Of a stretch of DNA of 64,000 nucleotides, positions 1 to 64,000 are shown piece after piece; positions within the stretch are counted from its first letter, which is position 1, and each line of letters opens with the position of its first letter. The position numbers and the translations under genes were made by a program. The notes under the pieces were generated by a model, which was not told the DNA's origin, searched no databases, and worked only from the letters and a program-made list of their open reading frames with translations. This DNA comes from Desulfocapsa sp. (GTDB lineage: Bacteria; Desulfobacterota; Desulfobulbia; Desulfobulbales; Desulfocapsaceae). The DNA is taken from contig JAESPV010000096.1 in assembly GCA_016765495.1 (NCBI GenBank), positions 1-64,000 on the forward strand. Direction: 5' to 3'.

Positions 1-458
1 CAGGGCGTTTATTGTGGATACGCCTTAACCTAGATAATCCAAGTCAGGCAGCGGTTGATATTGCCTACAAACAATTGAATTCAATCTGTGAAGCCACTGG
101 TGTTATCCAAGTGGGTGATTCAGAAGAATTCCATGGTATCCCTTTCCAAGTGAAAGTAATAGTTCGCCCACCTAAGGGTGATTACGAAGCTTCTAACGAA
201 GTCAAAGGTTTCAAAGCCATTGAAGGTGGTGCTACCGCTGGTAAATCTAGTGGTGCAGCTACTACCAATGGTGCGGGTAAAACTGGTAGCAAACCTGCTT
301 GGGCTAAGAAAGATAAGCCTGTAGAAAAGAAAGCAGAAGTGAAAGAAGAAGAAGCAGTGAAAGAAGAAGTCGCTGAAAATACAACCGTCGAAGAAGACCC
401 AGTGGTAGAAGAGAAAAAAGAAGAAGGTGAGACCACCACCAAGCCACCTTGGATGTAA
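1..458 (+). CDS. DUF669-like phage protein (5' truncated by window edge)
   Basis: The reading frame is already open at base 3 and reads GRLLWIRLNLDNPSQAAV onward, the conserved C-terminal half of DUF669 phage proteins (RLNL.NP..A..IA...L..IC.A.G). The true start lies upstream of the window; the TTG at 12 is inside the domain. The domain ends near VRPPKGDYEASNEVKG and is followed by an acidic, lysine- and glutamate-rich low-complexity tail ending KPPWM, reminiscent of the acidic C-terminal tips of single-stranded DNA binding proteins. DUF669 genes usually sit with recombination and replication genes, as here. A direct role in DNA binding is inferred. Confidence 0.7.
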   Translation, partial: GRLLWIRLNLDNPSQAAVDIAYKQLNSICEATGVIQVGDSEEFHGIPFQVKVIVRPPKGDYEASNEVKGFKAIEGGATAGKSSGAATTNGAGKTGSKPAWAKKDKPVEKKAEVKEEEAVKEEVAENTTVEEDPVVEEKKEEGETTTKPPWM

Positions 459-475
459 TCAAGCTGGTATTTAAC

Positions 476-500
476 TAGGGGGTTCGCCCCCTATCTTTTT
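476..500 (+). terminator. Rho-independent terminator
   Basis: A perfect 7-bp stem TAGGGGG/CCCCCTA closes on a stable TTCG tetraloop and is followed by TCTTTTT. It lies between the DUF669-like gene and the nuclease gene. Read-through must supply the downstream operon unless another promoter exists. Confidence 0.85.
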
Positions 501-518
501 CTCGTTCTCAGGTGACCC

Positions 519-1556
519 ATGTCTTATACTTCCGCACCAAAAACACTTAAAGCAATAGAAGATGCCATAGAGGCAGACGGTGGGGCTAAATTCCGTCAAG
601 CCCTAGAATACTACTTACCCAAGATGGCTGATGCCTACCAAGGCGAATCCGATGCTCACAGATCCCATTTTGGTTTTTCCAACGCTGGTAAAGAATGTGC
701 CCGCGAACTCTGGTACGGGTTTAATTGGGTCAAGACCAAGAAATTTCCAGCCCGTATACTTAGATTATTTAATCGAGGCCATTTAGAAGAAGCCCGATTC
801 CTAGCCATGCTCTCAGGGGCTGGTTTCCAAGTCCACTTCGAAACAGAAGATGGCGGCCAATTTAAGATCTCTGACCACAACGGTCACGCGGGATCAGCTA
901 TCGATGGCGTGGTGGTTGGTATCCCAGATCTAGAACCTAACACCCCAGCATTGGTAGAAATGAAAACCCATGCGGACAAGAAATATAAAGAACTGGTTAG
1001 AAAAGGGGTTAAGGAAGCTTTCCCCGTTCATTACGGCCAGTGCCAAATCTATATGAAAAAGTACCAACTCAGCTGGTGTTTATATATGGGGGTCAATAAG
1101 AATGATGATTCTATCCACCTTGAGCTCCTAGTAAAAGATGATCCGGTAGGCTCCAGACTTATTGAACGGGCTGGTATGCTTATCTATATGACTGAGGCTC
1201 CACCTAGATTGAACAATAGTCCTGGCTGGTATGAATGTAAGTTTTGTGATTACAGTAAAATTTGCCACCAGAAAGAGGTGCCTGAGATCAATTGCCGCAC
1301 CTGCATTTATTCGACCCCCGTAGCGGATAAGAAATGGCATTGTGGTTTATATGATACCGACCTACCTAAATCTACCCAGTTGAAAGGTTGCCAAGAACAT
1401 TTGTTTAACCCTGAGTTATTGAATGGGGCTGAGGTAGTCAAAGAAGATACCATAGCCGGTTGGTATACCATGCATTGGAAGGATCATAGAATTACCCTAG
1501 GTAATGATGCAGGGGCTCTAACCAGCCAAGAACTAAAAGCTGGTAAAGTGAAATGA
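519..1556 (+). CDS. Cas4/RecB-type PD-(D/E)XK nuclease, probably Fe-S
   Basis: A 345-residue protein with the nuclease core: E90 (RGHLEEARF), D129 (SAIDG), E147-x-K149 (LVEMKTH) and a Q-rich helix around 174-176 (GQCQIYM). C60 near the N-terminus and C240, C243 and C249 near the C-terminus match the cysteine spacing that holds a 4Fe-4S cluster in Cas4 and AddB proteins. A further cysteine group (C259, C262, C275) could bind zinc. The family degrades or trims DNA ends. Start ATG has AGGTGA upstream. Its stop overlaps the helicase start (ATGA), so the two are probably co-translated for recombination or replication. Confidence 0.75.
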   Translation: MSYTSAPKTLKAIEDAIEADGGAKFRQALEYYLPKMADAYQGESDAHRSHFGFSNAGKECARELWYGFNWVKTKKFPARILRLFNRGHLEEARFLAMLSGAGFQVHFETEDGGQFKISDHNGHAGSAIDGVVVGIPDLEPNTPALVEMKTHADKKYKELVRKGVKEAFPVHYGQCQIYMKKYQLSWCLYMGVNKNDDSIHLELLVKDDPVGSRLIERAGMLIYMTEAPPRLNNSPGWYECKFCDYSKICHQKEVPEINCRTCIYSTPVADKKWHCGLYDTDLPKSTQLKGCQEHLFNPELLNGAEVVKEDTIAGWYTMHWKDHRITLGNDAGALTSQELKAGKVK

Positions 1557-3217
1557 AGGATAAATACAAATCCCGATATTACCAAACTGAAGCAATAGAC
1601 GCCCTCTATAATTACTTTAATAATTTCGAGGGTAATCCCATTGTTGCCATGCCTGGCGGAACAGGCAAGTCAGTAGTGATCTCTAACTTTATTCGAGGGA
1701 TATACCAAAGTTATCCTACCCAGCGGGTAATGATGCTTACCCATGTTAAAGAGCTTATTGAACAGAACTTTGAGAAGCTAACCACATCATGGCCAACCGC
1801 CCCAGCTGGAATCTATTCGGCAGGGGTAGGCAGGAAAGATACCCATTGTAAGATCACCTTTGCTGGTATCCAATCTGTTGCCAAGAAGTGGGAATTATTT
1901 GGCCATCAAGATCTTATCATTATTGATGAATGCCATTTGGTTTCCGATAATGATGAAGCTATGTATTATTCCTTTATCGAGCACTTAAAAAGGGTTAACC
2001 CATATTTAAAGGTCATTGGCTTCACGGCAACCAAGTGGAGACTTGGTATGGGGCTCCTAACTAACGGTAAAATATTTACTGACATAGCTTATGACAATAC
2101 AACCTTAGAAGGCTTTACAAGGCTGATAGACGAAGGATTTCTAAGCCCTTTAATACCCAAACGTACCCAATACGAGATCGATGTAGAAGATATCCCCGTA
2201 GTAGGTAAAGAATTTTCCATGAAAGCTTCACAGGCTAAAATGGATAAAGATGAAGTTACCTATGAAGCTTTAAAAGAATGTATCAGTGAAGGCCATGACC
2301 GATTACATTGGATGGTCTTTTGTACTGGTACGGATCATTGTGATAATACCGCTGATGCCTTAGAGGAATTGGGGATATCCGCAGTATCAGTTCATTCCAA
2401 GAAAGGGGCTGCGGCTAACGATAAAGCCATTCGGGATTTCAAAGCTGGTAGGGTTAGAGCCCTAGTGAATAACAACAAACTAACTACTGGGTTTGATTAT
2501 CCAAATGTTGATATGGAAGTTATCCTACGCCCCTCTAAGTCCTCTAGCCTATGGGTACAGATCCTTAGTCGGGGCACTAGGCCAGTTTACGCCGAGGGGT
2601 TTGATTTGAGTACCACCGTTGGTAGGTTAGCTGCCATTGCTGCCGGTCCTAAACAGAATTGTTTGGTAATGGATTTTGTTGGTAATACTAAGCGCCTTGG
2701 TCCAATTAACGATCCACTTATCCCAGCCAAGAAAGGTAAAGGTCGTGGGGGCGGTATTGCTCCAGTTAGGGAATGCCCGAAGTGTAGAACCTTAAATCAC
2801 GCCAGCGCAGTTATCTGCATGAGTTGCGGTTTCGTGTTCCCAGTTGCGGTTAACATTAGAACCCAAGCGGCCACAGATGAACTGATCGCTTCAGGTATGC
2901 CAGTAGTAAAAGAGTTCAAGGTAACCAAGGTAACCTATGCTATCCATAAGAAAATGGATCGCCCTGATTCGATGAAGGTTACCTATTATTGTGGACTAAC
3001 TAAATACACTTCGTACTGCTGCCCTGAACATGGTGGTGCGGCCGGTAAACGTTTTGCAAGGTGGTGGAAGCAACGGGCTGAGACTGAAGTACCTGAATCC
3101 ACCTTTGATGCAGTAGATAGATTAAAAGAGTTAACGGAGCCATCCCACGTTCGAGTATGGTTAAAGAAAAAGCATCCAGAAGTTATGGCAGTTTGTATTA
3201 ATGAGGAATTTGTATGA
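1553..3217 (+). CDS. Superfamily 2 DEAD/DEAH-like helicase
   Basis: The 554-residue protein has a Walker A motif GGTGKS (35-40), a DECH Walker B box (125-128), the SF2 motif GFTATK near 160 and a C-terminal RecA-like half with the arginine motif LSRGTRP. A zinc ribbon follows (CPKC ... CMSC, about 405-425). The family uses ATP to move along or remodel DNA. Phage relatives sit beside a Cas4-like nuclease, as here, suggesting recombination or fork repair. It overlaps its neighbours by 4 bases on both sides. Confidence 0.85.
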   Translation: MKDKYKSRYYQTEAIDALYNYFNNFEGNPIVAMPGGTGKSVVISNFIRGIYQSYPTQRVMMLTHVKELIEQNFEKLTTSWPTAPAGIYSAGVGRKDTHCKITFAGIQSVAKKWELFGHQDLIIIDECHLVSDNDEAMYYSFIEHLKRVNPYLKVIGFTATKWRLGMGLLTNGKIFTDIAYDNTTLEGFTRLIDEGFLSPLIPKRTQYEIDVEDIPVVGKEFSMKASQAKMDKDEVTYEALKECISEGHDRLHWMVFCTGTDHCDNTADALEELGISAVSVHSKKGAAANDKAIRDFKAGRVRALVNNNKLTTGFDYPNVDMEVILRPSKSSSLWVQILSRGTRPVYAEGFDLSTTVGRLAAIAAGPKQNCLVMDFVGNTKRLGPINDPLIPAKKGKGRGGGIAPVRECPKCRTLNHASAVICMSCGFVFPVAVNIRTQAATDELIASGMPVVKEFKVTKVTYAIHKKMDRPDSMKVTYYCGLTKYTSYCCPEHGGAAGKRFARWWKQRAETEVPESTFDAVDRLKELTEPSHVRVWLKKKHPEVMAVCINEEFV

Positions 3218-3420
3218 TTGATCTACAGAAGAAGCAGCAGTTGTTAAACAACATGAGAATACTAACCAATTACATTATTGAATTCGAACCGTTTACCTCG
3301 TGCTTAGATTGCGCCAACTGGAACGAGAAGCGTGAGCGATGTACAAAGTTTGATATGGTTCCGCCCCCAAAAATAATTGTTAAGAAATGCGAGGACTTTG
3401 AGCCAGATATCCCGTTCTAG
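3214..3420 (+). CDS. Small cysteine-rich protein, unknown
   Basis: Sixty-eight residues starting inside the helicase stop (ATGA overlap). Four cysteines (CLDCANW ... RCTKF ... KKCEDFE) look like a small zinc-binding module of the kind common in phage replication operons. No function is recognised. Confidence 0.65.
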   Translation: MIDLQKKQQLLNNMRILTNYIIEFEPFTSCLDCANWNEKRERCTKFDMVPPPKIIVKKCEDFEPDIPF

Positions 3421-3422
3421 AG

Positions 3423-3451
3423 TGGAATTATTACTCTACTCGGGTTATAAT
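3423..3451 (+). promoter_or_regulatory. Weak candidate sigma70 promoter
   Basis: A perfect TATAAT (3446-3451) stands in an AT-rich gap, with a poor -35 (TGGAAT, 3423-3428) 17 bases upstream. It would serve the gene at 3488. Support is the -10 box and position only. Confidence 0.35.
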
Positions 3452-3487
3452 TAATATAGAAATTAAATATAACGTTTGGAGAAAGTA

Positions 3488-3772
3488 ATGGGTAAAGTAA
3501 GCGAAAGCATTTTTAGTGGGAAAACACATGTTATCCCAATGGCAGATGTTTGTTACCTTCAACGGCAAAAACAACTACCGCTATCGAAAAAGCCTGCACC
3601 AGTATGGGTGATAATGAAAGATTCTAAATATGACTATGAAAATGGTGATTGGCATAACGCCCCATTTTTACTAGCTGAAGAAGCAGCCTCTTTTACTCGT
3701 TGCTGGTGTGATTATCGAGCAGAGTTAGAATCTGAAACTCTTATGGATCTTACTCCGGATGCACAAACCTAA
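3488..3772 (+). CDS. Hypothetical protein
   Basis: The start chosen is ATG 3488 because GGAG at 3478-3481 sits 6 bases ahead of it; the in-frame TTG at 3476 overlaps that ribosome site. The 94-residue product has no motif I recognise. It is tryptophan-rich in the middle (WVIMKDSKYDYENGDWHN). The stop overlaps the next start (TAATG). Confidence 0.6.
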   Translation: MGKVSESIFSGKTHVIPMADVCYLQRQKQLPLSKKPAPVWVIMKDSKYDYENGDWHNAPFLLAEEAASFTRCWCDYRAELESETLMDLTPDAQT

Positions 3773-3990
3773 TGGAAACCATCTATATCGACAGCACGGG
3801 GTACGCCAAGCGCAAAACGTTTTGCTTGGTTAAAGACCAAGGTGCCTCAATGGAGATGATGTTTGAACATTGTACAGCTCATTTCCATAACCCTGAGTTC
3901 ATTCGCGATACTAAGAGCAATAGAGCACTTCTTAGAACAATCTTTTCAGCCCATAACCTAGAAGTCTGGTTCACAGGAATACCAAAATGA
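3772..3990 (+). CDS. Hypothetical protein
   Basis: Seventy-two residues, translationally coupled at both ends (TAATG upstream, ATGA downstream). Sequence features are unremarkable and no family is recognised. Coupling to its neighbours is the main evidence that it is real. Confidence 0.6.
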   Translation: METIYIDSTGYAKRKTFCLVKDQGASMEMMFEHCTAHFHNPEFIRDTKSNRALLRTIFSAHNLEVWFTGIPK

Positions 3991-4571
3991 AAACCATATT
4001 AATTGATATAAATAAGATGATCCTCCTTAAAGTAGTTGAAGGGGATAAGCCCGTAAGATGTTGTGAGTATTGGGCGGATATTTTGATCCCTAAAGCTGAG
4101 TTTTATATTTGTGGAGATACAGGTAGAGAGCTAGCTAGGTTCACACTTATGGAACTACAAATGCTGTATAATAATACCGCTGGAGCAGTGGCAGTATTCA
4201 GGGATTACCCTCGGGCAATTGAGATGGTTCAGGTTTGTATTGACAAGTTTGAAGTGGCCAAATTAACCCTCGGTGACTTAGTTAAAAAACTAGGTAAGCC
4301 ATTGAAAGATCAAGATTTTACCCCAGTTAAAGAAAAGCCAGAGGCCAAGGCAAAACAGGTAGGTAACATCCCTACTAGGCCAAAAGCTGGTACGATGACA
4401 GCCCGAGTTTGGGAAGCGGCTGACTGGTATTATGATCAGCAAGATGATAAAGATCTTACCAGTAAAGAACTGCGGGATGAAGTAGTCCAAGCCTGTGTTC
4501 TTGGCGGCGTAAATTCCTCCACTGCTACCACCCAATTCGGTAAGTGGAAGAAGGCGCTATTAGCCTCTTGA
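3987..4571 (+). CDS. RPKAGT-domain protein, long form
   Basis: 194 residues. The first 110 or so are unassigned; a lysine-rich linker leads to a C-terminal domain from about residue 130 (RPKAGTMTARVWEAAD ... STATTQFGKWKK). The same domain recurs in the products at 4648 and, more divergent, 56971. The basic ends and the W/Y-rich TQFGKWKK motif suggest nucleic acid binding, but this is inference. The stop lies inside the promoter of the next gene. Confidence 0.65.
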   Translation: MKTILIDINKMILLKVVEGDKPVRCCEYWADILIPKAEFYICGDTGRELARFTLMELQMLYNNTAGAVAVFRDYPRAIEMVQVCIDKFEVAKLTLGDLVKKLGKPLKDQDFTPVKEKPEAKAKQVGNIPTRPKAGTMTARVWEAADWYYDQQDDKDLTSKELRDEVVQACVLGGVNSSTATTQFGKWKKALLAS

Positions 4572-4596
4572 CTTAAACTCGTAAGCCACCGATAAT
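4568..4596 (+). promoter_or_regulatory. Sigma70 promoter
   Basis: TTGACT (4568-4573), a 17-base spacer and GATAAT (4591-4596): near-consensus host promoter directly upstream of the 4648 gene. The -35 overlaps the end of the previous gene. Confidence 0.7.
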
Positions 4597-4647
4597 TCAA
4601 ATTCATTAGAAAATAATGTTTATTAACCCACGAAAAAGGAAAACGTC

Positions 4648-4941
4648 ATGACCGACAAAACAGCAGAAAAAGCACCAGCAAAAGCAGTAAAAGCAAAAAA
4701 AGAAGTAGTAGAACGTGATTCAGCAAATGGCATCACTCGTCCTAAAGCAGGTACCAAAACTGGTATTGTTTGGGCAATTGCCGATGATTTATCAGCCAAG
4801 TTAAAAGAGCCAGTAGGTCGTAAAGCAGTTCTTGAAGCAGCCGCCGGTAAAGAATTAAATGCAGCCACTGCAGCCACTCAGTATGGTCGTTGGAGAAAAT
4901 ACAACGGTTTAGCTGGTACTGGTAAAGAAGCCTCAGCCTAG
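4648..4941 (+). CDS. RPKAGT-domain protein, short form (abundant basic protein?)
   Basis: 97 residues: an alanine/lysine/glutamate-rich N-terminal tail (KAPAKAVKAKKE), then a 65-residue domain with RPKAGTKTGIVWAIAD at 32-47 and TAATQYGRWRK near the end. It has its own good promoter and a strong tandem-hairpin terminator, so it is likely expressed alone and at high level. A histone-like or DNA-organising role is an inference from its basic tail, size and expression signals. Two paralogues occur in this genome. Confidence 0.7.
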   Translation: MTDKTAEKAPAKAVKAKKEVVERDSANGITRPKAGTKTGIVWAIADDLSAKLKEPVGRKAVLEAAAGKELNAATAATQYGRWRKYNGLAGTGKEASA

Positions 4942-4952
4942 TTACCCCAACC

Positions 4953-4990
4953 GCCTGATTATTTTTTCCTTAATTTAGTAATCAGGCTTT
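4953..4990 (+). terminator. First hairpin of a tandem terminator
   Basis: A 9-bp stem GCCTGATTA/TAATCAGGC with a 17-base loop, followed only by TTTCG. It is weak on its own but stands just before a strong terminator. Confidence 0.5.
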
Positions 4991-4991
4991 C

Positions 4992-5020
4992 GAGCGGGGC
5001 TTATACCCCCGCTCATTTTT
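4992..5020 (+). terminator. Rho-independent terminator
   Basis: An 8-bp GC-rich stem GAGCGGGG/CCCCGCTC, 7-base loop, then ATTTTTAT. It separates the 4648 gene from the queE operon. Confidence 0.85.
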
Positions 5021-5045
5021 ATCTTCTCCAATTACAGGAAATCCC

Positions 5046-5816
5046 ATGAACAACCAAATTCCTACCAAAAGAGTTAAATCTGATGGTGATACACTCCTCA
5101 TACATTCGATATTTCATACCATCCAAGGGGAAGGTCCATTTACTGGCGTTCCCGCAGTATTCGTGCGTTTAGGGGGCTGTAACTTACAATGTCCTGGCTG
5201 TGATACGGAATATACCAAGGGTACCGAAACGATGGCAATGGGTACCATTGTTAATAATATTAATTATAAACTGGATGGTAATACCACTACTAAATTAATC
5301 GTTATTACGGGTGGTGAACCGTTTCGTCAGAATATATCTGAACTTTGTAACGTATTGAATATTCATGGCTTCGAAGTTCAAATAGAAACCAACGGGGTAA
5401 TGGCTCCTCAAGGTGATTTTGATACCTGGCCTACCATTATCTGTAGCCCGAAAACAACCAAGCTTAACCCCAAACTTTTACCACATATAACCGCGTTCAA
5501 GTATGTGGCTAATTGGCAGGAAGTAAACGAGCATGACGGCTTACCCCTAACCGCCTTGAATCATCAAGCTACTCCTCAGTTGGCTCGCCCACCTGAAGAC
5601 TTTGATGGTGATGTTTATTTGCAGCCGATGGATATGACTGAATACTATGATGAGGATATTGAAGGATCCTTAGAAGAGCAGTCTGTTTGGGCTGAGCAGC
5701 TAGATGGTCTTGTTGAGTCCCATAACCAAGCAAACCTTGATTTCGTTGTAAAAAGCTGTATGCAGCACGGCTATACAATTCAGCTGCAAATCCATAAACT
5801 TTTGAATTTAGAGTAG
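5046..5816 (+). CDS. queE: 7-carboxy-7-deazaguanine synthase, radical SAM
   Basis: QueE turns 6-carboxy-tetrahydropterin into 7-carboxy-7-deazaguanine. Seen here: HTIQGEG near residue 24, the radical-SAM cysteines C45, C49 and C52 (GGCNLQCPGCDTEYT) and the TGGEP motif that binds S-adenosylmethionine. The 256 residues slightly exceed usual bacterial QueE length; the excess is an acidic insert (MTEYYDEDIEGSLEE) toward the C-terminus. AGGAAA precedes the ATG. It opens the deazaguanine operon with queC, queD and folE. Confidence 0.93.
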   Translation: MNNQIPTKRVKSDGDTLLIHSIFHTIQGEGPFTGVPAVFVRLGGCNLQCPGCDTEYTKGTETMAMGTIVNNINYKLDGNTTTKLIVITGGEPFRQNISELCNVLNIHGFEVQIETNGVMAPQGDFDTWPTIICSPKTTKLNPKLLPHITAFKYVANWQEVNEHDGLPLTALNHQATPQLARPPEDFDGDVYLQPMDMTEYYDEDIEGSLEEQSVWAEQLDGLVESHNQANLDFVVKSCMQHGYTIQLQIHKLLNLE

Positions 5817-5819
5817 CCT

Positions 5820-6020
5820 ATGCGAACCTTAATTGTTCTATCCCATTCTGCATATGGTATCCATTTTAATGTTGATTGCTGTGATAAAGCCGATATAACA
5901 TATTGCCATGCTAGAAATTTTAAAGAAGTTAAAGATCAACGTTTCGATACTATTATTCACGTGGGTTCAAACCCATCCCTTAAAACCCGTAAACAGTTCC
6001 AAACTCTAATAGAGGAATAA
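5820..6020 (+). CDS. Small protein within the deazaguanine operon
   Basis: Sixty-six residues between queE and queC, 3 bases from one and 2 from the other. The sequence (LIVLSHSAYGIHFNVDCC ... IIHVGSNP) suggests a small alpha/beta fold, but I recognise no family. Its position makes a link to deazaguanine metabolism possible, not shown. Confidence 0.6.
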   Translation: MRTLIVLSHSAYGIHFNVDCCDKADITYCHARNFKEVKDQRFDTIIHVGSNPSLKTRKQFQTLIEE

Positions 6021-6022
6021 GT

Positions 6023-6697
6023 ATGAAAAATAAAACCGCCGTTGTTGTCTTGTCTGGCGGGCAAGACTCAGTTACCTGTCTAGGCCTAGCCTTAAAAGAA
6101 TATGATAAAGTTTATTGTATCTCTTTTGATTACGGGCAAAAACATTCCATCGAATTAACCCAAGCCCAGCTCATTTGCGATATGGTAAAAGTACCTTTAG
6201 TTATAATGACCATACCTGCACTTGCTCAGTTAGGGGATAGCGCCTTAATCGGTACCGATGGGGATGTTACAGAAGCTCACCCTTTTAATAAAGATCTACC
6301 AGCCAGTTTTGTTCCTAATCGTAATGCTTTGTTTTTAACAACAGCCCACGCTTATGCTCAGCAGGTAGGTGCAGGCACCATTATTACAGGTGTTTGTGAA
6401 ACTGATTATTCTGGTTACCCAGACTGCAGAGAAATCTTTATTGAGCACTTGCAGGCTACTTTGAACATTGGTTACCTAACCAATATTAATATTCGTACGC
6501 CTTTGATGCATCTTACCAAAGCCCAAACCTTTGCCCTAGCGGATGAAGTTGGTTTCTTGGATACGGTTATTGATCATTCACATACCTGCTATAACGGTAA
6601 ACGTGATGTGAAATGGATGTGGGGCAGAGGTTGTGGTAAATGCCCAGCCTGTGAACTTAGAGCAAAAGGTTGGCTCGAATTTTTGGAGAACAAATAA
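6023..6697 (+). CDS. queC: 7-cyano-7-deazaguanine (preQ0) synthase
   Basis: QueC uses ATP and ammonia to convert 7-carboxy-7-deazaguanine to preQ0. The PP-loop SGGQDS lies at 11-16; the zinc-binding cysteines C189, C204, C207 and C210 (GCGKCPAC) are complete. At 224 residues it is the ordinary stand-alone enzyme, with no fused amidotransferase domain as in the Gat-QueC of archaeosine-making phages. Start ATG follows GAGGAATAAGT. The stop overlaps queD by one base. Confidence 0.95.
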   Translation: MKNKTAVVVLSGGQDSVTCLGLALKEYDKVYCISFDYGQKHSIELTQAQLICDMVKVPLVIMTIPALAQLGDSALIGTDGDVTEAHPFNKDLPASFVPNRNALFLTTAHAYAQQVGAGTIITGVCETDYSGYPDCREIFIEHLQATLNIGYLTNINIRTPLMHLTKAQTFALADEVGFLDTVIDHSHTCYNGKRDVKWMWGRGCGKCPACELRAKGWLEFLENK

Positions 6698-7140
6698 TGG
6701 GAACAGTTACAGCAACCCGCTACCATGATTTCTGTGCAGGCCACAGAGTTCATGGGCAAGGCGGAAAATGCGAAAATCTTCACGGTCATAACTACCGTGT
6801 TCACTTTGATATCCGAGCATCTGAAGGTTTTGAAAATACAGATGATGTTGGTCGCGTTTTAGATTTTTCAGTAATCAAATCAATCCTTTGTGAATGGTTA
6901 GAAGAGAACTGGGATCATAAAATGATCATATGGGAAAAAGACCCAATGTTTGCCTATATTTATGATATAGATAAAACAGTAGTCAAAGTACCCTTTAACC
7001 CCACGGCTGAAAACATGGCTGGTTTCTTAGTTGAAATGGTTGCTCCTTATTTATTTAAAGAAGCTAAAATAGATTGTACTTTGATCTCTTGTACCATTGA
7101 CGAAACCCGTAAATGTTCCGCTACGTATAGTAAGGATTAG
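6697..7140 (+). CDS. queD: 6-carboxy-5,6,7,8-tetrahydropterin synthase
   Basis: QueD makes 6-carboxy-tetrahydropterin from dihydroneopterin triphosphate. Zinc ligands H16, H29 and H31 (CAGHRVHG; NLHGHNY) and the catalytic C25 are present, with a conserved WDHK motif further on. I start at ATG 6697: GGAG at 6685-6688 is correctly spaced and the ATG overlaps the queC stop. An in-frame TTG at 6670 would add nine residues inside queC and is unlikely. Length 147 is normal. Confidence 0.93.
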   Translation: MGTVTATRYHDFCAGHRVHGQGGKCENLHGHNYRVHFDIRASEGFENTDDVGRVLDFSVIKSILCEWLEENWDHKMIIWEKDPMFAYIYDIDKTVVKVPFNPTAENMAGFLVEMVAPYLFKEAKIDCTLISCTIDETRKCSATYSKD

Positions 7141-7142
7141 GT

Positions 7143-7742
7143 ATGAAGCAGTTTGAGAGAGAAGCGATTGCTGCTAATTTTGGTAGGATTCTAAAAATCA
7201 TTGAAAAAGTACCTGATTATAAAGATCTACGGCCTGGAATTCAAGAAACACCTATGCGTTTCGCCAAAGCTGTTGAACACTGGACCTCGGGCTATAACGT
7301 ATCACCTGCTGATATTATCAAGTTATTTGAAGATGGTGCGGATGGGTGCGATGAAATGGTTATAGTTAGGGATATACCTTTCTATAGCCAATGTGAACAT
7401 CATTTTGCCCCTTTCTTTGGTACTATAACTATTGCTTATATCCCTAACAAGAAAATTCTAGGGTTAAGTAAGTTTAGTCGTATAGCCGAAATCTTCTGCC
7501 GTAGACTACAAGTACAGGAACGAATCACTAATCAAATAGCGGAAGCTTTTATGGATGAAGCGATTGGTTCCCTTGGTGTAGGTGTTGTGGTTAAAGCCCG
7601 CCATATGTGCTGTGAATCAAGGGGTATTGCGAAGCAGGGTTCTTTTACTATTACCAGTGCGTTACGAGGGGTAATGAAAGAGCAACCCGAGACTAGGGCT
7701 GAATTTATGTCCTTAGTTAATAGCTTGCCTCCTAGTCTTTAA
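7143..7742 (+). CDS. folE: GTP cyclohydrolase I
   Basis: FolE opens GTP to dihydroneopterin triphosphate, the first step toward preQ0. Zinc and catalytic residues are visible: C84-E-H86-H87 (QCEHHFAPF), H154 and C156/C157 (ARHMCCESRG), with the signature GLSKFSRIAEIFCRRLQVQE. The 199 residues match the family. Carrying its own folE lets the phage feed deazaguanine synthesis without draining host folate control. AGGATTAGGT precedes the ATG. Confidence 0.95.
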   Translation: MKQFEREAIAANFGRILKIIEKVPDYKDLRPGIQETPMRFAKAVEHWTSGYNVSPADIIKLFEDGADGCDEMVIVRDIPFYSQCEHHFAPFFGTITIAYIPNKKILGLSKFSRIAEIFCRRLQVQERITNQIAEAFMDEAIGSLGVGVVVKARHMCCESRGIAKQGSFTITSALRGVMKEQPETRAEFMSLVNSLPPSL

Positions 7743-7755
7743 TGATGAAGTACTC

Positions 7756-7783
7756 TTGATTAATCACCCTATACTGGTATAAT
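7756..7783 (+). promoter_or_regulatory. Sigma70 promoter overlapping a terminator
   Basis: TTGATT (7756-7761), 16-base spacer, TATAAT (7778-7783). The -10 lies in the loop of the terminator hairpin below. New transcripts would start near 7790 and lack the left stem arm, so they escape that terminator. The same TTGATT-16-TATAAT arrangement recurs on the minus strand at 57673-57700. Confidence 0.55.
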
Positions 7784-7801
7784 TATTGGTATAGGGTTTT
7801 T
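7767..7801 (+). terminator. Rho-independent terminator after folE
   Basis: An 8-bp stem CCCTATAC/GTATAGGG (7767-7774 and 7789-7796) followed by TTTTT. It ends the queE-folE transcript while the embedded promoter restarts transcription for the dpdA block. Confidence 0.75.
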
Positions 7802-7822
7802 ATTATTAAGGAGAAAAAGATC

Positions 7823-8002
7823 ATGCCAACTTATATGATTGGGCAAAGAGTGATTTATCATAATGTAATCTGTAGAATCTGCATACCAGAAACAGCCCAT
7901 GAATTAACCGAGGATCGTATCTGGATAAATAATCCTGAAAAGGGATATAAGCACTGGGTAAGTAAAAGTAACATTAAACCATTACCAAACGGGCAACTAT
8001 AA
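7823..8002 (+). CDS. Small protein, unknown
   Basis: A 59-residue ORF beginning MPTYMIGQRVIY, with a good AAGGAG at 7808-7813. Its stop overlaps the next start (TAATG), so it is coupled to the PAPS-reductase-like gene. The IGQRVIYHNVICRI stretch suggests a small beta-barrel. No family is assigned. Confidence 0.65.
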   Translation: MPTYMIGQRVIYHNVICRICIPETAHELTEDRIWINNPEKGYKHWVSKSNIKPLPNGQL

Positions 8003-9054
8003 TGAAGAAGCAAATAGCAAGTATATCAGGTGGACGTACGTCTCACTACATGATAGATAAACTAATTGAAGTGTTCGGTAAAGAGAACGTAGATTTTATT
8101 TTTTGTAATACTGGTGCTGAGCATAAAGGGACTTACGATTTTGTGCAGGCTACCGCATTACATTTTGATATTGATATTGTTTGTTTGACTATGCACATGC
8201 CCCAAGAGGAAGGTATCGGGGCTAAATACGTAGTCGAGAATATAGCTAATATTACTGGGGATTATACTGCTTTCCGTGAATTAATGACTAAATACGGTAG
8301 GCCTTTTAATCCTGGTGGGAAATTCTGTACCGACCAGTTAAAGACCCAAATCTACCGTAAGTACTGTAATGATGCTTACGGGAAAGGTAATTATGTGACT
8401 TGGATAGGTTATAGAGATGAACCTAGAGACGCTAGTAGATCATGGGGGCATACGTTATCAGCCACCTTAACTAAATGGTTACATATAGAAAAAAGGGATC
8501 AAGGTGAATTCTATAAAAATTGCTCAATAAAACTTGCCGATTCAATCGGAGAGCTTTTTAACTATGTATCAGGATATGTGGTAGATCCTTTAGGGGAGTC
8601 GGGGTATAACCGAGTTAACAAAATCGTAGGTAAGGTTGTTAGGAACGACCAGATAGGGTACAGATTTCTTTTTGAGATTTCTGATTTCAATAAAGAAGAT
8701 ATACGGGCTTGGTGGCGTACCCAAAGTATTGATCTTGAAATACCTGATCACTGCGGTAACTGTGTGTTCTGTATCGAGAAAACGGAGAACCAACTAAGTT
8801 ACTTATGCCATACACAAAAACCTTTAGCAGACGAGTGGTTGGTGCAAGTAACTAACCCTGAAATCCCTATCAAAGGTAGGAAATTCAATGAAGAGGCAAT
8901 GTACCACACTGGTCCTATAAAGCTGACCTTTAAAGAAATATACGACAAGGCTTTCGAGCAGCCCCAAGAGTATTGGGAAAGTAGGGTTTCCCACGAAAAA
9001 AGACTAAGTCCTTGTGCTGAAGGTAGTTGTGACCTGTATGGCGGTGAGGATTAA
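8002..9054 (+). CDS. PP-loop PAPS-reductase-like protein coupled to DpdA
   Basis: 350 residues of the phosphoadenosine phosphosulfate reductase superfamily: PP-loop SGGRTS at 9-14 and a typical FCNTGAEHKGTYDF segment after the second strand. A later cysteine group (HCGNCVFCIEKT ... YLCH) may bind zinc or a cluster. The family adenylates substrates and includes sulfur-transfer enzymes such as DndC. Real PAPS reductase activity is unlikely in a phage. The gene overlaps dpdA by one base, so a role in tailoring or loading the modified base is a reasonable inference. Two other functions, nucleotide metabolism and anti-restriction by a different chemistry, remain open. Confidence 0.75.
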   Translation: MKKQIASISGGRTSHYMIDKLIEVFGKENVDFIFCNTGAEHKGTYDFVQATALHFDIDIVCLTMHMPQEEGIGAKYVVENIANITGDYTAFRELMTKYGRPFNPGGKFCTDQLKTQIYRKYCNDAYGKGNYVTWIGYRDEPRDASRSWGHTLSATLTKWLHIEKRDQGEFYKNCSIKLADSIGELFNYVSGYVVDPLGESGYNRVNKIVGKVVRNDQIGYRFLFEISDFNKEDIRAWWRTQSIDLEIPDHCGNCVFCIEKTENQLSYLCHTQKPLADEWLVQVTNPEIPIKGRKFNEEAMYHTGPIKLTFKEIYDKAFEQPQEYWESRVSHEKRLSPCAEGSCDLYGGED

Positions 9055-9971
9055 TGCAAATCTATATGGCCGGTATTTATACCTCTAACTTCGATCTACA
9101 TGGTAGGCTTTACCGCCGCCTCAGTGATAACGAAAGAGCCCAACGGGACAGTATCCCCCATATGTTAGAATCATACCATTATGTATGTAAACAGTCCGCC
9201 GTAGATAAGATGCGCCGAGATGAAGCAAAGGTATTTCTGGATTCAGGAGCCTTCTCGGCTTGGTCAAAAGGGGTAGAGATTGATCTACCTGCCTACTGCC
9301 GATATATACAAGATAACGCCGATATCATTCGGGTAGAAGACGATGCAGTTGTGGCCTCTGTACTAGATAGTATTGGTGACGATCTCGGAACGTATAAGAA
9401 CCAGATGAGAATGGAGAAGTTAGGGGTGCGGCCTCTACCTTGTTTCCATTACGGGGAAGATCCTAGATACCTCCAGTTGTATGCAGCCAATTATTCCTAT
9501 ATTACCTTGGGTGGAATGGTAGCTCAATCCACAAAAGATCTTCTTATCTGGCTCGACGAAATCTGGGAGAAGTACTTAACTGATGGGGCTGGTAGGCCGA
9601 TTACCAAGGTTCACGCGTTTGGTGTTACTACTCCAATCCTAATGAAGAAGTATCCTTGGTTCAGCGTTGATTCGTCCTCATGGGTTCAGGTAGCGGCTAA
9701 CGGTTCCATTCTATTTAACGGTAAGGCCATGGCCATATCTGCCGAGAGCCCAAACCGAAAGGTTCAGAACCAGCATTACGATACATTTACAGATCTTCAA
9801 AGGGAAGCGATTGATAAACGTTTAACTTCCCAAGGTTACACCACTGAAGACCTAATGCACAAATACCTTTCCCGCTGGATTTATAACATAAATGCATATG
9901 TAGAAATGCACAAAGAGTATCCACCATTTGAGGATGCAATCTTTAAACAAACTCAATTCGGATTATTCTAA
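9054..9971 (+). CDS. dpdA: DpdA-type DNA 7-deazaguanine transglycosylase
   Basis: 305 residues related to tRNA-guanine transglycosylases, in the form used by phages to swap guanine for preQ0 in DNA. Landmarks: D63 in FLDSGAFSAW, D105 in SVLDSIGD, the glycine pair in YITLGGMV (about 149-156), HAFGVTTP (187-194) and D206 in VDSSSW, the likely nucleophile region. Co-occurrence with folE, queD, queE and queC in one block strongly supports the role. Assignment follows the published link between phage DpdA and 7-deazaguanine DNA. It is coupled to both neighbours by TAATG overlaps. Confidence 0.85.
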   Translation: MQIYMAGIYTSNFDLHGRLYRRLSDNERAQRDSIPHMLESYHYVCKQSAVDKMRRDEAKVFLDSGAFSAWSKGVEIDLPAYCRYIQDNADIIRVEDDAVVASVLDSIGDDLGTYKNQMRMEKLGVRPLPCFHYGEDPRYLQLYAANYSYITLGGMVAQSTKDLLIWLDEIWEKYLTDGAGRPITKVHAFGVTTPILMKKYPWFSVDSSSWVQVAANGSILFNGKAMAISAESPNRKVQNQHYDTFTDLQREAIDKRLTSQGYTTEDLMHKYLSRWIYNINAYVEMHKEYPPFEDAIFKQTQFGLF

Positions 9972-10222
9972 TGCTTAGATTAAATACAGTATACAGTTTT
10001 AAAGATACAAGCTTATTCAGTAGTCTAAATCAACTTGAGAGACAACGAGAAAACGAGATTAAGATGGACCTTGAAAGCCAGTTACTTAGAGGTGTTATAG
10101 ATGAGGCGGATATAGCTAGTATTACAACTTTCGACCCATTACTTATAGATATACGTAACGAGCGAACTAGGCTATTGGCTATCGTTAAACCAGAAAAATA
10201 CGAAGTAGTAGAGTGTATTTAA
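9971..10222 (+). CDS. Hypothetical protein
   Basis: 83 residues starting within the dpdA stop. Mostly helical and charged; no motif recognised. The next gene starts at the base right after its stop. Confidence 0.6.
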   Translation: MLRLNTVYSFKDTSLFSSLNQLERQRENEIKMDLESQLLRGVIDEADIASITTFDPLLIDIRNERTRLLAIVKPEKYEVVECI

Positions 10223-10552
10223 ATGATTTATCTTACAGCTTTTTTAGTGCCACTAGTTTATGTATTCCTAAGAGTATTCCAACAGAAGAATATAACCCAT
10301 GATCAAGAACTATTAATGATCATAACCTCTTACGGTATAACCGCGGGGGAACTTTTAACCGTAACTTTGATAGTTACTAAAGGTTGGGATATCTATTTAC
10401 CTCTTGGTACAGGCGGTGCGGTTGGTTGTATCTTAGCTGCTAGGTTCCATAAAAAATTCTTTAGTAAGAAAAATGAAAAGAAATATTTTAGTAGTGAGCT
10501 AGTAGATGAGTGTTACAAGACGGTAGGTCTTCACAAAAGTAAGGAAAAGTAA
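10223..10552 (+). CDS. Small integral membrane protein
   Basis: 109 residues with two or three hydrophobic segments (about 2-17, 28-48 and 53-72) and a lysine-rich cytoplasmic tail. Its place among DNA genes gives no clue to its job; candidates are superinfection exclusion or a membrane anchor. Overlaps the next start by one base. Confidence 0.6.
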   Translation: MIYLTAFLVPLVYVFLRVFQQKNITHDQELLMIITSYGITAGELLTVTLIVTKGWDIYLPLGTGGAVGCILAARFHKKFFSKKNEKKYFSSELVDECYKTVGLHKSKEK

Positions 10553-10731
10553 TGATTACTTTAGGTAAGTTAAAATATCTATTAGGCAAGGTAACTGAGC
10601 TTGAAGGAATCACAGATGATTGTGCTGTCGATGTAAATGTTTATCACCAGATAGAAATATTGAAAGAGAGAATGGAATGGAATACCCTTGCTAAAATCGA
10701 CCTTGATGATGGGGAAATAACCAAATGTTAA
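10552..10731 (+). CDS. Small hypothetical protein
   Basis: 59 residues (MITLGKLKYLLGKV...), overlapping the previous stop (TAATG) and the next gene by 7 bases. Short and acidic; unknown. The coupling on both sides supports it as real. Confidence 0.6.
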   Translation: MITLGKLKYLLGKVTELEGITDDCAVDVNVYHQIEILKERMEWNTLAKIDLDDGEITKC

Positions 10732-11678
10732 AAGCGCTTCAGTTTGTCAAAGGCTCCATAGCCAGTAAAGGTTTTGACCCTACCCTAATGCATTTTAGGA
10801 TAGAGAATGGCCATATAAAAGGGTTTAACGGCTCGCTGGCACTATCCAGCCCCATTGAATTGGACTTGGACGTTTCACCCAAGGCAATCCCATTTGTTAA
10901 AGCAATCACTGCCTGTAAAGCCACTACAGTTATGCATGTTACCCCCACTGGTAAGTTAAGTATTAAATCCGGTAAGTTCAAGGCGTTTGTTGAATGTGCT
11001 CCTGATGAAGCTTACCCGGAGATTAAGCCCGAGGGAAAAATTATTCCCTTAAAGGGAAGTTTTATTGAAACTCTTAAAAAGCTTCAACCGTTCATGGCTG
11101 AAGATGCCTCTAGGCCGTGGGCTCGTGGGATTCTATTAAAAGGCCAATCTGCCTTTGTTACCAATAACATTATAATCATAGAAGCTTGGATGGAACGCCC
11201 ATTCCCAGTGGAGGTTAACATCCCTGCGTCCGCCATTAAAGAGTTGGTTCGTATCAAAGAAGAGCCTACCCATATCCAACTGGATGAACGCTCTGCGTCC
11301 TTTTTATATGAAGATGGCAGGTGGTTAAGAACCAACCTCAATACTGGTGAGTGGCCTGATATTACCCCCGTATTAAATCGAGAGTGTGATCCGAAACCTT
11401 TAGCCGAGGGGTTCTTTGAAGCCCTTATTGATATTGCCCCCTTTGCCGAAGAGACCAGTATGGTTATGTTTATTAATGGGGCTATCTGTACCCATAAAGA
11501 CGAAGGCCTAGGAGCTTCCGCTGAAGTAGATGGGTTACCTGAGGAAGGTGCTTTTAACCACAAATATCTATCCAAGCTCGAGGGCTTAGCAGAAAAGATT
11601 GATTTAACCTTATACCCAACACCTTGTATATTCTATGGGGATAAACTTCGTGGAGCAATTGTAGGGATGAAGCTTTAA
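10725..11678 (+). CDS. DnaN-like sliding clamp candidate
   Basis: 317 residues with the look of a divergent beta clamp: repeated beta-rich units with segments such as IPASAIKELVRI and a final IFYGDKLRGAIVGMKL resembling the clamp C-terminus. It sits directly before the DNA polymerase and shares a TAATG overlap with it, fitting a processivity factor. Recognition is by pattern and context, not by a strict motif. An alternative is another polymerase accessory factor. Confidence 0.55.
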   Translation: MLKALQFVKGSIASKGFDPTLMHFRIENGHIKGFNGSLALSSPIELDLDVSPKAIPFVKAITACKATTVMHVTPTGKLSIKSGKFKAFVECAPDEAYPEIKPEGKIIPLKGSFIETLKKLQPFMAEDASRPWARGILLKGQSAFVTNNIIIIEAWMERPFPVEVNIPASAIKELVRIKEEPTHIQLDERSASFLYEDGRWLRTNLNTGEWPDITPVLNRECDPKPLAEGFFEALIDIAPFAEETSMVMFINGAICTHKDEGLGASAEVDGLPEEGAFNHKYLSKLEGLAEKIDLTLYPTPCIFYGDKLRGAIVGMKL

Positions 11679-13702
11679 TGGCTAGAGATGATAGTATAGG
11701 CCTATTCTGGGAAGATCACGCTGCTGAAAAGGGTAGAAACCGTATTGCGGCTATTATGCCCGATATACCTGAGACTGGCTGGGAACCCCCTAAAACATTA
11801 CCGAACTTATCCAATTCCAAAGTTATCTCTTTAGATGTTGAAACTTGGGATCCTGGCTTGAAGGATCATGGACCTGGATGGTCAAGGGGCGAAGGCCACC
11901 TTGTTGGGGTTTCTATTGGTGATGATAAAGGTGGGTGCTGGTACTTCCCTATGAGGCACGAGATAGAAGCTGAAGGAAATTGGGATGCCGAAGTTATTCT
12001 AGTGTGGTTAAGGAATACCCTTTGTAATCCTAAACAGCCCAAAGTTGGGGCAAACATAATTTATGATATTGGTTGGCTCTGGCATGAGGGTGTTCATGTT
12101 CAAGGTCCTCTTTTTGATGTCCAGTACGCTGAGGCTTTGCTTAATGAAGCTGCTCCTGTAGCCCTAGAAAGCCTAGCCCAAAAATACCTTGGTGAAGGTA
12201 AAGAATCTAATTTGCTGTACCAGTGGTGCTCAGACTACTATGGTGGTCCAATTACTGGTGACCAGCGTAAAAATATTTATCGTGCCCCTCCAAGATTGGT
12301 TGGTCCTTATGCGGAGAGTGATGCCGACTTACCCTTACGCATAATAGCGAAGCAGTGGCCGCTACTCGAGAAAGAAGGTCTTATGGATTTGTTCATAATG
12401 GAATGTGAACTGATATACCTTTATCTGGAAATGCGTTTTGAAGGGGTTACGGTAAATGTTCCTTATGCAGAAGAACTCAGAGATACCTTAGAGAAGAAGG
12501 AAGGCGAGTTTCAAAGTGAGCTAGACAGATTGGCTGGCTTCAAGGTCAACACTAACTCAGGTGAACAGCTGGCTAAGGTATTTGATTCAGAAGGCCTCAC
12601 CTATAACTTTACCAAACCTAGTAAGACCTACCCTCAAGGCAAACCAAGTTTTACTAAGGATTTCATTGAAGCGGTTAATCACCCAGTTGGGGAGTTAATA
12701 AGGGAAATTAGGTTACATGCTAAACTCCGTGGTACGTTCGTGGAGAGCTATATACTTAATTCTCATGTAGGTGGCAAAGTCCATGGCCAATTCCATCCTT
12801 TACGCGGGGAAACTTACGGTACACGTAGTGGTAGGTATAGCAGTTCTAACCCTAACCTGCAAAATATTCCATCTAGGCACCCAATACTAGCCCCAATGAT
12901 TCGAGGGCTATTTATACCTGATATTGATCACGTGGCTTGGCGTAAGTACGATTACAGTCAAATTGAATATAGGTTCATGGTTCATTTTGCCGTTGGCCAA
13001 GCAGGGCAGAACGCTCGGGATATGTTTAATGCAGATCCTGACTTAGATTACCATAACTTCGCTCAAAAGCTTGTATTTGATAAAACAGGTATGAAGATTG
13101 AACGTAAGTCAATTAAGAAAGTTAACTTCGGGTTGATCTATGGTATGGGTAAGAAAACCTTAGGTGCTGGCCTTGGCCTAAGTAAGAAACAGACTGCGGA
13201 GCTATTTGCTGCGTACTTTGAAGCGATGGATTTCGCTAAGCCCACTATGGATGCAGCAATGCAGGAAGCTCAGGATACAGGAGTCATAACCACAATATTA
13301 GGTCGTAAGTCGCGCTTTGATTTGTGGGAACCTGCAGGCTGGACTAAGAAAGGTTTCCCCCTACCAATTGATCAAGCTATCCTTAGATACGGTAATATTA
13401 AACGAGCAGAGACCCATAAGGCACTGAACAGAAGGTTACAGGGTTCCTCAGCCGATCAGATGAAAGTCGCCTTACATAAATGTTATAAAGACGGTATTTA
13501 TGATGATATAGGGGTACCAAGATTAATCATACATGATGAATCTAATCATTCAGATAGAGGCGGTTGTAGTGAGGGTTTTAGGGAAATGCAGTACATATTT
13601 GAAACAGCTATACCGTTAAAGGTTCCCGTTAAATTTGGATTAGATTATGGCAAGGACTGGGGTCATGCAATTGAGTGTAAAGATGATAAAGATCTCCCGT
13701 AA
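11678..13702 (+). CDS. Family A DNA polymerase with 3'-5' exonuclease
   Basis: 674 residues. Proofreading domain: D53/E55 (SLDVETWDP), the Exo II region around 124-132 (GANIIYDIGW) and the Exo III YAESDADL at 211-218. Polymerase domain: motif A DYSQIE at 425-430, motif B from K477 to Y488 (KS.KKVNFGLIYG) and motif C HDE close to the C-terminus. There is no 5'-3' exonuclease domain, as usual for phage replicases. It is probably the main replicative polymerase with the clamp-like protein upstream. Confidence 0.95.
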   Translation: MARDDSIGLFWEDHAAEKGRNRIAAIMPDIPETGWEPPKTLPNLSNSKVISLDVETWDPGLKDHGPGWSRGEGHLVGVSIGDDKGGCWYFPMRHEIEAEGNWDAEVILVWLRNTLCNPKQPKVGANIIYDIGWLWHEGVHVQGPLFDVQYAEALLNEAAPVALESLAQKYLGEGKESNLLYQWCSDYYGGPITGDQRKNIYRAPPRLVGPYAESDADLPLRIIAKQWPLLEKEGLMDLFIMECELIYLYLEMRFEGVTVNVPYAEELRDTLEKKEGEFQSELDRLAGFKVNTNSGEQLAKVFDSEGLTYNFTKPSKTYPQGKPSFTKDFIEAVNHPVGELIREIRLHAKLRGTFVESYILNSHVGGKVHGQFHPLRGETYGTRSGRYSSSNPNLQNIPSRHPILAPMIRGLFIPDIDHVAWRKYDYSQIEYRFMVHFAVGQAGQNARDMFNADPDLDYHNFAQKLVFDKTGMKIERKSIKKVNFGLIYGMGKKTLGAGLGLSKKQTAELFAAYFEAMDFAKPTMDAAMQEAQDTGVITTILGRKSRFDLWEPAGWTKKGFPLPIDQAILRYGNIKRAETHKALNRRLQGSSADQMKVALHKCYKDGIYDDIGVPRLIIHDESNHSDRGGCSEGFREMQYIFETAIPLKVPVKFGLDYGKDWGHAIECKDDKDLP

Positions 13703-14165
13703 AGAAGCCAAGGCGCAAGGCCTGAAGCACTATTTTACAGGTATCCAATGCATTAATGGTCATACCACTTTTAGGTTTACGGCTAATAGTACTTGTGGTG
13801 AATGCTTACTTGCCACGCATAAAAACTATCTTAAAACCGAGCATGGTAAGGCAGTTCAGAAAGCCTATGATCGAGGCGAAAAAGCAAAACAAGCTCATAG
13901 AGTTCGCAAGAAAGATCCTAGGGTCAAAAAGATGAATAGGCGTGACGGGGCTAAACGCAGAGCGGCTAAGCTTGAAAGAACACCTAGCTGGGTTGATCAT
14001 GAAGCCATAAGTAGAATTTACTTATTCTGTCCAAATGGTTATGAAGTGGATCATATTATCCCGTTACAGGGTAAATTGGTATCAGGATTACATGTTCCAG
14101 ATAATCTGCAATACCTTACCTGTACCGAGAATAGGATTAAATATAACGCATTTGAAATAGAGTAA
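13683..14165 (+). CDS. HNH endonuclease
   Basis: The C-terminal half carries an HNH-type core: EVDHIIPLQGK, SGLH and NLQYLT. The N-terminal KAQGLKHYFTG ... C.NGH ... CGEC region is a common zinc-like element in free-standing phage HNH proteins. I choose ATG 13683, inside the last codons of the polymerase; an ATG at 13647 would overlap further. The 160-residue product is probably a selfish homing enzyme that nicks the polymerase region of rival phages. Confidence 0.8.
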   Translation: MIKISRKEAKAQGLKHYFTGIQCINGHTTFRFTANSTCGECLLATHKNYLKTEHGKAVQKAYDRGEKAKQAHRVRKKDPRVKKMNRRDGAKRRAAKLERTPSWVDHEAISRIYLFCPNGYEVDHIIPLQGKLVSGLHVPDNLQYLTCTENRIKYNAFEIE

Positions 14166-14180
14166 TGTGCTAGGTTTACA

Positions 14181-14209
14181 GTGACTTACAAAGGTGAGTA
14201 ACTTATAAT
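14181..14209 (+). promoter_or_regulatory. Sigma70 promoter of the moron-like gene
   Basis: GTGACT (14181-14186), 17-base spacer, TATAAT (14204-14209). It faces the gene at 14402 and leaves a leader of nearly 190 bases. Confidence 0.5.
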
Positions 14210-14227
14210 TATTATAGTAAATAAATT

Positions 14228-14365
14228 TCCCTCTCAGATTCATTCAGGGATCGTTGGCCGACGAGTGAAGGCCGCGCACCACGGATATGTATTCGCAGAG
14301 AAGAAACCTTCTGCAAAAGGCCACCGTGGGGTATGCAACTCATCTTTGATGGCGGATGTAAAACG
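14228..14365 (+). ncRNA. Structured 5' leader, possible riboregulator
   Basis: The leader between promoter and gene is noticeably more GC-rich than its surroundings. CCACGG (14279-14284) pairs with CCGTGG (14324-14329); inside, GCAG/CTGC and AAG/CTT form a second stem with an AAAC loop. GGCC repeats and a GGCG...CGCC pair lie either side. I could not match it to a known riboswitch class by eye. Confidence 0.35.
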
Positions 14366-14401
14366 CCTACATAATATTAACTTTAACAGAAGGAATGTAT
14401 C

Positions 14402-14716
14402 ATGCGTAAACGCATTGGCTTAATGTCAATACTGGTCTCTTTTTCACTCTCGGTCTGCTGTATGGCAGCTCCGGTCGATTTCACCCAATACGACTATATG
14501 CTTCCACAGCTTATTACATCGAACGGGTCAGATCCATTGGATACCGCGGTGACAGAAGAAGATTTTGTAGTGGCAATGCCTTATAAGATGGTTGTTGAAA
14601 CCATCGAAAAAGTTCCATTAGCGAAGACACGTATCCAGTCTATAGCTATTGATTTTCATTTTGACAACCTTGCTGTTAAGCAGAATCAAAATTTCGAACG
14701 AACACAAAGCATATAG
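14402..14716 (+). CDS. Secreted protein of unknown function, likely moron
   Basis: 104 residues with a clear signal peptide: MRKR, a hydrophobic core to about residue 20, and a likely cut after MAA. The mature part is acidic and has no recognised domain. It stands alone between two converging modules with its own promoter, long leader and terminator, the architecture of an accessory moron gene. Base composition seems richer in G and C than its neighbours, hinting at separate origin. AGAAGGA precedes the ATG. Confidence 0.65.
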   Translation: MRKRIGLMSILVSFSLSVCCMAAPVDFTQYDYMLPQLITSNGSDPLDTAVTEEDFVVAMPYKMVVETIEKVPLAKTRIQSIAIDFHFDNLAVKQNQNFERTQSI

Positions 14717-14741
14717 ATGTTCATATAGATGTTGTAAGTAG

Positions 14742-14766
14742 AAACCCGCCATAGCAGCGGGTTTTT
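14742..14766 (+). terminator. Terminator between convergent genes
   Basis: AAACCCGC (14742-14749) pairs with GCGGGTTT (14757-14764), 7-base loop, and continues in T on the plus side. The stem may also slow transcripts arriving on the minus strand, though the U-tract there is poor. Confidence 0.8.
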
Positions 14767-15346
14767 ATTTGATTATTTCTATTGGACCGAATCTAACCCC
14801 ATTACGGAAGCGCCAATGCTTAGCGAAATACTTCGGGGTATACCAGTTACTTGGTACGTAGTTACTTAACCAGCCTAGAGCAATAAAAGTCTCCGCTACA
14901 TGCTCACTGCAGAAGATACTAGATAAATCCTTTCCTTGCCTTAGCCACCAGAACACGGGCGCTGCTGCCATTATCTGTTTACGAGACTTCTCAAAAGGTC
15001 TTCCTACCACTTCTGTTCTATACTCTCTGAGCTTAGCCCGATGGGTATAGTCAGGGGTCTGTACTCTACGAATAGCCACATTACCATCATACATCTCAAG
15101 GCGCTTAGAAAAAGGTACGATCTGAACACCGGAGTTATGCCTTTTTAGGTCTAGACCAATTAATGAGTCGTCATGGGTAGATTCGTAAATAAGTGGGAAA
15201 GGATAATCAGGATCGTCCGCTATGATAATACCGCAATGTGACCAGCGTGACCAAGTAAATAATTGAACTATACGGGGTATAAGACCCCTACCTGAGAATA
15301 GTATAATATCCCCAGTTCTTAGATCACCATACTTACACGTAGTCAT
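14765..15346 (-). CDS. YiiX/NlpC-P60-like cysteine peptidase or amidase
   Basis: 193 residues with permuted NlpC/P60 (YiiX-type) features: LRTGDIILFSG at the start, WSRWSHCGIII containing the likely histidine, an ES/YEST segment, and IFCSEHVAETF with the likely catalytic cysteine. Such proteins cleave cell wall peptides or lipid-linked amides. It is the last gene of the virion operon, next to the receptor-binding gene, so a virion-borne wall-opening enzyme or an endolysin is plausible. Overlaps the upstream gene by 14 bases. Confidence 0.65.
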   Translation of the reverse strand: MTTCKYGDLRTGDIILFSGRGLIPRIVQLFTWSRWSHCGIIIADDPDYPFPLIYESTHDDSLIGLDLKRHNSGVQIVPFSKRLEMYDGNVAIRRVQTPDYTHRAKLREYRTEVVGRPFEKSRKQIMAAAPVFWWLRQGKDLSSIFCSEHVAETFIALGWLSNYVPSNWYTPKYFAKHWRFRNGVRFGPIEIIK

Positions 15347-16931
15347 CTGCCCATGCTACTGAACCAGCCTGAGGATGAACAAAATCTTCTTGACCGATAT
15401 TCATTAGTATGTGCCCACCTGAGCAATCTACTTCTTGAGTCCATAGAACTGAGGTTTCTATGTTTGGTATTGTGGCCAATAGTACATTGTCCACATATAT
15501 CTTGATTTCAGCAGTAATAAAGTTAACCAAAAAACCTATAACTTGACCTACTGCCATAGTGTAAACAACTGGTAAGTTACCGCTGGTAGTTAAGACCGCG
15601 TTAGTAGTTAATTGTACAGAGGTGATACCAAGACCACTAAAAAAGTGTGCTGCGGGGGCATCCATACCTACATCCGCCCCAATATCAGCATCTAGTATGG
15701 TATACTCAAAGTAACGTACCCCAAGCTTATGCAGGTAGAAACCCCGAGCGTTATTAATATTTAATACGGCAAAACCATTGCTAGTTATACCCGTACTACC
15801 ATTTGTTGTGTTACGGGAGAAACCTATTGTAGCCCCCGCAGGATTAGTCGTATTATAATTTAATGTTGGTACAGCGTCTAGGGATGCTGTCCAACCTAGC
15901 AGCTTACCACCTAGCTCGTCAATGGAACCCGACCTAAGTAGTGTCCTATCAGGTGGTGTGAACGTAGCAAGTCTAGGCTGCTTCCCTTTGATTAATGGGT
16001 CTAGAGTAAATCTTGAGGTGCTCTCAGTAAAGGTAGTACCGTTGGTAGTCTCAAAAACTTGGGAATTGGAGACAAGGGTGTATATACCGTTTTGAATTAC
16101 CACCTGCTCATAAGATGACCCTGCCGCTACATTTGGCAGTGTTTGTGGTAACCAGTTAATAAAGTCTGTGCTCCGCCATACTTCCACTATATCAGTCTTA
16201 ACAGTACCACCGCCGCCAAGAGCGATAGCTAAGAACGCACCACCGAAATATCTTATATCAAAAAATTGTGGAGCATCAACTGTTTCCTGCGTCCAAGTTA
16301 GGAGATCAGCCGATGAGGCAGTACCATATACATCCGGGCTTAGCGGGGGTGTTGGACTCCCTGTTTCTTTTACCCCATAGGCAACGTATTGACCATCTGC
16401 ATAGACAATCCAATGTGCTTTTTGTAGGCGGTCATTCAAAGTGAGATCATTCTCTACAATCCCGTTAACTGGGGTGTAGGTAACAAGATCTGTCGAGGTG
16501 TAAAGATCACGGCCTTCAGCTTTGTTTAGTATAAACCTGTCCTGATCAGAATCAGTATGGAGCAGATTTATTCCTCCCCCTATAAAACCACCTCCAAGAG
16601 ATGATACATTAGTAAAAATCCAATCATTACCTGAAGTTGCTAGGTCTTTATGGTTTACGAAAGTACCGGCAGCACCCGCTAGTATACCGTTTGCAAAATC
16701 AGTGGTACCTGTAATAAAGGCTGTGTGAAACTGCTCATTATCTTCAACCCAAGTAACTCCGTTATCGATACTCTTTCTACTTAGAATACCTATTGAAGGT
16801 GCGGTAACTCTAGAGGTCTGTGTAAAAGACCACCACTCCCCATCGACAAAAATAGGGCTTGGAGTAGTTGTAAAACCAGCGAACCCACCACCGGACGAAG
16901 TAATACCCATTAGTAAAGGACCAATCATCAT
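15333..16931 (-). CDS. Receptor-binding protein: beta-propeller plus SPRY-like domain
   Basis: About 533 residues. The N-terminal two thirds repeat motifs such as STDLVTYTP, SADLLTWTQ and STDFINWLP, like the Asp-box turns of sialidase-type propellers. The last 190 residues (YFEYTI ... VIGFLVNFITAEIKIYVDN) resemble a SPRY/B30.2 binding domain. I start at ATG 16931, which overlaps the stop of the upstream gene; the longer TTG frame at 16961 is unlikely. Its place at the end of the tail genes fits host recognition. The ligand is unknown. Confidence 0.65.
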   Translation of the reverse strand: MMIGPLLMGITSSGGGFAGFTTTPSPIFVDGEWWSFTQTSRVTAPSIGILSRKSIDNGVTWVEDNEQFHTAFITGTTDFANGILAGAAGTFVNHKDLATSGNDWIFTNVSSLGGGFIGGGINLLHTDSDQDRFILNKAEGRDLYTSTDLVTYTPVNGIVENDLTLNDRLQKAHWIVYADGQYVAYGVKETGSPTPPLSPDVYGTASSADLLTWTQETVDAPQFFDIRYFGGAFLAIALGGGGTVKTDIVEVWRSTDFINWLPQTLPNVAAGSSYEQVVIQNGIYTLVSNSQVFETTNGTTFTESTSRFTLDPLIKGKQPRLATFTPPDRTLLRSGSIDELGGKLLGWTASLDAVPTLNYNTTNPAGATIGFSRNTTNGSTGITSNGFAVLNINNARGFYLHKLGVRYFEYTILDADIGADVGMDAPAAHFFSGLGITSVQLTTNAVLTTSGNLPVVYTMAVGQVIGFLVNFITAEIKIYVDNVLLATIPNIETSVLWTQEVDCSGGHILMNIGQEDFVHPQAGSVAWADDYV

Positions 16932-17371
16932 GCTGATAAGTACTCCCCTGCTGTATGCCAAGTATCAACCGCTACTTTGTGCAGAACTATTTGCCCCCAC
17001 TTCTCAGCTATGTTTTGGGTAAGTGTAGCCCTGATCTGTAAAGTGACACCCCCTATAGCTGCTATGGAAGTAATACCTGCCCCTACCTGCCGTACTATTA
17101 ACGTAGCTCCAATAGGGAAAGCCTCACTAGCATTTAATGGGATAGTTACGGTATTAGCTGAGGCGTTACTCATAGCAATAATTCTACCTTGGTCTTCAAG
17201 ATCAAGAGTATAACCAGTAGTAGCTATAGCGTTTATAGGTGCAAAACTTAACTGCTTTAATTTTGCCGCTTCACTAGTAGAACTAACCACAGTCTCAATT
17301 GGTTCTTCGCCTGTGAGGGCTGCGGTTACTGGGTTACTAGCCAGTATCTGGGTTAACGTTTTATTAGCCAT
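16928..17371 (-). CDS. Small tail fibre-like protein
   Basis: 147 residues. The centre has the beta-sandwich pattern often seen in phage tail appendages (GRIIAMSNASANTVTIPL ... GATLIVRQVGAG). A GGAGAG ribosome site precedes ATG. It lies between the hub and receptor-binding genes, so it is probably part of the tail tip. Confidence 0.6.
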   Translation of the reverse strand: MANKTLTQILASNPVTAALTGEEPIETVVSSTSEAAKLKQLSFAPINAIATTGYTLDLEDQGRIIAMSNASANTVTIPLNASEAFPIGATLIVRQVGAGITSIAAIGGVTLQIRATLTQNIAEKWGQIVLHKVAVDTWHTAGEYLSA

Positions 17372-19651
17372 TTAGCTCTCCAAAATTCTTACGTCACCGT
17401 TCTCTAGGGTACGGCTATCTGCATCCTCTAGTGTACGGAATTCGATCGGTTTAGTATATAAAAATATATGGGTAAAAGTATCGAGATTGGTTATCGTACC
17501 ATCTCTTATTGCATCTACTTCTACCCTCATGTTGAAAGTTAACCCTGTTGCCCCTACTGGGATGAAAGAGGAACTTAATCCACTGATTCCTGCATCTGTA
17601 TTAAGCAAAGTAAGGGTGTCATTATTATAATAGCGAACGGTATATAAAACACCAGCCTCAGGAGATCCTAAACTGATTTCATACCAATCTTGGCCACCAA
17701 TAGTTAACTGCTGTGTTCTATCTTGATGAGTCCAAGTAACGTTTACTGGAACGGATGTTACTGCCGCAGGGAAGAACGATCCACCTAACTGTACTTGTGC
17801 AGCTGGGTAAGGTTTCGTTCTTCTACCAACCATGATAATGGTATCTTCTACTGCATCTGCTAAGTCCAAAGTACCACTACCAGTTTGGGTTAAAACCTTA
17901 GCGTCCACTTCATCCGCAGGCTCATAGATATTAACAATATCGATGGCATTGTTTGAATCTGCAAAGTAAATAATATCATCAATAATGTGACTCCGCGGAT
18001 ATGAATCAAGGAAACCCCGACCGACATCCATAAGTCCCGTGAGCAAGTCCACGGAGTCAACTCTTAGTATCTCACCATTGAGATACGCATAACCGCCTAT
18101 TACTACTTGACCTACACTACCTTTGAAATTCTTAATGGCAATGGTAGTTTTTGTAGTCTGATCTAAGGCAGCTACTAATTGTGCTGTAGGAGCAAATTCG
18201 CCATCAGATACTTGGGCGTAATCGTTTGCTCCTATTCTTGTATTTAGTTTAAAGTTAAATGTGGCTACTGCAGGTGTCTCAGCTATTGATTGCAATATAG
18301 CGGAATCATCAACAAGAAGATTAATTTCTTCAATCCCAAAAGTAGTCTCAATAACGAAGAAAGGTAATTCTTTAACTAGTGTACTTGGTGCAGCTACTGG
18401 ATCACCAACTTCATCAGCCCATCCACTATCGACAGGGGCAAGGTATGAGTTATCAGGTAAACCAAAAATATCTTCCAAACCATCTATTCTGACTAGGCCA
18501 CTTTCGAATGTTCCGTAATCAACATTTGCTACACGGATAACAACTTGCTCAATACCGTATGCACCCCAAGAAACTTTGATCACATCGCCAGGATTGACAT
18601 TCCATGCTTCGCGATTAAGTAATAGCTTTACCCTAGCCAATGGAGTTGATGCTTGTTTTAGTTCCCTTGAAGCTACCCTAGCCGCTAGATCATCATTATC
18701 AATGCCAGGAAACTGAACTGTTTGGGATACCACTGCGCCTTGAGCTTGTATTGATGCAAGGTCTTGTACCGTTATACTGGAGTCCTCAAAATCACCTCTT
18801 TTACGATACACCAAGGTTATCTCATTGACTAACTCGGCGAAAGCAGGGCGCTCAAACTTGATAAATGATGCTATATTGGTCTCGTCAAATAATTGCAAGG
18901 TACCTACATCAAAGTCATCTCTAATTAGTTTAAGCGTAAAATTGTTTGAAGTACGATCTGTATAGAGCACCGCATTAATATGGGTCAAGACCTCTTGTAT
19001 AAAATCTTCCATAGAGCTTTGCTGGGCGTAGATCATTGAGAGACCAAAATCTTCATCAAAGATAGTATCAGTAACCAAGGTAAAAGAAGTGGAATCTAAG
19101 TCAGAAGCAGGGACACCCACTCCCCAATCAACATCAGTCAAACAATCGAATATGATATGACCACCGTTGGCAACATCATCCACAATCTGTTTGGTCTGGT
19201 TAAATGATCCGCCAGGAATATCGGTTACATCGAAAGCCCACGGCTTCGGGTAAGGGCTCATAGCACTAACGTAACCACCGTCACTGCTGCTAGAGTAGTT
19301 CTTAAAGAAGAAACCCCCTAGCCTATTGACCCTGAACACAACACAAGTAGTTCCACGGAAAGCAGGGGTATCAGAACCGAATTGCTCAAATAGGTACGGA
19401 TTAACTAGTTGTGTACCCTCCCCAAATTCAACGTCTAGGTTACCGTAGATACCACCTTCTTTTTTATCACCGCCAAAGAGTTCAGTTTTATTAATAACAA
19501 TGGTAGTATTAGAAGATTGTTGAGAAATGCCTAGAGATCTTTCACCGACATATATTTGATTTAGGGACGTGACTGGACCTTGGCAGATTGCCATATGCAA
19601 GCCCATAAAGTATCTATAACCTACTGTAGAACCACCACTTTTACCGCCCAC
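17372..19651 (-). CDS. Tail hub / tip attachment protein (J-like)
   Basis: About 760 residues; early residues KSGGSTVGYRYFMGLHMA and ICQGPVTSLNQIYVGE are typical of tail hub proteins of this type, followed by a long beta-rich body. The reading frame could begin at ATG 19687, but GGAGG six bases ahead of a GTG at 19651 makes GTG the better start; this trims the overlap with the previous gene to 11 bases and gives the family's usual MGGKSGG start. The role is to join the tail tube to fibres and trigger DNA release. Confidence 0.75.
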   Translation of the reverse strand: MGGKSGGSTVGYRYFMGLHMAICQGPVTSLNQIYVGERSLGISQQSSNTTIVINKTELFGGDKKEGGIYGNLDVEFGEGTQLVNPYLFEQFGSDTPAFRGTTCVVFRVNRLGGFFFKNYSSSSDGGYVSAMSPYPKPWAFDVTDIPGGSFNQTKQIVDDVANGGHIIFDCLTDVDWGVGVPASDLDSTSFTLVTDTIFDEDFGLSMIYAQQSSMEDFIQEVLTHINAVLYTDRTSNNFTLKLIRDDFDVGTLQLFDETNIASFIKFERPAFAELVNEITLVYRKRGDFEDSSITVQDLASIQAQGAVVSQTVQFPGIDNDDLAARVASRELKQASTPLARVKLLLNREAWNVNPGDVIKVSWGAYGIEQVVIRVANVDYGTFESGLVRIDGLEDIFGLPDNSYLAPVDSGWADEVGDPVAAPSTLVKELPFFVIETTFGIEEINLLVDDSAILQSIAETPAVATFNFKLNTRIGANDYAQVSDGEFAPTAQLVAALDQTTKTTIAIKNFKGSVGQVVIGGYAYLNGEILRVDSVDLLTGLMDVGRGFLDSYPRSHIIDDIIYFADSNNAIDIVNIYEPADEVDAKVLTQTGSGTLDLADAVEDTIIMVGRRTKPYPAAQVQLGGSFFPAAVTSVPVNVTWTHQDRTQQLTIGGQDWYEISLGSPEAGVLYTVRYYNNDTLTLLNTDAGISGLSSSFIPVGATGLTFNMRVEVDAIRDGTITNLDTFTHIFLYTKPIEFRTLEDADSRTLENGDVRILES

Positions 19652-19823
19652 GTTTCGCCTCCAGTACCTTATCGGCCATCGAATCATTAAGGGCTGATAG
19701 CTTATCAGCCTCTATACCATTTTTTAAGAAATCTGAATAATCAAGCCCGTACTTAATAAAAAATCTTCTAATACCTTTAGAGCAGTAGAAGACTTCGTGA
19801 CAGTCAGTCCGTGTAATGATCAC
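19641..19823 (-). CDS. Small conserved tail assembly protein
   Basis: 60 residues (MIITRTDCHEVFYCSKGIRRFF...), a small protein regularly found just before the J-like hub in phages of this tail type. Function unknown; probably assembly. It overlaps the gene upstream by one base. Confidence 0.65.
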   Translation of the reverse strand: MIITRTDCHEVFYCSKGIRRFFIKYGLDYSDFLKNGIEADKLSALNDSMADKVLEAKRGR

Positions 19824-20047
19824 TACTTGCCACCGCTTGCTTTAATTTTATTATAGCCGAGATCCCCAAACCATACAATAGTCGGGCTCTGAACAATACG
19901 TCTACCAAATACTTTAGGGATAGGTTTGCCTTGGCCAACCGTTGGTACGTTCAGATCACTAAGTGAAGGTTTCTTTGGTTGTGGCTGAGACGGTTGTAAG
20001 GCAAAGGCCAATATTACCACTATTACCGCATATACTATATAACCCAT
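19823..20047 (-). CDS. Membrane-anchored small tail-module protein
   Basis: 74 residues with one N-terminal membrane helix (IVYAVIVVILAFAL), a proline-rich stretch and the conserved VGQGKPIPKVFGRR and IVWFGDLGYNKIK segments. The same order (DUF2163, this, the 60-residue gene, hub) is frequent in related phages. GGAGTAAACAAC lies before ATG. Confidence 0.65.
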   Translation of the reverse strand: MGYIVYAVIVVILAFALQPSQPQPKKPSLSDLNVPTVGQGKPIPKVFGRRIVQSPTIVWFGDLGYNKIKASGGK

Positions 20048-20058
20048 GTTGTTTACTC

Positions 20059-20886
20059 CTAAAAAATTGAGGTGCCATTCTGAGGATTCTTTTGTGGTAT
20101 GAACGGGAAACCCCCGTAACTTTCGATGTTGGAAAACTTATTATTACAGGTAGCTGGTGCGTGATCACAGCCAGGCAACACTGTTACGATTGAACCAACT
20201 ACAGCATTACTAAGGGTCAGGTTCAACGTAATTGTTCCACCACTATTATCATGGTCAGTTATGAACCTAGTGCTTATTATACCACCGTTGTTGATTTCCA
20301 CAAACCCACCAAGAAACCAATCTGCGTTAAAGACACCATCACCCAAGTGAATGAACTCAGGTGCGGTTAACACTAACCCTGATACCCCTGTAAGAGTAGC
20401 GCTAACTTCAAAATCCAATCTAAGAACGCCGCAAGGTCCGCCGTATAATACGTGGGGACAACTCGTTTGGTATAAACGTCTTAGGCCAGGTCTACGTAAT
20501 GAACTTTGGTTCGGCTGACAAGTAATCGTTGCAGAATTTTCTGAGAAACCTACGTTAATCACTCTGCCTTTAAAAGTAACCGCAGGGTCTTGATCAGAAG
20601 CATGTATTCTGGTTATTGTTAAGGTTATTATGTCAGTCGGTGATGCTTCAATAAATTGGATGGCAAATATGTTTCGTCTGCTCACTTTAATCTTGAGGGT
20701 TGTTTTTCCTATATCCTGAGTGGATACAATCTGCCCCCTACTTATTGGTTGAGCTAGATACGTTTTTCCTGCAAAGGAGACGTTAGCATCTGCGGAAGTA
20801 AAAAACCAACTAAAAACACCACGCTTGAACTCATACAGCTCAATTGGTTCAAAAAATTCGGATGTTTCAATAGTATCAAAAGCCAT
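20059..20886 (-). CDS. Tail tip protein, DUF2163 / lambda gpL family with Fe-S cluster
   Basis: 275 residues. The C-terminal half has the cysteine pattern of the gpL and GTA gp13 group: CPHVLYGGPCG, GCDH, TCNNKF, then the signature YGGFPFIPQKNP. Published members bind an iron-sulfur cluster through these cysteines. The protein joins tail tube and hub. Coupled by TAATG to the gene upstream. Confidence 0.85.
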   Translation of the reverse strand: MAFDTIETSEFFEPIELYEFKRGVFSWFFTSADANVSFAGKTYLAQPISRGQIVSTQDIGKTTLKIKVSRRNIFAIQFIEASPTDIITLTITRIHASDQDPAVTFKGRVINVGFSENSATITCQPNQSSLRRPGLRRLYQTSCPHVLYGGPCGVLRLDFEVSATLTGVSGLVLTAPEFIHLGDGVFNADWFLGGFVEINNGGIISTRFITDHDNSGGTITLNLTLSNAVVGSIVTVLPGCDHAPATCNNKFSNIESYGGFPFIPQKNPQNGTSIF

Positions 20887-22553
20887 TAGTTGTTTATCTC
20901 CGTTATAGGGACTGAAACTCTACCAGTATTATTATTTGCCCATGATATCTCAAGGTTGTCAGAAGTTAACCTTTTTCTACCCATAAATGAAATAAATTCT
21001 ACCTCTGAAGCATCTATACTCAAAGGTGAATCGAGCCCTAACTGGAGGTCGTCACCCTGCTGGATTAAAGTTAGTATCTCACGGAATAACCAACCGCTAG
21101 TAGTTCGAATCGCAATATCATTACGTTCGTTACTTAGGTTAAGCTGCCCTTCGTCTGCGACTATTAAGGTCTGTACTAGGCCACCAGTAGATAGCAGTTC
21201 GAAATCATGCTCGAACGTAGGCATCCAGAATGGTCTTAGTTTACCCTCTCTTCTATGTAACCACAATCTATAATTCCAAGCATCCTCAGCATCATCAAAT
21301 TGTAACCCAAATACTCTATTCACTTTAGTTTTAATCCAAGGGGTAAAGGTATCAGCTACACCAGCACCAAAATCAACTACGTCTACACGAGCGGTGTACT
21401 TATCAGTGGCGAACCGACTGATGGTTAGAGGTTGCTCTAGGTACACATCGAGACCTTTGTACTGGTCAGGCGCAGCCACTACGGCTAAACTGGTATTATC
21501 AGTTACGCGGAAGCGGGCATTGAGCCGTTGGGTAGTACCGTTGAAATTTCTTACTGGATCGGAAAGTAATCTTGCAATCCGTACAGGCATTACCAGAGCA
21601 CTAGTCCCAAACACCTTCGTTATGTTTTGAGTAGTGATTATCTGAGATGTGGTAAATGACACTATCTCCGCAAGCTCAAAATCAGCAGGGGTGTTAAATA
21701 TCATAATCAACCCACCTACACGGAAATCGGCGAACTCAGTACTCACGTCTATGTTCGGGCTACTAATTGAAGTAGGAGAAGTAAGTGGTCTGCACTCAGA
21801 TGAGATTGGTAAGCCAAAATTATTTCCCCGCCAAGTGTACAATAGAGAATCAAGTTCAGGGTGATTACCATTAGGTATTGCTATATTAAAGGCAAACTCT
21901 TGGCGAGGGGAACCTCGTAACTTCATACGCTGCTCACTACCGTCATTCGAAGTCATCACTTTAGTTTTCCAATTAAGGGTCTCTGACAACCCAGCTTGGA
22001 ACAAATAAGGTAAAGGTAATACTCTAGCGCCAACGAGGCTTACTAGTACATCTGCAATACCCCCTGCAAAATCGTATAGGTAGGTACCATCGATTGTAGG
22101 TGGACCCTCACTAACTGAGACATTAACATCATATATTATTTCTTGCAGGGGACTAAAAACTGTAGGTGTGGCAGGACCGACCAACTCAATTCCAGCAACG
22201 TTAGTCTCGGTTATACTATCCAGTGTTGTATCCGTAAAGAAAGCATTAAAAACGCTTATGGTCAAAGCCTGATCACTAACTATGTTTCCAATTTGCAGCG
22301 GGTTAGGGTCGATGATTATCCGATTATAGAAAATAGCTGCGTAGCCCTCGCATAACCCACCTGAATGGTTTTGAGCAAATGTTTGAAAACCGTTGTCGAC
22401 AAGATCCCCAATCTCAAGGTCAGTTACATCTACAAATTGCGCCTCGTCGGGAAGGAGCCCTGTATCATAAAACGTTTGGCGCACATCCGTATCGAGGGTG
22501 ATATATGTTTCACCTTCGAGATTAGGGAGTATTACGCCAGTAAACGTTGCCAT
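20886..22553 (-). CDS. Tail protein, distal tail or hub-associated
   Basis: 555 residues. The middle segment (LSETLNWKTKVMTSNDGSEQ then RMKLRGSPRQEF) is a common motif of phage tail proteins placed before the gpL-like gene. The N-terminal part is beta-rich and unassigned. Distal tail function is inferred from position. Confidence 0.65.
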   Translation of the reverse strand: MATFTGVILPNLEGETYITLDTDVRQTFYDTGLLPDEAQFVDVTDLEIGDLVDNGFQTFAQNHSGGLCEGYAAIFYNRIIIDPNPLQIGNIVSDQALTISVFNAFFTDTTLDSITETNVAGIELVGPATPTVFSPLQEIIYDVNVSVSEGPPTIDGTYLYDFAGGIADVLVSLVGARVLPLPYLFQAGLSETLNWKTKVMTSNDGSEQRMKLRGSPRQEFAFNIAIPNGNHPELDSLLYTWRGNNFGLPISSECRPLTSPTSISSPNIDVSTEFADFRVGGLIMIFNTPADFELAEIVSFTTSQIITTQNITKVFGTSALVMPVRIARLLSDPVRNFNGTTQRLNARFRVTDNTSLAVVAAPDQYKGLDVYLEQPLTISRFATDKYTARVDVVDFGAGVADTFTPWIKTKVNRVFGLQFDDAEDAWNYRLWLHRREGKLRPFWMPTFEHDFELLSTGGLVQTLIVADEGQLNLSNERNDIAIRTTSGWLFREILTLIQQGDDLQLGLDSPLSIDASEVEFISFMGRKRLTSDNLEISWANNNTGRVSVPITEINN

Positions 22554-23581
22554 TATGGAATTTCTCTATACGCTATACCGAACTCACCGGCCGGAGTGAA
22601 ACTTGATCCATCTGTGCCTTTCTGGGCTAAGGAGAAAACTCTCCAGTCCGTGTTGACCAAGTCTTTATTATTAAGTAATTTCATGTTCACGCCTGTAACG
22701 TTTGGGACATGCCCTATTATCTGGCACTGAAAAATATTGGCAGGATTATTACGTACGATGTATGTGGGGAATAGGGGTGCTCTAAAAGTAGCTTCACTTG
22801 GGGTGTTTTTAGCCATTAGATCCCATATGCTCCACCCTAAAGACGTATTTACTGTCAATGCGGAGTTATAGTTTGGGGGTATTGTTCCGCTAGCCCCTAC
22901 TTCAGCGCCATCAGATGAGTGGTCTTCACCGCCAAACTTAGTGAAATCTTTATTGTCGGAGCCACCTAAGTTAAACTGGACATAGCCAGGAGCCTTAATA
23001 GTTGAGTTGCCTAGGTTTGCCCTGCCGCCGAAAACCATGCTGCTGGAGTTATGTGAGCCATCAACTATGTTGCGCCAACTGGCCTTGCCTGATACGGCTT
23101 GGAAGTTATTACCAACTACGTAAGCACCTCCGTCAAATACTGAAGCCTTAGTAATGTGGCCAAAAGAGAAATGCGCAAAGACACCAGAAGTAACCTCAAG
23201 TAGGGTGAAAACACTTAAACCGTCTGTAAAAAACGCTGACCCCGTATAGTTGGGGCTGGTATCCCAAATACCCATCGCTGAGGGGTAGCGTTGGCCGTCA
23301 CCAAGTGTTTCCATGTTAGCCTCGGTAGGGAGAACGTGCATCATTCGCCCCAATACACGGGTGGCAGAGAAGACGTTATCTGACGTAATATCGTCATCGG
23401 TGAACCACCAGTAGGTTTTAATAGTATCCACAGTTTTAGATATACGGTACAGGTTGTTGGCTCCACCGTTAATGGTTATTGAGCTTTCATTCGTAAACCC
23501 AGCGTTAGCCACTGCAAATGCAACGAAGGATGATATGAAAGCATCTAAACTTGTGATGTTGGAAGCTGTAGCAAAAGCCAT
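22553..23581 (-). CDS. Tail module protein, unknown
   Basis: 342 residues, beta-rich, glycine- and asparagine-rich, with no catalytic motif. It begins MAFATASNITSLDAFISSFV and lies between two other tail genes. Probably structural, perhaps a tip or side-fibre component. Confidence 0.6.
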   Translation of the reverse strand: MAFATASNITSLDAFISSFVAFAVANAGFTNESSITINGGANNLYRISKTVDTIKTYWWFTDDDITSDNVFSATRVLGRMMHVLPTEANMETLGDGQRYPSAMGIWDTSPNYTGSAFFTDGLSVFTLLEVTSGVFAHFSFGHITKASVFDGGAYVVGNNFQAVSGKASWRNIVDGSHNSSSMVFGGRANLGNSTIKAPGYVQFNLGGSDNKDFTKFGGEDHSSDGAEVGASGTIPPNYNSALTVNTSLGWSIWDLMAKNTPSEATFRAPLFPTYIVRNNPANIFQCQIIGHVPNVTGVNMKLLNNKDLVNTDWRVFSLAQKGTDGSSFTPAGEFGIAYREIP

Positions 23582-23590
23582 GTTAATTCC

Positions 23591-24583
23591 TTATTTTAAA
23601 AGTAACGCAGCGTTAGCTTCAAGCGTTCTGTATGCGTTGTTAATTACTAGGTAGGTATCACCACCCACTGTTATTGTATCGGGAAACTTCTTGCCCGCCG
23701 TACCGAGGGGTGAAAAATGAATACCATCTAACTCACCATACACGTTACCCCCGTTTTCATCACTGTAAAGTATGAAAGGGAAAATCGGGAAAGTCCCGTC
23801 AGGATTCTCAATTAACTTCAATTCGTAATCAGTAGCGTTTCTATCATGAGGCCACATATTACATTCAATAGACGTGTCTGTGTTTGGCCTAGTCGCCGAT
23901 GTCGTTTGGTTGTATGCCGCAACATGTAACCACGAACCGTCGACATGTCTTATCTGAGAGGCCGCCTTGGTGACTGTAGAAGCGTGCCTCGGGCAATCAT
24001 AGAAGTTACCTACTTTATAGTTAGTAAGTAGGTAGCTATTAATATCTTCAGAGGTACTACCACCATTGAACATCGGGTAAGGAAACTCGGTGGGTGTGGC
24101 GTATGGTAAGTACCACCCAAGGTAACAAGCATAGGATACACTACCAGCAGTCTGCGCCACTATGATAATTCTACGTCCACTCACAACAAACCAGAACGGC
24201 ATGGTGGTGTTACTCAAAGTAAGGTATGACTCTACAGTGGAGCCGCCAGGCTGATCATCAACTGCAAGTGAGCCACTAAAACCAGTTGATCCTCTAATCT
24301 CCCAATTATGTATGTTGTTCGGGATGACAGAGTAGATACGAACATTAACGAATATGGCATCAGTACCAGACAGGCCAGGACCTTCTAGATACACATGACG
24401 TTCGCCAGGAACTGTAGAGGTATCATCTTTATTAACTGTCCACCGTTGGCCTACTGGAAGCAACTTACCCGTCTCCCCAGCAGTAGTACCATCAAGAAAG
24501 TCTATAAGTTTATCCATCATATCGAAGCTGTCAGTAGCATCTGCCACTGCGCCACCGTTTGTACTTGATAATTGTAATGCCAT
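23591..24583 (-). CDS. Tail module protein, unknown
   Basis: 330 residues beginning MALQLSSTNGGAV. Like its downstream neighbour it is beta-rich and lacks enzyme motifs; both share ideas such as a short helical N-terminus followed by tryptophan-rich strands, so they may form one appendage. Coupled to the tape measure gene by TAATG. Confidence 0.6.
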   Translation of the reverse strand: MALQLSSTNGGAVADATDSFDMMDKLIDFLDGTTAGETGKLLPVGQRWTVNKDDTSTVPGERHVYLEGPGLSGTDAIFVNVRIYSVIPNNIHNWEIRGSTGFSGSLAVDDQPGGSTVESYLTLSNTTMPFWFVVSGRRIIIVAQTAGSVSYACYLGWYLPYATPTEFPYPMFNGGSTSEDINSYLLTNYKVGNFYDCPRHASTVTKAASQIRHVDGSWLHVAAYNQTTSATRPNTDTSIECNMWPHDRNATDYELKLIENPDGTFPIFPFILYSDENGGNVYGELDGIHFSPLGTAGKKFPDTITVGGDTYLVINNAYRTLEANAALLLK

Positions 24584-27423
24584 TAGTTATTCCCTAAAAT
24601 TTGTCCGATTGAATCGGCATTCCGTTCAATCACGTTTATAAATACTTCTTCTCCTGCTGAACTGGTCATAAAGTTTTCTACCATACTTGGATCAATTACG
24701 TTTATAACTCGTACTCCACCAGTTGGTCCGCCACCACCACTTTCACTTTGTATACTGCCTTGGGTAGTTCCATCGGCACCTTCACCTTGAGGTGCTTGGC
24801 CTTTATTCATGGCTTCTAATTGTGGTCTGAACCTTGCGGTCGATTTAGCATTAACCACAAATTCCTTGCCATGAACTACGCCAGCTGCATCACTCGTGCC
24901 ACCGTTCCCAGTAAAACCACCATCTTTAAAACCTTTACTAAAGGCTAGGATTGCTGCTAGGGCTGCTAGACCAGCTACTGCTGCGCCACCAAATGAGATG
25001 GTACTTTGTAATGCCGCTGGGACTGCCGCACTTGCAGCTACCGTTGCATTCGCAGCTACAGCCGCGGTGGTTGTTGATGCTGTTGCTGCTATAGAGGCAG
25101 CACTAACTGCTTGAGTACCAGCCACTTGGCTTGCACTTAAAGATTTGGCCAAGGCTGCGTTCAATACAAACTGGATACCCATATCAATCAGCCCACTAAG
25201 TAAACTGGATAAAGCTGACCTTGCAGCATTACCAATGGCATCCTTCAGGCTATCACCAAACACTATGGCATCCGCTATTGAATCAGCGAACCCTGTAGTA
25301 ACCCCTTCGAAGAACTCGGCAAATACCATACCAGCTTCGGAAGCAAAGTTTCTAACCGTAGTCAGCATATCTTCAATACCCAATATGAAACCGTCTGCGA
25401 ATGTACCTTCCCCATTATCAATATTTATTTGAGCCTGCATGAACATTAGTTCGCGCATCTGATTATTAAACTCCATTAGGGAGATTGAACCTTTCGTGTA
25501 TAGCGAGTTCAGAGCAGTCTGGGTAATGACTATCTCTTCTTGAGGACCTTTTACCTTGTCGAGGACTTCAGCTTCTTCTCTAAGGGCTGTTATCATTCTT
25601 ATTTTATCTAACAGTAAACTTCTTTGGCTTTCGTTTAAGTTAAGATTCGAAGAACGTAATCTCTCTTCGGCTTTTATTAATTCGTTCTGGATACCACGTT
25701 CCCTATTAACTAGACCAAGGGCTTTAGCTTCGTCATCTAATCTATCTAAAGCTTCTTGCAAAGCAAAAGGTATTCTAGTACTAATAGGACCTTTCTCGTC
25801 TAGTGCTGCATCAGCAGTCCTAGCAACCTTTCTACGAGCCGCTGCTATCTTCCTAGCATTTTCTTCAACTTTTTCAAAGGCTGGGATTACCAAGGCAACT
25901 AGGTCACCTACGTAGTCTTTACCGAAGCCTTCCAAATAAGCTTTTTTAGCGTTCTGCCCTATACGAACCATATTACCTGTGAAGCTAGAATCAACATCTG
26001 GAAGTTCAAGGCCGTCAATTGTTTTATTTAATTCAGTGGCAATAATACCTAGGCCTTGGAGTATCCCTTTCATGAAGTCAAAAACTACCCCTAGACCACT
26101 AGTGATAAATTTTATGAAGCTCTGAACTAGGAAGCCCATTGTGGCCAGTAGGTCATCTCCTAAGAAACTAATAATAAGTTCGCGGAGATCCTTGAAGATT
26201 GATCTTGCAGCATTACCCAAACCAACAAAGTGGCCAATAAAAGCGTTAACAAATTTCACTACCAAGTCGAGTACGCCATTAAACGTTAACCCTAACTTGG
26301 AGAAAGCATTAATAATAAAGTTAATAGCAATCTCGAAACCCTCAGTCATAAAATCAACTACAGGTTGTATTGAATCCAATATGAGATCAAATGTTGCTAT
26401 GGCTACATCTTTTAAGGTAACCATACCATCAGCGGTAACAGTTATTTCATCACCGAATTGTAGTAAAGCTGTGACCCCTGCCGTTAGCCCTATAATTAAT
26501 GCCCCAATAGGATTGGCCAATATAGCCACACTAAGTGCAACAACCGCGCGTGTAGCAAATAACACACCCGCTTTCGCAAATGGTCCTGCTAGGGCTGCGC
26601 CTGCTACTACGGCAAACTTGGCAATGGTATCTAAATTCTCAGCTAATGCTAAAATTGATCGAGCTAGTTTCTCACTAGCTCCCGTAGCGTTATCGAACAC
26701 ACTAATAAACTGAATGGCGCTAGAACGTAATACGCTAAATGCTTGGCTAATAGTTGGGATCGATTCGCCGAAGTCTCTTCTTAACTCAGAGGCGGCTCCC
26801 TTAAAGGCATCAATAACATCTTTTGCACTGATCTTACCTTCCTGTCCTAGGAGTCTAAGTTCACCCCTAGTTACCTTCATACCCTCGGCGATTACATCAG
26901 CTACTTTAGGTAGTTGCTCTAGTACGGAACGTAATTCATCCCCACGTAGAGTACCACTGGCTAGGCCTTGGGATAATTGGATTAGACCGGCATTGGCTTC
27001 TTGAGCCTTAACACCAGATAGGACAATGGCTTGGTTTAATGATTCTGTGAACTCTAGGGTTTCCCGTTGGGAAAGACCTAAGTCTTTAACGGATAAAGCA
27101 GTACGGCTAAAGATTGTAGCAGTTGCTTCAAACCCAGTTCTGGTACGTTTGGAGATATTGAACAGTTCTTCCATTACACCATTCAGTTGAGCAGCATCTT
27201 TTGTAACGAGTCGGATTCTGTTTCTAGCGTTGGTAACTGCATCTACCATTTGGCCAAGACCCCGAACTGCTGCAACAATTCCTATTAAGGTAAAGGCTCT
27301 TGACATAGTACCTTGAAGGCGCTTAGCACTGGCTTCAGTCTTCTTTAATCTATTGTCAACCTTATCCATAGGCCTAAGAGCCTTGGACGGGTCAACAATA
27401 ACATTAATTCTAAAATCGGTCAT
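24583..27423 (-). CDS. Tape measure protein
   Basis: 946 residues. The N-terminal 200 residues carry the tape measure domain (LSQRETLEFTESLNQAI ... GLIQLSQGLASGTLRGDELR). Long hydrophobic helices and coiled-coil stretches fill the middle, and an alanine-rich membrane-like region lies near 760-830. At about 1.5 angstrom per residue the tail would be near 140 nm, an estimate from family behaviour. It is immediately downstream of the chaperone frameshift pair (ATGA overlap). Confidence 0.92.
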   Translation of the reverse strand: MTDFRINVIVDPSKALRPMDKVDNRLKKTEASAKRLQGTMSRAFTLIGIVAAVRGLGQMVDAVTNARNRIRLVTKDAAQLNGVMEELFNISKRTRTGFEATATIFSRTALSVKDLGLSQRETLEFTESLNQAIVLSGVKAQEANAGLIQLSQGLASGTLRGDELRSVLEQLPKVADVIAEGMKVTRGELRLLGQEGKISAKDVIDAFKGAASELRRDFGESIPTISQAFSVLRSSAIQFISVFDNATGASEKLARSILALAENLDTIAKFAVVAGAALAGPFAKAGVLFATRAVVALSVAILANPIGALIIGLTAGVTALLQFGDEITVTADGMVTLKDVAIATFDLILDSIQPVVDFMTEGFEIAINFIINAFSKLGLTFNGVLDLVVKFVNAFIGHFVGLGNAARSIFKDLRELIISFLGDDLLATMGFLVQSFIKFITSGLGVVFDFMKGILQGLGIIATELNKTIDGLELPDVDSSFTGNMVRIGQNAKKAYLEGFGKDYVGDLVALVIPAFEKVEENARKIAAARRKVARTADAALDEKGPISTRIPFALQEALDRLDDEAKALGLVNRERGIQNELIKAEERLRSSNLNLNESQRSLLLDKIRMITALREEAEVLDKVKGPQEEIVITQTALNSLYTKGSISLMEFNNQMRELMFMQAQINIDNGEGTFADGFILGIEDMLTTVRNFASEAGMVFAEFFEGVTTGFADSIADAIVFGDSLKDAIGNAARSALSSLLSGLIDMGIQFVLNAALAKSLSASQVAGTQAVSAASIAATASTTTAAVAANATVAASAAVPAALQSTISFGGAAVAGLAALAAILAFSKGFKDGGFTGNGGTSDAAGVVHGKEFVVNAKSTARFRPQLEAMNKGQAPQGEGADGTTQGSIQSESGGGGPTGGVRVINVIDPSMVENFMTSSAGEEVFINVIERNADSIGQILGNN

Positions 27424-28198
27424 GTGCTTGCCTTAGGTGTTGCCGTATTATCACTTTGATATTTTATAAAGGCGTTATCCATTGCCCTCATTATATCCAC
27501 AAATGCCTCAGTAACATCTTTCTCTAATCCGTACCAACTAGCGTATTGGATCATAGCCGTCCAAGGTATTGATCCTACCCCCATACCTGAAACTCTACAG
27601 GTACTGAGGTCGTGAAATGATTTAAGGTAAAAAACATCCACTGTACTTATAATAGGTTCATCTTCGTACCATTCTGGAAGTGGTCTTTTCTTCCTGATAG
27701 CGGCATCGACTTGAAATCCATCCTTTTCGTATCGAAGCTCCCAGATGAGCCTATCTGCTAGTTTTTTGCTTTACCTTCTGAATCAATCGATGCTACGAAG
27801 TTTTCAGGGTCTGAAGCATAAGCTCTAACCCCATCAAAGATCCAGTTAGGTAAGGCCGCAATAAAATCCTTACAAGCAGCAACAGAGAATTTTACATCTT
27901 TCCCATTTGCATCTGTCATATTTTTCCAACCCACAATTACATGGTCTGGAAATAGGTCTCTATCCCATCCGCGCATCTCTTCCATTGCTTTGGTATTGAC
28001 TTTAAGTTTCCCGCGGCGTTGACCATTACCTTGGCCAGTGGCACGAAGAAGGGCGTTAAAATAACCCTTGTTCGATTCACCAGTTACGGTTAAGATCAAA
28101 GTAGGAGAAACATCCCCTACTTCGATTTCAATGATCTCATACTCTGCAGTACTTGATGATGTTACTTGTAATTTTCCTAGATGGCTAAAGTCGGTCAT
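27420..28198 (-). CDS. Tail assembly chaperone GT fusion made by -1 frameshift
   Basis: The second frame (27420-27761, 113 codons) has no good start of its own; a GTG at 27641 is internal. Slipping back one base at A AAA AAC (27767-27761) joins it to the upstream chaperone, giving about 259 residues. The added part (LIWELRYEKDGFQVDAAI ... WYGLEKDVTEAFVDIMRAMD) is typical of the T domain. Position just before the tape measure gene matches lambda G/GT. Confidence 0.8.
27735..27767 (-). promoter_or_regulatory. Programmed -1 ribosomal frameshift site
   Basis: The canonical slippery heptamer AAAAAAC occupies 27767-27761, in frame as A AAA AAC, with the zero-frame stop TAG right after. A short hairpin CAGAT/ATCTG begins 4 bases downstream and may help pausing. 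Confidence 0.8.
27758..28198 (-). CDS. Tail assembly chaperone G
   Basis: 146 residues, the zero-frame product. Contains a beta-rich N-terminus and a helical C-terminus ending GKAKN, where the slippery codons lie. The chaperone coats the tape measure protein until tail tube assembly. GGAGAG precedes ATG. Confidence 0.8.
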   Translation of the reverse strand: MTDFSHLGKLQVTSSSTAEYEIIEIEVGDVSPTLILTVTGESNKGYFNALLRATGQGNGQRRGKLKVNTKAMEEMRGWDRDLFPDHVIVGWKNMTDANGKDVKFSVAACKDFIAALPNWIFDGVRAYASDPENFVASIDSEGKAKN

Positions 28199-28222
28199 TC
28201 TAGCTCTCCTGTTTAGTTGTGG

Positions 28223-29740
28223 TTATGGTACGATTGGAAATAAAGATATTCCTATCGAGGTGTTTAAAGTCGGATCAGCAAACGCTTCACCAGTGGTGTT
28301 AATTAATACTGTTTCGTTTACTGGGAATTCCTTATCACCACCACCTAAGGTCATGGAAGGGATATCAATAAACATTGCACCATCGTCATTTTTAAGACCG
28401 AAGTCCATTGACAGGGTACGGTTTTCACGAACTGCACTTGCTATTCTAGCATCGCTGAATATCAACTGAGCTTCTACATCAACTTGGAAGTTACCAAAGT
28501 TCATAAACTTCGCACCCAAGTTACATAAGATTTTTTCAGGTGATACATTGTTACCAAACGTAACGGTAAGAGATTTGAAATCTGTATAGATACCTGATTC
28601 ATCTAACTCAGCAATACGTAAACGAGTACAATCTGAAGTGGTATTAAAAGCACCAGTACGAGAAGGCTCGATTGCTGTTTCAGCATTGGTCGCCCTAGCA
28701 AGAACAGGTGGCTCTGCATCAGTACCGATACTGGCGAATGAGACACTAGCCTTATCAGACAATGGCATAGTCAATGCCATGGTATTAATAAAATTACCTT
28801 TAGCATATTCATAACGATCAGTACCAACTGCTTCTAAATCAGGGTAAGCCAATTCATATTGGAACGATCTCTCTAAGAACTCCGTGGAGCTAGTAGGGAC
28901 GTTACGAACGAAGCGACCAAATAAGATATCAATTTTCTTACCTGCGCCAGTAGCATCTGTTAATATGGTAGCATCTAACTTATCAAGGTCTAACTGCCCA
29001 GCAGCGATACCTGTAATACGAGCGTAACCGAAACCATTATCAAATTGGTTAGTGGCTGTTAGCCCACCAATGTGAACGAACTGGCCAACAGTTAGGCCTA
29101 GGATAGTAAAGTCCATTGCTGTACCACCACCATTACCGCTTGTTAGTGCGGCGGTGAAACCGGATACTGTAATATCTAAATCATCTGTATCAGTTCTTAC
29201 ACCAGCAATATCTAACTCAGAGTTAGTTGGTGGGGTTTCAGCGGATAGGCCAGAGACTGTTATAATAGTACCAGTACTGGTAGGTTTAGCGGTTAGTGGT
29301 TTTATTCCATTATTAGCGGCTAGTAAATAACCTCTAGCGAACATTAAACTAACCGGAGCAGTAGCTGCAAAAAGTAACTTAGCTGCTTGATCTACACTTA
29401 AAGCGGGTACTGTATAAGAAGCACCTGAAGTGGTAGCCGCTCTGAAATTAAGGTCACCATTGACTGCCGTTGAAAAAACAAAGCCTTCAACGAAGTCCAC
29501 AAAATGGGTCATAGTTAAATCACCATCCCAATCGACTGCGCTATCCAAATCAGTCACGGTACCTTTACGTCTCTGACGGTTACGTGAAATTGGATCACGA
29601 GCAACGGTAGTAATGGTAGCACCATAAGCACCAAGAGTATTTGGTTCTAAGATGTGCCAAAGAGGTGAGCCAGGAAGAACACCAATGGTGGCTTCAATAG
29701 CATAGCTCAGGGTCATATTATTCGTTAGTACGCGACTCAT
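28223..29740 (-). CDS. Major tail tube protein
   Basis: 505 residues. It begins MSRVLTNNMTLSYAIEATIG and contains the tube-type segment PISRNRQRRKGTV; the middle carries a threonine- and glycine-rich insert (about 150-260) that looks like an extra surface domain. Gene order terminator-tube-chaperone-tape measure is the standard one. A strong GGAGG lies before ATG, consistent with high output. Confidence 0.8.
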   Translation of the reverse strand: MSRVLTNNMTLSYAIEATIGVLPGSPLWHILEPNTLGAYGATITTVARDPISRNRQRRKGTVTDLDSAVDWDGDLTMTHFVDFVEGFVFSTAVNGDLNFRAATTSGASYTVPALSVDQAAKLLFAATAPVSLMFARGYLLAANNGIKPLTAKPTSTGTIITVSGLSAETPPTNSELDIAGVRTDTDDLDITVSGFTAALTSGNGGGTAMDFTILGLTVGQFVHIGGLTATNQFDNGFGYARITGIAAGQLDLDKLDATILTDATGAGKKIDILFGRFVRNVPTSSTEFLERSFQYELAYPDLEAVGTDRYEYAKGNFINTMALTMPLSDKASVSFASIGTDAEPPVLARATNAETAIEPSRTGAFNTTSDCTRLRIAELDESGIYTDFKSLTVTFGNNVSPEKILCNLGAKFMNFGNFQVDVEAQLIFSDARIASAVRENRTLSMDFGLKNDDGAMFIDIPSMTLGGGDKEFPVNETVLINTTGEAFADPTLNTSIGISLFPIVP

Positions 29741-29749
29741 GAGAGCCTC

Positions 29750-30157
29750 CTATTTGGTTTCTTCATAATTAAAAACACATTCTACGTTGTACTGATAGAA
29801 TTTTCCATCTGGTCCAATCTCGATAATATCAGAAGTAAAGAACCATAAACCACTTAATCTAATACCCTCGAATATGTCACGGACTTTTGTGGCTAATCTA
29901 TCAGCCTCACTTAAGCCTTTATCTAGGGGCACAAAAACTTGGGTCATAACAGCTGCTTCCCGAAGAAACTTTCTTTGGCCAATAGCGCCCAAAGATTCCT
30001 GTCTACCCAATCTGTTCCTGACTACCAAACGAACCCACGGGGTGTCTCCGTTCGGTGGTTCAAAATCTTCGTTATCAAAATCAAAGATAGTTTCATCCGC
30101 CCAGTCAGTAACGAACTTGTCGTAAATTGCTTTACGTGCGTCATTCAAACCGGCCAT
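29750..30157 (-). CDS. Tail terminator protein (DUF4128-like)
   Basis: 135 residues. The pattern ARKAIYDKFVTDWADE ... PWVRLVVRN ... VTQVFVP-type strands ... GKFYQYNVECVFNYEE matches DUF4128 tail terminators, which cap the tube and bind the head. It directly precedes the tube gene. Confidence 0.7.
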   Translation of the reverse strand: MAGLNDARKAIYDKFVTDWADETIFDFDNEDFEPPNGDTPWVRLVVRNRLGRQESLGAIGQRKFLREAAVMTQVFVPLDKGLSEADRLATKVRDIFEGIRLSGLWFFTSDIIEIGPDGKFYQYNVECVFNYEETK

Positions 30158-30187
30158 GCTCTATCCTCTTATTCACAATAAGGTTCA

Positions 30188-30574
30188 TTATATAATACTT
30201 TTCACGGCTTTGGCCATAGATGTTTGTACAAACCCTGCAGGGGCTTTAGCAGAAGTGCCGTTGTTTAGATCATTAATGTAATTAACTGGATTGCTTATAA
30301 AGACTAAATGAGGAAGCTTGTAAATAGCATTGAGCATTAAAATTGAGTTTTGCTGAGGGGAAAAGTCAACTGCTTCACGTGTACCTACGGGGGTAGTTCT
30401 TTCCCCGCCTATCATAATCACCCAGTTAGATTCGGCGAAGCCAGTTAACTCGGGAGTAGCGAATTCTAGTTCTACTGTGGTAACCGTAGCTATCTTAACC
30501 ACTGTTTCACCCACAAATTTAGCTAGAGCGGCACTTACCCTTGCAGATTCAGAACCGCGCCTAGAATGGAACAT
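30188..30574 (-). CDS. HK97 gp10-like head-tail connector or tail completion protein
   Basis: 128 residues. The end (FISNPVNYINDLNNGTSAKA then PAGFV) is the recognisable signature of gp10-family proteins. They sit at the head-tail joint. The ATG lies one base inside the stop of the gene upstream. Confidence 0.7.
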   Translation of the reverse strand: MFHSRRGSESARVSAALAKFVGETVVKIATVTTVELEFATPELTGFAESNWVIMIGGERTTPVGTREAVDFSPQQNSILMLNAIYKLPHLVFISNPVNYINDLNNGTSAKAPAGFVQTSMAKAVKSII

Positions 30575-30765
30575 TACATTGACTGCCTAGTGATACATTT
30601 GGCACTTAGGAACATATGCCCCATAGGAGGTACTAACGCTTTAGCTTGTTTTACCAAGTATTGGCATTCAGCCATTGATTTGGACATGATGATCACCTCT
30701 GCAGTGGTCTTCATTGGACCTACAGGTGTGTTCATTAAAGTTACAAGTATAAATATAATTTGCAT
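30574..30765 (-). CDS. Small conserved neck-region protein
   Basis: 63 residues with a hydrophobic N-terminus (MQIIFILVTLMN), then MSKSMAECQ and a C-terminal cysteine. CCGGAGTAA lies before ATG and the stop couples to the gp10-like gene. The form recalls small secreted proteins inserted in phage operons. Function unknown. Confidence 0.55.
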   Translation of the reverse strand: MQIIFILVTLMNTPVGPMKTTAEVIIMSKSMAECQYLVKQAKALVPPMGHMFLSAKCITRQSM

Positions 30766-30790
30766 ATAGTTTACTCCGGTTGCTAAATTC

Positions 30791-32245
30791 TTACTTATCT
30801 TCTTTCCAGATCATGGATGAATTCATATCAGCCGCTCCACCACTAGGTACGTTCATGGCAATAGTTAAAATCTCGCCAGGAAGCAACAAGATATCCAATT
30901 CTGGATCGGGTGAAGGGGCAAACTGGCCTATAACAAAAACAGCAATACAGTTACCACCAGATACCTCTATTTGGCTCTTCTCGACCTCAGCAATAGAACT
31001 ACCTTTATCTCTATAGGAGAAATTTGGTTCAGTAGCGAAAGTCATTCCTATACATACCTGAACAATGGCTCCCCTGATCCCGTCAGTAAAAGCGGTTATA
31101 GAGGTAGGGATTATTCTACCTAAGTTAACTTTATCGCCAAATACCTCTCTACATCTTATAGATAATATATTTGTTGTTGTGCCACCAACAGCTAGCGTAG
31201 TATTAAAATCACCTTTAGTGGCACCAATTAGTTTCCTTACGCCTTGGTTAAAAGCAGAGGCTTCTGAACCAAAGACTGAATGATTTGTAGTATTACCTAA
31301 ATTACTTACAGCCCATGTAACTCTGAAAGACGCCACCGAGAACATAGGTGTAGTTTCAACATTGGTATGCACTCGCCGGTGGACTAATACGTACCTTCCA
31401 GTTAGCCCATCCTCTATGAAATAATCAATGCTACCATTAAATACTACTTTATACCTATTAAGTTTTAACGGGTCAAGGGTACTTCCAAGTACGGCGCTTT
31501 CGCTCCACTCAGACTGCTTAGTAAACTCAACAGTGGCTGCTAACCCAGTATTAACAGGAACCCAAGCACCTTCAGCCGCGCCAGGACTTGCGAATAAAAA
31601 AGATCCTGTTATTGCACCAGTGATTATAGATCGGGCTACTACTGTTGCACCATTCTGGGTAAAGTTATATAACGCTACTTGTGAGTTAAGGCTCTCGGTT
31701 ATTTCAAAAGCATTATGAGCAAGGGTACCGCTGGTCAAAGGAACAGTAAAACCTGTCCCGTCAATGGTGATTGTTGTACTCTCAGCTCCTGCCGCAGGGG
31801 TTGTTAAGACCAACTCCTCTATTACAACTCTACCACCATGATTAAAAAATACACCGAACTCAACCCCTTCGTAACCAAATTCCATGGCATCTGAAGCACT
31901 CGCTGGACCTGCAACTTGTCTACTATTAGCAAGCCCTTGGTCAAACTGCGCAGTATATATAATCTCTGAGCCTTGGCCTGGTTTTGATATGATTTGTCTG
32001 TCAGAGAATATAGCTGCTAACCCTGTAGCATCAGTACCACTGGTTACCACAAACTTACCATTCGCAGCACCCGCGGTAGCCCCTGTACCAACAGCAATAG
32101 TTCTGACTTCGTCTAGGCTATTGTACTCAGCACTTATTTGTATTTCGGGGTCTCTTTGGGCAACGGCTGCTTCACCAAATGCTGTTGCTTGTGGTGGCAC
32201 AACACTAGCTCCTGCTCCGCCTATTGGGGGATAACTATTATTCAT
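30791..32245 (-). CDS. Putative virion surface protein
   Basis: 484 residues, mainly beta-strands rich in G, T and A, no enzyme motif. The N-terminus (MNNSYPPIGGAGASVVPPQ) is flexible and proline-rich, as in head or neck fibres. Placed between the capsid and tail connector genes, so a neck or head appendage is a fair guess. Confidence 0.55.
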   Translation of the reverse strand: MNNSYPPIGGAGASVVPPQATAFGEAAVAQRDPEIQISAEYNSLDEVRTIAVGTGATAGAANGKFVVTSGTDATGLAAIFSDRQIISKPGQGSEIIYTAQFDQGLANSRQVAGPASASDAMEFGYEGVEFGVFFNHGGRVVIEELVLTTPAAGAESTTITIDGTGFTVPLTSGTLAHNAFEITESLNSQVALYNFTQNGATVVARSIITGAITGSFLFASPGAAEGAWVPVNTGLAATVEFTKQSEWSESAVLGSTLDPLKLNRYKVVFNGSIDYFIEDGLTGRYVLVHRRVHTNVETTPMFSVASFRVTWAVSNLGNTTNHSVFGSEASAFNQGVRKLIGATKGDFNTTLAVGGTTTNILSIRCREVFGDKVNLGRIIPTSITAFTDGIRGAIVQVCIGMTFATEPNFSYRDKGSSIAEVEKSQIEVSGGNCIAVFVIGQFAPSPDPELDILLLPGEILTIAMNVPSGGAADMNSSMIWKEDK

Positions 32246-32246
32246 C

Positions 32247-32633
32247 TTAGAGCCCCGTCTGTGAGCCTAGAGATCTGAAGCCAGTGGGTGCTCCAGTAAT
32301 ACCTAGAAGGGTGATTCTGACACTAAGTGCTTTCCCAAAGCCATTCGGCTTAGGCCAGCAAGGATCACGAGCCATACTAGCTAGGAAGTCCCCATTGGTG
32401 ATTTTTTGGAAAAGAGGTAAGATAGGCGAGAAGGTAATACTGACCGTTCCGGTAGTGGCGTCTACAGGATCCCCATTAGAATCCACAAAGAAGAAATACT
32501 CCATAAGATTACTTCGTGGACTAACAGGACCAAGTTCGAAGTCATAACTACCATCAGCTACGACTTCTGAAACTAACGCCGTTTCTGATATTCGTACGAA
32601 ACGGGCACTTGAACCTGTTGAACCTATTCTCAT
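32247..32633 (-). CDS. Hypothetical structural protein
   Basis: 128 residues, beta-rich (SSARFVRISETALV ... SVRITLLGITGA). It ends one base before the next gene starts. Probably a partner of the 484-residue protein downstream; no family recognised. Confidence 0.5.
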   Translation of the reverse strand: MRIGSTGSSARFVRISETALVSEVVADGSYDFELGPVSPRSNLMEYFFFVDSNGDPVDATTGTVSITFSPILPLFQKITNGDFLASMARDPCWPKPNGFGKALSVRITLLGITGAPTGFRSLGSQTGL

Positions 32634-32668
32634 AACGCATACCTACTAACTAAAAAGGTTAGACATCT

Positions 32669-33211
32669 TTACTTGGTTTCCCAAGGCTTAGCTTTTGCAG
32701 CAGAACGTTTAGCTTTTGCTTTTGCATTCTTAGCCAGACGCTTCGCCTCAGCTTCTGCAACTTTTGCTGCTTCAGCTTCTTTAGCTTCTTTCGCTGCCTT
32801 GATATCTGCATCATCAGATTCCTTAGATTCTTTATCTTCTAAGTCGGCTGCTTCTTTGGCCTTGGCCTTTAAATCAGCGGCTTCAGCTTTATCAGCTTTG
32901 GCTTTATCTTTTGCTGCTTGGATCTGTTCAGGAGTCCATTTAACTTTTTTCTTTTTGTCTTTCTTAGGCTTCTTAGCCACTTTAAGTTCAGGGTTAGTAC
33001 CTGCAAGCATTTCTTTAGCCCAAGGGCTACCTGCAATACCTACTTTACGGCGCTTGAACCATAATTGTACTTGGAAAGGTCGGACACCGATTTTAGCAAT
33101 CGATTCTTTAGTTAGTACTGTACCAACCTCAAGGGTTTGTTTCGCGGTAAGAATGATGGGTCTAACCACAATCATCTTAGCGTTTCTTCTGAAAAGTCCT
33201 TGGAAAGCCAT
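32669..33211 (-). CDS. Head-module protein with charged Lys/Ala/Glu coiled-coil tail
   Basis: 180 residues: a short folded region of about 75 residues and then an extremely charged helix of lysine, alanine and glutamate (AKEAKEAEAAKVAEAEAKR). Such tails are used to bind nucleic acid or as internal capsid proteins. It starts after the capsid gene terminator. Role not known. Confidence 0.5.
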   Translation of the reverse strand: MAFQGLFRRNAKMIVVRPIILTAKQTLEVGTVLTKESIAKIGVRPFQVQLWFKRRKVGIAGSPWAKEMLAGTNPELKVAKKPKKDKKKKVKWTPEQIQAAKDKAKADKAEAADLKAKAKEAADLEDKESKESDDADIKAAKEAKEAEAAKVAEAEAKRLAKNAKAKAKRSAAKAKPWETK

Positions 33212-33235
33212 GAGCTTATACCTTCTGTTTAGTTA

Positions 33236-33264
33236 GATTAAAAAGGCTACCGAAGTAGCCTTTT
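33236..33264 (-). terminator. Terminator after the major capsid gene
   Basis: A perfect 10-bp stem AAAAGGCTAC/GTAGCCTTTT closed by a 4-base loop. On the minus strand it reads into TTTTTAATCT. It would release a capsid-rich transcript, with partial read-through to the tail genes. Confidence 0.85.
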
Positions 33265-33284
33265 GTTTGACTGGAAGCTAACTT

Positions 33285-34259
33285 CTAACCAATTACGGTA
33301 TCGAAGAAGTATCCCAAATCAGGACCTGTGATCTTCTGATCAAAAGCCATTTCACCTTCAATACGATCCGATTGGATAAGCGGAGCGCGGAACTTACTAA
33401 CTCTGAAACCAGAAGTAGTAGCACCTAAGTAACCAGTCCAAGAGAACTGAGCACCAGCGGTAGGCTCATCTAAAGATAACGAGTTAGGGGCGTAATACAA
33501 TAACGCTTTAGCTGAACTTAGGAAAGTGATGGTTTTACTATCCGGATCAACGTTAGACGCAGCTGTATTAATAACAGCATCTTGAATGAAGATTTCATCA
33601 ATTTCAAACAACTGGGTTAACAACTGCTTCATTACCATTGCTGGTTGAGCAGTAGTAGCACCACCTAAGATACGAGCCAGGATTGAATCATTGTCTAATA
33701 ATGCATCGTATGCATCACGAGATATAATCATCTTGTTAGGCTTGTAACCAGTAGCACCTTGGATAACACGTTTAGCGTTACGGATCTGAACTGTAGGATC
33801 GCTTCCTGCGTTGTCCCATCTATCAGTACCAGTTAACACATCATCAGTAGTCCATTTACCTTGACCCATATACTGAGTATCAAACAATGTTTCACGTTTC
33901 ATGGTCATTTTACCCGCTACCCAAATGGCTGCTGATTGATCCAATTTAACTTGAACATCTTGGTTCGCACGTTGACGATCTGTTACGTCTTTGTGGAAAG
34001 CGTAAACTCTCGCAAAGTACGTATTTGTACTTAGACGGAAGCCTGAGCCCGCAGATTCAGTACCATCGGCACGTTCTTCTGCTTGATCGCGAAGAGCATC
34101 ACCACGATTAAACTCGTAGTAAAGATCTGATTGCATGGCCACAGGTAAGTTAGGCATCGCACGCATCGCAATAAAATTGCTGGCGCTTTGAATGTACTTC
34201 TGGCCAAAGTTCGTTAGGGGTTTGTTAACATGAACATCACCCGCTGTAGGATTAGACAT
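33285..34259 (-). CDS. Major capsid protein (HK97-like fold)
   Basis: 324 residues with the pattern of capsid proteins of this type: FIAMRAMPNLPVAMQSDLYY, RGDALRDQAEERADG, VTDRQRANQDVQV and KMIISRDAYDALLDN. The GGAG ribosome site is strong. The gene follows the protease, scaffold and decoration genes and precedes a terminator, the classical capsid order. Confidence 0.85.
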   Translation of the reverse strand: MSNPTAGDVHVNKPLTNFGQKYIQSASNFIAMRAMPNLPVAMQSDLYYEFNRGDALRDQAEERADGTESAGSGFRLSTNTYFARVYAFHKDVTDRQRANQDVQVKLDQSAAIWVAGKMTMKRETLFDTQYMGQGKWTTDDVLTGTDRWDNAGSDPTVQIRNAKRVIQGATGYKPNKMIISRDAYDALLDNDSILARILGGATTAQPAMVMKQLLTQLFEIDEIFIQDAVINTAASNVDPDSKTITFLSSAKALLYYAPNSLSLDEPTAGAQFSWTGYLGATTSGFRVSKFRAPLIQSDRIEGEMAFDQKITGPDLGYFFDTVIG

Positions 34260-34282
34260 AATAAATCTCCAGTAATGTCAAG

Positions 34283-34666
34283 TTAAGAAACAAATTCGCC
34301 AGCCGCTTTCAGGCCAACAATTGTAAGGAAGTCACCAGTTGCACCACCACTAATGGCGATACCTAGGACACGCGCAGTTGCACCTGTAGCTGTAATAGCT
34401 CGGCCAGTACTATCAGACATAACACGTACGCCTATAGTAACGGCAGCGCCAGCTTCTACTTCGACTTTACCGCCGTCAAGTAGGGTAACAGGAATTGCAA
34501 TTGAGTTGTCAGCATCCGATTGCTCGCGGCTTACACCAACTGCATCAGCTGCGGCTGTTGATTCGTCTACAAGGCCACCTGTGCCGATAGAAACGAAACG
34601 ATTTTTTAAAATCACATTAGCTACGTGAGGCAGTAACGTGATTGTTCTATTACTTTCATAAGACAT
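34283..34666 (-). CDS. Capsid decoration protein candidate (DUF2190-like)
   Basis: 127 residues of small beta-barrel character: RFVSIGTGGLVDEST ... VEVEAGAAVTIGVRVMSD ... RVLGIAISGG. This alternation matches DUF2190 or other head decoration proteins. It lies between scaffold and capsid genes. Confidence 0.65.
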   Translation of the reverse strand: MSYESNRTITLLPHVANVILKNRFVSIGTGGLVDESTAAADAVGVSREQSDADNSIAIPVTLLDGGKVEVEAGAAVTIGVRVMSDSTGRAITATGATARVLGIAISGGATGDFLTIVGLKAAGEFVS

Positions 34667-34703
34667 GGTAATGTCTCCAATCTAAGTTAAAATTAAGTAG
34701 TTA

Positions 34704-35858
34704 CTAGCCTACTGCTTTTTCCATTAGGGTGGGATTAGCTTCACACACTTTTTCGTATGCATCAAGATAATCCAATCCCGCTGTTTTTTCCATTAACGCT
34801 TTAGTCATAGACTCAAGCTGCGCTTCAGCATTGTCAGCATCTTTATTAACCACAACTGTACCGTGGGTAGTCAAGACTGCTGCGATACCTGCGTCATTCT
34901 TTTCAAGACATTCGATAACGCTTTTTTGCAAATCTTTGTCTTCAATAGTTTCGACAGCTTTTAATAAAGCGGTATGCGTAGCTGCATCACCAGTCATATT
35001 TTTAAATAACTCGGTGGCACGTTTCGCTACTTCTAAATTAGCAGTAGCAGCTGTTTGCTTAGCAAGCAACTTAGACATGTCATCATTCGACTTAGCCATT
35101 TCAACCATACGGCTGTCATCTGACTTACGAAACTCAATACCTTTAAGGGTGGTATAAACAACGGCGTTATCATCGTTAGCGGCTTTCACCATTGCTTCAC
35201 GATCTTCAACTGATTTAGCTAAGAACTCGTCTTGAGCATCACCTGTCAAGCTTTTGTGCATTGCACGTTGGCCATCATTCATGGTACCCATAGCAACTGC
35301 TGTCACTAAGGCTTTTTTAGATAACGCTAAGTCATCCTGTGCCGTTTTTAGTGCGGCGGCTACTTTCTCTGCATCAGTCATGGGAATATCCTCTTTATTG
35401 CCTGATTGTTTACCACCGTTATTGGCAGTTGATTTGGTTACCGAGATCGCAGCAAATACTAACTGCTCTTCAGTAAGCCCGTTTTTAGTAATACCATCAG
35501 ATGTCTGTTCCACGAAATGAATGTGGCCATCAGCTGCACCTATTTCGATAGTACCATCCGATTTGATAAGGTAAGGGTGATTATGTTCATCAGCAGCAGG
35601 ACCATGATACGTTGTCTGTCCACCGCCCTGAGCCAAAGCCCAGTCATCAATAGTTACGCCATGTGCATGGTCTATCTCAATTGAGGTTAACGCCATACGC
35701 TTCTCAACGCTGGTGTGACTCTTATCGCTTTTGAAAAATGTTACATGCGCATGTTGGTTAGCACCACGGGCTGTTAAGGCCACTGCAGTAAGTTTAGTCA
35801 TTTTCATTTTGCGACGCTTACCATCTTTATAAGGGGTAACTTTCTTAACAGTCATCAT
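34704..35858 (-). CDS. Scaffold-like protein with XkdF C-terminal remnant
   Basis: 384 residues. The N-terminus (KLTAVALTARGANQHAHVTFF) looks like the GAN motif at the end of XkdF-type prohead proteases; a His-rich part (about 60-115) follows, then a helical, charged half from residue 160 typical of scaffolds. An internal MTDAEK start could give a shorter scaffold. It overlaps the protease by 14 bases in another frame. The protease and scaffold may be one ancestral gene split by a frame change. Confidence 0.6.
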   Translation of the reverse strand: MMTVKKVTPYKDGKRRKMKMTKLTAVALTARGANQHAHVTFFKSDKSHTSVEKRMALTSIEIDHAHGVTIDDWALAQGGGQTTYHGPAADEHNHPYLIKSDGTIEIGAADGHIHFVEQTSDGITKNGLTEEQLVFAAISVTKSTANNGGKQSGNKEDIPMTDAEKVAAALKTAQDDLALSKKALVTAVAMGTMNDGQRAMHKSLTGDAQDEFLAKSVEDREAMVKAANDDNAVVYTTLKGIEFRKSDDSRMVEMAKSNDDMSKLLAKQTAATANLEVAKRATELFKNMTGDAATHTALLKAVETIEDKDLQKSVIECLEKNDAGIAAVLTTHGTVVVNKDADNAEAQLESMTKALMEKTAGLDYLDAYEKVCEANPTLMEKAVG

Positions 35859-36297
35859 CTACCTCTACTCGGTCGCAAGTACCTTCAATACTAAACATAA
35901 GTTTATTTTTAACGGCGTCTTCGAAATCAGCTTTATCATGAATCTGGAAGCTGCCGAAGTGGCCGAGTTTCTGAACTGGGATCTCATCCATCGGGATACC
36001 TGTAATTTCGTGAACTAGCATCTTAGCCATTTCAGGGGTATCAATAAGGATGTTATCAATCAGGGAACCTTTGATTTCTGAACCGTGATCGAAATTAGCG
36101 TTTCTGTAGTTCTTTGAGAACTCAATAAACACTTTGTTGTAGCTTTCAATATCTATCTCTTCATTGTCGGTATCAACAATGATATCACCATCCACTTTAA
36201 AGACGCTAAACCAGCCCCCAATAATTTGGTTGCCTGCATCTGTCTTGGCTATATTACCGCCAGCAGTGAAAGTATCTTGGGAGTCTTTATTAGACAT
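35845..36297 (-). CDS. XkdF-like prohead protease
   Basis: 150 residues. IIGGWFSVFKVDG begins the fold; NFDHGSEI has the candidate catalytic histidine and LMFSIEGTC the candidate serine, both placed as in XkdF/S78-type prohead proteases. It processes the scaffold and capsid. It lacks the usual C-terminal extension, which appears on the next gene. Confidence 0.7.
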   Translation of the reverse strand: MSNKDSQDTFTAGGNIAKTDAGNQIIGGWFSVFKVDGDIIVDTDNEEIDIESYNKVFIEFSKNYRNANFDHGSEIKGSLIDNILIDTPEMAKMLVHEITGIPMDEIPVQKLGHFGSFQIHDKADFEDAVKNKLMFSIEGTCDRVEVDDDC

Positions 36298-36390
36298 ATA
36301 GTTACCTAGAGATGCATTACATTAATATATTTATAAAACTGATCCTACCATGTATAAAAGAACATGTCACCATAAGACCAGAAAAAGGCG

Positions 36391-36615
36391 CTATGAACCC
36401 GTCAGTTTACTCATAGCATCGATAAGTCCTACCGTAGCGCAGTAGTTTGGGGTAACCACAATACCCATTGACTCAAGCTGGTCTCTGATTACAAATCTAA
36501 ACTCAGGGCTAGTGGAAGCACAGTAAGTTTTAGATATATCACCGAACTTATAATCAGTAGCTAAACAGCTTGTAAGGCTAAGAGCCAAGGCAGATGCTAA
36601 TAGTAATTTTTTCAT
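36391..36615 (-). CDS. Small lipoprotein
   Basis: 74 residues with a lipoprotein signal: MKKLLLASALALS and lipobox LTSC (cleavage before C17). The mature part carries two more cysteines (YCAS, NYCA). It sits oddly inside the head gene block and may act in superinfection exclusion or as an outer spanin-like factor. TAGGAA before ATG. Confidence 0.6.
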   Translation of the reverse strand: MKKLLLASALALSLTSCLATDYKFGDISKTYCASTSPEFRFVIRDQLESMGIVVTPNYCATVGLIDAMSKLTGS

Positions 36616-36623
36616 AACAGTTC

Positions 36624-36989
36624 CTAATTAGATTGACATTCGTAAGTAGCGCCAGCGGGGTCTCTAACAACCCCATCGGCTACAATAGTAAAGGTTCTAC
36701 CTTCCGCAATGATTTGATCGCCAGGCTCAGGTACAACACCCGTAGGTAAGGTAGCCCCTAGCATAACAATCTTACGATCGGTCATTTTAACCAACCCGCC
36801 ATTAACGAAGGTATCTTCATACACATCAATAAAACCTTTATGGATATGAGATACTTTAGTTTTAATTCGTTTAGAGGAATCATCAGGATCTCTAATACTA
36901 GTTACTTTAATCAATGTTTGATCGAAGACTAAAGAGCCCAATGAATCCGCTAGGATACCTGCTAGGTCAATTCCAAAAATATCTGGCAT
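36624..36989 (-). CDS. Neck protein candidate (head-tail stopper)
   Basis: 121 residues, beta-rich, containing VVPEPGDQIIAEGRTFTI, a pattern often found in head closure/stopper proteins. It is coupled by TAATG to the connector-like gene upstream. Confidence 0.55.
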   Translation of the reverse strand: MPDIFGIDLAGILADSLGSLVFDQTLIKVTSIRDPDDSSKRIKTKVSHIHKGFIDVYEDTFVNGGLVKMTDRKIVMLGATLPTGVVPEPGDQIIAEGRTFTIVADGVVRDPAGATYECQSN

Positions 36990-37537
36990 TATTTGAATCC
37001 TTGAGTTACGTCGTAACTATTGCAATCGTCAAAGCTCGTAGAATCCCCAGTACCAGAGGAAACCATACCAGTTCCCCCATCTGAACCCGCAAAATAACAT
37101 TTCATTACACTAAGAACCTGTAACGGATACTTAGAACCTTTCTTAGGCTTAAAGAAGATTACCTTCGCGGAACCAGCCCCTGCCTGTTTAAGATTAGTAC
37201 CCGTAGCATCTGTACTGTTTAGTAATGATGGTTTATTTAATAAGGCCAAGGCATATTCGAACTGGCCTACCTTAGCAGTTTCTAATGTATCTGCTGGATC
37301 AACGGCTACACCGGCACAATCAGTAACGCCCGTAGCTGGGAAGTGCAAGTCCTGTAAAGCAACTTCTTTAGTCCCCTGCCATAGCTCCCGTTCTAGTAAA
37401 CGAGTAGCTTCAACTAAGCCCTGATCCTTTTTAGTATTGCTAAAGGCAGTCCAGATATCGCTATTGATAGAATCACCAAAGTATGTATTAGCCTCAGTTC
37501 TCGAACCGTAACTATTACTTCCAACTGTTAAGGCCAT
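36989..37537 (-). CDS. Head-tail connector candidate (DnaT-like fold family)
   Basis: 182 residues. GSNSYGSRTEANTYFGD and EATRLLERELWQG match the phage family often labelled DnaT-like, which by position is the head-tail connector. A real DNA primase role is unlikely. Confidence 0.65.
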   Translation of the reverse strand: MALTVGSNSYGSRTEANTYFGDSINSDIWTAFSNTKKDQGLVEATRLLERELWQGTKEVALQDLHFPATGVTDCAGVAVDPADTLETAKVGQFEYALALLNKPSLLNSTDATGTNLKQAGAGSAKVIFFKPKKGSKYPLQVLSVMKCYFAGSDGGTGMVSSGTGDSTSFDDCNSYDVTQGFK

Positions 37538-37540
37538 GAC

Positions 37541-37795
37541 CTAATCCTCGTATTTAATAAAAAATGTAAACATACCGCTTATATATTCAGATGCAACAGT
37601 TTTAAGGACTACGGCATTACGCCCACCCACTACTAGTTCTTTGATCTTATGAACCTTCGTGGTCTTAGGCATAAAGGAAAGTTTAGCGGTAGCCTCATGG
37701 CCAACATCCCCTTCCTTATAACCAGCCTTACCATTGTATCCACAAATAGACTCAACCTGTTTAAGGTCAACTGTAAGCGCTTTACCTTTAATCAT
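37541..37795 (-). CDS. Hypothetical protein
   Basis: 84 residues overlapping the upstream stop by ATGA. Beta-rich, no motif. Probably a small neck or tail component by context. Confidence 0.5.
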   Translation of the reverse strand: MIKGKALTVDLKQVESICGYNGKAGYKEGDVGHEATAKLSFMPKTTKVHKIKELVVGGRNAVVLKTVASEYISGMFTFFIKYED

Positions 37796-38148
37796 AATTG
37801 TTTCACCGTAACTAAGAAGGTTCTTTGATATGTTCTGGTATCACTTGTGGTCACTGTAATTTCTACTTCACACTGGATACCATCATCACTGAAAATCGCA
37901 TCTGCTTGGTTTGAGGCATTAACCTTAGCCCAGAATAAAACTTTTTGGTCACCAGTTTCAAGTACTGGTACTTTAGCCCCAGTATCAATCTCAAAACCTA
38001 GGGTAGCGGATTCTGTTGTTGGGGATACAGTAAAACCAGCATTAATGGTTTCCCCTGATTGTAAGAGTAAGTCAAACTCACCTACGTAATCCACTGAATC
38101 TTCTGTATCCATTGGACCTGCAAAAGAGGTAGCTGAATTAGTGCTCAT
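37792..38148 (-). CDS. Ig-like beta-sandwich protein, structural
   Basis: 118 residues resembling a single immunoglobulin-like domain: ETINAGFTVSP ... LFWAKVNASNQADAIFSDDGI ... CEVEITVTTSDTRTYQRTF. Similar small domains decorate phage heads and tails. GGAGATTTAAC precedes ATG. Confidence 0.55.
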   Translation of the reverse strand: MSTNSATSFAGPMDTEDSVDYVGEFDLLLQSGETINAGFTVSPTTESATLGFEIDTGAKVPVLETGDQKVLFWAKVNASNQADAIFSDDGIQCEVEITVTTSDTRTYQRTFLVTVKQL

Positions 38149-38149
38149 G

Positions 38150-39370
38150 TTAAATCTCCACTTGACCGCGTCTGCTTGGGCTTGCCACGACAGAAGCTCT
38201 TCTGTTATTAGAAGTTACACTAGCTCTTCTATCACTAGCCACTACGGAACCTACCCTATTACTTGCAGGGGCTGAGGCTCTTCGAATACTTGGGGTAACT
38301 ACGTCTGCTGCCTGAAGACCTTTTAGGATACTAGCTGCAGCTTGTAGATCACCGACCCCAATTATAGTACGAACCCCTGTACCTTGCAAGGTAGAATCTT
38401 CAGGAGCTAAATTACCAGTTCCTTTTATGATCCTTTTACCGGCCGCTTGAAGCTCACTTGGTGCCGCTTGAAGCTCACCAGAACCTGAAATTACATTCCC
38501 AACTTCACCCGCACCATCTAAGGTACTAGTAGAAGGGGTTAAGGTTGCTGTACCAGTAATAACTCTATTTGCTATACCAGCTAATTCTGAGGCCGCACTT
38601 ACTAAGACGCCTGAACCAGTTATTTTTCTGACCCCAGCACCAGTAACCACACTATCCGCAGATACCAAATCTCCGGAGCCAGTTACTGTTCCTGCAATAC
38701 CGCCTTGGCCATCTAATTCAGCTAGAGCGGACTCTAGAATAGCAATACCTGTAATAACCCTTTTACCTAAACCTGCTAGGCTAGAATCACCTGATACCAG
38801 ATCACCTGAGCCTGTAACAACACCGCTAATACCTCCAGCCCCATCTAGAACAGATACTTCTGAAACTAGGGCACCAGAACCTGTAATAACCCGATTGGCT
38901 ATACCAGCTAGGACAGCTGTAGTTGAAACCAGTGCTCCGGTACCAACAATTTTACGAATACCGTTACCAGTTACTGTGGCCTCACCAGATACCAGCGCAC
39001 CAGTACCTACAGATTTAATTAGGCCTGCACCCGTCAGGGAACTGGCTATTGCTTCAAATGCACCTATACCTGTTATGGTTCTAACGCCCGCGCCATCTAG
39101 AGTACTTGCAGATGGGGTCAAGACCCCGATTGCTGTGATCTTACGAAGACCAAGGCCATTAACCACACTAACATCTGAAACTAAAGCACCAGAGCCTACA
39201 GCTTTACGAATACCGTCTCCGTCAAGTACGCTGGCCTGAGCTTCTAAAGCACCAGTACCTGTAACACCAGTTGCTGCCGCTACTACCAAAAACCCTAAGG
39301 CTGCTAGGCTTAGGGTCGGCTTAGATCCTCCATCAAGAAGACCTTGGGACGCAAGGGATAAACTAGTCAC
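38150..39370 (-). CDS. 21-residue tandem-repeat protein
   Basis: 406 residues, nearly all made of fifteen repeats of 21-23 residues, each like GSGALVSEVSVLDGAGxRxIT (residues 38-359). The tail from 360 is arginine-rich (RRASAPASNRVGS ... NNRRASVV). The regular period suggests a beta-solenoid or beta-roll rod. GTG 39370 is the start and overlaps the upstream stop by 8 bases. It may be a head or tail fibre. No enzyme motif. Confidence 0.65.
   Translation of the reverse strand: MTSLSLASQGLLDGGSKPTLSLAALGFLVVAAATGVTGTGALEAQASVLDGDGIRKAVGSGALVSDVSVVNGLGLRKITAIGVLTPSASTLDGAGVRTITGIGAFEAIASSLTGAGLIKSVGTGALVSGEATVTGNGIRKIVGTGALVSTTAVLAGIANRVITGSGALVSEVSVLDGAGGISGVVTGSGDLVSGDSSLAGLGKRVITGIAILESALAELDGQGGIAGTVTGSGDLVSADSVVTGAGVRKITGSGVLVSAASELAGIANRVITGTATLTPSTSTLDGAGEVGNVISGSGELQAAPSELQAAGKRIIKGTGNLAPEDSTLQGTGVRTIIGVGDLQAAASILKGLQAADVVTPSIRRASAPASNRVGSVVASDRRASVTSNNRRASVVASPSRRGQVEI
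38294..39259 (-). repeat. 63-bp coding tandem repeats (15 copies)
   Basis: The DNA encodes fifteen degenerate units of 63-69 bp. Units with GSGALVS alternate with GTGALVS or GSGDLVS versions, and three units carry a two-residue insertion (AGGISGVVT type). Such repeats can change in copy number by recombination. Confidence 0.7.
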
Positions 39371-39770
39371 GGGTAACTGTGCTTGTTGTTTCGCCGTCTC
39401 CGGAAATGGTCTGACTCACTGAACCACTAACTCGGCTTGTTGGGGTTACTGTCATTGGGTTCGATATATCCAGCCCTGCAATAGCATGCAACTCTACAAC
39501 TAACGGGGTCACATCAACTAAGGTAGTTTCTGCTGCCCCATCCCAATCAATTGTTCCTTGGCCTATTAAGACTGTTCCATCAAAAAATCTAACAGCATAA
39601 ACCCCTGCACCTGCAGTTGGCATATCTCCGATGTATATGGCAAGAATACCAACCTCAGTAGTAGCCACATCAGTGCTTACTTGAGTACCTGCAGAGTTAT
39701 AGACACGGCCTACAACAGTCAGACCGCTCTCCGCTTCGGTATCACCATAAAAACTTAATTCGCCACTCAT
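39363..39770 (-). CDS. Hypothetical virion protein
   Basis: 135 residues: an Ig-like core (LTVVGRVYNSAGTQV ... AGVYAVRFFDGT) and a threonine/serine-rich end (SVSQTISGDGETTST). The form is common in small phage structural proteins beside repeat proteins. Coupled to the repeat gene. Confidence 0.55.
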   Translation of the reverse strand: MSGELSFYGDTEAESGLTVVGRVYNSAGTQVSTDVATTEVGILAIYIGDMPTAGAGVYAVRFFDGTVLIGQGTIDWDGAAETTLVDVTPLVVELHAIAGLDISNPMTVTPTSRVSGSVSQTISGDGETTSTVTRD

Positions 39771-39789
39771 GCGGTAGACCCCTTTGTAA

Positions 39790-40593
39790 TTAGTAGTTAA
39801 AGGTGCTCTGATACCAAGCCCATTGCTGGGCTATGTTATTTGCCACCTCAGCTGGTAGGACATCAGACCAGTCAGACGGTTTAACTGGTCTGATAGTTGA
39901 TCCTACTTTATGAGACCCATAAATACCATAAACGGAGTCATCTTCATACACTTCTTTATGAATATTTTCAAAATCATGCTCAATAGAAGGTTCTCCGATA
40001 TAGTCGTATATTCTATCCATGGCAGCTTGTGGTGAGGTACATAAATCTTCGTATCTGACCCAATGTATTTTTTCCCCGATACCGCGCAACCATGTATCTT
40101 GGGTACGTTGTAAGGCTAACCCAATAGGCTGTGTATTCAACCAGTAGTCAGCTCTTTGCATAACGGTCATACCTTCCATTTTGGCTGGGTTATCCGTACC
40201 TGAAGGTCTGTGACGATTCGCTCTGTACACTCGCTCCATCGAAGCAATGATCGAGCGAATATCTCGTACACAACAGATCATCTTAGGATCAGGATTCCAT
40301 TGGGCAACCCATTCATAGTAGTGCGCCCAACCTCGGTTCTTATCACAAATAATTGGTCGGTCAGTGATGGGGGCATAATAGCCCTCGGCCATGCTTTTGC
40401 ACATAGAGATGAAAGCATCTTGTTGCTGTTCAGGTTCCTGACTCTTTACTTCTGGGAGGTCATAGTTGCCTCTAGCGGCGAACTGATACTCCAGTAAAGG
40501 GGAAGTCGCAGAACCGTATATACGTGGGTTCTGGTGTAATAAAACTTGTATTAATTCGCTACCAGATCGGGGCATAGAGCTATTAAATATCAT
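39790..40593 (-). CDS. PAPS-dependent sulfotransferase
   Basis: 267 residues with both PAPS-binding signatures: the 5'-phosphosulfate loop SMPRSGSELIQVLL (about 5-18) and the 3'-phosphate motif CVRDIRSIIASM near 111-122. The C-terminal helices (YEDLCTSPQAAMDRI) also match the family. It transfers sulfate from PAPS to an unknown acceptor, possibly a tyrosine, sugar or repeat protein side chain. It overlaps the repeat fibre-like gene by one base inside the virion operon, so the acceptor may be a virion protein. Host PAPS would be the donor. Confidence 0.85.
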   Translation of the reverse strand: MIFNSSMPRSGSELIQVLLHQNPRIYGSATSPLLEYQFAARGNYDLPEVKSQEPEQQQDAFISMCKSMAEGYYAPITDRPIICDKNRGWAHYYEWVAQWNPDPKMICCVRDIRSIIASMERVYRANRHRPSGTDNPAKMEGMTVMQRADYWLNTQPIGLALQRTQDTWLRGIGEKIHWVRYEDLCTSPQAAMDRIYDYIGEPSIEHDFENIHKEVYEDDSVYGIYGSHKVGSTIRPVKPSDWSDVLPAEVANNIAQQWAWYQSTFNY

Positions 40594-41348
40594 TATGTTG
40601 CTGTTCCTAAACTAAGGGTTTTAATTGTACCGGCCACATTTATATCTATAAGTATAACGTCGCCGTTACGTCTGATTGAAAATGCTTCTCTCATTAATGT
40701 TAAGTCTGCTTCCGAACCTAAAGTAGCGCCACCATCTAACAAAGCTGTCGCAGTATTTATCATACTGACTGCTGCATAACCAGTTGTCGCAGTTGGAGCG
40801 TGAATTCTGATTGCTCCTGCGCGAACTGTTGTTCCTGACCAATAACCTATCTCAGTAACGTTATTGATATTGACTTGAACAAAATGACCAAATGATGAAG
40901 AGCTATTTCCGCTTGCTGTGGTGATATGTCCGAAAGCTGATGAGTTATCTCCGCCTGCAGTATTGTAATATCCGAAAGCCGAGGCATGACTTCCAATAGA
41001 AGTATTGCTACGTCCGAAAGCAGAACTATAGCCTCCACTAGAAGTATTGGTATGTCCGAACGCTGACGAGGTGTACTCACTAGAAGTATTATTATACCCA
41101 AATGCAGAAGAGCTACCTCCGATAGAATTGTTTCTATATCCGAAAGCAGATGAAGTATATCCATCCGCAGTATTGTTATATCCGAAAGAAGGAGAGTAGT
41201 TTCCACTCGCTGTGTTGTTACATCCGAAAGAAGAAGAGTAGTTTCCACTCGCTGTGTTGTTATATCCGAACGCAGAACCTTTATCTCCATCCGCAGTATT
41301 TTTACGACCAACGGTTAAAGAATTATTAACCTTGCTAAAGACTTTCAC
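40593..41348 (-). CDS. YadA-head-like repeat protein, fibre candidate
   Basis: 251 residues. Residues about 20-160 are ten 14-residue repeats like SSAFGYNNTASGNY, as in the left-handed beta-roll of YadA and Hep/Hag adhesin heads. The C-terminal 90 residues look like a trimerisation or capping region. GTG 41348 is the start, preceded by GGGAGAAAGG. The repeats expose many S, T, N and Y, possible targets for the coupled sulfotransferase. Likely a receptor or capsid fibre. Confidence 0.7.
   Translation of the reverse strand: MKVFSKVNNSLTVGRKNTADGDKGSAFGYNNTASGNYSSSFGCNNTASGNYSPSFGYNNTADGYTSSAFGYRNNSIGGSSSAFGYNNTSSEYTSSAFGHTNTSSGGYSSAFGRSNTSIGSHASAFGYYNTAGGDNSSAFGHITTASGNSSSSFGHFVQVNINNVTEIGYWSGTTVRAGAIRIHAPTATTGYAAVSMINTATALLDGGATLGSEADLTLMREAFSIRRNGDVILIDINVAGTIKTLSLGTAT
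40880..41300 (-). repeat. 42-bp coding tandem repeats (about 10 copies)
   Basis: The DNA under the YadA-like repeats is a tandem series of 42-bp units; the pair at about 41160-41270 is nearly identical. Copy number change or recombination is likely. Confidence 0.7.
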
Positions 41349-41361
41349 TGCCTTTCTCCCA

Positions 41362-41580
41362 CTACAAACCTAAAGGGTCTTTCAACTTATTCACGAAAGC
41401 AGTTTTCTTGTTATCCAGTTCGGCTTGTTTGGTAGGCGTAACGCTAGCGCGTAATTCTGCGGAGTTTTCTTCCCATTTTTCTAACTCATCATTTACTCGA
41501 CCTGCTTTACGCACAAGCCTTTCATATTTTTGTAAATCAGTAAGTGTGTCTCTAGTATTCCTATCATCTTCAAACGACAT
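41362..41580 (-). CDS. Small coiled-coil protein
   Basis: 72 residues, almost wholly charged helix (LQKYERLVRKAGRVNDELEK). No motif. GGGG precedes the ATG. Its place between holin candidate and fibre gene gives no function. Confidence 0.55.
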   Translation of the reverse strand: MSFEDDRNTRDTLTDLQKYERLVRKAGRVNDELEKWEENSAELRASVTPTKQAELDNKKTAFVNKLKDPLGL

Positions 41581-41599
41581 TTTATACCCCTTAGTCTAA

Positions 41600-41848
41600 T
41601 TAGTTATCTTCTGCTTCTTTCAGAAGTTTTTCTTTGATACGTTGACTTTCCCTTTCCCGCCATTCGTCAGTTAAACGATTTTTCTGTTTAACACCAATTA
41701 GGTGGAAAGTGAAAGCCATGATAAGACCAACAATTGTTAGCCCGATCGTTATTAATGTGGCATTTTCATTTATGACAGCTATGAAGCCTGCCCCTGTCGC
41801 CATCCCTAGGAGAGAGTTTGCGGTTGCACTTATGGTTGCTTCTGCCAT
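41600..41848 (-). CDS. Holin candidate
   Basis: 82 residues with a short N-terminus, two hydrophobic stretches (about 12-26 and 30-51) and a highly charged C-terminus (WRERESQRIKEKLLKE), the usual form of small phage holins. No endolysin lies beside it; the candidates are at 47661 and 14765. Called by topology and size. Confidence 0.55.
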   Translation of the reverse strand: MAEATISATANSLLGMATGAGFIAVINENATLITIGLTIVGLIMAFTFHLIGVKQKNRLTDEWRERESQRIKEKLLKEAEDN

Positions 41849-41882
41849 TAGATTTATCGCCGTCAGTTGTCAATCTGGGGTG

Positions 41883-42266
41883 TTATGCCGGTGCGGCGTA
41901 AGTGAGTGAGGTCATGCTGACAGTATCACCGGCACCAATAACCACACTAGATAATTCAATATCGCCACCGCCTGCAACTAAGGTGACTGAGCCTTCTATA
42001 ATAATACCCGCGTCTCTGTCAATCAAACGACATTTGGCAGTTGTACCGCCTGTGGCGGTTGTATCATCAACGATGGTACCCGCTGTAGCAATACCGGATG
42101 CCGCAGCACCGAAAGCAGGATTAGCAAGATCCAATGTTGCTACCTCACTATCGCCAGAAGTATTAAAAACTAACTTCCCTTCAGCGGTACCTGAACCTAA
42201 ATCAAGTTGATCAACAACAAGGTTAGCAATAAGATTACGAACCGCGGTTGGATGTGTAACTGCCAT
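41883..42266 (-). CDS. Hypothetical virion protein
   Basis: 127 residues of beta-strands with GT/GA-rich turns (GTAEGKLVFNTSGDSE ... IIIEGSVTLVAGGGDIELS). The pattern recurs in phage head decoration proteins. GGAGAAAGCTC precedes ATG. Confidence 0.55.
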   Translation of the reverse strand: MAVTHPTAVRNLIANLVVDQLDLGSGTAEGKLVFNTSGDSEVATLDLANPAFGAAASGIATAGTIVDDTTATGGTTAKCRLIDRDAGIIIEGSVTLVAGGGDIELSSVVIGAGDTVSMTSLTYAAPA

Positions 42267-42280
42267 GAGCTTTCTCCAGT

Positions 42281-42454
42281 TTAATTAACACGCCTAAAAT
42301 CCGTCTGGACTTGGGCATTAGCATAGTTCTTCTGTTCAAGGGTTAAAGTATCCCAAGCTTCCTGCGGAACGTCACGGGGATTATCTATACGTGGCATATT
42401 GTTAGCCATCATTACAATCCCGTACCCTTTTACTTTACCTTTAGTTGTCAACAT
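42281..42454 (-). CDS. Small hypothetical protein after portal
   Basis: 57 residues (MLTTKGKVKGYGIVMMANNMPR...). GAGGAAATAACG before ATG 42454 decides the start; the longer ORF reading into portal is unlikely. It overlaps the portal stop by 14 bases. No family recognised. Confidence 0.55.
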   Translation of the reverse strand: MLTTKGKVKGYGIVMMANNMPRIDNPRDVPQEAWDTLTLEQKNYANAQVQTDFRRVN

Positions 42455-43880
42455 CGTTATTTCCTCGGCCGTTGGCAATATCTTCTTTATCATCAGTGTT
42501 GTTACCTGCATTGGTATCAGCACCGCCCTTGCCTTGTATTAAGACAAATTCTTCTTTAGTCATCTCTGGCTGCTTTGGTAAACCAAGCATCTCACGTAGA
42601 ACGTTAATGGCTGGATCATTCATTGATAACTTACCACCTGCCGCTGCCATGTCTTTAAGTGCTTGGGTAATTTGGGTAATATCCCTATGCTGAGCAGCTT
42701 CAGTATTAAATGTTGGCATCATATTTTCTGGCCATTTATTTAATTCCCATAAGCGTTGGATCATGTCACGTTGGTAAGTGTCCGCTAATTCGCTTAACGT
42801 ACTATCCACAATTAACGCGAAGTTCAAAGACTTATCAGAACTTAATGCATGTGAGCCTGTGGTTTGTTCCCCTAGCAATAATCCGTCAACACCTAATGTT
42901 CTAGCTATCTCTCTATTCACCCGTTCAATGGCAATAGCTACCTCTGCAAATGAAGTAGCGCTACCTTTTAATAAATCTACATCCCATTGGAAAACTGTAC
43001 TAGGTGTCCCAGTTTCATCTTCGCTTTGGTAAGTAATACTATCTAGTAATAAGCCTAGAGCGGGGTTCTTAATATGGTCAGTAATAAAAGACTTAATAGG
43101 AGCAATAGCATCATCCATATTTTGCTGTGTTATTAACCCAGTATCTACGGCTTCTGACAACGCAGCAAATGGTGCTCTACCTACTGGGATACCCCGTAAG
43201 TCAGACTCAAACCCATAACCTTCCAACTGCTCATAACGCTGCAATCTTTTGGCTGGTCCTACTATATGGCGAAATAGGCCAAGACCTTCAGGTGAATCAT
43301 TAATAGAATCGTCTACAATATAAACTAATTTTTTACGGGGTAGGTATATGTCATCACCCAGTAGTGGATCTAATTGGGTTACGCCTAGAACTTTACCTGC
43401 TTTGTTCACATCCCACTTATTAATGGTTATCTGCGGCCGAGGGGCAATATCCTCGAATAATAACATACCGTCTTTTCTAACCGCAGTCCATTCTTGGATA
43501 CTGTAACCATAGAAGCGATACATTGCCGCTCTACGAATTACCCTTGACCAAGAAGTATCCATACTGGTAAGTTGCTTGGTGATAATATCTGCAAACCGTT
43601 TTGCTTCATCGGATTCATCCGCGGGGGTTACTTTCCATCTAGCTTTAGCTACTAGGTTTAAGAAATACCGAGTACCAGCTGCCACAATAGAAACGTTAGC
43701 TAAAAGCTCGCTATAAGTTCTATATTTCTCAGGTCCAATTAATGCGGCATTCTTTTCATCCTCACTAATAAAGCCACCAAAAACAATTGTGCCTGGCACC
43801 CCTTTAGTTTTAGTAGGTGGAGCACTTTTATTTTGTCCACCGAAAGCATCTTGAAATTTCTGTATAATACCCATGATCAT
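42441..43880 (-). CDS. Portal protein
   Basis: 479 residues with a DUF935-like portal pattern: ALIGPEKYRTYSELLANVSI, RYFLNLVAKARWKVTPA, MYRFYGYSIQEWTAV and KLVYIVDDS. The last 60 residues are an acidic/asparagine-rich tail. The start may be the third codon (ATG 43874) as GGA lies 5 bases ahead of it; I list the first ATG. The portal ring takes DNA from the terminase downstream of TerL in the operon. Confidence 0.88.
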   Translation of the reverse strand: MIMGIIQKFQDAFGGQNKSAPPTKTKGVPGTIVFGGFISEDEKNAALIGPEKYRTYSELLANVSIVAAGTRYFLNLVAKARWKVTPADESDEAKRFADIITKQLTSMDTSWSRVIRRAAMYRFYGYSIQEWTAVRKDGMLLFEDIAPRPQITINKWDVNKAGKVLGVTQLDPLLGDDIYLPRKKLVYIVDDSINDSPEGLGLFRHIVGPAKRLQRYEQLEGYGFESDLRGIPVGRAPFAALSEAVDTGLITQQNMDDAIAPIKSFITDHIKNPALGLLLDSITYQSEDETGTPSTVFQWDVDLLKGSATSFAEVAIAIERVNREIARTLGVDGLLLGEQTTGSHALSSDKSLNFALIVDSTLSELADTYQRDMIQRLWELNKWPENMMPTFNTEAAQHRDITQITQALKDMAAAGGKLSMNDPAINVLREMLGLPKQPEMTKEEFVLIQGKGGADTNAGNNTDDKEDIANGRGNNDVDN

Positions 43881-43935
43881 CCAAATTGGTTATATGAATC
43901 CAATAGTTCCCATTTTATATTGTTTTATATAAAGG

Positions 43936-46521
43936 TCACTGCGTTATTACTACGGGGGCTGCCCCGATCAATCTGCGTCTTTTACGTAACAGACAAGCGT
44001 AGGCTCTTGTTGCTGCATCCACCTGATCTTTAAACTCCCCATTCGGGAACAAGGCCGCTTCGTTTACAAACCCGTTGTTCCAAGGTCCGCGAACTAGATA
44101 TACGTTACCAGATTCGCATTGAGCCGCTAATGGCATTGCCCTTACTTCCTTAGATCCCGTTTCAGGACTGAACGTAAAGGTATAACCATGTAACAATTTA
44201 CTTATGGCTAATTTCTGTGCTTTACCCGCTTGGCCAGGATCTTGTGGAAAATCCTGCATTACCCCATGACCATCCATTTGGGCGTTAACCTTAATCATTT
44301 TCTCAACACCACTAGGACTTGCTTGTTTGCGGTCTATGTCTTCTATATAGATATTACCTTCTATAATTGACATCTTACAACCGACCGTAAAGGCCGCATT
44401 TTTATTGGTCTTGGCCTCGGTTGCCGCGAGATCCCATCCACGGGCTCTTTTGTGAGTATGCCCATCTGGAACTCTATCAACGTAACCAAAATCACTCTTC
44501 TGGAACATACCACCACCCCGAGGGGCTGGTCTTTGTTGAAGCTGACCGGCGATGGCATATGAACCACCCCATGAGCTAAGTGCCTTTTTCAATTCTTCCA
44601 TTGATTTCTTAGGGAACCGTTCAGGCCATAACAACTCACCATCTTCAGTCCTAGGATCAACTAGGTATTTTTTAATTTTGCTATCTGGATCAGGAGTCCA
44701 TGATTTATGATGCTCATTCCAAGATACTTTAACTAATTTAGCCCCTTGAATATACTTGGGCTTGACACAGGAGTAACATGCACGCTCAGGTTCAAATTCC
44801 ATGGGTAACATTAAGTGCTCATACCCTAACTCTTCCGCTAGGATAAGACCAGATACATCTCTTTCATGAACCCGCTGCATGATAACCACAATAGCGGACT
44901 CATCAACTTTATTCAATCGCGTGGGTAACGTTTCTGAGAACCAGCGTAAGGTGTCTTCTCTGAAGGCTTCTGAATCCGCTTTCTTAATTGAATGCGGGTC
45001 ATCCAGTATAAGCCTATCCCCACGATAACCAGTGAGACCAGAACCAACAGAAGAAGCCATTCGCCAACCCGTTTTAGTATTGGCATAATATGTTTTTGCA
45101 TTAACATCCCCTTTGAATTCTACGTTCTGCCCCCAATTCCTCTGGTACCACTCACTTACCATAAGATCGCGGGAACGAACACTATCCCTTATGGCTAATG
45201 GTTGCTCATGGGCGGCTAGGATATACCTGTAGTGTGGTAGATTACGAGGACCCCATTCCCAAGCTGACCAAAATACCGAGGTAGTCATACTGTTTCTAGT
45301 AAGGATAAATTCCTTTGTGGCCAAGTACTTACGGCCTTCTACCTGTATGCAGCTCACTATCTGATCAGGTAACCTTCGAACCTCTTTTATGTATCTTCTT
45401 TGGGCTTTAACCCCAGCTGGTTTACACCTAGCCTGCTTACGAGGAAGATTAAACACTTTCATACCGGCAAGGCATTTAAAGGAAACGTGGTATACCTCTT
45501 TATACCCTTTAGTACCCTTATTAGGGGTGTAGTGCCTAGTATTTGCTTGCATTCCTAAAGAATGTGCTAGTTCACTAACCCCATCAGCAAGATTCTTATT
45601 AGTATTACAGAAAGTTATGGTACCATTATTTTCACAGGTACCATCTGAATCCAATAACCCTCTTAATAACTCAAGGCGCTGTTCAATGGAACCAATAAGA
45701 TATTCTTCTGGTATATGTTTGTTATTAAGTATGTTTAAGGTACGTAGGTTAGTTCTTAGTCCTTCAAAACGAATATAATAGAAATCCGTATTGTAAGCAT
45801 TACTTTTATCTAAGGCCAATTGCTCCTTACATACTATACCTCTATAATCTCTCACAAGGTGCTCACAGTCGGCAGCGTCGGAACAAACCTTACCTTCATT
45901 ACTAAAACCATCACCCAACCAATAACCTAATACGTATGGGTCTATCAACAAATCTTGCTCAGGCATATTAACTGGATCATGCATCCTGACACAATCAGGA
46001 CGGGTTCCAGTCACAAGATCTTTGGTTCCCACTATCTCAGTTGTTCTAGGTCCATGAGTCGGATTGTGGCGAAGGACTTCCCATTCGTGCCCATGCCCTG
46101 CAATAACCGATGAACCATTCTTAAATATAACCTCGTAGCTTTCCTGATAGTTATGAGGGGTAATCCCTTCAACCATTTTAGGTTGACCGTCTTGGCCATA
46201 TACATAATCCCCTACCACTAGGTCCCCGTGTTTCTTCCACCCATTGGTAGTTAGCGTTAAGGTGTTGATTTCTAAGGGTTTTGTACAACCTGGCGGCACA
46301 TTTATTAATAGGCGCCTAATTTGACCTTCAGTTACTGCTTGGAGGTGTTCACATATAGCTTCGACCGCCCAACCCGTTACAAATGGTTGGCCAGGCTCTA
46401 ATGCTTCCCAACCGTTCCGTATAAAATCTATAAGGTTGCGTTCAGACTCGAGCTTCTTAATAGCCTCTAAGGCATCCAGAGGATTGGCCATGGCATGTTG
46501 GAGTTGTCGATTACTAACCAT
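43936..46521 (-). CDS. Terminase large subunit interrupted by an intein
   Basis: 861 codons. The ATPase P-loop is split: PPGCTK (76-81) ends the first extein and SMTTSVFWSAWEWG resumes at 411, so splicing rebuilds PPGCTKS. The spliced enzyme would be 532 residues, normal for TerL. Walker B is LILDDP; the nuclease domain shows RGWDLAATEAK and FKDQVDAATRAY with the expected aspartates. Without splicing the ATPase should be dead. It overlaps the small subunit gene by 8 bases. Confidence 0.93.
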   Translation of the reverse strand: MVSNRQLQHAMANPLDALEAIKKLESERNLIDFIRNGWEALEPGQPFVTGWAVEAICEHLQAVTEGQIRRLLINVPPGCTKPLEINTLTLTTNGWKKHGDLVVGDYVYGQDGQPKMVEGITPHNYQESYEVIFKNGSSVIAGHGHEWEVLRHNPTHGPRTTEIVGTKDLVTGTRPDCVRMHDPVNMPEQDLLIDPYVLGYWLGDGFSNEGKVCSDAADCEHLVRDYRGIVCKEQLALDKSNAYNTDFYYIRFEGLRTNLRTLNILNNKHIPEEYLIGSIEQRLELLRGLLDSDGTCENNGTITFCNTNKNLADGVSELAHSLGMQANTRHYTPNKGTKGYKEVYHVSFKCLAGMKVFNLPRKQARCKPAGVKAQRRYIKEVRRLPDQIVSCIQVEGRKYLATKEFILTRNSMTTSVFWSAWEWGPRNLPHYRYILAAHEQPLAIRDSVRSRDLMVSEWYQRNWGQNVEFKGDVNAKTYYANTKTGWRMASSVGSGLTGYRGDRLILDDPHSIKKADSEAFREDTLRWFSETLPTRLNKVDESAIVVIMQRVHERDVSGLILAEELGYEHLMLPMEFEPERACYSCVKPKYIQGAKLVKVSWNEHHKSWTPDPDSKIKKYLVDPRTEDGELLWPERFPKKSMEELKKALSSWGGSYAIAGQLQQRPAPRGGGMFQKSDFGYVDRVPDGHTHKRARGWDLAATEAKTNKNAAFTVGCKMSIIEGNIYIEDIDRKQASPSGVEKMIKVNAQMDGHGVMQDFPQDPGQAGKAQKLAISKLLHGYTFTFSPETGSKEVRAMPLAAQCESGNVYLVRGPWNNGFVNEAALFPNGEFKDQVDAATRAYACLLRKRRRLIGAAPVVITQ
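45292..46278 (-). other. Class 3-like intein with LAGLIDADG endonuclease
   Basis: Codons 82-410 of terL, 329 residues from P82 to N410, followed by S411. Class 3 marks are all visible: no Cys/Ser at position 1, Trp147 two residues after block B His145 (GHGHEW), Cys391 in block F (VSCIQVEGRKYLA) and Thr408 in block G (FILTRN). The usual penultimate His is Arg409. The middle has both LAGLIDADG helices, LGYWLGDGF (198-206) and LLRGLLDSDG (285-294), so it probably still homes. Confidence 0.8.
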
Positions 46522-47227
46522 TGATTACTTTCTCCTCGGCTTTTTTCTTAGCTTCGATAGCTTTTATAGCTTGGGATTCAACTAACTTCTTAAACATAGC
46601 AAGTTCGTCTTTGTCAAATAGTTCTAGATCAAAGGTATTATTGACTACAGTGTTCTGACTGTTATCAATATTGGTTTGATTGGCAGTAGACGGTAAGCGG
46701 TTTGTATTTAAAGAAGCTATATGAATTCGACCCAATAGTTCTAGGCAGCGAGTATCGTATTCGTGTAGTTCGAATATCTTGTCTCGGTTCTTACCGCCAA
46801 GCACTTGTTTCTTGTAACCGTGAACCCCTCGGCGAATTAGTTCCATTTGTAAAAGGGATCTAAAATACTCATGGGCTTCTTCAACTGCTACAGCAAAAAT
46901 AGGATCTTCGCGTTTATGCTTACAAACGGTGGAACGACTTACACCTGCGCAGCTAGCTGAAAAAGCATGCTGGCCGCATACGGCTAGTTGTCTTAGATAA
47001 GCCTTTTTACCTTTATCATTAAAAGTAATCCCTGTATACCCGTTTTGCTTATGTTTAGGTTTTGCTGTCCATAAGGTAGTAAACCCACGGGCGAACATTT
47101 CTTCTTCAATTTTAACTAAGGGATCAGTTTCTGCTAGATGGGCATCACCATCTACTTCCACCATGTTCCTGTGGTCTTTACGAGATCTTTCACTTACTTC
47201 TGATTTCTCGGATGGTAGTTTTGCCAT
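46514..47227 (-). CDS. Terminase small subunit
   Basis: 237 residues with a helix-turn-helix in the middle (RQLAVCGQHAFSASCAGVSR) and helical C-terminus ending in a lysine-rich tail. GGAG five bases before ATG 47227 decides the start, five residues inside the longer frame. It sits directly before terL, recognising the packaging site. DNA site unknown. Confidence 0.75.
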   Translation of the reverse strand: MAKLPSEKSEVSERSRKDHRNMVEVDGDAHLAETDPLVKIEEEMFARGFTTLWTAKPKHKQNGYTGITFNDKGKKAYLRQLAVCGQHAFSASCAGVSRSTVCKHKREDPIFAVAVEEAHEYFRSLLQMELIRRGVHGYKKQVLGGKNRDKIFELHEYDTRCLELLGRIHIASLNTNRLPSTANQTNIDNSQNTVVNNTFDLELFDKDELAMFKKLVESQAIKAIEAKKKAEEKVING

Positions 47228-47237
47228 GTAGTCTCCG

Positions 47238-47285
47238 TGCATGGATAATATGGAGTGTTAGGAGGATTATCCACAATACCATGCA
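47238..47285. promoter_or_regulatory. Inverted repeat before terS, packaging or operator site candidate
   Basis: TGCATGGATAAT (47238-47249) is mirrored by ATTAT (47266-47270) and CCATGCA (47279-47285), interrupted by eight bases. The symmetry and place just upstream of the small terminase gene suit a protein-binding site. Nothing shows which protein. Confidence 0.3.
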
Positions 47286-47297
47286 AGGAGGCAAAAC

Positions 47298-47468
47298 CTA
47301 AATTGAGGCTTTTTCCAATACGGGCATATTAGCTCGGCGGGTTGTGATGCGTTGTTCTAATATAAGGAGCTTTCGTAACTTCTTGGAAGGCTTGATAGGT
47401 TCATCACGGATGGTTTTAAGTTCGACCGCTATAAAGTCGAGTAATTTCGCAGGTGTATCTTTTTTCAT
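47298..47468 (-). CDS. Small basic protein
   Basis: A 56-residue ORF (MKKDTPAKLLDFIAVELK...) starting within the upstream stop (ATGA). Helical and basic. No family. Coupling supports it. Confidence 0.55.
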   Translation of the reverse strand: MKKDTPAKLLDFIAVELKTIRDEPIKPSKKLRKLLILEQRITTRRANMPVLEKASI

Positions 47469-47656
47469 TTTTTGTCCTTTTTCAGGTCAGAGGGGCGGAA
47501 CCCGCAAGTATTAGTTACGAAGCTCCATTTTACAACATCGTATATTGAACCTTCAGTAAGGCGCTTTTCAGTGAAGTCGGTTTGGCGTACTATTATGAGT
47601 GCCGTGGCTCTCAGGTAGTACCGTCTTTTGTCACCCTCACTTTTGAACTGCGCCAT
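47465..47656 (-). CDS. Hypothetical protein
   Basis: 63 residues (MAQFKSEGDKRRYYLRA...), basic, unknown. It begins 5 bases after the endolysin candidate stop and couples to the next gene by ATGA. Confidence 0.55.
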   Translation of the reverse strand: MAQFKSEGDKRRYYLRATALIIVRQTDFTEKRLTEGSIYDVVKWSFVTNTCGFRPSDLKKDKK

Positions 47657-47660
47657 AATT

Positions 47661-48131
47661 TTAGTCCCATAATAACCAATCTTTTAGATAAGAGTCCTCC
47701 TGTGCTGCTCCACTAGGGGAGTTCCAGAACTTCTTGAGATATATACTTATTTCTGCCGGTGTTTCAGGTAATAGCTCAGGTTTCATAAATAACCTTTGCC
47801 TAGCCATAAATATATTAAACCGCAGGTCATAAAGCAACCTTTCTATTGGGGGGACAAATTTGTACTTGTATTCATGCTTGGTAATAAGCCCTGCATTATA
47901 GGCATTGTACCAAACTGTTTGGCCATAAGCCCAAACTGTATAATAAGTAGGCGGTTCCATCATAATCCACCCCATAGCAGGTCCACCAACTTGTTTGAGG
48001 AACTCCCCTCGCTTGGACTCATGAGCAATAATCATCTCAATGGCTGTTACAGCTCGCCATGACAGCCCCTTGGGTATCAGGTGTAGCAGTGGTTGAATTA
48101 CCTCATTGGTAAGCTGCTCTTTATTTATCAT
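47661..48131 (-). CDS. Lysozyme/transglycosylase-like endolysin candidate
   Basis: 156 residues. The stretch IEMIIAHESKRGEFLKQVGG has an ES pair and the following PAMGWIMMEPPTY resembles the G-(I/L)-x-Q/M-E-P region of a phage lysozyme-like family; later DLRFNIFMARQRLFM and AEISIYLKKFWNSPSG also match it. E in HES would be catalytic. The family is known to me by pattern only, so assignment to wall hydrolysis is moderate. It couples by ATGA to the gene upstream. Confidence 0.5.
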   Translation of the reverse strand: MINKEQLTNEVIQPLLHLIPKGLSWRAVTAIEMIIAHESKRGEFLKQVGGPAMGWIMMEPPTYYTVWAYGQTVWYNAYNAGLITKHEYKYKFVPPIERLLYDLRFNIFMARQRLFMKPELLPETPAEISIYLKKFWNSPSGAAQEDSYLKDWLLWD

Positions 48132-48355
48132 TTGGTATAGTCCTCTATACAGGTTATTAAGTTGAATTTAATGTGGAATTCACCACCGTCGAATTTATTG
48201 TTGATTGTACCGGCTTCTTTATCTTTCCAAGTACAATGAATCCATTGATCAATTGAAGAGAAGTGAACCCATAGGCCACCTCTCCACCAACGGTATATTT
48301 TTTGGTATGGTAAGATAAATATGAACCACCTTATCGTAAAATCCCAATCGATCAT
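48128..48355 (-). CDS. Tryptophan-rich small protein
   Basis: 75 residues starting MIDWDFTIRWFIFILP at ATG 48355, which overlaps the previous stop (ATGA); the longer frame from 48436 is discarded. Several tryptophans and a hydrophobic first quarter suggest membrane contact. Function unknown. Confidence 0.55.
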   Translation of the reverse strand: MIDWDFTIRWFIFILPYQKIYRWWRGGLWVHFSSIDQWIHCTWKDKEAGTINNKFDGGEFHIKFNLITCIEDYTK

Positions 48356-48546
48356 GATAAGATCCACATTACCATAGTTGTATTCCACCACCCAATTGTA
48401 GCAACGTAGCTTACAATAAACAATAAACGAAACCACTGCGGGGTAGGTCTGGATTCAGTTCCATACCACAATACCTTAATAAGAAGCAGTAAACAAAACA
48501 GGAATGTGGTCATGAAGGCCACGAGTAAAATTTCAATGAAGGACAT
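48352..48546 (-). CDS. Small membrane protein
   Basis: 64 residues with two membrane helices (IEILLVAFMTTFLFCLLLLI and LLFIVSYVATIGWW). Start ATG 48546 has AGGAG seven bases ahead and overlaps the previous gene by 14 bases. In a region with lysis-type genes it could be an antiholin or spanin-like factor; unproven. Confidence 0.55.
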   Translation of the reverse strand: MSFIEILLVAFMTTFLFCLLLLIKVLWYGTESRPTPQWFRLLFIVSYVATIGWWNTTMVMWILS

Positions 48547-48865
48547 GGGGTTTCTCCTGAAGGTCATCAACAGCATTTGCCATATCCATTCGGGTACCTA
48601 GCAGGTAAGCTGTTTGTTGGATTAATTGGGCTATAAGCATGGCATCGGCAGCATATAACTCACCGTTTGCTACTGGAATAGCCAGTTCCATTACTAAGGC
48701 GGCAGCGGCTTCACGCATTGCCATTAGATCGATCATTGGGCGCAAAGCTATAAGGTTATCGAGTACATCAAGTACCGCAACGCAGGAGGATAAACCCTTA
48801 GCTTGCTCCAGTTCTTTAAAAAAACCGTCTAAGTGTGCATCCATAATTTCTAGATTAGTATCCAC
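48533..48865 (-). CDS. Helical hypothetical protein
   Basis: 110 residues, mostly alanine/leucine-rich helices. I choose GTG 48865 because GGGAGG is 7 bases upstream and the G overlaps the previous stop (TAGTG); a TTG at 48880 is unlikely. No family. Confidence 0.55.
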   Translation of the reverse strand: MDTNLEIMDAHLDGFFKELEQAKGLSSCVAVLDVLDNLIALRPMIDLMAMREAAAALVMELAIPVANGELYAADAMLIAQLIQQTAYLLGTRMDMANAVDDLQEKPHVLH

Positions 48866-49128
48866 TAGTGTTCCTCCCAAACTAGTTCAGTACCTGCCAT
48901 TGGATTACATTTTACGAATAAAGGATCGTTGAAATCTTGGGTTGATAGGAAAGCGTAATCCAATGGATGGCTGCCAACGGCTCTCCTATGCTGCCTACCA
49001 GATACGTAACGCCCCTTATCTTTACCGAGGGTAAACAACAAGGTAGTAGCCGTGGAAAGTAATAAGACCTTCCCTTTATAAGGACCATTTAAACAGGTGA
49101 ATTTGTACTTCTTAGTTGCTCGTGCCAT
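48865..49128 (-). CDS. Hypothetical protein
   Basis: 87 residues, beta-rich (KYKFTCLNGPYKGKVLLLS). GGAGGTATT precedes ATG. No motif; ends with acidic WEEH. Confidence 0.55.
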   Translation of the reverse strand: MARATKKYKFTCLNGPYKGKVLLLSTATTLLFTLGKDKGRYVSGRQHRRAVGSHPLDYAFLSTQDFNDPLFVKCNPMAGTELVWEEH

Positions 49129-49140
49129 AATACCTCCTAA

Positions 49141-49272
49141 TTAATTAACCATATAACTAGTATAATGTATAACTGAGCCTAGGCCAACTACTGAGTAGAT
49201 GAGAACCCAGATTATTCCGAGGCTAAAATCAGTTGGTACCCACCTTTGTTTATACAGCCAAAATAGCTTCAT
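49141..49272 (-). CDS. 43-residue membrane peptide
   Basis: Single membrane helix (FSLGIIWVLIYSVVGLGSVI). ATG 49272 overlaps the previous stop (TAATG). A small lysis accessory is possible. Confidence 0.5.
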   Translation of the reverse strand: MKLFWLYKQRWVPTDFSLGIIWVLIYSVVGLGSVIHYTSYMVN

Positions 49273-49673
49273 TAGTTTTTACCTGTCCAGAAAGCAGGTC
49301 CGCCCTTCCAACAAACAGCCAAATAATACAACTGCGCACGGGCATGCATCAAGGCTCTAGGCTTGTACCACTTCTTCTTACAATCCCTATCTATAAGGCG
49401 TAGGAGGTTGTTACGCATGGTACGATCTGCGATTTCCTTATCCTCATTATCAACCCCAAAATGGTATTCCCAGTCATGGATATGACAAGCATGCCCAATA
49501 TAGGTACCCCAAATACGATCGGGTATGAAGTCGAATTTAGCGTTAGCCGCACCGCAACCATTGCAGATTTCTTGAAGGCTTATTAGCCCCATACTTATGA
49601 ATCCTGGCGGGGCTGCAAGTATACCGGCCTTGACCAACTGTTGCGTACCGCATAAAATTTTACGGGTGATCAT
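49272..49673 (-). CDS. Phospholipase A2-like protein
   Basis: 133 residues. The segment ICNGCGAANAKFDF and ACHIHDWEYHFG contains a C-x2-H-D-x2-Y active-site style motif of the phospholipase A2 fold, followed by an Asp-containing helix (DKEIADRTMRNNLLRLI). N-terminus may act as a signal or membrane anchor. In phages such proteins are of uncertain role; membrane damage at lysis or entry is a possible reading. It sits among lipoprotein, holin-like and endolysin-like genes. Recognised by motif only. Confidence 0.5.
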   Translation of the reverse strand: MITRKILCGTQQLVKAGILAAPPGFISMGLISLQEICNGCGAANAKFDFIPDRIWGTYIGHACHIHDWEYHFGVDNEDKEIADRTMRNNLLRLIDRDCKKKWYKPRALMHARAQLYYLAVCWKGGPAFWTGKN

Positions 49674-49984
49674 TATCTATTGCTCCGCATTTCGTGGCAG
49701 AATAGCTGTAGGGAAATGTTCTGCTCCCCGTTTAAGGTACGTTCTGCCGCTCTAACCGCAGTTAGGGAACAGGCTTTCGTAATCGCCATAGTGAACTTAA
49801 GATCATTAAGCTCCCCAGTGCGGACTACTATGGCCGCTTCCCTAGCAACTTGGAAAGCCTGCTCAGGATCACTGGCAACGGCTCGGGTTAGTGTGGAACA
49901 GCCCGAAAAAGACATGGTTATAACAACCACAAAGATTATCATAACAATACTTACGGTGAAATTATCAGTTGGTCTATATTTCAT
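49673..49984 (-). CDS. Lipoprotein, possible spanin or lysis accessory
   Basis: 103 residues with a hydrophobic N-terminus and lipobox MSFSGC (Cys29). The mature part is helical. Just upstream of the PLA2-like gene with TAATG overlap. An outer-membrane spanin role is inferred from the lipobox and location; it is longer than most. Confidence 0.55.
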   Translation of the reverse strand: MKYRPTDNFTVSIVMIIFVVVITMSFSGCSTLTRAVASDPEQAFQVAREAAIVVRTGELNDLKFTMAITKACSLTAVRAAERTLNGEQNISLQLFCHEMRSNR

Positions 49985-49993
49985 GGTTTACTC

Positions 49994-50269
49994 CTAGTAG
50001 GTAAGAACAATGGCATAATCAGGGTGATTCTCTTCATTTTCAGATACTACATAAACAGGAAAGCCCATGATCACGCTATCCCCAACAAAATCCATATCGC
50101 GTTGGAAGCCAGCGGATACAAGAGCTATGCTTTGCATGATCATACGGCTAAACTCAGGGTGTAAGTAGACTGCCAACTTCGGAGCTGTACCAGAACTGTG
50201 ATAGATCTCTTTATTAAGGTGCAACAGCTTCAAGGCGATCTCATCAATCACTTTAATATGGTCAAACAT
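49994..50269 (-). CDS. Hypothetical protein coupled to acyl carrier protein
   Basis: 91 residues, mixed helix and strand (FQRDMDFVGDSVIMGFPVYVVSE). Begins one base inside the stop of the acyl carrier protein gene, so the two are made together. Could be its partner or a phosphopantetheine enzyme, but no motif is recognised. Confidence 0.5.
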   Translation of the reverse strand: MFDHIKVIDEIALKLLHLNKEIYHSSGTAPKLAVYLHPEFSRMIMQSIALVSAGFQRDMDFVGDSVIMGFPVYVVSENEENHPDYAIVLTY

Positions 50270-50517
50270 TAGTTTTTCTCCACCAGAGCGCCTATTGTGT
50301 CCACATAATCCTGTATTGTATCCAACTCGACGAGGGTTTCATCATCGATTTCGACGTCAAACGCATCTTCCAAGGCCATAGCAGCCTCAATAACATCCAG
50401 ACTATCCATATGCAGATCATCAGTGAGGTTACTGGCCATGGTCATCTTTTCTTCGTCATAACGTGGTAAGCAGGCCTGTTCCTTCATAATACGCATTACT
50501 TTCTCTTCTACTGACAT
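50269..50517 (-). CDS. Acyl carrier protein
   Basis: 82 residues typical of AcpP: the DSL motif with Ser39 for 4'-phosphopantetheine (LHMDSLDVIEAAMALEDAF), preceded by an acidic helix-I loop. It could intercept host acyl chains, supply a lipid-modifying enzyme such as the nearby PLA2-like protein, or act as a scaffold. Phage ACPs are uncommon. GGGGCATATT precedes ATG. Confidence 0.85.
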   Translation of the reverse strand: MSVEEKVMRIMKEQACLPRYDEEKMTMASNLTDDLHMDSLDVIEAAMALEDAFDVEIDDETLVELDTIQDYVDTIGALVEKN

Positions 50518-50528
50518 AATATGCCCCT

Positions 50529-50876
50529 TTATGTTGATTTACCTAATTTTCCGCCACTATTGGCCTCTTTACACAGGTTATCCGCAAATTTTAGGAAGTT
50601 TTTGGTGATATCTGCACCGTGTTCGTCGGTTGCCATTAACAAAACACTAGGAACTTCAATAACTTCCTGCACTAACTCCGTCTTTTCCTTGTTAGGGTAG
50701 GGTTTGCCATCAGCCCCAATGGCGAAACGACAAACGTGGACGATAGTACCAACAATTTTAATGCCAGTAACCAACCCAAGTTGCTCCGATACATTATTCA
50801 CCATGTGGTTAAGCCCCACCGCGCCAAACTCTTTACGTATCTCAATTACCATATCTGGTATTTCATTTGTTTCCAT
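50529..50876 (-). CDS. Hypothetical protein
   Basis: 115 residues, helical ends and a beta core (GIKIVGTIVHVCRFAIG). AAGGAATAATAA precedes ATG. No family. Confidence 0.55.
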   Translation of the reverse strand: METNEIPDMVIEIRKEFGAVGLNHMVNNVSEQLGLVTGIKIVGTIVHVCRFAIGADGKPYPNKEKTELVQEVIEVPSVLLMATDEHGADITKNFLKFADNLCKEANSGGKLGKST

Positions 50877-50880
50877 TTTA

Positions 50881-51045
50881 TTATTCCTTTTGATTAAGTG
50901 CTTGCATTTTAACTTTGATGGCGGTTTCCATGATCCACTGACTAAGGCCTGTAGTTACGTTATTAACATCTTCAATTATCCCTGCATCCCCTGATAGTTT
51001 GTTACCCTCATCATCGAATGCTTCTACTGTGATTTTAATTTTCAT
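50881..51045 (-). CDS. Small protein, unknown
   Basis: 54 residues (MKIKITVEAFDDEGN...). ATG 51045 overlaps the previous stop (TAATG). A short beta-hairpin then a helix. No family. Confidence 0.55.
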   Translation of the reverse strand: MKIKITVEAFDDEGNKLSGDAGIIEDVNNVTTGLSQWIMETAIKVKMQALNQKE

Positions 51046-51242
51046 TAGTATATCCACCATTCGAAGAAAAGGATTATGCCTCTAACGAACCAGGCCACAA
51101 TAACAAACATTAACAAAGAGCCGAAACGTATCTTGTAATTCTCCGACTCTTTTATCCCGCGACGATTTAACCGTATGGCGTATACCACTGATCCGAAACT
51201 GATAACGGTTAAGAGCCAAAGTAGCGCTGTAAAAATAACCAT
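51045..51242 (-). CDS. Small two-helix membrane protein
   Basis: 65 residues with membrane helices at about 1-22 and 42-62 and a positively charged link. Coupled to neighbours by TAATG overlaps. Possible lysis or exclusion role. Confidence 0.55.
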   Translation of the reverse strand: MVIFTALLWLLTVISFGSVVYAIRLNRRGIKESENYKIRFGSLLMFVIVAWFVRGIILFFEWWIY

Positions 51243-51574
51243 TACTTATCCCCTAGCTGCTCAACACGGCCAATAACACTTGGATAGATCTCGTTAGCCT
51301 GCTGGCGGATACTCTCATTACTAACACCAAGGGCACAAAGACCATTAACAATACTTAGGTAAGTCTGCTGTCGGATATTCATTGTGGGCTCAGCAACAAG
51401 TTCTAGTACGGGCTCAATACCTTGTTCAATAAATGCATCTTCACGGGCAATACGTTCGTGAACAGATTGTCGGTTATATAATGCTTCAGATAATTCAACC
51501 ATGGCTTCTACGGTAATTACTTCACCCTGTCTACCCATGAGGCGTATTATCATATCTTCAAATGATTCTTCCAT
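51242..51574 (-). CDS. Helical hypothetical protein
   Basis: 110 residues, acidic helices; no motif. Overlaps the preceding frame's stop (TAATG), which supports reading that frame as a gene. Confidence 0.55.
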   Translation of the reverse strand: MEESFEDMIIRLMGRQGEVITVEAMVELSEALYNRQSVHERIAREDAFIEQGIEPVLELVAEPTMNIRQQTYLSIVNGLCALGVSNESIRQQANEIYPSVIGRVEQLGDK

Positions 51575-51753
51575 TATTTTGGCTCCTGTTTAGTTGTGCT
51601 TAGAAATACGTATTTACCTTCTTCTTTAAAAATACGATGAGCACTAATATCGAATTCGTATTTACGAAGGGTACCACGGTTAATATTTAACGTTAGTGCT
51701 AGTTTAGATTTATTCCCCTTAAACTCTGGTGTACTTAATAAGCTGCCTACTGT
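51574..51753 (-). CDS. NinH-like helix-turn-helix ORF with no ordinary start
   Basis: An open frame ending in a TAATG overlap with the next gene. It encodes TVGSLLSTPEFKGNKS then LALTLNINRGTLRKY, very like the DNA-binding part of phage NinH/Fis-type proteins. No ATG, GTG or TTG precedes it within the open stretch (a stop lies about 15 codons upstream). Either it uses an unusual start, or it is reached by frameshift from the gene upstream, or it is decayed. Start position shown is approximate. Confidence 0.4.
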   Translation of the reverse strand, partial: TVGSLLSTPEFKGNKSKLALTLNINRGTLRKYEFDISAHRIFKEEGKYVFLSTTKQEPK

Positions 51754-51920
51754 GTGTGGTAAATGGTCGCTCTTTCTTCGGCAAGCTTAATTTGGTAATC
51801 AATGAAATCGGTTAACGCATGGGCTAGTTTAGGAACATTAGTAACCACAGATGCTGGTATATCCTTAGCGTAATCCAATCCAAGAGATTCACGGATCATT
51901 TGTATTAGTATTGCTTTCAT
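51747..51920 (-). CDS. Small helical protein
   Basis: 57 residues (MKAILIQMIRESLGL...), coupled upstream by ATGA. It ends within the NinH-like frame. Function unknown. Confidence 0.5.
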   Translation of the reverse strand: MKAILIQMIRESLGLDYAKDIPASVVTNVPKLAHALTDFIDYQIKLAEERATIYHTQ

Positions 51921-52222
51921 ACTTTATCCTCTACCGTTGATTCACCGTATAATTCTTGGCGGGCTAAGATCATAGCGGCAAGGTTCAAAACGTCTACCAT
52001 ATCACCTTTATCAATATGATCCTTTAAACACTTAATTAAGTATTGATTACTACAGAGAGTTGCGTGATGCCATCTGCCCATACCTTCACCTCTCTTTTTA
52101 GCTAACTTGTTTAGCATAGCTTCTTTGGCTTGTTCAACCATAAGGTAATCTGCTATTTTATCTTCCCGCCTAACAAGATCTTGTATTCTAGGTATATTGC
52201 TCATTAGCGGTGTATAGGTCAT
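51917..52222 (-). CDS. Hypothetical phage protein
   Basis: 101 residues, helical, with a histidine pair (GRWHHATL). Starts one base inside the upstream stop. No family assigned. Confidence 0.55.
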   Translation of the reverse strand: MTYTPLMSNIPRIQDLVRREDKIADYLMVEQAKEAMLNKLAKKRGEGMGRWHHATLCSNQYLIKCLKDHIDKGDMVDVLNLAAMILARQELYGESTVEDKV

Positions 52223-52563
52223 TAGCGGTACTCCTTAGCTTTTTCCACAATAAAGACGGCACCAAAATTACACATAACCAAGTAATCGTGATCTGGTTTA
52301 CGGTATGGCTTCTTTTTAATAAAAGGATCAAGGATTTCTATAAGCGCGTTAAGAGTTACCTCTTTAGTTTCAATCTCACCAACCTCTTTTAGCCAAACCT
52401 CTTTTGGACAGGCCGACATGTGTACATCCGCTACTGGGTTGAACCAATCTACCATTTGAAAGTTAGTGGGTATACCACCACCAAAACAGAATCCTTTTTT
52501 GAACTCATTAGGCACTTCGAATACCCTACAAAAGTTATTCCAACCATCTACTTCATATTTCAT
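52222..52563 (-). CDS. Hypothetical protein
   Basis: 113 residues, with cysteines in the N-terminal half (FCRVF, GFCFGGG, SACPKE). Overlaps the regulator gene by 11 bases. Unknown. Confidence 0.55.
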   Translation of the reverse strand: MKYEVDGWNNFCRVFEVPNEFKKGFCFGGGIPTNFQMVDWFNPVADVHMSACPKEVWLKEVGEIETKEVTLNALIEILDPFIKKKPYRKPDHDYLVMCNFGAVFIVEKAKEYR

Positions 52564-52855
52564 TTTTCTTTTTCCTTTTTCTTAATTGACTTGCTATGGC
52601 ACCTACGGTACCGACCTGTAAACAAAATTTATCGGCTATGTCCTGTGGCGACATTGACTTGTCCCCATCTAACCAAGCCTGAACATATGGTCTGGCATCT
52701 GCGGTTCTACTTACTCTTTTTACTTTAAGTTTACGCCCTAGTAATTTTTCATACTTACACTTCCAATGGCTATTATTAGCTTGTAGCAACCGAACTTTCT
52801 TTTTCAGTTCAGCTATCTTAGTTTGATAATGATGGTACAGCTGGAGGTCGTTCAT
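52553..52855 (-). CDS. Coiled-coil plus helix-turn-helix regulator
   Basis: 100 residues. N-terminal leucine/lysine coiled coil (KIAELKKKVRLLQANN) and C-terminal HTH (SPQDIADKFCLQVGTVGAIA). Looks like a small dimeric DNA-binding protein. Its target is unknown. Confidence 0.55.
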   Translation of the reverse strand: MNDLQLYHHYQTKIAELKKKVRLLQANNSHWKCKYEKLLGRKLKVKRVSRTADARPYVQAWLDGDKSMSPQDIADKFCLQVGTVGAIASQLRKRKKKNEI

Positions 52856-52863
52856 TCTTCACT

Positions 52864-52900
52864 CAATAGCGCCACCTTTAGTCGGCGGCGCAATATTAGC
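52864..52900. repeat. GC-rich stem-loop
   Basis: GCGCCACC and GGCGGCGC form an 8-bp stem (one G-T pair) with a 7-base loop in the gap before the regulator. No U-tract follows on either strand, so it may be an attenuator or a protein site. Confidence 0.35.
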
Positions 52901-52917
52901 GGTTAGCAGGAATTACC

Positions 52918-53139
52918 CTATAACAGTTTTAACAAGCTATTCAATCTATGGAGTTCATCGTTTTTAATCTCAAGCCTTATCGTTTTGTGGTAAGGGTGCT
53001 GCCTTATATTACTTTTAATAATCGTTTTGATTTCTCGTACAGCTTCGTTTAATTCACTGCTAACAACAGGCTTAATCGGACTTGCTACAATTGGTTTTTG
53101 CTTGGTTTCTACAGTGCCGCTAATATCTTGTAATTTCAT
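52918..53139 (-). CDS. Hypothetical protein
   Basis: 73 residues from ATG 53139, chosen for GGAG seven bases ahead; the ORF could be read from 53223. Charged, with a proline-rich linker. No family. Confidence 0.5.
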   Translation of the reverse strand: MKLQDISGTVETKQKPIVASPIKPVVSSELNEAVREIKTIIKSNIRQHPYHKTIRLEIKNDELHRLNSLLKLL

Positions 53140-53159
53140 TTTTAATCTCCGTGTTTTTA

Positions 53160-53515
53160 ATCCGCACTCACCGCTTAACGCAAAGGTTATATTGCCTTTA
53201 GGTTTGGCAGCCCTGCAATCCAATTCATAACTTCAAATAGAGTATCGAACTCCATGCTTGTGTAAAATTGAGCATCATTATTCGCTTCCCAAATATCATC
53301 TTCTGTGTCGTCGCTAAACTCTAGCAACCAACCGTTAGCTTTGCTTTCTGGCACAGGGCATCCGCGCTCATACTCAATATTGACGGCAGTGATCCCTTTA
53401 ACTTTTAATGCTTTTTCAATTTTTACTTTAGACATTTTAAAATCTCCAATTGGTGCATAGGCAAATATAACAACTTACATCAACGGAAAAATACTGTTCC
53501 GCTCGTTCCTCTCTA
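53160..53515. repeat. Cassette-like unit 1: gene between inverted flanks
   Basis: The gene at 53187-53435 is flanked by GGTTATATTGCC (53185-53196, overlapping its stop) and, inverted, GGCAAATATAAC (53460-53471). Outer sequence on both sides also matches unit 2 near 54010-54315 although the enclosed genes differ. See findings. Confidence 0.45.
53187..53435 (-). CDS. Hypothetical protein in repeat-flanked unit 1
   Basis: 82 residues, acidic, tryptophan-containing (GWLLEFSDDTEDDIWEANND). GGAGATTTTAAA precedes ATG. It ends in NLKAI with its stop inside the flanking repeat, just like the unit 2 gene. Confidence 0.6.
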   Translation of the reverse strand: MSKVKIEKALKVKGITAVNIEYERGCPVPESKANGWLLEFSDDTEDDIWEANNDAQFYTSMEFDTLFEVMNWIAGLPNLKAI

Positions 53516-53580
53516 CACAGCATTCTCCACCAGATTACCGTGAAAAACCTTTTATATCCTTTGTAGTGAGTTACGATCAT
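53437..53580 (-). CDS. Small ORF, low support
   Basis: 47 residues (MIVTHYKGYKRFFTVIWWRM...), cysteine- and tryptophan-rich. AAGGGTAACAAT precedes ATG. Part of it runs through the conserved flank of unit 1, so coding is doubtful. Confidence 0.35.
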   Translation of the reverse strand: MIVTHYKGYKRFFTVIWWRMLCREERAEQYFSVDVSCYICLCTNWRF

Positions 53581-53597
53581 ATTGTTACCCTTAAAGT

Positions 53598-53822
53598 TTA
53601 GTGTTTAGTGTTTAGTAATTCAAAGCTGCTAACAACAACTTCAAAATCCTGCTCTCTTGCGTGCCTATATCCAGTGTTAAAATCATCATAATCTGTGCTG
53701 TCTGGATCGTACGGGTTGCCGCCTAATTCAGTGAGCACTCCTGCTTCATACACCTTTGCACCAAACTCTCTCGCAGTTCCGTAAAGTATAGTTGTATTTC
53801 TAAATCCGTAAGAGTACTTCAT
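53598..53822 (-). CDS. Hypothetical protein
   Basis: 74 residues, aromatic and acidic (NPYDPDSTDYDDFNTGYRHA). Starts in the stop of the 30-residue ORF upstream (ATGA). No family. Confidence 0.55.
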   Translation of the reverse strand: MKYSYGFRNTTILYGTAREFGAKVYEAGVLTELGGNPYDPDSTDYDDFNTGYRHAREQDFEVVVSSFELLNTKH

Positions 53823-53911
53823 TCTTTGTCTCCATTAATAAGCGAACTAACAACATAAATAAATGGGACGCAAAACAGTTTGCTATTTTTAACTAATTTC
53901 AGTGTTTTCAT
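53819..53911 (-). CDS. 30-residue ORF
   Basis: MKTLKLVKNSKLFCVPFIYV..., a short basic then hydrophobic peptide overlapping the next gene by ATGA. Could be a leader or membrane peptide. Confidence 0.35.
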   Translation of the reverse strand: MKTLKLVKNSKLFCVPFIYVVSSLINGDKE

Positions 53912-53924
53912 TATCTTTATCTCT

Positions 53925-53999
53925 CTATTTAATATTGGCACTTGCTACATTTTGCTTTTCGTAATTTACTTCAAAAATACCATCGTCTTCGCTTATCAT
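53925..53999 (-). CDS. 24-residue ORF
   Basis: MISEDDGIFEVNYEKQNVAS..., preceded by GGAGTACAAAA. Only the ribosome site supports it. Confidence 0.3.
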   Translation of the reverse strand: MISEDDGIFEVNYEKQNVASANIK

Positions 54000-54009
54000 T
54001 TTTGTACTC

Positions 54010-54315
54010 CTAATTGATTTCCGCAAGCGCGGTTAGCCAAAGGGTTATATTGCACAAAATGGCTTTGGCTTTTGCATCCAGTGCGTTGCTTCAAATACCT
54101 TGCCATTACTTACTTTTTCAAAATAATCATGACACCCATCTTCGCGGTAAATGCACATTTCAACATCATCATCACAACAAGCAATAACTTCAAAATCTGC
54201 ATGTGGAAATTCATCATTTCTATCAATCCAATTCATTTTTAATTCTACCTTATGTGTATGCGCAAAATATAACAACAAAATCAACTTGACAAAATACGCT
54301 TGCCTCGTTATCGGT
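54010..54315. repeat. Cassette-like unit 2: gene between inverted flanks
   Basis: GGGTTATATTGCAC (54042-54055, overlapping the gene's stop) and inverted GCGCAAAATATAAC (54260-54273) surround the gene at 54045. The flanks align to unit 1 over about 30 bases on the left and about 55 on the right. Confidence 0.45.
54045..54236 (-). CDS. DUF551-like protein in repeat-flanked unit 2
   Basis: 63 residues. WIDRNDEFP near the start and ATHWMQKPKPF at the end are the marks of DUF551, a small family common in phages. Start ATG 54236 is preferred over the frame reaching 54284. AAGGTAGAATTAAA lies upstream. Confidence 0.65.
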   Translation of the reverse strand: MNWIDRNDEFPHADFEVIACCDDDVEMCIYREDGCHDYFEKVSNGKVFEATHWMQKPKPFCAI

Positions 54316-54490
54316 TTTGTGTGTTAATCGCTATTGATTTTATATCATCTTTATTTATGATGTACCTTTCACATAAATAATTTTCTATCATGGTTGTTGC
54401 AACGCTAAGACTTTCCGCTTGTACTTCACCTTCAGAAGTTCCGCTACCTTGATCAAACTCAAATTCAGCTTTATACATGTAGCTAATCAT
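54308..54490 (-). CDS. Hypothetical protein
   Basis: 60 residues from ATG 54490 (GGGGAAAGAAA upstream). Beta-strand then helix (YKAEFEFDQGSGTSEGEVQA); resembles small phage proteins with a single beta-sheet domain. Unknown. Confidence 0.5.
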   Translation of the reverse strand: MISYMYKAEFEFDQGSGTSEGEVQAESLSVATTMIENYLCERYIINKDDIKSIAINTQNR

Positions 54491-54542
54491 TTTCTTTCCC
54501 CAGCATCCTGTACTCGAGATACTGCTCCATATCCCAAAGATC

Positions 54543-54707
54543 TCATAACTTATAATAAGTACCAATACGAATTACTTCAATTGGGCGCCAACCTCTGACG
54601 TCATCTATTTTAGTAACGCATTTGAATTTTTTCTGATCTGGTTGGTGTACCCAATGACGCATGAAGTCATCGAACTGCCTACGGGAACCTGCAATCACGG
54701 CAATCAT
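54543..54707 (-). CDS. Small basic hypothetical protein
   Basis: 54 residues (MIAVIAGSRRQFDDFMRHW...). GGAGTAACTT precedes ATG. No family recognised, though SRRQFDDF is seen in small phage proteins. Confidence 0.6.
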   Translation of the reverse strand: MIAVIAGSRRQFDDFMRHWVHQPDQKKFKCVTKIDDVRGWRPIEVIRIGTYYKL

Positions 54708-54710
54708 AAG

Positions 54711-55205
54711 TTACTCCGTAATTTGATTCAAAGGCATAGTACCTTCTTCAGGATACTCTAACGAAAAGATACCTAAACCGTGGTAAATCTTCTCTGGGTC
54801 ATTTTCATCAAGCTGCACTGAAGTATTTGATTGGATAACATACTCCACTTCCATTTCTTCTTTATCGAAACCATGATCTTCTGGTTTAATAGACATTCCA
54901 GCAAAGGAGCACATATCAACCATATTCTGTTGAGTAACCACAATTGATTGGTTCTGATTAACTTCTTCAACTGCCATTCGAACGTGATTATTAATACGGA
55001 GTTGGATTTTACTGACGAGGTCTGCAATCACTTTTTCAGTAAGGATAGGATTATGGTTACTCATACCTAAAGTGGTCATAACCATATCTTCAATTGTTTC
55101 TTCCATTTCTTTATACCTCTTTATTACTTCAGGGTGGGTAAGCATAGTTGCATGCATCTCGTCAGGCATTTGCAACACTAAATTTTTATGGGTAATAGTT
55201 TTCAT
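54711..55205 (-). CDS. Hypothetical protein, possibly leaderless
   Basis: 164 residues from ATG 55205; the longer reading uses a TTG and is unlikely. Helical and acidic with a methionine-rich region. TATAAT lies 6 bases before the ATG, so its transcript may lack a leader. Function unknown. Confidence 0.55.
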   Translation of the reverse strand: MKTITHKNLVLQMPDEMHATMLTHPEVIKRYKEMEETIEDMVMTTLGMSNHNPILTEKVIADLVSKIQLRINNHVRMAVEEVNQNQSIVVTQQNMVDMCSFAGMSIKPEDHGFDKEEMEVEYVIQSNTSVQLDENDPEKIYHGLGIFSLEYPEEGTMPLNQITE

Positions 55206-55211
55206 TTGATA

Positions 55212-55241
55212 ATTATAAAGCAGAGTGAGGGATAGGTCCAA
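55212..55241 (-). promoter_or_regulatory. Candidate promoter, leaderless mRNA
   Basis: TTGGAC (55241-55236), 18-base spacer and TATAAT (55217-55212), with ATG starting 6 bases later. Confidence 0.4.
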
Positions 55242-55256
55242 GACTAAAATAATATA

Positions 55257-55739
55257 TCAAGTTGGTGCCTTAGTCCATTTTTTATGGAACTTAGCTTTAC
55301 CTGAGTGAACAGAACTCATATGACCTGCTCTAAGATTATTTGTTCTACAGAATTCTCTTAGGTTATAAATAGAAACAGTAAACCCTTGTGGATTAATAAA
55401 TACGTAACTCTTAGGTTTAGTACCTTTAATATTTTCCTTACTACTAGCAAACTTGCAGGTATCAGGACTGTAAATTTTATTGCCAGGAATTCGCAAGTCT
55501 TTATCTAAATGGTAACCCTCAACGTAATTCTCTTCGTACCATTTAGCAAAGATTTGGTAGTTATGCCATTCCACACAAACAGAACATCCTTTATAGGTCG
55601 GTTGCCTTTCCTGAACTTTCTTATTATAACAACGGGCGATCATTCCAGTCCATGCTCTATGGGATCTAGTCTTTCTAGGATAAGGACCTACTCCAAGGAA
55701 CCCAATACCATTAACTGTTTTTCGATTAGTATTTAACAT
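55257..55739 (-). CDS. Homing endonuclease-like protein
   Basis: 160 residues matching a phage family recognised by HRAWTGMIARCYNKKV, CSVCVEWHNYQIFAKWYEEN, LDKDLRIPGNKIYSPDTC and a C-terminal DNA-binding-like end (LREFCRTNNL). Related proteins are annotated as HNH or AP2-type homing endonucleases. Its lone position next to AT-rich DNA fits a selfish element. Confidence 0.6.
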   Translation of the reverse strand: MLNTNRKTVNGIGFLGVGPYPRKTRSHRAWTGMIARCYNKKVQERQPTYKGCSVCVEWHNYQIFAKWYEENYVEGYHLDKDLRIPGNKIYSPDTCKFASSKENIKGTKPKSYVFINPQGFTVSIYNLREFCRTNNLRAGHMSSVHSGKAKFHKKWTKAPT

Positions 55740-55917
55740 TTAGATTTTTCCTATATGGGATAGATAGGATTATTTTAACAAAAAAATTTTAGCTGGTCCA
55801 GTATTATATAGAGGAAGAAAAAATTTTATTCCGAAAAAATATAGGGGCGGAAAAAGTTATAGGGGTGAAATGAAAAATGTGAGATCGATAAAGGTAGCCC
55901 GAAGGTGACGCTTGAGC

Positions 55918-55969
55918 CTTAGTCCGTTTGAGAATATCAAACTCCAAAGCTATTCGAAAAGGGACTAAG
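55918..55969. ncRNA. Stem-loop RNA candidate
   Basis: CTTAGTCC (55918-55925) pairs with GGACTAAG (55962-55969); inside, GTTTGA/TCAAAC forms a six-pair hairpin. The surrounding sequence is less AT-rich. tRNA-like but too short. Direction unknown. Confidence 0.35.
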
Positions 55970-55994
55970 AGAAATCAATAGTCCATTTAGCTAT

Positions 55995-56215
55995 AAGCTT
56001 ATTCATTTATGTTATATATAATTTAATATTCATTTATGTTCTATGTATATGCCCTTGGGGTATATAGCTCATAGTCCCATATGTTGTATTGATATTCATT
56101 TTGCTTATAAGGGCTATAGTCCCAAGTGTTATATTCATATACTTATATGGAATATAGCCCTTATTCACTTTACTTCTATGCTTATACTTATTTGTTATAT
56201 GAGCCCTTATAATCA
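55995..56215. repeat. Degenerate direct repeats
   Basis: ATTCATTTATGTT occurs at 56001 and 56028, followed by loose repeats with ATAGTCCCA and ATATAGCCCTTAT. Low-complexity, of the kind seen at origins and control regions. Confidence 0.4.
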
Positions 56216-56257
56216 AATCACTGGGCGGTGGTCTTATAATGACTATAAAGGGGCAAA

Positions 56258-56286
56258 TAAAAAGGGCTTGTATAAGCCCCCTTTTT
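56258..56286 (-). terminator. Bidirectional rho-independent terminator
   Basis: GGGCTT (56264-56269) and AAGCCC (56274-56279) pair through a 4-base loop, with T-runs on both sides. It ends the minus transcript from 56386. Confidence 0.75.
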
Positions 56287-56299
56287 ATACATTATATGC

Positions 56300-56386
56300 C
56301 TACCCCCATATATTCCGCTTAGTTCTAATAAGGAGGATTGATATAACAAACCCCGTAATGGTAACTATTACTATTAATAATAACAT
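56300..56386 (-). CDS. 28-residue membrane peptide
   Basis: MLLLIVIVTITGFVISILLI followed by RTKR..., one helix. AAGGGGAAAACAA precedes ATG, and a terminator follows. Small phage membrane peptides often act in inhibition or lysis timing. Confidence 0.45.
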   Translation of the reverse strand: MLLLIVIVTITGFVISILLIRTKRNIWG

Positions 56387-56454
56387 TTGTTTTCCCCTTA
56401 AGTAACTTTACCCCTTTATTATGGGGCATAAATAATCAATCATCCAATACCGGT

Positions 56455-56628
56455 TTAATCTAATAATTCAATTTCTAATTCCGGTTTTAAATATATGGTT
56501 GGTATATCCCCAACGAAATCGATATGTAATGAACCATCCTCGGGATCAATTGTTACATCGGCAATTTCGCTTTCGCCCAACGTTTGAAATATTTTTGTTA
56601 AATCTTTTACTTTTAATTTGGTACCCAT
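56455..56628 (-). CDS. Small acidic hypothetical protein
   Basis: 57 residues (MGTKLKVKDLTKIFQTLG...). AAGGATGAATTGAA precedes ATG; the promoter at 56667 faces it. Unknown function, first gene downstream of the control region. Confidence 0.6.
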   Translation of the reverse strand: MGTKLKVKDLTKIFQTLGESEIADVTIDPEDGSLHIDFVGDIPTIYLKPELEIELLD

Positions 56629-56666
56629 TTCAATTCATCCTTTATTTAATTTCTATATATATATAT

Positions 56667-56696
56667 ATTATAGGGTAAATAAGAACATTAATCCAA
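56667..56696 (-). promoter_or_regulatory. Candidate sigma70 promoter
   Basis: TTGGAT (56696-56691), 18-base spacer, TATAAT (56672-56667), followed by an AT-rich run. It serves the genes at 56455 and 56300. Confidence 0.5.
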
Positions 56697-56764
56697 TACT
56701 TAGTGGGACTATGATTAGATTAATTGGGTCTTGGATTATTTATTTTATTTATGTTATTCTAGAT

Positions 56765-56802
56765 GGTAACCATTGCTATTGGGTTTAATGGTAATGGTTA
56801 CC
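56765..56802. promoter_or_regulatory. Operator-like inverted repeat
   Basis: Perfect 10-base arms GGTAACCATT (56765-56774) and AATGGTTACC (56793-56802) separated by 18 bases. A single half-site-like AATGGTAAC also occurs at 56357-56365. Confidence 0.45.
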
Positions 56803-56844
56803 AAGTGGTATGTTTTACCAATAACCACAATACCACCCAAACAC

Positions 56845-56950
56845 AAATCTACCCTACAAAACGAAATCTACCCTAATACCAAATCGTCCGTTTTGAAATC
56901 GTCCTCATACAAAAAAGGACCAAGCGTCCCTTTTGTAAACTAAATCTGCC
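56845..56950. repeat. Iteron-like repeats, cluster 1
   Basis: AAATCTACCC at 56845 and 56864, AAATCGTCC at 56881 and 56896, AAATCTGCC at 56942, with a divergent AAGCGTCC at 56922. Same orientation, 15-20 bases apart. Candidate binding sites of an initiator or repressor. Confidence 0.55.
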
Positions 56951-56970
56951 TTATTCCAAAACCAAATCGA

Positions 56971-57312
56971 TTACTTAACATCGCCTCTTAATGCTTCTTT
57001 ATACTTTTGGTATTGGGTACGCGCCGTATAAAAGGTAACCCCAGCCTCTTCGGCCGCTTTTAAAACATCTTTTCTTTTGGCATCAACCCCCATTTTTTCC
57101 GCAATATCCCAAACTAACTTACAAGGGTTTTGGCAACTTGAACTATTTTCATATACCCGTTTGGTTTTTTTCTTTTCTTCTTCAACTAGAATAGCCGGTT
57201 CAAAACCCCACGCTTCACCAATAGGTACCACTTTTCCGGCTTCAAATACTTCTTTACCATAAGTTTTAATAATGGCTCTTTTTACACTACTTTTCGCTTT
57301 AAAAGTTTTCAT
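56971..57312 (-). CDS. RPKAGT-family paralogue next to the iterons
   Basis: 113 residues: basic N-terminus (MKTFKAKSSVKRAIIKTYG), then a C-terminal domain CKLVWDIAEKMG ... TARTQYQKYKEAL that is a divergent copy of the domain in the 3987 and 4648 genes. AAGGAATACAAAA precedes ATG. It lies between the two iteron clusters, which suggests it may bind them. Confidence 0.6.
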   Translation of the reverse strand: MKTFKAKSSVKRAIIKTYGKEVFEAGKVVPIGEAWGFEPAILVEEEKKKTKRVYENSSSCQNPCKLVWDIAEKMGVDAKRKDVLKAAEEAGVTFYTARTQYQKYKEALRGDVK

Positions 57313-57359
57313 TTTTGTATTCCTTAATTTAATGTTTATTTATTTAACTTTACCCCTTT

Positions 57360-57388
57360 ATTATAGAACAAGAGGTAAAATTAATCTA
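57360..57388 (-). promoter_or_regulatory. Weak candidate promoter
   Basis: TATAAT (57365-57360) with poor -35 TAGATT, 17-base spacer. The block TATAATAAAGGGG recurs near 62830-62843, and as ATAATAAAGGGG at 56412-56423, hinting at a shared signal. Confidence 0.35.
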
Positions 57389-57401
57389 CTCTTTTCTTAG
57401 T

Positions 57402-57641
57402 CTACTTTGGAATAGAGTCTATAATTCTTTCTTTGACAGTACTAATTACCATCGCCGTTATATAATCTCCATTTTCTACCTGTTGGGTTAAATACATATT
57501 ACACCATTCAATTTGACCTAAGGAATCCAATTCCTCGTCCAAAGTTGTCTCTTCCAATTCAGCCAAAAAATTTTCCTTTATATTATTAACCATAACTAAA
57601 TGGTCTTGTTTATACACTATTACAATATTTGATAATTTCAT
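57402..57641 (-). CDS. Small acidic hypothetical protein
   Basis: 79 residues, acidic in the middle (EELEETTLDEELDSLGQ style). Strong promoter directly upstream. Unknown; early, perhaps anti-host. Confidence 0.6.
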   Translation of the reverse strand: MKLSNIVIVYKQDHLVMVNNIKENFLAELEETTLDEELDSLGQIEWCNMYLTQQVENGDYITAMVISTVKERIIDSIPK

Positions 57642-57672
57642 TTTTATTTACCCGTTTAATTAATCTACCTTA

Positions 57673-57700
57673 ATTATAATTGAACCTAATGATTAATCAA
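57673..57700 (-). promoter_or_regulatory. Sigma70 promoter
   Basis: TTGATT (57700-57695), 16-base spacer, TATAAT (57678-57673). Faces the 57641 gene. Confidence 0.65.
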
Positions 57701-57759
57701 ATACCATTTTGTTCTATCAACAAAGGGTTCTAATATGTTCTAGACTATCTTAAAAATGG

Positions 57760-57774
57760 GGGTAAAATTTACCC
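57760..57774. promoter_or_regulatory. Near-palindromic operator candidate
   Basis: GGGTAAA A TTTACCC: two 7-base arms with one central base. A second TTTACCC follows at 57793-57799. Confidence 0.4.
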
Positions 57775-57860
57775 TATATATAAAAGGCAAGAATTTACCC
57801 TTTTGATCATTCTACCTACCTAGTTTGATCCCCCTAGGCCTGGCCTGTTCATCCTATAAC

Positions 57861-57915
57861 AAATCGTCCTCTTTCAATAGCAAATCGTCCGTTTTTAACC
57901 GCAAACAAATCGTCC
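57861..57915. repeat. Iteron-like repeats, cluster 2
   Basis: Three exact AAATCGTCC copies at 57861, 57882 and 57907, same orientation, 21 and 25 bases apart. The same nonamer occurs twice in cluster 1. Confidence 0.6.
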
Positions 57916-57959
57916 CCCACTATAATGTCTGGGACATGTGTTCATCTATTTTGAAGAGG

Positions 57960-58060
57960 AGGCGCTGCAAAATTACTCACTTTCGCCCTTTTCACTCTAA
58001 TCACTTCACTCTACTTATCCTTACTCTTATCACCCTTATCACTGGTCTAACCACAATTTA
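57960..58060. repeat. Pyrimidine-rich degenerate repeat
   Basis: The plus strand has repeated CACTCTAAT / CTTATCACC-like units and little G; the minus strand reads GTGATAAGAGT-like units. Strong strand skew. Confidence 0.4.
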
Positions 58061-58183
58061 ACGCTTTACAAAAACTTTAACCCAATTCACTACCCCAATA
58101 CTACTTCCCTCGCTTCGTATAACATATCCCCACTAAATGACTAACCCACTATCAATAGCATGGGGACACCCAACCTTTTTACC

Positions 58184-58624
58184 CTACCTACTTTCAACCC
58201 CACCTCTTTCCAATACCATTATCATCTTAACTTCAAAGTATACTAAAAACGCTTCTAACGATATTTCGACCTTTGTCTTGACTCTTTTACCATCACAATC
58301 CAAATACCCAAACATTTGTATCTTCCACTTCTTATGATTTTGCTTATAAATTAGCACTGGAACCTGCTCCATGGAGGCCTGTCTAACCGTCTGCTTCCAC
58401 CAACTATTTATATTGAGATTCTCTTGCCTCTTTACTTCCAAGGCTAACCAATCAATCCCATCAATATCATAACCACCTAAAGCTGACTGATTCTTATTGC
58501 GGAATAACTTCACTGGTTCCAAGCCCCGTGCTTCAAATACTTTATCTACTATTGGTTGGAGTAACCTTACTACTTCCTGCTCTCCTCTCTTACCCTTCGA
58601 ACAAGCGAACTTACCTGTACTCAT
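58184..58624 (-). CDS. PD-(D/E)XK endonuclease, Holliday-junction-resolvase-like
   Basis: 146 residues from ATG 58624, which overlaps the upstream stop (TAATG). KGKRGEQEVVRLL, LFRNKNQSALGGYDIDG, LALEVKRQENLN and WWKQTVRQAS show the E ... D ... ExK core of a resolvase-type nuclease. A C-terminal strand-rich part follows. Probably resolves recombination intermediates or restarts forks. Confidence 0.75.
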   Translation of the reverse strand: MSTGKFACSKGKRGEQEVVRLLQPIVDKVFEARGLEPVKLFRNKNQSALGGYDIDGIDWLALEVKRQENLNINSWWKQTVRQASMEQVPVLIYKQNHKKWKIQMFGYLDCDGKRVKTKVEISLEAFLVYFEVKMIMVLERGGVESR

Positions 58625-58830
58625 TACAACTCCTCCCCTAACAACCAATCTTTAAATTCAGAACTAATACTATCATGAGCTAACATATCCATCTTCAAGG
58701 AAGTATTAATCCAACTAGCGTCCTTCAATAACTTAACCTGAGTAACTATCTTAACTTCTATATCATACACATGTTCCATTGCTAATACTAAATGCGAGGT
58801 TGGTCTTCTCTTAAATACTTTCTTACTCAT
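58624..58830 (-). CDS. Hypothetical protein
   Basis: 68 residues, basic start (MSKKVFKRRPTSH), AGGAGAAATGT before ATG. Coupled to the nuclease. No family. Confidence 0.55.
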   Translation of the reverse strand: MSKKVFKRRPTSHLVLAMEHVYDIEVKIVTQVKLLKDASWINTSLKMDMLAHDSISSEFKDWLLGEEL

Positions 58831-59134
58831 ACATTTCTCCTATGTTTTAATGGTTTACTTATGTTGTTAATGCTTTAAACCCTGTACATCCCTTTGTTCT
58901 TATACCTATCCTTAATAATGTTTATATGTTTATTATATTAATATATTATTATTATATATATATAGTATAGGGGGGTGATTAATCTACTCTATATATATCT
59001 CTATTTGGGTATATTAAATTTATATAAACGTAAACATTAAACATTATTCGCAGTCTACCCATACCCACTAAGGCCTGTACAGTGTTTTTTTAATTAAAAC
59101 ACGCGCCGAAACCCTACCCTATTATAAACATTAC
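58831..59134. other. AT-rich intergenic stretch
   Basis: About 300 bases, dominated by TATATA runs and repeated AAACATTA words. No supported gene. Probably holds promoters for 58830; none is clear. Confidence 0.5.
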
Positions 59135-59350
59135 CTAAAATTCTAACCGAGTACTCTGCACCAATTCAATCAACTCACTACGCACTGGTACTTCGGTTCC
59201 GAGTACACACTTCCAATGTGGTTTGCAGTATGGCGAGTAAGTATCTACCTTAGGACTAAAGAATAACTCGATTGGATCTGTGTTAGTTAGAGTCCAGAAA
59301 GACCTTAGTTGGGGAGTACTAGACCACCTTTTCTTCTTTGAAATAGCCAT
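59135..59350 (-). CDS. Hypothetical protein
   Basis: 71 residues (MAISKKKRWSSTPQLRSFW...), coupled by TAATG upstream. No family. Confidence 0.55.
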   Translation of the reverse strand: MAISKKKRWSSTPQLRSFWTLTNTDPIELFFSPKVDTYSPYCKPHWKCVLGTEVPVRSELIELVQSTRLEF

Positions 59351-59808
59351 TATATGCTTCCTCTTTCGGTGGGGGTATAGCAGTTCTTACCACAATGAGG
59401 GCAAGGCTGCTCGATAATAAGCCCACCACTGATACACTTTTGGCCATTATCTACAACACTGAACAAATTATTTATCTCCTTCTTCTGGGCTTTAACGTTA
59501 CGTTGGTAGGTGGCCGCTGATGCTTCTCTTATGAAACGCTCTTGTAACTTATCCCCATTAAACTCAACAAAATGGTAATTACCTGTATAAAGAATACGAG
59601 GCTTCACTCTGGGTATGAAAGAGTAGTACTCATCACCGCCACTTAATAGGAGCTCAACTGGATGGGATGAATTCAGCCATTCCCCATCACTGGAGTACCA
59701 ACGTAGCTTATAATCCACAATCTTATAAAAGGCGCCTGAGCTATTAGCCTTGACGAATAAGTAATGAGTAGCCCCGTAAGGCGCTCCTGCCCAACTAACT
59801 ATCTTCAT
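59350..59808 (-). CDS. Hypothetical protein with C-terminal zinc motif
   Basis: 152 residues. N-terminal beta-rich body with tryptophans; C-terminus carries CPHCGKNC. Coupled at both ends by TAATG. Possibly a nucleic acid binding factor. Confidence 0.6.
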   Translation of the reverse strand: MKIVSWAGAPYGATHYLFVKANSSGAFYKIVDYKLRWYSSDGEWLNSSHPVELLLSGGDEYYSFIPRVKPRILYTGNYHFVEFNGDKLQERFIREASAATYQRNVKAQKKEINNLFSVVDNGQKCISGGLIIEQPCPHCGKNCYTPTERGSI

Positions 59809-59990
59809 TACGCTGCCTCCTTATGAATAACCTTTAACGGAATACCCTGAGCCATAGCTCTACGGTTAATCCTATCCACCTTGCACCCAAGTATCTGAGC
59901 AATCATCTTAGCAGGAATATGACCAGCACACTTTAATAATAACCAGTCTGATCTATCATCCCAATTCTTTTGACCCTTTGGTGTTTTCAT
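59808..59990 (-). CDS. GcrA-like small helix-turn-helix protein
   Basis: 60 residues. NWDDRSDWLLLKCAGHIPAK and IAQILGCKVDRINRRAMAQG resemble the W.....L..LW..G.s...IA..LG.... .RRA....G pattern of GcrA-like DNA binders. Overlaps neighbours. Probably a small regulator. Confidence 0.5.
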   Translation of the reverse strand: MKTPKGQKNWDDRSDWLLLKCAGHIPAKMIAQILGCKVDRINRRAMAQGIPLKVIHKEAA

Positions 59991-60172
59991 AACCTCTTCT
60001 CCTGTACTCTAAATTTAAAGTTATCTAAGTAATCATGGAACCCATTAACAAACTCACAGGGCTCATCCCCTTCCCACCATATATCAGTATGGTAATAAGT
60101 ATAGGCGTAGCGATACCCACCTTTCAATACCATGAGCTCCGCTGCCAGCAACCCTTTCAACCATTCAGACAT
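59987..60172 (-). CDS. Hypothetical protein
   Basis: 61 residues, aromatic-rich (YRYAYTYYHTDIWWEGDEPC). Overlaps the next gene by ATGA. Small proteins of this aromatic type are frequent in phages. Confidence 0.55.
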   Translation of the reverse strand: MSEWLKGLLAAELMVLKGGYRYAYTYYHTDIWWEGDEPCEFVNGFHDYLDNFKFRVQEKRL

Positions 60173-60175
60173 ACG

Positions 60176-62578
60176 TTAATCCTCGCGCCAGCTATCGCCT
60201 AGACTATATAACTTGGCAGTTGTATTAAAATTGGACTTGGCTTGGGCTGGAGGTAATTGGTTAAGCATACCGTCATCCACTAGCTGTCTAAGTAAGTCCT
60301 CTCTCACTCTACTTACCCCACGGCCATCCTTTTTAAAGGAACTTATGTTTGCGCATCCTCTAGTAAGTTTGGAGTTGGGTATAACACCTTTGTCATGATA
60401 ATCCTTGTAATCAACATGGGGCTTCTTAACAAAGTAATTCTTAATCAACTGAACCATATCTTGGTACTGCTTAGCCTCACCACTACCAACATCCCCTTTC
60501 TCAAAGCGGGTCATAATGGCTGCTATATCACTCTCCACAAACGATTGAGCCCAGTTAAAACATTTGACATCTATTACAGGATTGTGGATATCATTACCAA
60601 CCGCTATCAAGGCTGCTAGCTTCAATAGTTTAAGATGGGAGCGATTCCATAACTGGCATAAGACTGGGTTAGCGGAACCATTAATAACATCAGTGGTACG
60701 CATCTCATAGGCCTTAGATAACACAGCAGCCTCATTAGTAAAGGTAACATCAATATGTTGTTTGTTCGCCACCATAGTTAGAACAGCAGAGACTAACTCT
60801 ACCAGATCATCTATCAAAGCATCATCAGGTTTAAAACCATTCTCTTCATTTAGGTACGGCCTCTTACCTTTGTATTCTAAAATAACAAACCGAGGTATCA
60901 AACCATCACTGATATGATGTTCGCTTAGCCCCTCATAAAACGTTTCGGGTGTGCTTTCCCCTAATAAAGAAAGGGCGGGCGATTCCACATCATCAGTATT
61001 CTTTTCTTTATCTGAATAGACACTGGCTCTTAGTATGGTTTCCTTACCAGACTTTTGGTACAAATCTAATAAGGCCGCTCGTAGAGTAACCTGAGCCCCG
61101 TTCGCTCTAGGATCACACAACTGCTGAAGAGTAATACCAAATTCACCCAGTATAGATAGAAAGGTAGATTTCTCACTCATCATCTTCACTAGAGCAGGAC
61201 CTGATGCAAATGCCGCAGGACCTCGGAACTGTTCAACGCCAGGAACTTGTTTGCGGATCTGATTGTTCAAGCGATCAATCCCTGAAGAGATACCTTCTTT
61301 ACCTACACCAGTCTTGGCCAATAGTATTAAATATTGGTTTAAACCAGTACCGGAGACATTATATCTTTGCCCTACTATGCCAGCCAAATATCCTAACGAG
61401 GCCATTAAACCAATTTCAGGAACTGGGCGTGGTGCCGACTCATAAATGTATTTCGCTACTCGACCAACCAAACCATCTGGAAATAGATCTTCCGCACTAA
61501 GCTGGGCTGTAACAATAACTGGATCAACTCTGGCAATCCTATCTTGCATGGTTTTACTAAAAGTATCTTTCAGCTTGCCCTGCTTCATCATGGTTAGGTT
61601 ACCATAGCCCTCATCTAGTATAATAGCCCCTTGCGGTACTTTTAAATGTTCGTAATCATTTTCGGTAATCCCCATCTCTTCGGCTGATACATTGGTATCC
61701 TGAGCATAACGCTTAGCCGCCATGTTCTTCATCATGTTCTGTGCCATGGCCTTGGTTGCTTCTAGATCGACTGGCTTGGGTTGATTAGCTCTAATCTTCT
61801 GTAAGGTATAATCAAGGTATTTATCGTTCTTGATAACCTTATCCCTTTTGCCCCGCTCGGTTAATCTAAAGATGCGCCTGCACTGTTCATTACTATCCGA
61901 ATAGAAAGCGATAATTGATAACAGGGCTAAATCCATTTCGGAATTTTGAATACCATCAGGAACACTGTTACATAGTTCTGTAAACTTAGCCCCATTAGCA
62001 GCACCCATCGCCATACTAATAATATCGTTATCATCTTCAGTAGCCACCAGCTCTTCTAACTCAACTGATGCTGATAGGGCTTTCATCTGGGAATACATAT
62101 TATCCAAAGCATCTTGGTAATTAACGATCGGTAGATCCTTCATTATATTACCAGTACAAATCATATAGCGTTGGGTTGAGTACATTTCCACAGTATCACG
62201 ATTGACGCCTTTCGGAATCGATCCCTTTACTATTATATGGACACCATTGCCTGATTGGCTGATCTCGGTATAACTTTCGAACATATTAATAATGTTCTGG
62301 TTTAACGCTGCATGGCCTTCTCGTTCTTCATCTGTCCATTTCTTCTTAGGATCGTATGGATCATCTAAATCAATAATCGTATACGGATCTTTTTCACTAA
62401 GGACGAATCCTATATGTGGAAACTTTTTATTGGCCAAGGCCTTTTCAAAAGTACTCCAAGTCTTAGAATTGGTAGGTGAAGCATTAAAACCATTTATAGC
62501 ATTAACGGGTAACTTATCAGCAGTGGCACAAACCCACTGGTCAAGTTCCCTTAATTCTTTTGGTATGCGTTCTAGCAT
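60176..62578 (-). CDS. Primase-helicase (AEP-like N-terminus, DUF3987 ATPase)
   Basis: 800 residues. N-terminal primase-polymerase type domain: IGFVLSEKDPYTIIDLDD with acidic metal site (70-73) and ISQSGNGVHIIVKG (106-119). A PriCT-like linker follows (about 215-265). The C-terminal ATPase has Walker A AKTGVGKE (421-428) and FLSILGEFGI with an acidic Walker B residue. It should lay primers and unwind DNA for the family A polymerase on the other arm. Confidence 0.85.
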   Translation of the reverse strand: MLERIPKELRELDQWVCATADKLPVNAINGFNASPTNSKTWSTFEKALANKKFPHIGFVLSEKDPYTIIDLDDPYDPKKKWTDEEREGHAALNQNIINMFESYTEISQSGNGVHIIVKGSIPKGVNRDTVEMYSTQRYMICTGNIMKDLPIVNYQDALDNMYSQMKALSASVELEELVATEDDNDIISMAMGAANGAKFTELCNSVPDGIQNSEMDLALLSIIAFYSDSNEQCRRIFRLTERGKRDKVIKNDKYLDYTLQKIRANQPKPVDLEATKAMAQNMMKNMAAKRYAQDTNVSAEEMGITENDYEHLKVPQGAIILDEGYGNLTMMKQGKLKDTFSKTMQDRIARVDPVIVTAQLSAEDLFPDGLVGRVAKYIYESAPRPVPEIGLMASLGYLAGIVGQRYNVSGTGLNQYLILLAKTGVGKEGISSGIDRLNNQIRKQVPGVEQFRGPAAFASGPALVKMMSEKSTFLSILGEFGITLQQLCDPRANGAQVTLRAALLDLYQKSGKETILRASVYSDKEKNTDDVESPALSLLGESTPETFYEGLSEHHISDGLIPRFVILEYKGKRPYLNEENGFKPDDALIDDLVELVSAVLTMVANKQHIDVTFTNEAAVLSKAYEMRTTDVINGSANPVLCQLWNRSHLKLLKLAALIAVGNDIHNPVIDVKCFNWAQSFVESDIAAIMTRFEKGDVGSGEAKQYQDMVQLIKNYFVKKPHVDYKDYHDKGVIPNSKLTRGCANISSFKKDGRGVSRVREDLLRQLVDDGMLNQLPPAQAKSNFNTTAKLYSLGDSWRED

Positions 62579-62587
62579 GACTTGCCC

Positions 62588-62803
62588 CTATACTTCTAAT
62601 TGTTTTTCTAGTAGGTATTCGTATAAGTATTGAACCCGATTAACAGAAGGATCATTCGACTTCTTGGCTTTCATATCTTTAATCCAAAAGAATGGTAAAC
62701 CAGTTTCGGCAAACATAATATGGGGCGGGGTTTTGTTTTCTTTTAATAGGGCATAGGTCTTTTTTAACAAAGTACCTTGAGCCTCTGGGTCAAATCGTTC
62801 CAT
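62588..62803 (-). CDS. Cro-like small regulator
   Basis: 71 residues. LLKKTYALLKENKTP ... ETGLPFFWIKDMKAKKSND then PSVNRVQYLYEYL matches a common small phage HTH protein that ends in NPSVNRVQ.LYE. Start is ATG 62803, six bases after GGAG; the frame from TTG 62815 overlaps that site. First gene of the leftward operon beside divergent promoters: a natural switch protein. Confidence 0.65.
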   Translation of the reverse strand: MERFDPEAQGTLLKKTYALLKENKTPPHIMFAETGLPFFWIKDMKAKKSNDPSVNRVQYLYEYLLEKQLEV

Positions 62804-62815
62804 TAACATCTCCAA

Positions 62816-62860
62816 TATAATTTATGAAATTCCCCTTTATTATAAATAGTAAATTTATAA
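62816..62860 (-). promoter_or_regulatory. Candidate leftward promoter
   Basis: TATAAT in TTTATAATAAAGGGG (about 62843-62830), no clear -35. The TATAATAAAGGGG block is also at 57353-57365, and as ATAATAAAGGGG at 56412-56423. Confidence 0.35.
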
Positions 62861-62901
62861 TTACCACCTTTATTTAATTTCATTTTATTTCATATAGGCG
62901 C

Positions 62902-62930
62902 TTGAGTTATGAGTACTCATGCCCTATAAT
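62902..62930 (+). promoter_or_regulatory. Rightward sigma70 promoter with palindromic operator
   Basis: TTGAGT (62902-62907), 17-base spacer, TATAAT (62925-62930). A perfect 12-base palindrome ATGAGTACTCAT (62909-62920) fills the spacer, so a dimeric repressor there would block RNA polymerase. Confidence 0.7.
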
Positions 62931-62975
62931 ATATATAAGAATTAAGAAATGCCATAACAAACCACGGAGAATAAA

Positions 62976-63119
62976 ATGCTATATCAAGTTAAGAACACAA
63001 TAACAGGCGAGTTAATTGGAAAGCCTAAATCATTAAGAGCGGCCAGCAAGCATTGTGATAGAATAGACCTAGCTTACGGTGCCATATGTTCAACCAAATT
63101 GTTAGTAAGGGGCGCGTAA
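62976..63119 (+). CDS. Small conserved phage protein
   Basis: 47 residues (MLYQVKNTITGELIG...RAASKHCDRIDLAYGA). CGGAGA precedes ATG. The Dx(x)D-YGA end is frequent in small early phage proteins of unknown function. Coupled to the next gene by TAATG. Confidence 0.65.
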   Translation: MLYQVKNTITGELIGKPKSLRAASKHCDRIDLAYGAICSTKLLVRGA

Positions 63120-63283
63120 TGAGTAAATTACAATTGGCCACTTGGCTTGCAACGGTTAGCTGGAGTAAAGGGCGTAACACTTTAGATGGCGCCTGTCCTA
63201 CCCAACAATCTTGGATCGATCGTTATATGGAATTATATAACACCCGCGAACTTCAAGAAGAATATAACTCATACATGTGTTAG
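63119..63283 (+). CDS. Small hypothetical protein
   Basis: 54 residues from ATG 63119 (MSKLQLATWLATVSWSK...). The frame could begin at 63086, but the ATG overlaps the previous stop. Tryptophan-rich. Unknown. Confidence 0.6.
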   Translation: MSKLQLATWLATVSWSKGRNTLDGACPTQQSWIDRYMELYNTRELQEEYNSYMC

Positions 63284-63292
63284 GAGAAGATT

Positions 63293-63541
63293 ATGTCCTT
63301 AGTAACCAACGAAATTGAATATATTGCCTCAGAAGCTGGTTTAACCATTACTGAAAAAGATGGTCATATCAAAGTTTGGGATATGAGTAAAGATGATAGC
63401 GAACCATTAGTGGCTTGGTACTACTTAGGCGACTTCAGAGAAGCTGCCACTGAAGCAATTGCCGAAGAGATCCCATCTGCCATCGAAACAGAAGATGATG
63501 CAGAGCTGTTGATCGAAATACTAATTAACATACCATTATAA
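63293..63541 (+). CDS. Acidic hypothetical protein
   Basis: 82 residues, acidic throughout (EEIPSAIETEDDAELLIEIL). AGGAGAAGATT precedes ATG. A DNA-mimic or anti-host protein is possible by charge, but unproven. Confidence 0.65.
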   Translation: MSLVTNEIEYIASEAGLTITEKDGHIKVWDMSKDDSEPLVAWYYLGDFREAATEAIAEEIPSAIETEDDAELLIEILINIPL

Positions 63542-63552
63542 AGGGGTATACT

Positions 63553-63714
63553 ATGAGAAATATTGTCGCAACCACATTAATCGTAATCGGTATCATCCTA
63601 GCGGTTGGTGCTGAGGCTCCTGAGTTATCCTTGGTACATGTAATGATCCAAGGCATTGGCGGTACCATTATAGCGGGTATCGGTGTAATTATTTATAAGG
63701 AAGAAGAATCGTGA
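63553..63714 (+). CDS. Small membrane protein
   Basis: 53 residues with two hydrophobic stretches (TTLIVIGIILAVGA and MIQGIGGTIIAGIGVIIY). AAGGGG upstream. Stop overlaps the GTG of the next gene (GTGA). Confidence 0.6.
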   Translation: MRNIVATTLIVIGIILAVGAEAPELSLVHVMIQGIGGTIIAGIGVIIYKEEES

Positions 63715-63932
63715 GTATTTGGTACGAACTATATGAATTACTAACGGCAGCAGCCATAGTAATGACCTTTTGCATAATTTGCTGGATACTTTTCTTCCCT
63801 CAGCAAATGAAAGAGCTGATATTCCGAACTGGTTGGTCTAGAGACCCTTGGTGTATAACTATTGGTTTCTGGTGCTATATATCAGTACCTGTGGTTTGGT
63901 TTATTATAACTTTATTAGGAGTGTACGTATGA
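63711..63932 (+). CDS. Small membrane protein
   Basis: 73 residues, GTG start, two membrane helices (LLTAAAIVMTFCIICWILFF and WCYISVPVVWFIITLLGVYV). With the gene upstream it may form a membrane complex. Confidence 0.6.
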   Translation: MSIWYELYELLTAAAIVMTFCIICWILFFPQQMKELIFRTGWSRDPWCITIGFWCYISVPVVWFIITLLGVYV

Positions 63933-64000
63933 ACGCTTCGCGTATGAGAAGGGATGGGCGAAATGCTTTCTGTCCCGAAGATACCCCTGAAGAACATTTA
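63929..64000 (+). CDS. Gene cut by the right window edge
   Basis: Starts MNASRMRRDGRNAFCPED with ATGA coupling and runs off the end. Twenty-four codons are visible; not identifiable. Confidence 0.5.
   Translation, partial: MNASRMRRDGRNAFCPEDTPEEHL

Follow-up and report, generated by a model that had tools for sequence, protein, structure and literature searches.

Class 3 inteins are defined by the absence of an N-terminal nucleophile together with the residues Trp B:12, Cys F:4 and Thr G:5 (PMC3196547, PMC5050341). In the mycobacterial intein MchDnaB1 these are Trp67, Cys124 and Thr143, and His65 completes a protease-like triad (PMC7664689). One survey counts 1,701 class 3 inteins, 82.5% of them with LAGLIDADG endonuclease motifs. 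Two histidines, at C2:13 in block F and at C1:6 (G:6), normally assist cyclization of the terminal Asn, yet the intein AceL NrdHF lacks both and splices within a few minutes, with an Arg at B:11 compensating in part (PMC7891396).

Intein insertion in the phage terminase large subunit (TerL) is known from mycobacteriophages, where one study names TerL1-a to -e, TerL6-f and Pham3880-g. TerL1-a sits between the invariant P-loop Lys and the next hydroxyl residue, a classic P-loop insertion; the study handles TerL1-c, -d and -e as class 3 inteins and shows endonuclease activity for TerL1-b and -c (PMC5050341). Both the site (TerL1-a) and class 3 inteins in TerL had thus been described already in mycobacteriophages, a point missed by an earlier note on the DNA considered here.

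That DNA, here called the window, is a stretch of 64,000 nucleotides, bases 1-64000 of a 68,678-base contig in a bacterial assembly whose 108 contigs total 3.8 Mb (completeness 99.96, contamination 7.28). Its terL gene very probably carries, in the Walker A loop of a tailed-phage TerL, a class 3 intein that splices itself out and contains a LAGLIDADG homing endonuclease (Table 1).

Table 1. Coordinates of the interrupted terminase gene, its parts and its neighbors in the window.
Feature	Position	Strand	Evidence
terminase small subunit gene, directly upstream of terL	46514..47242	-	phrog_4044 2.4e-17; no Pfam match
terL, precursor of phage terminase large subunit, 861 aa	43936..46521	-	PF17289, phrog_38
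N-extein, residues 1-81, ends ...VPPGCTK (first part of Walker A)	46279..46521	-	TerL alignment; end of phrog_38 match at 46279 (model position 318)
class 3 intein, residues 82-410, 329 aa	45292..46278	-	residue check, alignments of relatives, intein profile 9.8e-109
LAGLIDADG homing endonuclease domain, intein residues about 101-289 (limits approximate, chosen by us)	45412..45978	-	PF14528, PF05204, PI-SceI alignment, model helices
C-extein, residues 411-861 and stop, starts SMTTSVFW; rest of Walker A, ATPase, RNase H-like nuclease	43936..45291	-	TerL alignment; phrog_38 resumes at 45291, position 319; PF17289
portal protein gene, directly downstream of terL	42441..43880	-	PF06074 2.9e-22; phrog_113 5.7e-53

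The interrupted terminase gene

Genes for the tail, head, packaging and replication of a tailed phage lie on the contig, on which a search for exact terminal repeats of 15-300 bases found none. The terL frame has no internal stop, and its product matches the Terminase_6C nuclease domain (PF17289, 5e-12), TIGR01630 (8e-16) and phrog_38 (2.8e-68). It combines an ATPase, its P-loop recognized through alignment, with an RNase H-like nuclease, and the gene lies between those of the small subunit and the portal protein. Searches of the assembly with the TerL protein and with a terminase profile found no further TerL, and one with the intein profile found no second intein of this kind. Elsewhere in the window, 40593-41348 (-) encodes a protein of short FGYNNTASG-like repeats, where the DNA matches itself at a shift, and the start of the product of the adjoining 39790-40593 looks sulfotransferase-like by eye.

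In an alignment of the full protein with 18 TerL relatives, the columns of K81 and S411 are separated by 327-348 residues in 11 of the 18 and by none in the other seven (S0112, L003, L004, L005, L006, L008 and L011). Shewanella phage S0112 reads LLINVPPGCTK and then SMTTSVFWPAWEW at this site, and the window TerL reads LLINVPPGCTK and then SMTTSVFWSAWEW, the flanking residues agreeing on both sides. The phrog_38 profile breaks at the same point, with edges exact to the base: a match over 46279-46485 ends at model position 318, and the next begins at 45291 with position 319. The profile has one more match, a weak one (E 2.6e-4, positions 152-207), which covers 46117-46284, mostly within the insert. 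The intein profile (A1) matches 45292-46275 with the E value given in Table 1. Because the TerL alignment and the profile edges coincide there, the insertion site, as read from the sequence, separates the invariant Lys of Walker A from its Ser; Lys stands at -1 in 164 of 207 intein relatives among the matches listed.

Taking out P82-N410, which is in frame, leaves 532 residues. The extent that the earlier note had given to the insert (P82-N410, 45292-46278, with 532 residues left) is borne out by the residue check, the TerL alignment and the profile edges. Its view of Walker A as interrupted, and restored when the insert is removed, agrees with the seven insert-free TerLs, which have no residue at the site, and with the step from 318 to 319 in phrog_38. 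With its P-loop split, the precursor would not be expected to work as an ATPase. Active TerL, and hence packaging, should then depend on splicing, which is fair to infer because the insert parts Lys from Ser and no other TerL was found in the assembly.

Splicing residues, class and fold

Numbered from its own first residue, the intein has P1, H64 (B:10), W66 (B:12), C310 (F:4), T327 (G:5), R328 (G:6) and N329 (G:7), which in the precursor are P82, H145, W147, C391, T408, R409 and N410, followed by S411 at +1. The residue check returned P82, W147, C391, T408, R409 and N410 just as the earlier note had read them, with H145 and S411 also in place. The general marks of an intein are there (His B:10 at H145, the C-terminal Asn at N410 and a Ser at +1, S411), and Pro82 at position 1 offers no Cys, Ser or Thr nucleophile. 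Among the 207 relatives in the matches listed, Ala holds position 1 in 133 and Pro in 24; Ser was aligned there in 2 of 131.

Relatives were aligned with MAFFT in sets of 53, 131 and 207, the largest made up of 53 from viral contigs and phage records, 78 from genomes and 76 further viral ones. The 53 remained from 82 ORFs once 19 partial ones were left out, nine identical pairs were merged and the window's own twin, in one of these pairs, was left out. The genome set was drawn from the best 80 of at least 581 relatives, less one partial locus and one duplicate, and the second viral set from the best 80 of at least 583, less four duplicates. His B:10, Trp, Cys, Thr and the final Asn are found in 53, 51, 52, 53 and 53 of the first set and in all 78 of the GTDB genome set. 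Over the 207 relatives among the matches listed the counts are 207, 205, 206, 207 and 207, a conservation of the triplet that is partly built in, since it was through their similarity to the window intein that the relatives were selected.

The searches also retrieved class 1 inteins, which are without Trp at B:12. One of them (L056) is counted in the 207 and begins with Cys once its boundary is shifted by one. Also counted is the intein in the TerL of Vibrio phage JA-1 (L085, 1798-2811), which has Ala1, Cys F:4 and Thr G:5 and no Trp at B:12. Without these two, all three residues stand in 205 of 205 among the matches listed. Five phage inteins of weaker similarity (L092, L093, L094, L095 and L096) served as controls. 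Four are class 1, starting with Cys and having no Trp at B:12 (L092, L094, L095, L096); L094 and L096 are near-identical and show their initial Cys after a boundary shift by one, and L095 also has a Cys at F:4. The fifth intended control, in the TerL of Vibrio phage 1.245.O (L093), has Ala1, Cys F:4 and Thr G:5 without the Trp and is class 3-like. L085 and L093 would both be class 3-like inteins of Schitoviridae terminases, minus the W of the triplet.

A quick tree of 98 of 137 rows, with every second genome row left out, places the window intein among rows that have the triplet and away from the class 1 controls, although no starred branch holds it. Its neighbor is L018 (support 91, without bootstrap). 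Two rows with the triplet (L041 and L084) group with class 1 rows with support 90, and the classes are not cleanly separated. The alignment to relatives leaves the class 3 triplet where the earlier note had put it, at W147, C391 and T408 (205, 206 and 207 of the 207 among the matches listed). In an alignment to solved class 3 inteins, of the kind that the note had proposed as a check, W66 falls over the Trp of 6bs8.

The predicted fold is in keeping with this. The AlphaFold2 model, built from an alignment (A2) of 32 rows, the window and IMG/VR rows only, has a mean pLDDT of 89.9 and a pTM of 0.89. Foldseek against the PDB gives PI-SceI first (1ef0, E 3.7e-20, TM 0.76 by query), and also MchDnaB1 (6riy, E 5.3e-7) and the class 3 intein MsmDnaB of M. 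smegmatis (6bs8, E 1.2e-6). A sequence search of the PDB has the class 3 DnaB inteins 6bs8, 6rix and 6riy among its best matches, covering the N-terminal splicing part, and PI-SceI matching the endonuclease part. As modeled, the fold thus resembles both PI-SceI and the class 3 DnaB inteins.

In the endonuclease, PF14528 (LAGLIDADG_3, 2.2e-9) and PF05204 (Hom_end, 5.2e-7) both cover the second half of the domain, and the PI-SceI alignment covers intein residues 114-281. The last Asp of each LAGLIDADG helix, D123 in block C and D212 in block E, is aligned with D218 and D326 of PI-SceI (positions counted by us), which we take to be its catalytic residues. Asp stands in these columns in 199 and 204 of the 207 relatives among the matches listed. 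The two helices occupy model residues 119-128 and 203-217, that is, intein residues 114-123 and 198-212. Both are present as helices in the model and both Asp are aligned with PI-SceI, which upholds the statement of the earlier note that the LAGLIDADG helices look intact.

If splicing follows the class 3 pathway of the literature, Cys391, with His145 and Thr408 activating it and Trp147 packing against it, would attack the Lys81-Pro82 bond to give a branched thioester in block F. The N-extein would then be transferred to Ser411, and Asn410 would cyclize, without the two usual histidines, to release the intein. An acyl shift would finally join Lys81 to Ser411, yielding the 532-residue TerL with a complete P-loop.

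Relatives and mobility

Homing would start with cleavage by the endonuclease of terL alleles that lack the intein, at the conserved P-loop codons, and recombination would then spread the intein. Within the phage collection searched, the TerL closest to that of the window comes from S0112; it has 68% extein identity and is intein-free, and so are L003-L006, with 44-47% extein identity to the window TerL. The 11 intein-bearing TerLs in the alignment are distant, with extein identities of 12-24%. In 10 of these 11 the intein, at 29-37% identity, is closer to that of the window than the extein, at 12-22%, a pattern that a mobile element would be expected to give; in the eleventh (L089, CcrPW) the relation is reversed (intein 18.6% vs extein 23.6%). 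A Cas4 exonuclease and a PhoH protein are among the other host proteins in which relatives of the intein lie. With the closest TerLs intein-free, the intein-bearing ones distant and relatives in other proteins, the pattern is consistent with horizontal acquisition through homing.

At the DNA level, no empty allele from a close relative was found: around the site S0112 agrees at 43 of 60 bases, and among 96 genomes related to the bacterial assembly only one matched, the window's own. The empty site in the TerL of S0112 makes the mobility of the intein directly testable.

A second assembly of nearly the same phage (L002, IMG/VR 3300033049_000079) is 98.5% identical over 6860 bases and has no difference from the window in the 987 nt of the intein. 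Its TerL, nominally 100% identical, differs by one residue, in the C-extein. With no substitution inside the intein, a dN/dS test of selection on it through this pair was ruled out. Of the 106 differences over the 6860 bases, 96 fall in two tracts outside the intein (2218-2683 and 3737-4334 of L002), which correspond to the 3' part of the window terL and to the portal gene, the remainder being nearly identical. The two tracts are probably a recombination mosaic.

Composition was considered as a clue to the age of the insert and did not settle it: the intein has 40.9% GC, near the average for stretches of 987 bases across the window (41.4%, sd 3.0), yet its exteins are richer, at 45.7 and 45.1%. 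Within the intein, the endonuclease part has 37.5% and the splicing part 45.2%.

Two further endonuclease genes in the window, of the endonuclease VII and HNH types (13647-14165 (+), phrog_1035, and 55257-55739 (-), phrog_2081), are possibly free-standing homing endonucleases. A queuosine-type gene set at 5046-9971 (+) encodes a radical SAM protein, QueC, PTPS, GTP cyclohydrolase I, a PAPS-reductase-like protein and a queuine tRNA-ribosyltransferase-like protein (phrog_887). These genes suggest 7-deazaguanine modification of the phage DNA, which, if true, might affect the cutting of modified targets by the intein endonuclease.

Missing histidines and comparison with known inteins

The stretch from Cys391 to Asn410, CIQVEGRKYLATKEFILTRN, contains no His. 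The earlier note was right that the penultimate residue is Arg409 and not His, as the residue check confirms for a position (G:6) that is His in 197 of 207 relatives among the matches listed; it missed that the block F His is absent as well. When any His among residues 6-12 from Cys F:4 is taken as the block F His, 118 of the 207 relatives among the matches listed have both, 79 only that at G:6, 9 only that in block F and one (L238) neither. This single loss of both compares with 3.9 expected (P 0.05), a weak sign, within the same listed matches, that the two losses exclude each other. Arg at G:6 recurs in one of the 207 among the matches listed, from Gordonia phage YungMoney. The absence of both assisting histidines would be the one uncommon trait of this intein, as far as the alignments tell.

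With both missing, splicing could be slow or impaired. The residue that compensates in part in AceL NrdHF, the Arg at B:11, is a Glu in the window intein, and for that reason Arg409 would be the likeliest helper of Asn cyclization; failing that, the step may be slower. A tentative and rather doubtful extension is that class 3 splicing is completed with Arg at G:6 in place of both histidines, possibly slowly enough to delay active TerL and time packaging.

Could the intein then be a packaging timer, with slow Asn cyclization withholding active TerL until late infection? Such conditional splicing concerns the role of the intein and is compatible with its being a self-splicing class 3 element. 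The split Walker A and the missing histidines speak for it, as do the regulatory roles proposed for inteins at ATPase active sites, but the five representative mycobacteriophage terminase inteins tested spliced quickly (PMC5050341), and class 3 inteins bearing LAGLIDADG motifs have been suggested to be constitutive splicers and selfish elements (PMC7891396). We consider this role unlikely.

The same absence of both histidines might be read as degeneration, leaving a class 3 intein that is decayed or impaired in splicing, a TerL that stays unspliced and a phage that either is defective or relies on another terminase. Published inteins do include a class 3 pseudogene, Arth_1007, but that one has lost Cys F:4 and His B:10 (PMC3196547), whereas the class-defining residues here are all intact. 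The frame is open over 861 codons, both LAGLIDADG Asp are present, the model is confident, and the second phage assembly carries the intein unchanged within its 6860 bases of 98.5% identity. Additionally, AceL NrdHF splices within minutes without the same two histidines (PMC7891396), and the other terminase that such a phage might need was not found in the assembly. Decay is therefore quite improbable. A class 2-like route, in which the first nucleophile is not Cys391 but Ser411, acting directly on the N-terminal junction, could in principle be open to inteins with the class 3 signature (PMC5222942), but it is hardly credible when, of 207 relatives among the matches listed, 205 keep W, 206 C and all T, and with splicing abolished by Cys F:4 to Ala in published class 3 inteins (PMC5222942, PMC7891396).

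A self-splicing class 3 intein remains the reading of choice, and its likenesses to described inteins are distributed over several systems. With PI-SceI (the VMA intein; 1ef0, 1lws) it shares the Hint and LAGLIDADG architecture, with both Asp aligned. PI-SceI, unlike the window intein, is class 1 and its host is the yeast V-ATPase. The class 3 mycobacterial DnaB inteins 6bs8, 6rix and 6riy differ in being chains of 139-146 residues without an endonuclease and in having a helicase host. Trp67, His65, Cys124 and Thr143 of MchDnaB1 correspond to W66, H64, C310 and T327, although MchDnaB1 starts with Ala and the window intein with Pro (PMC7664689).

AceL NrdHF also has neither the C2:13 nor the C1:6 His, but it is split, has Met for Trp and Gly, not Arg, at C1:6, and carries at B:11 the Arg that is Glu in the window (PMC7891396). 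The TerL intein of Gordonia phage YungMoney (MZ150791, L090) shares both Arg G:6 and the P-loop site between K and S; unlike the window intein it keeps the block F His, and it is not the nearest branch in the quick tree.

The mycobacteriophage TerL inteins are likewise found in the TerL ATPase domain, and the window site is that of TerL1-a, whose class is not stated in the available text (PMC5050341). The window differs from them in its phage group and terminase family (Terminase_6C), and in having Arg at G:6 and no block F His; against the mycobacteriophage TerLs L075, L077 and L078, its extein identity is 12-16% and its intein identity 33-37%. Apart from the missing histidines the window intein is ordinary, since 82.5% of the 1,701 class 3 inteins carry LAGLIDADG motifs (PMC7891396). 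It contributes a well-supported class 3 intein in a TerL from beyond the mycobacteriophages and, beside AceL NrdHF, a useful second case for how class 3 inteins cyclize Asn without both assisting histidines.
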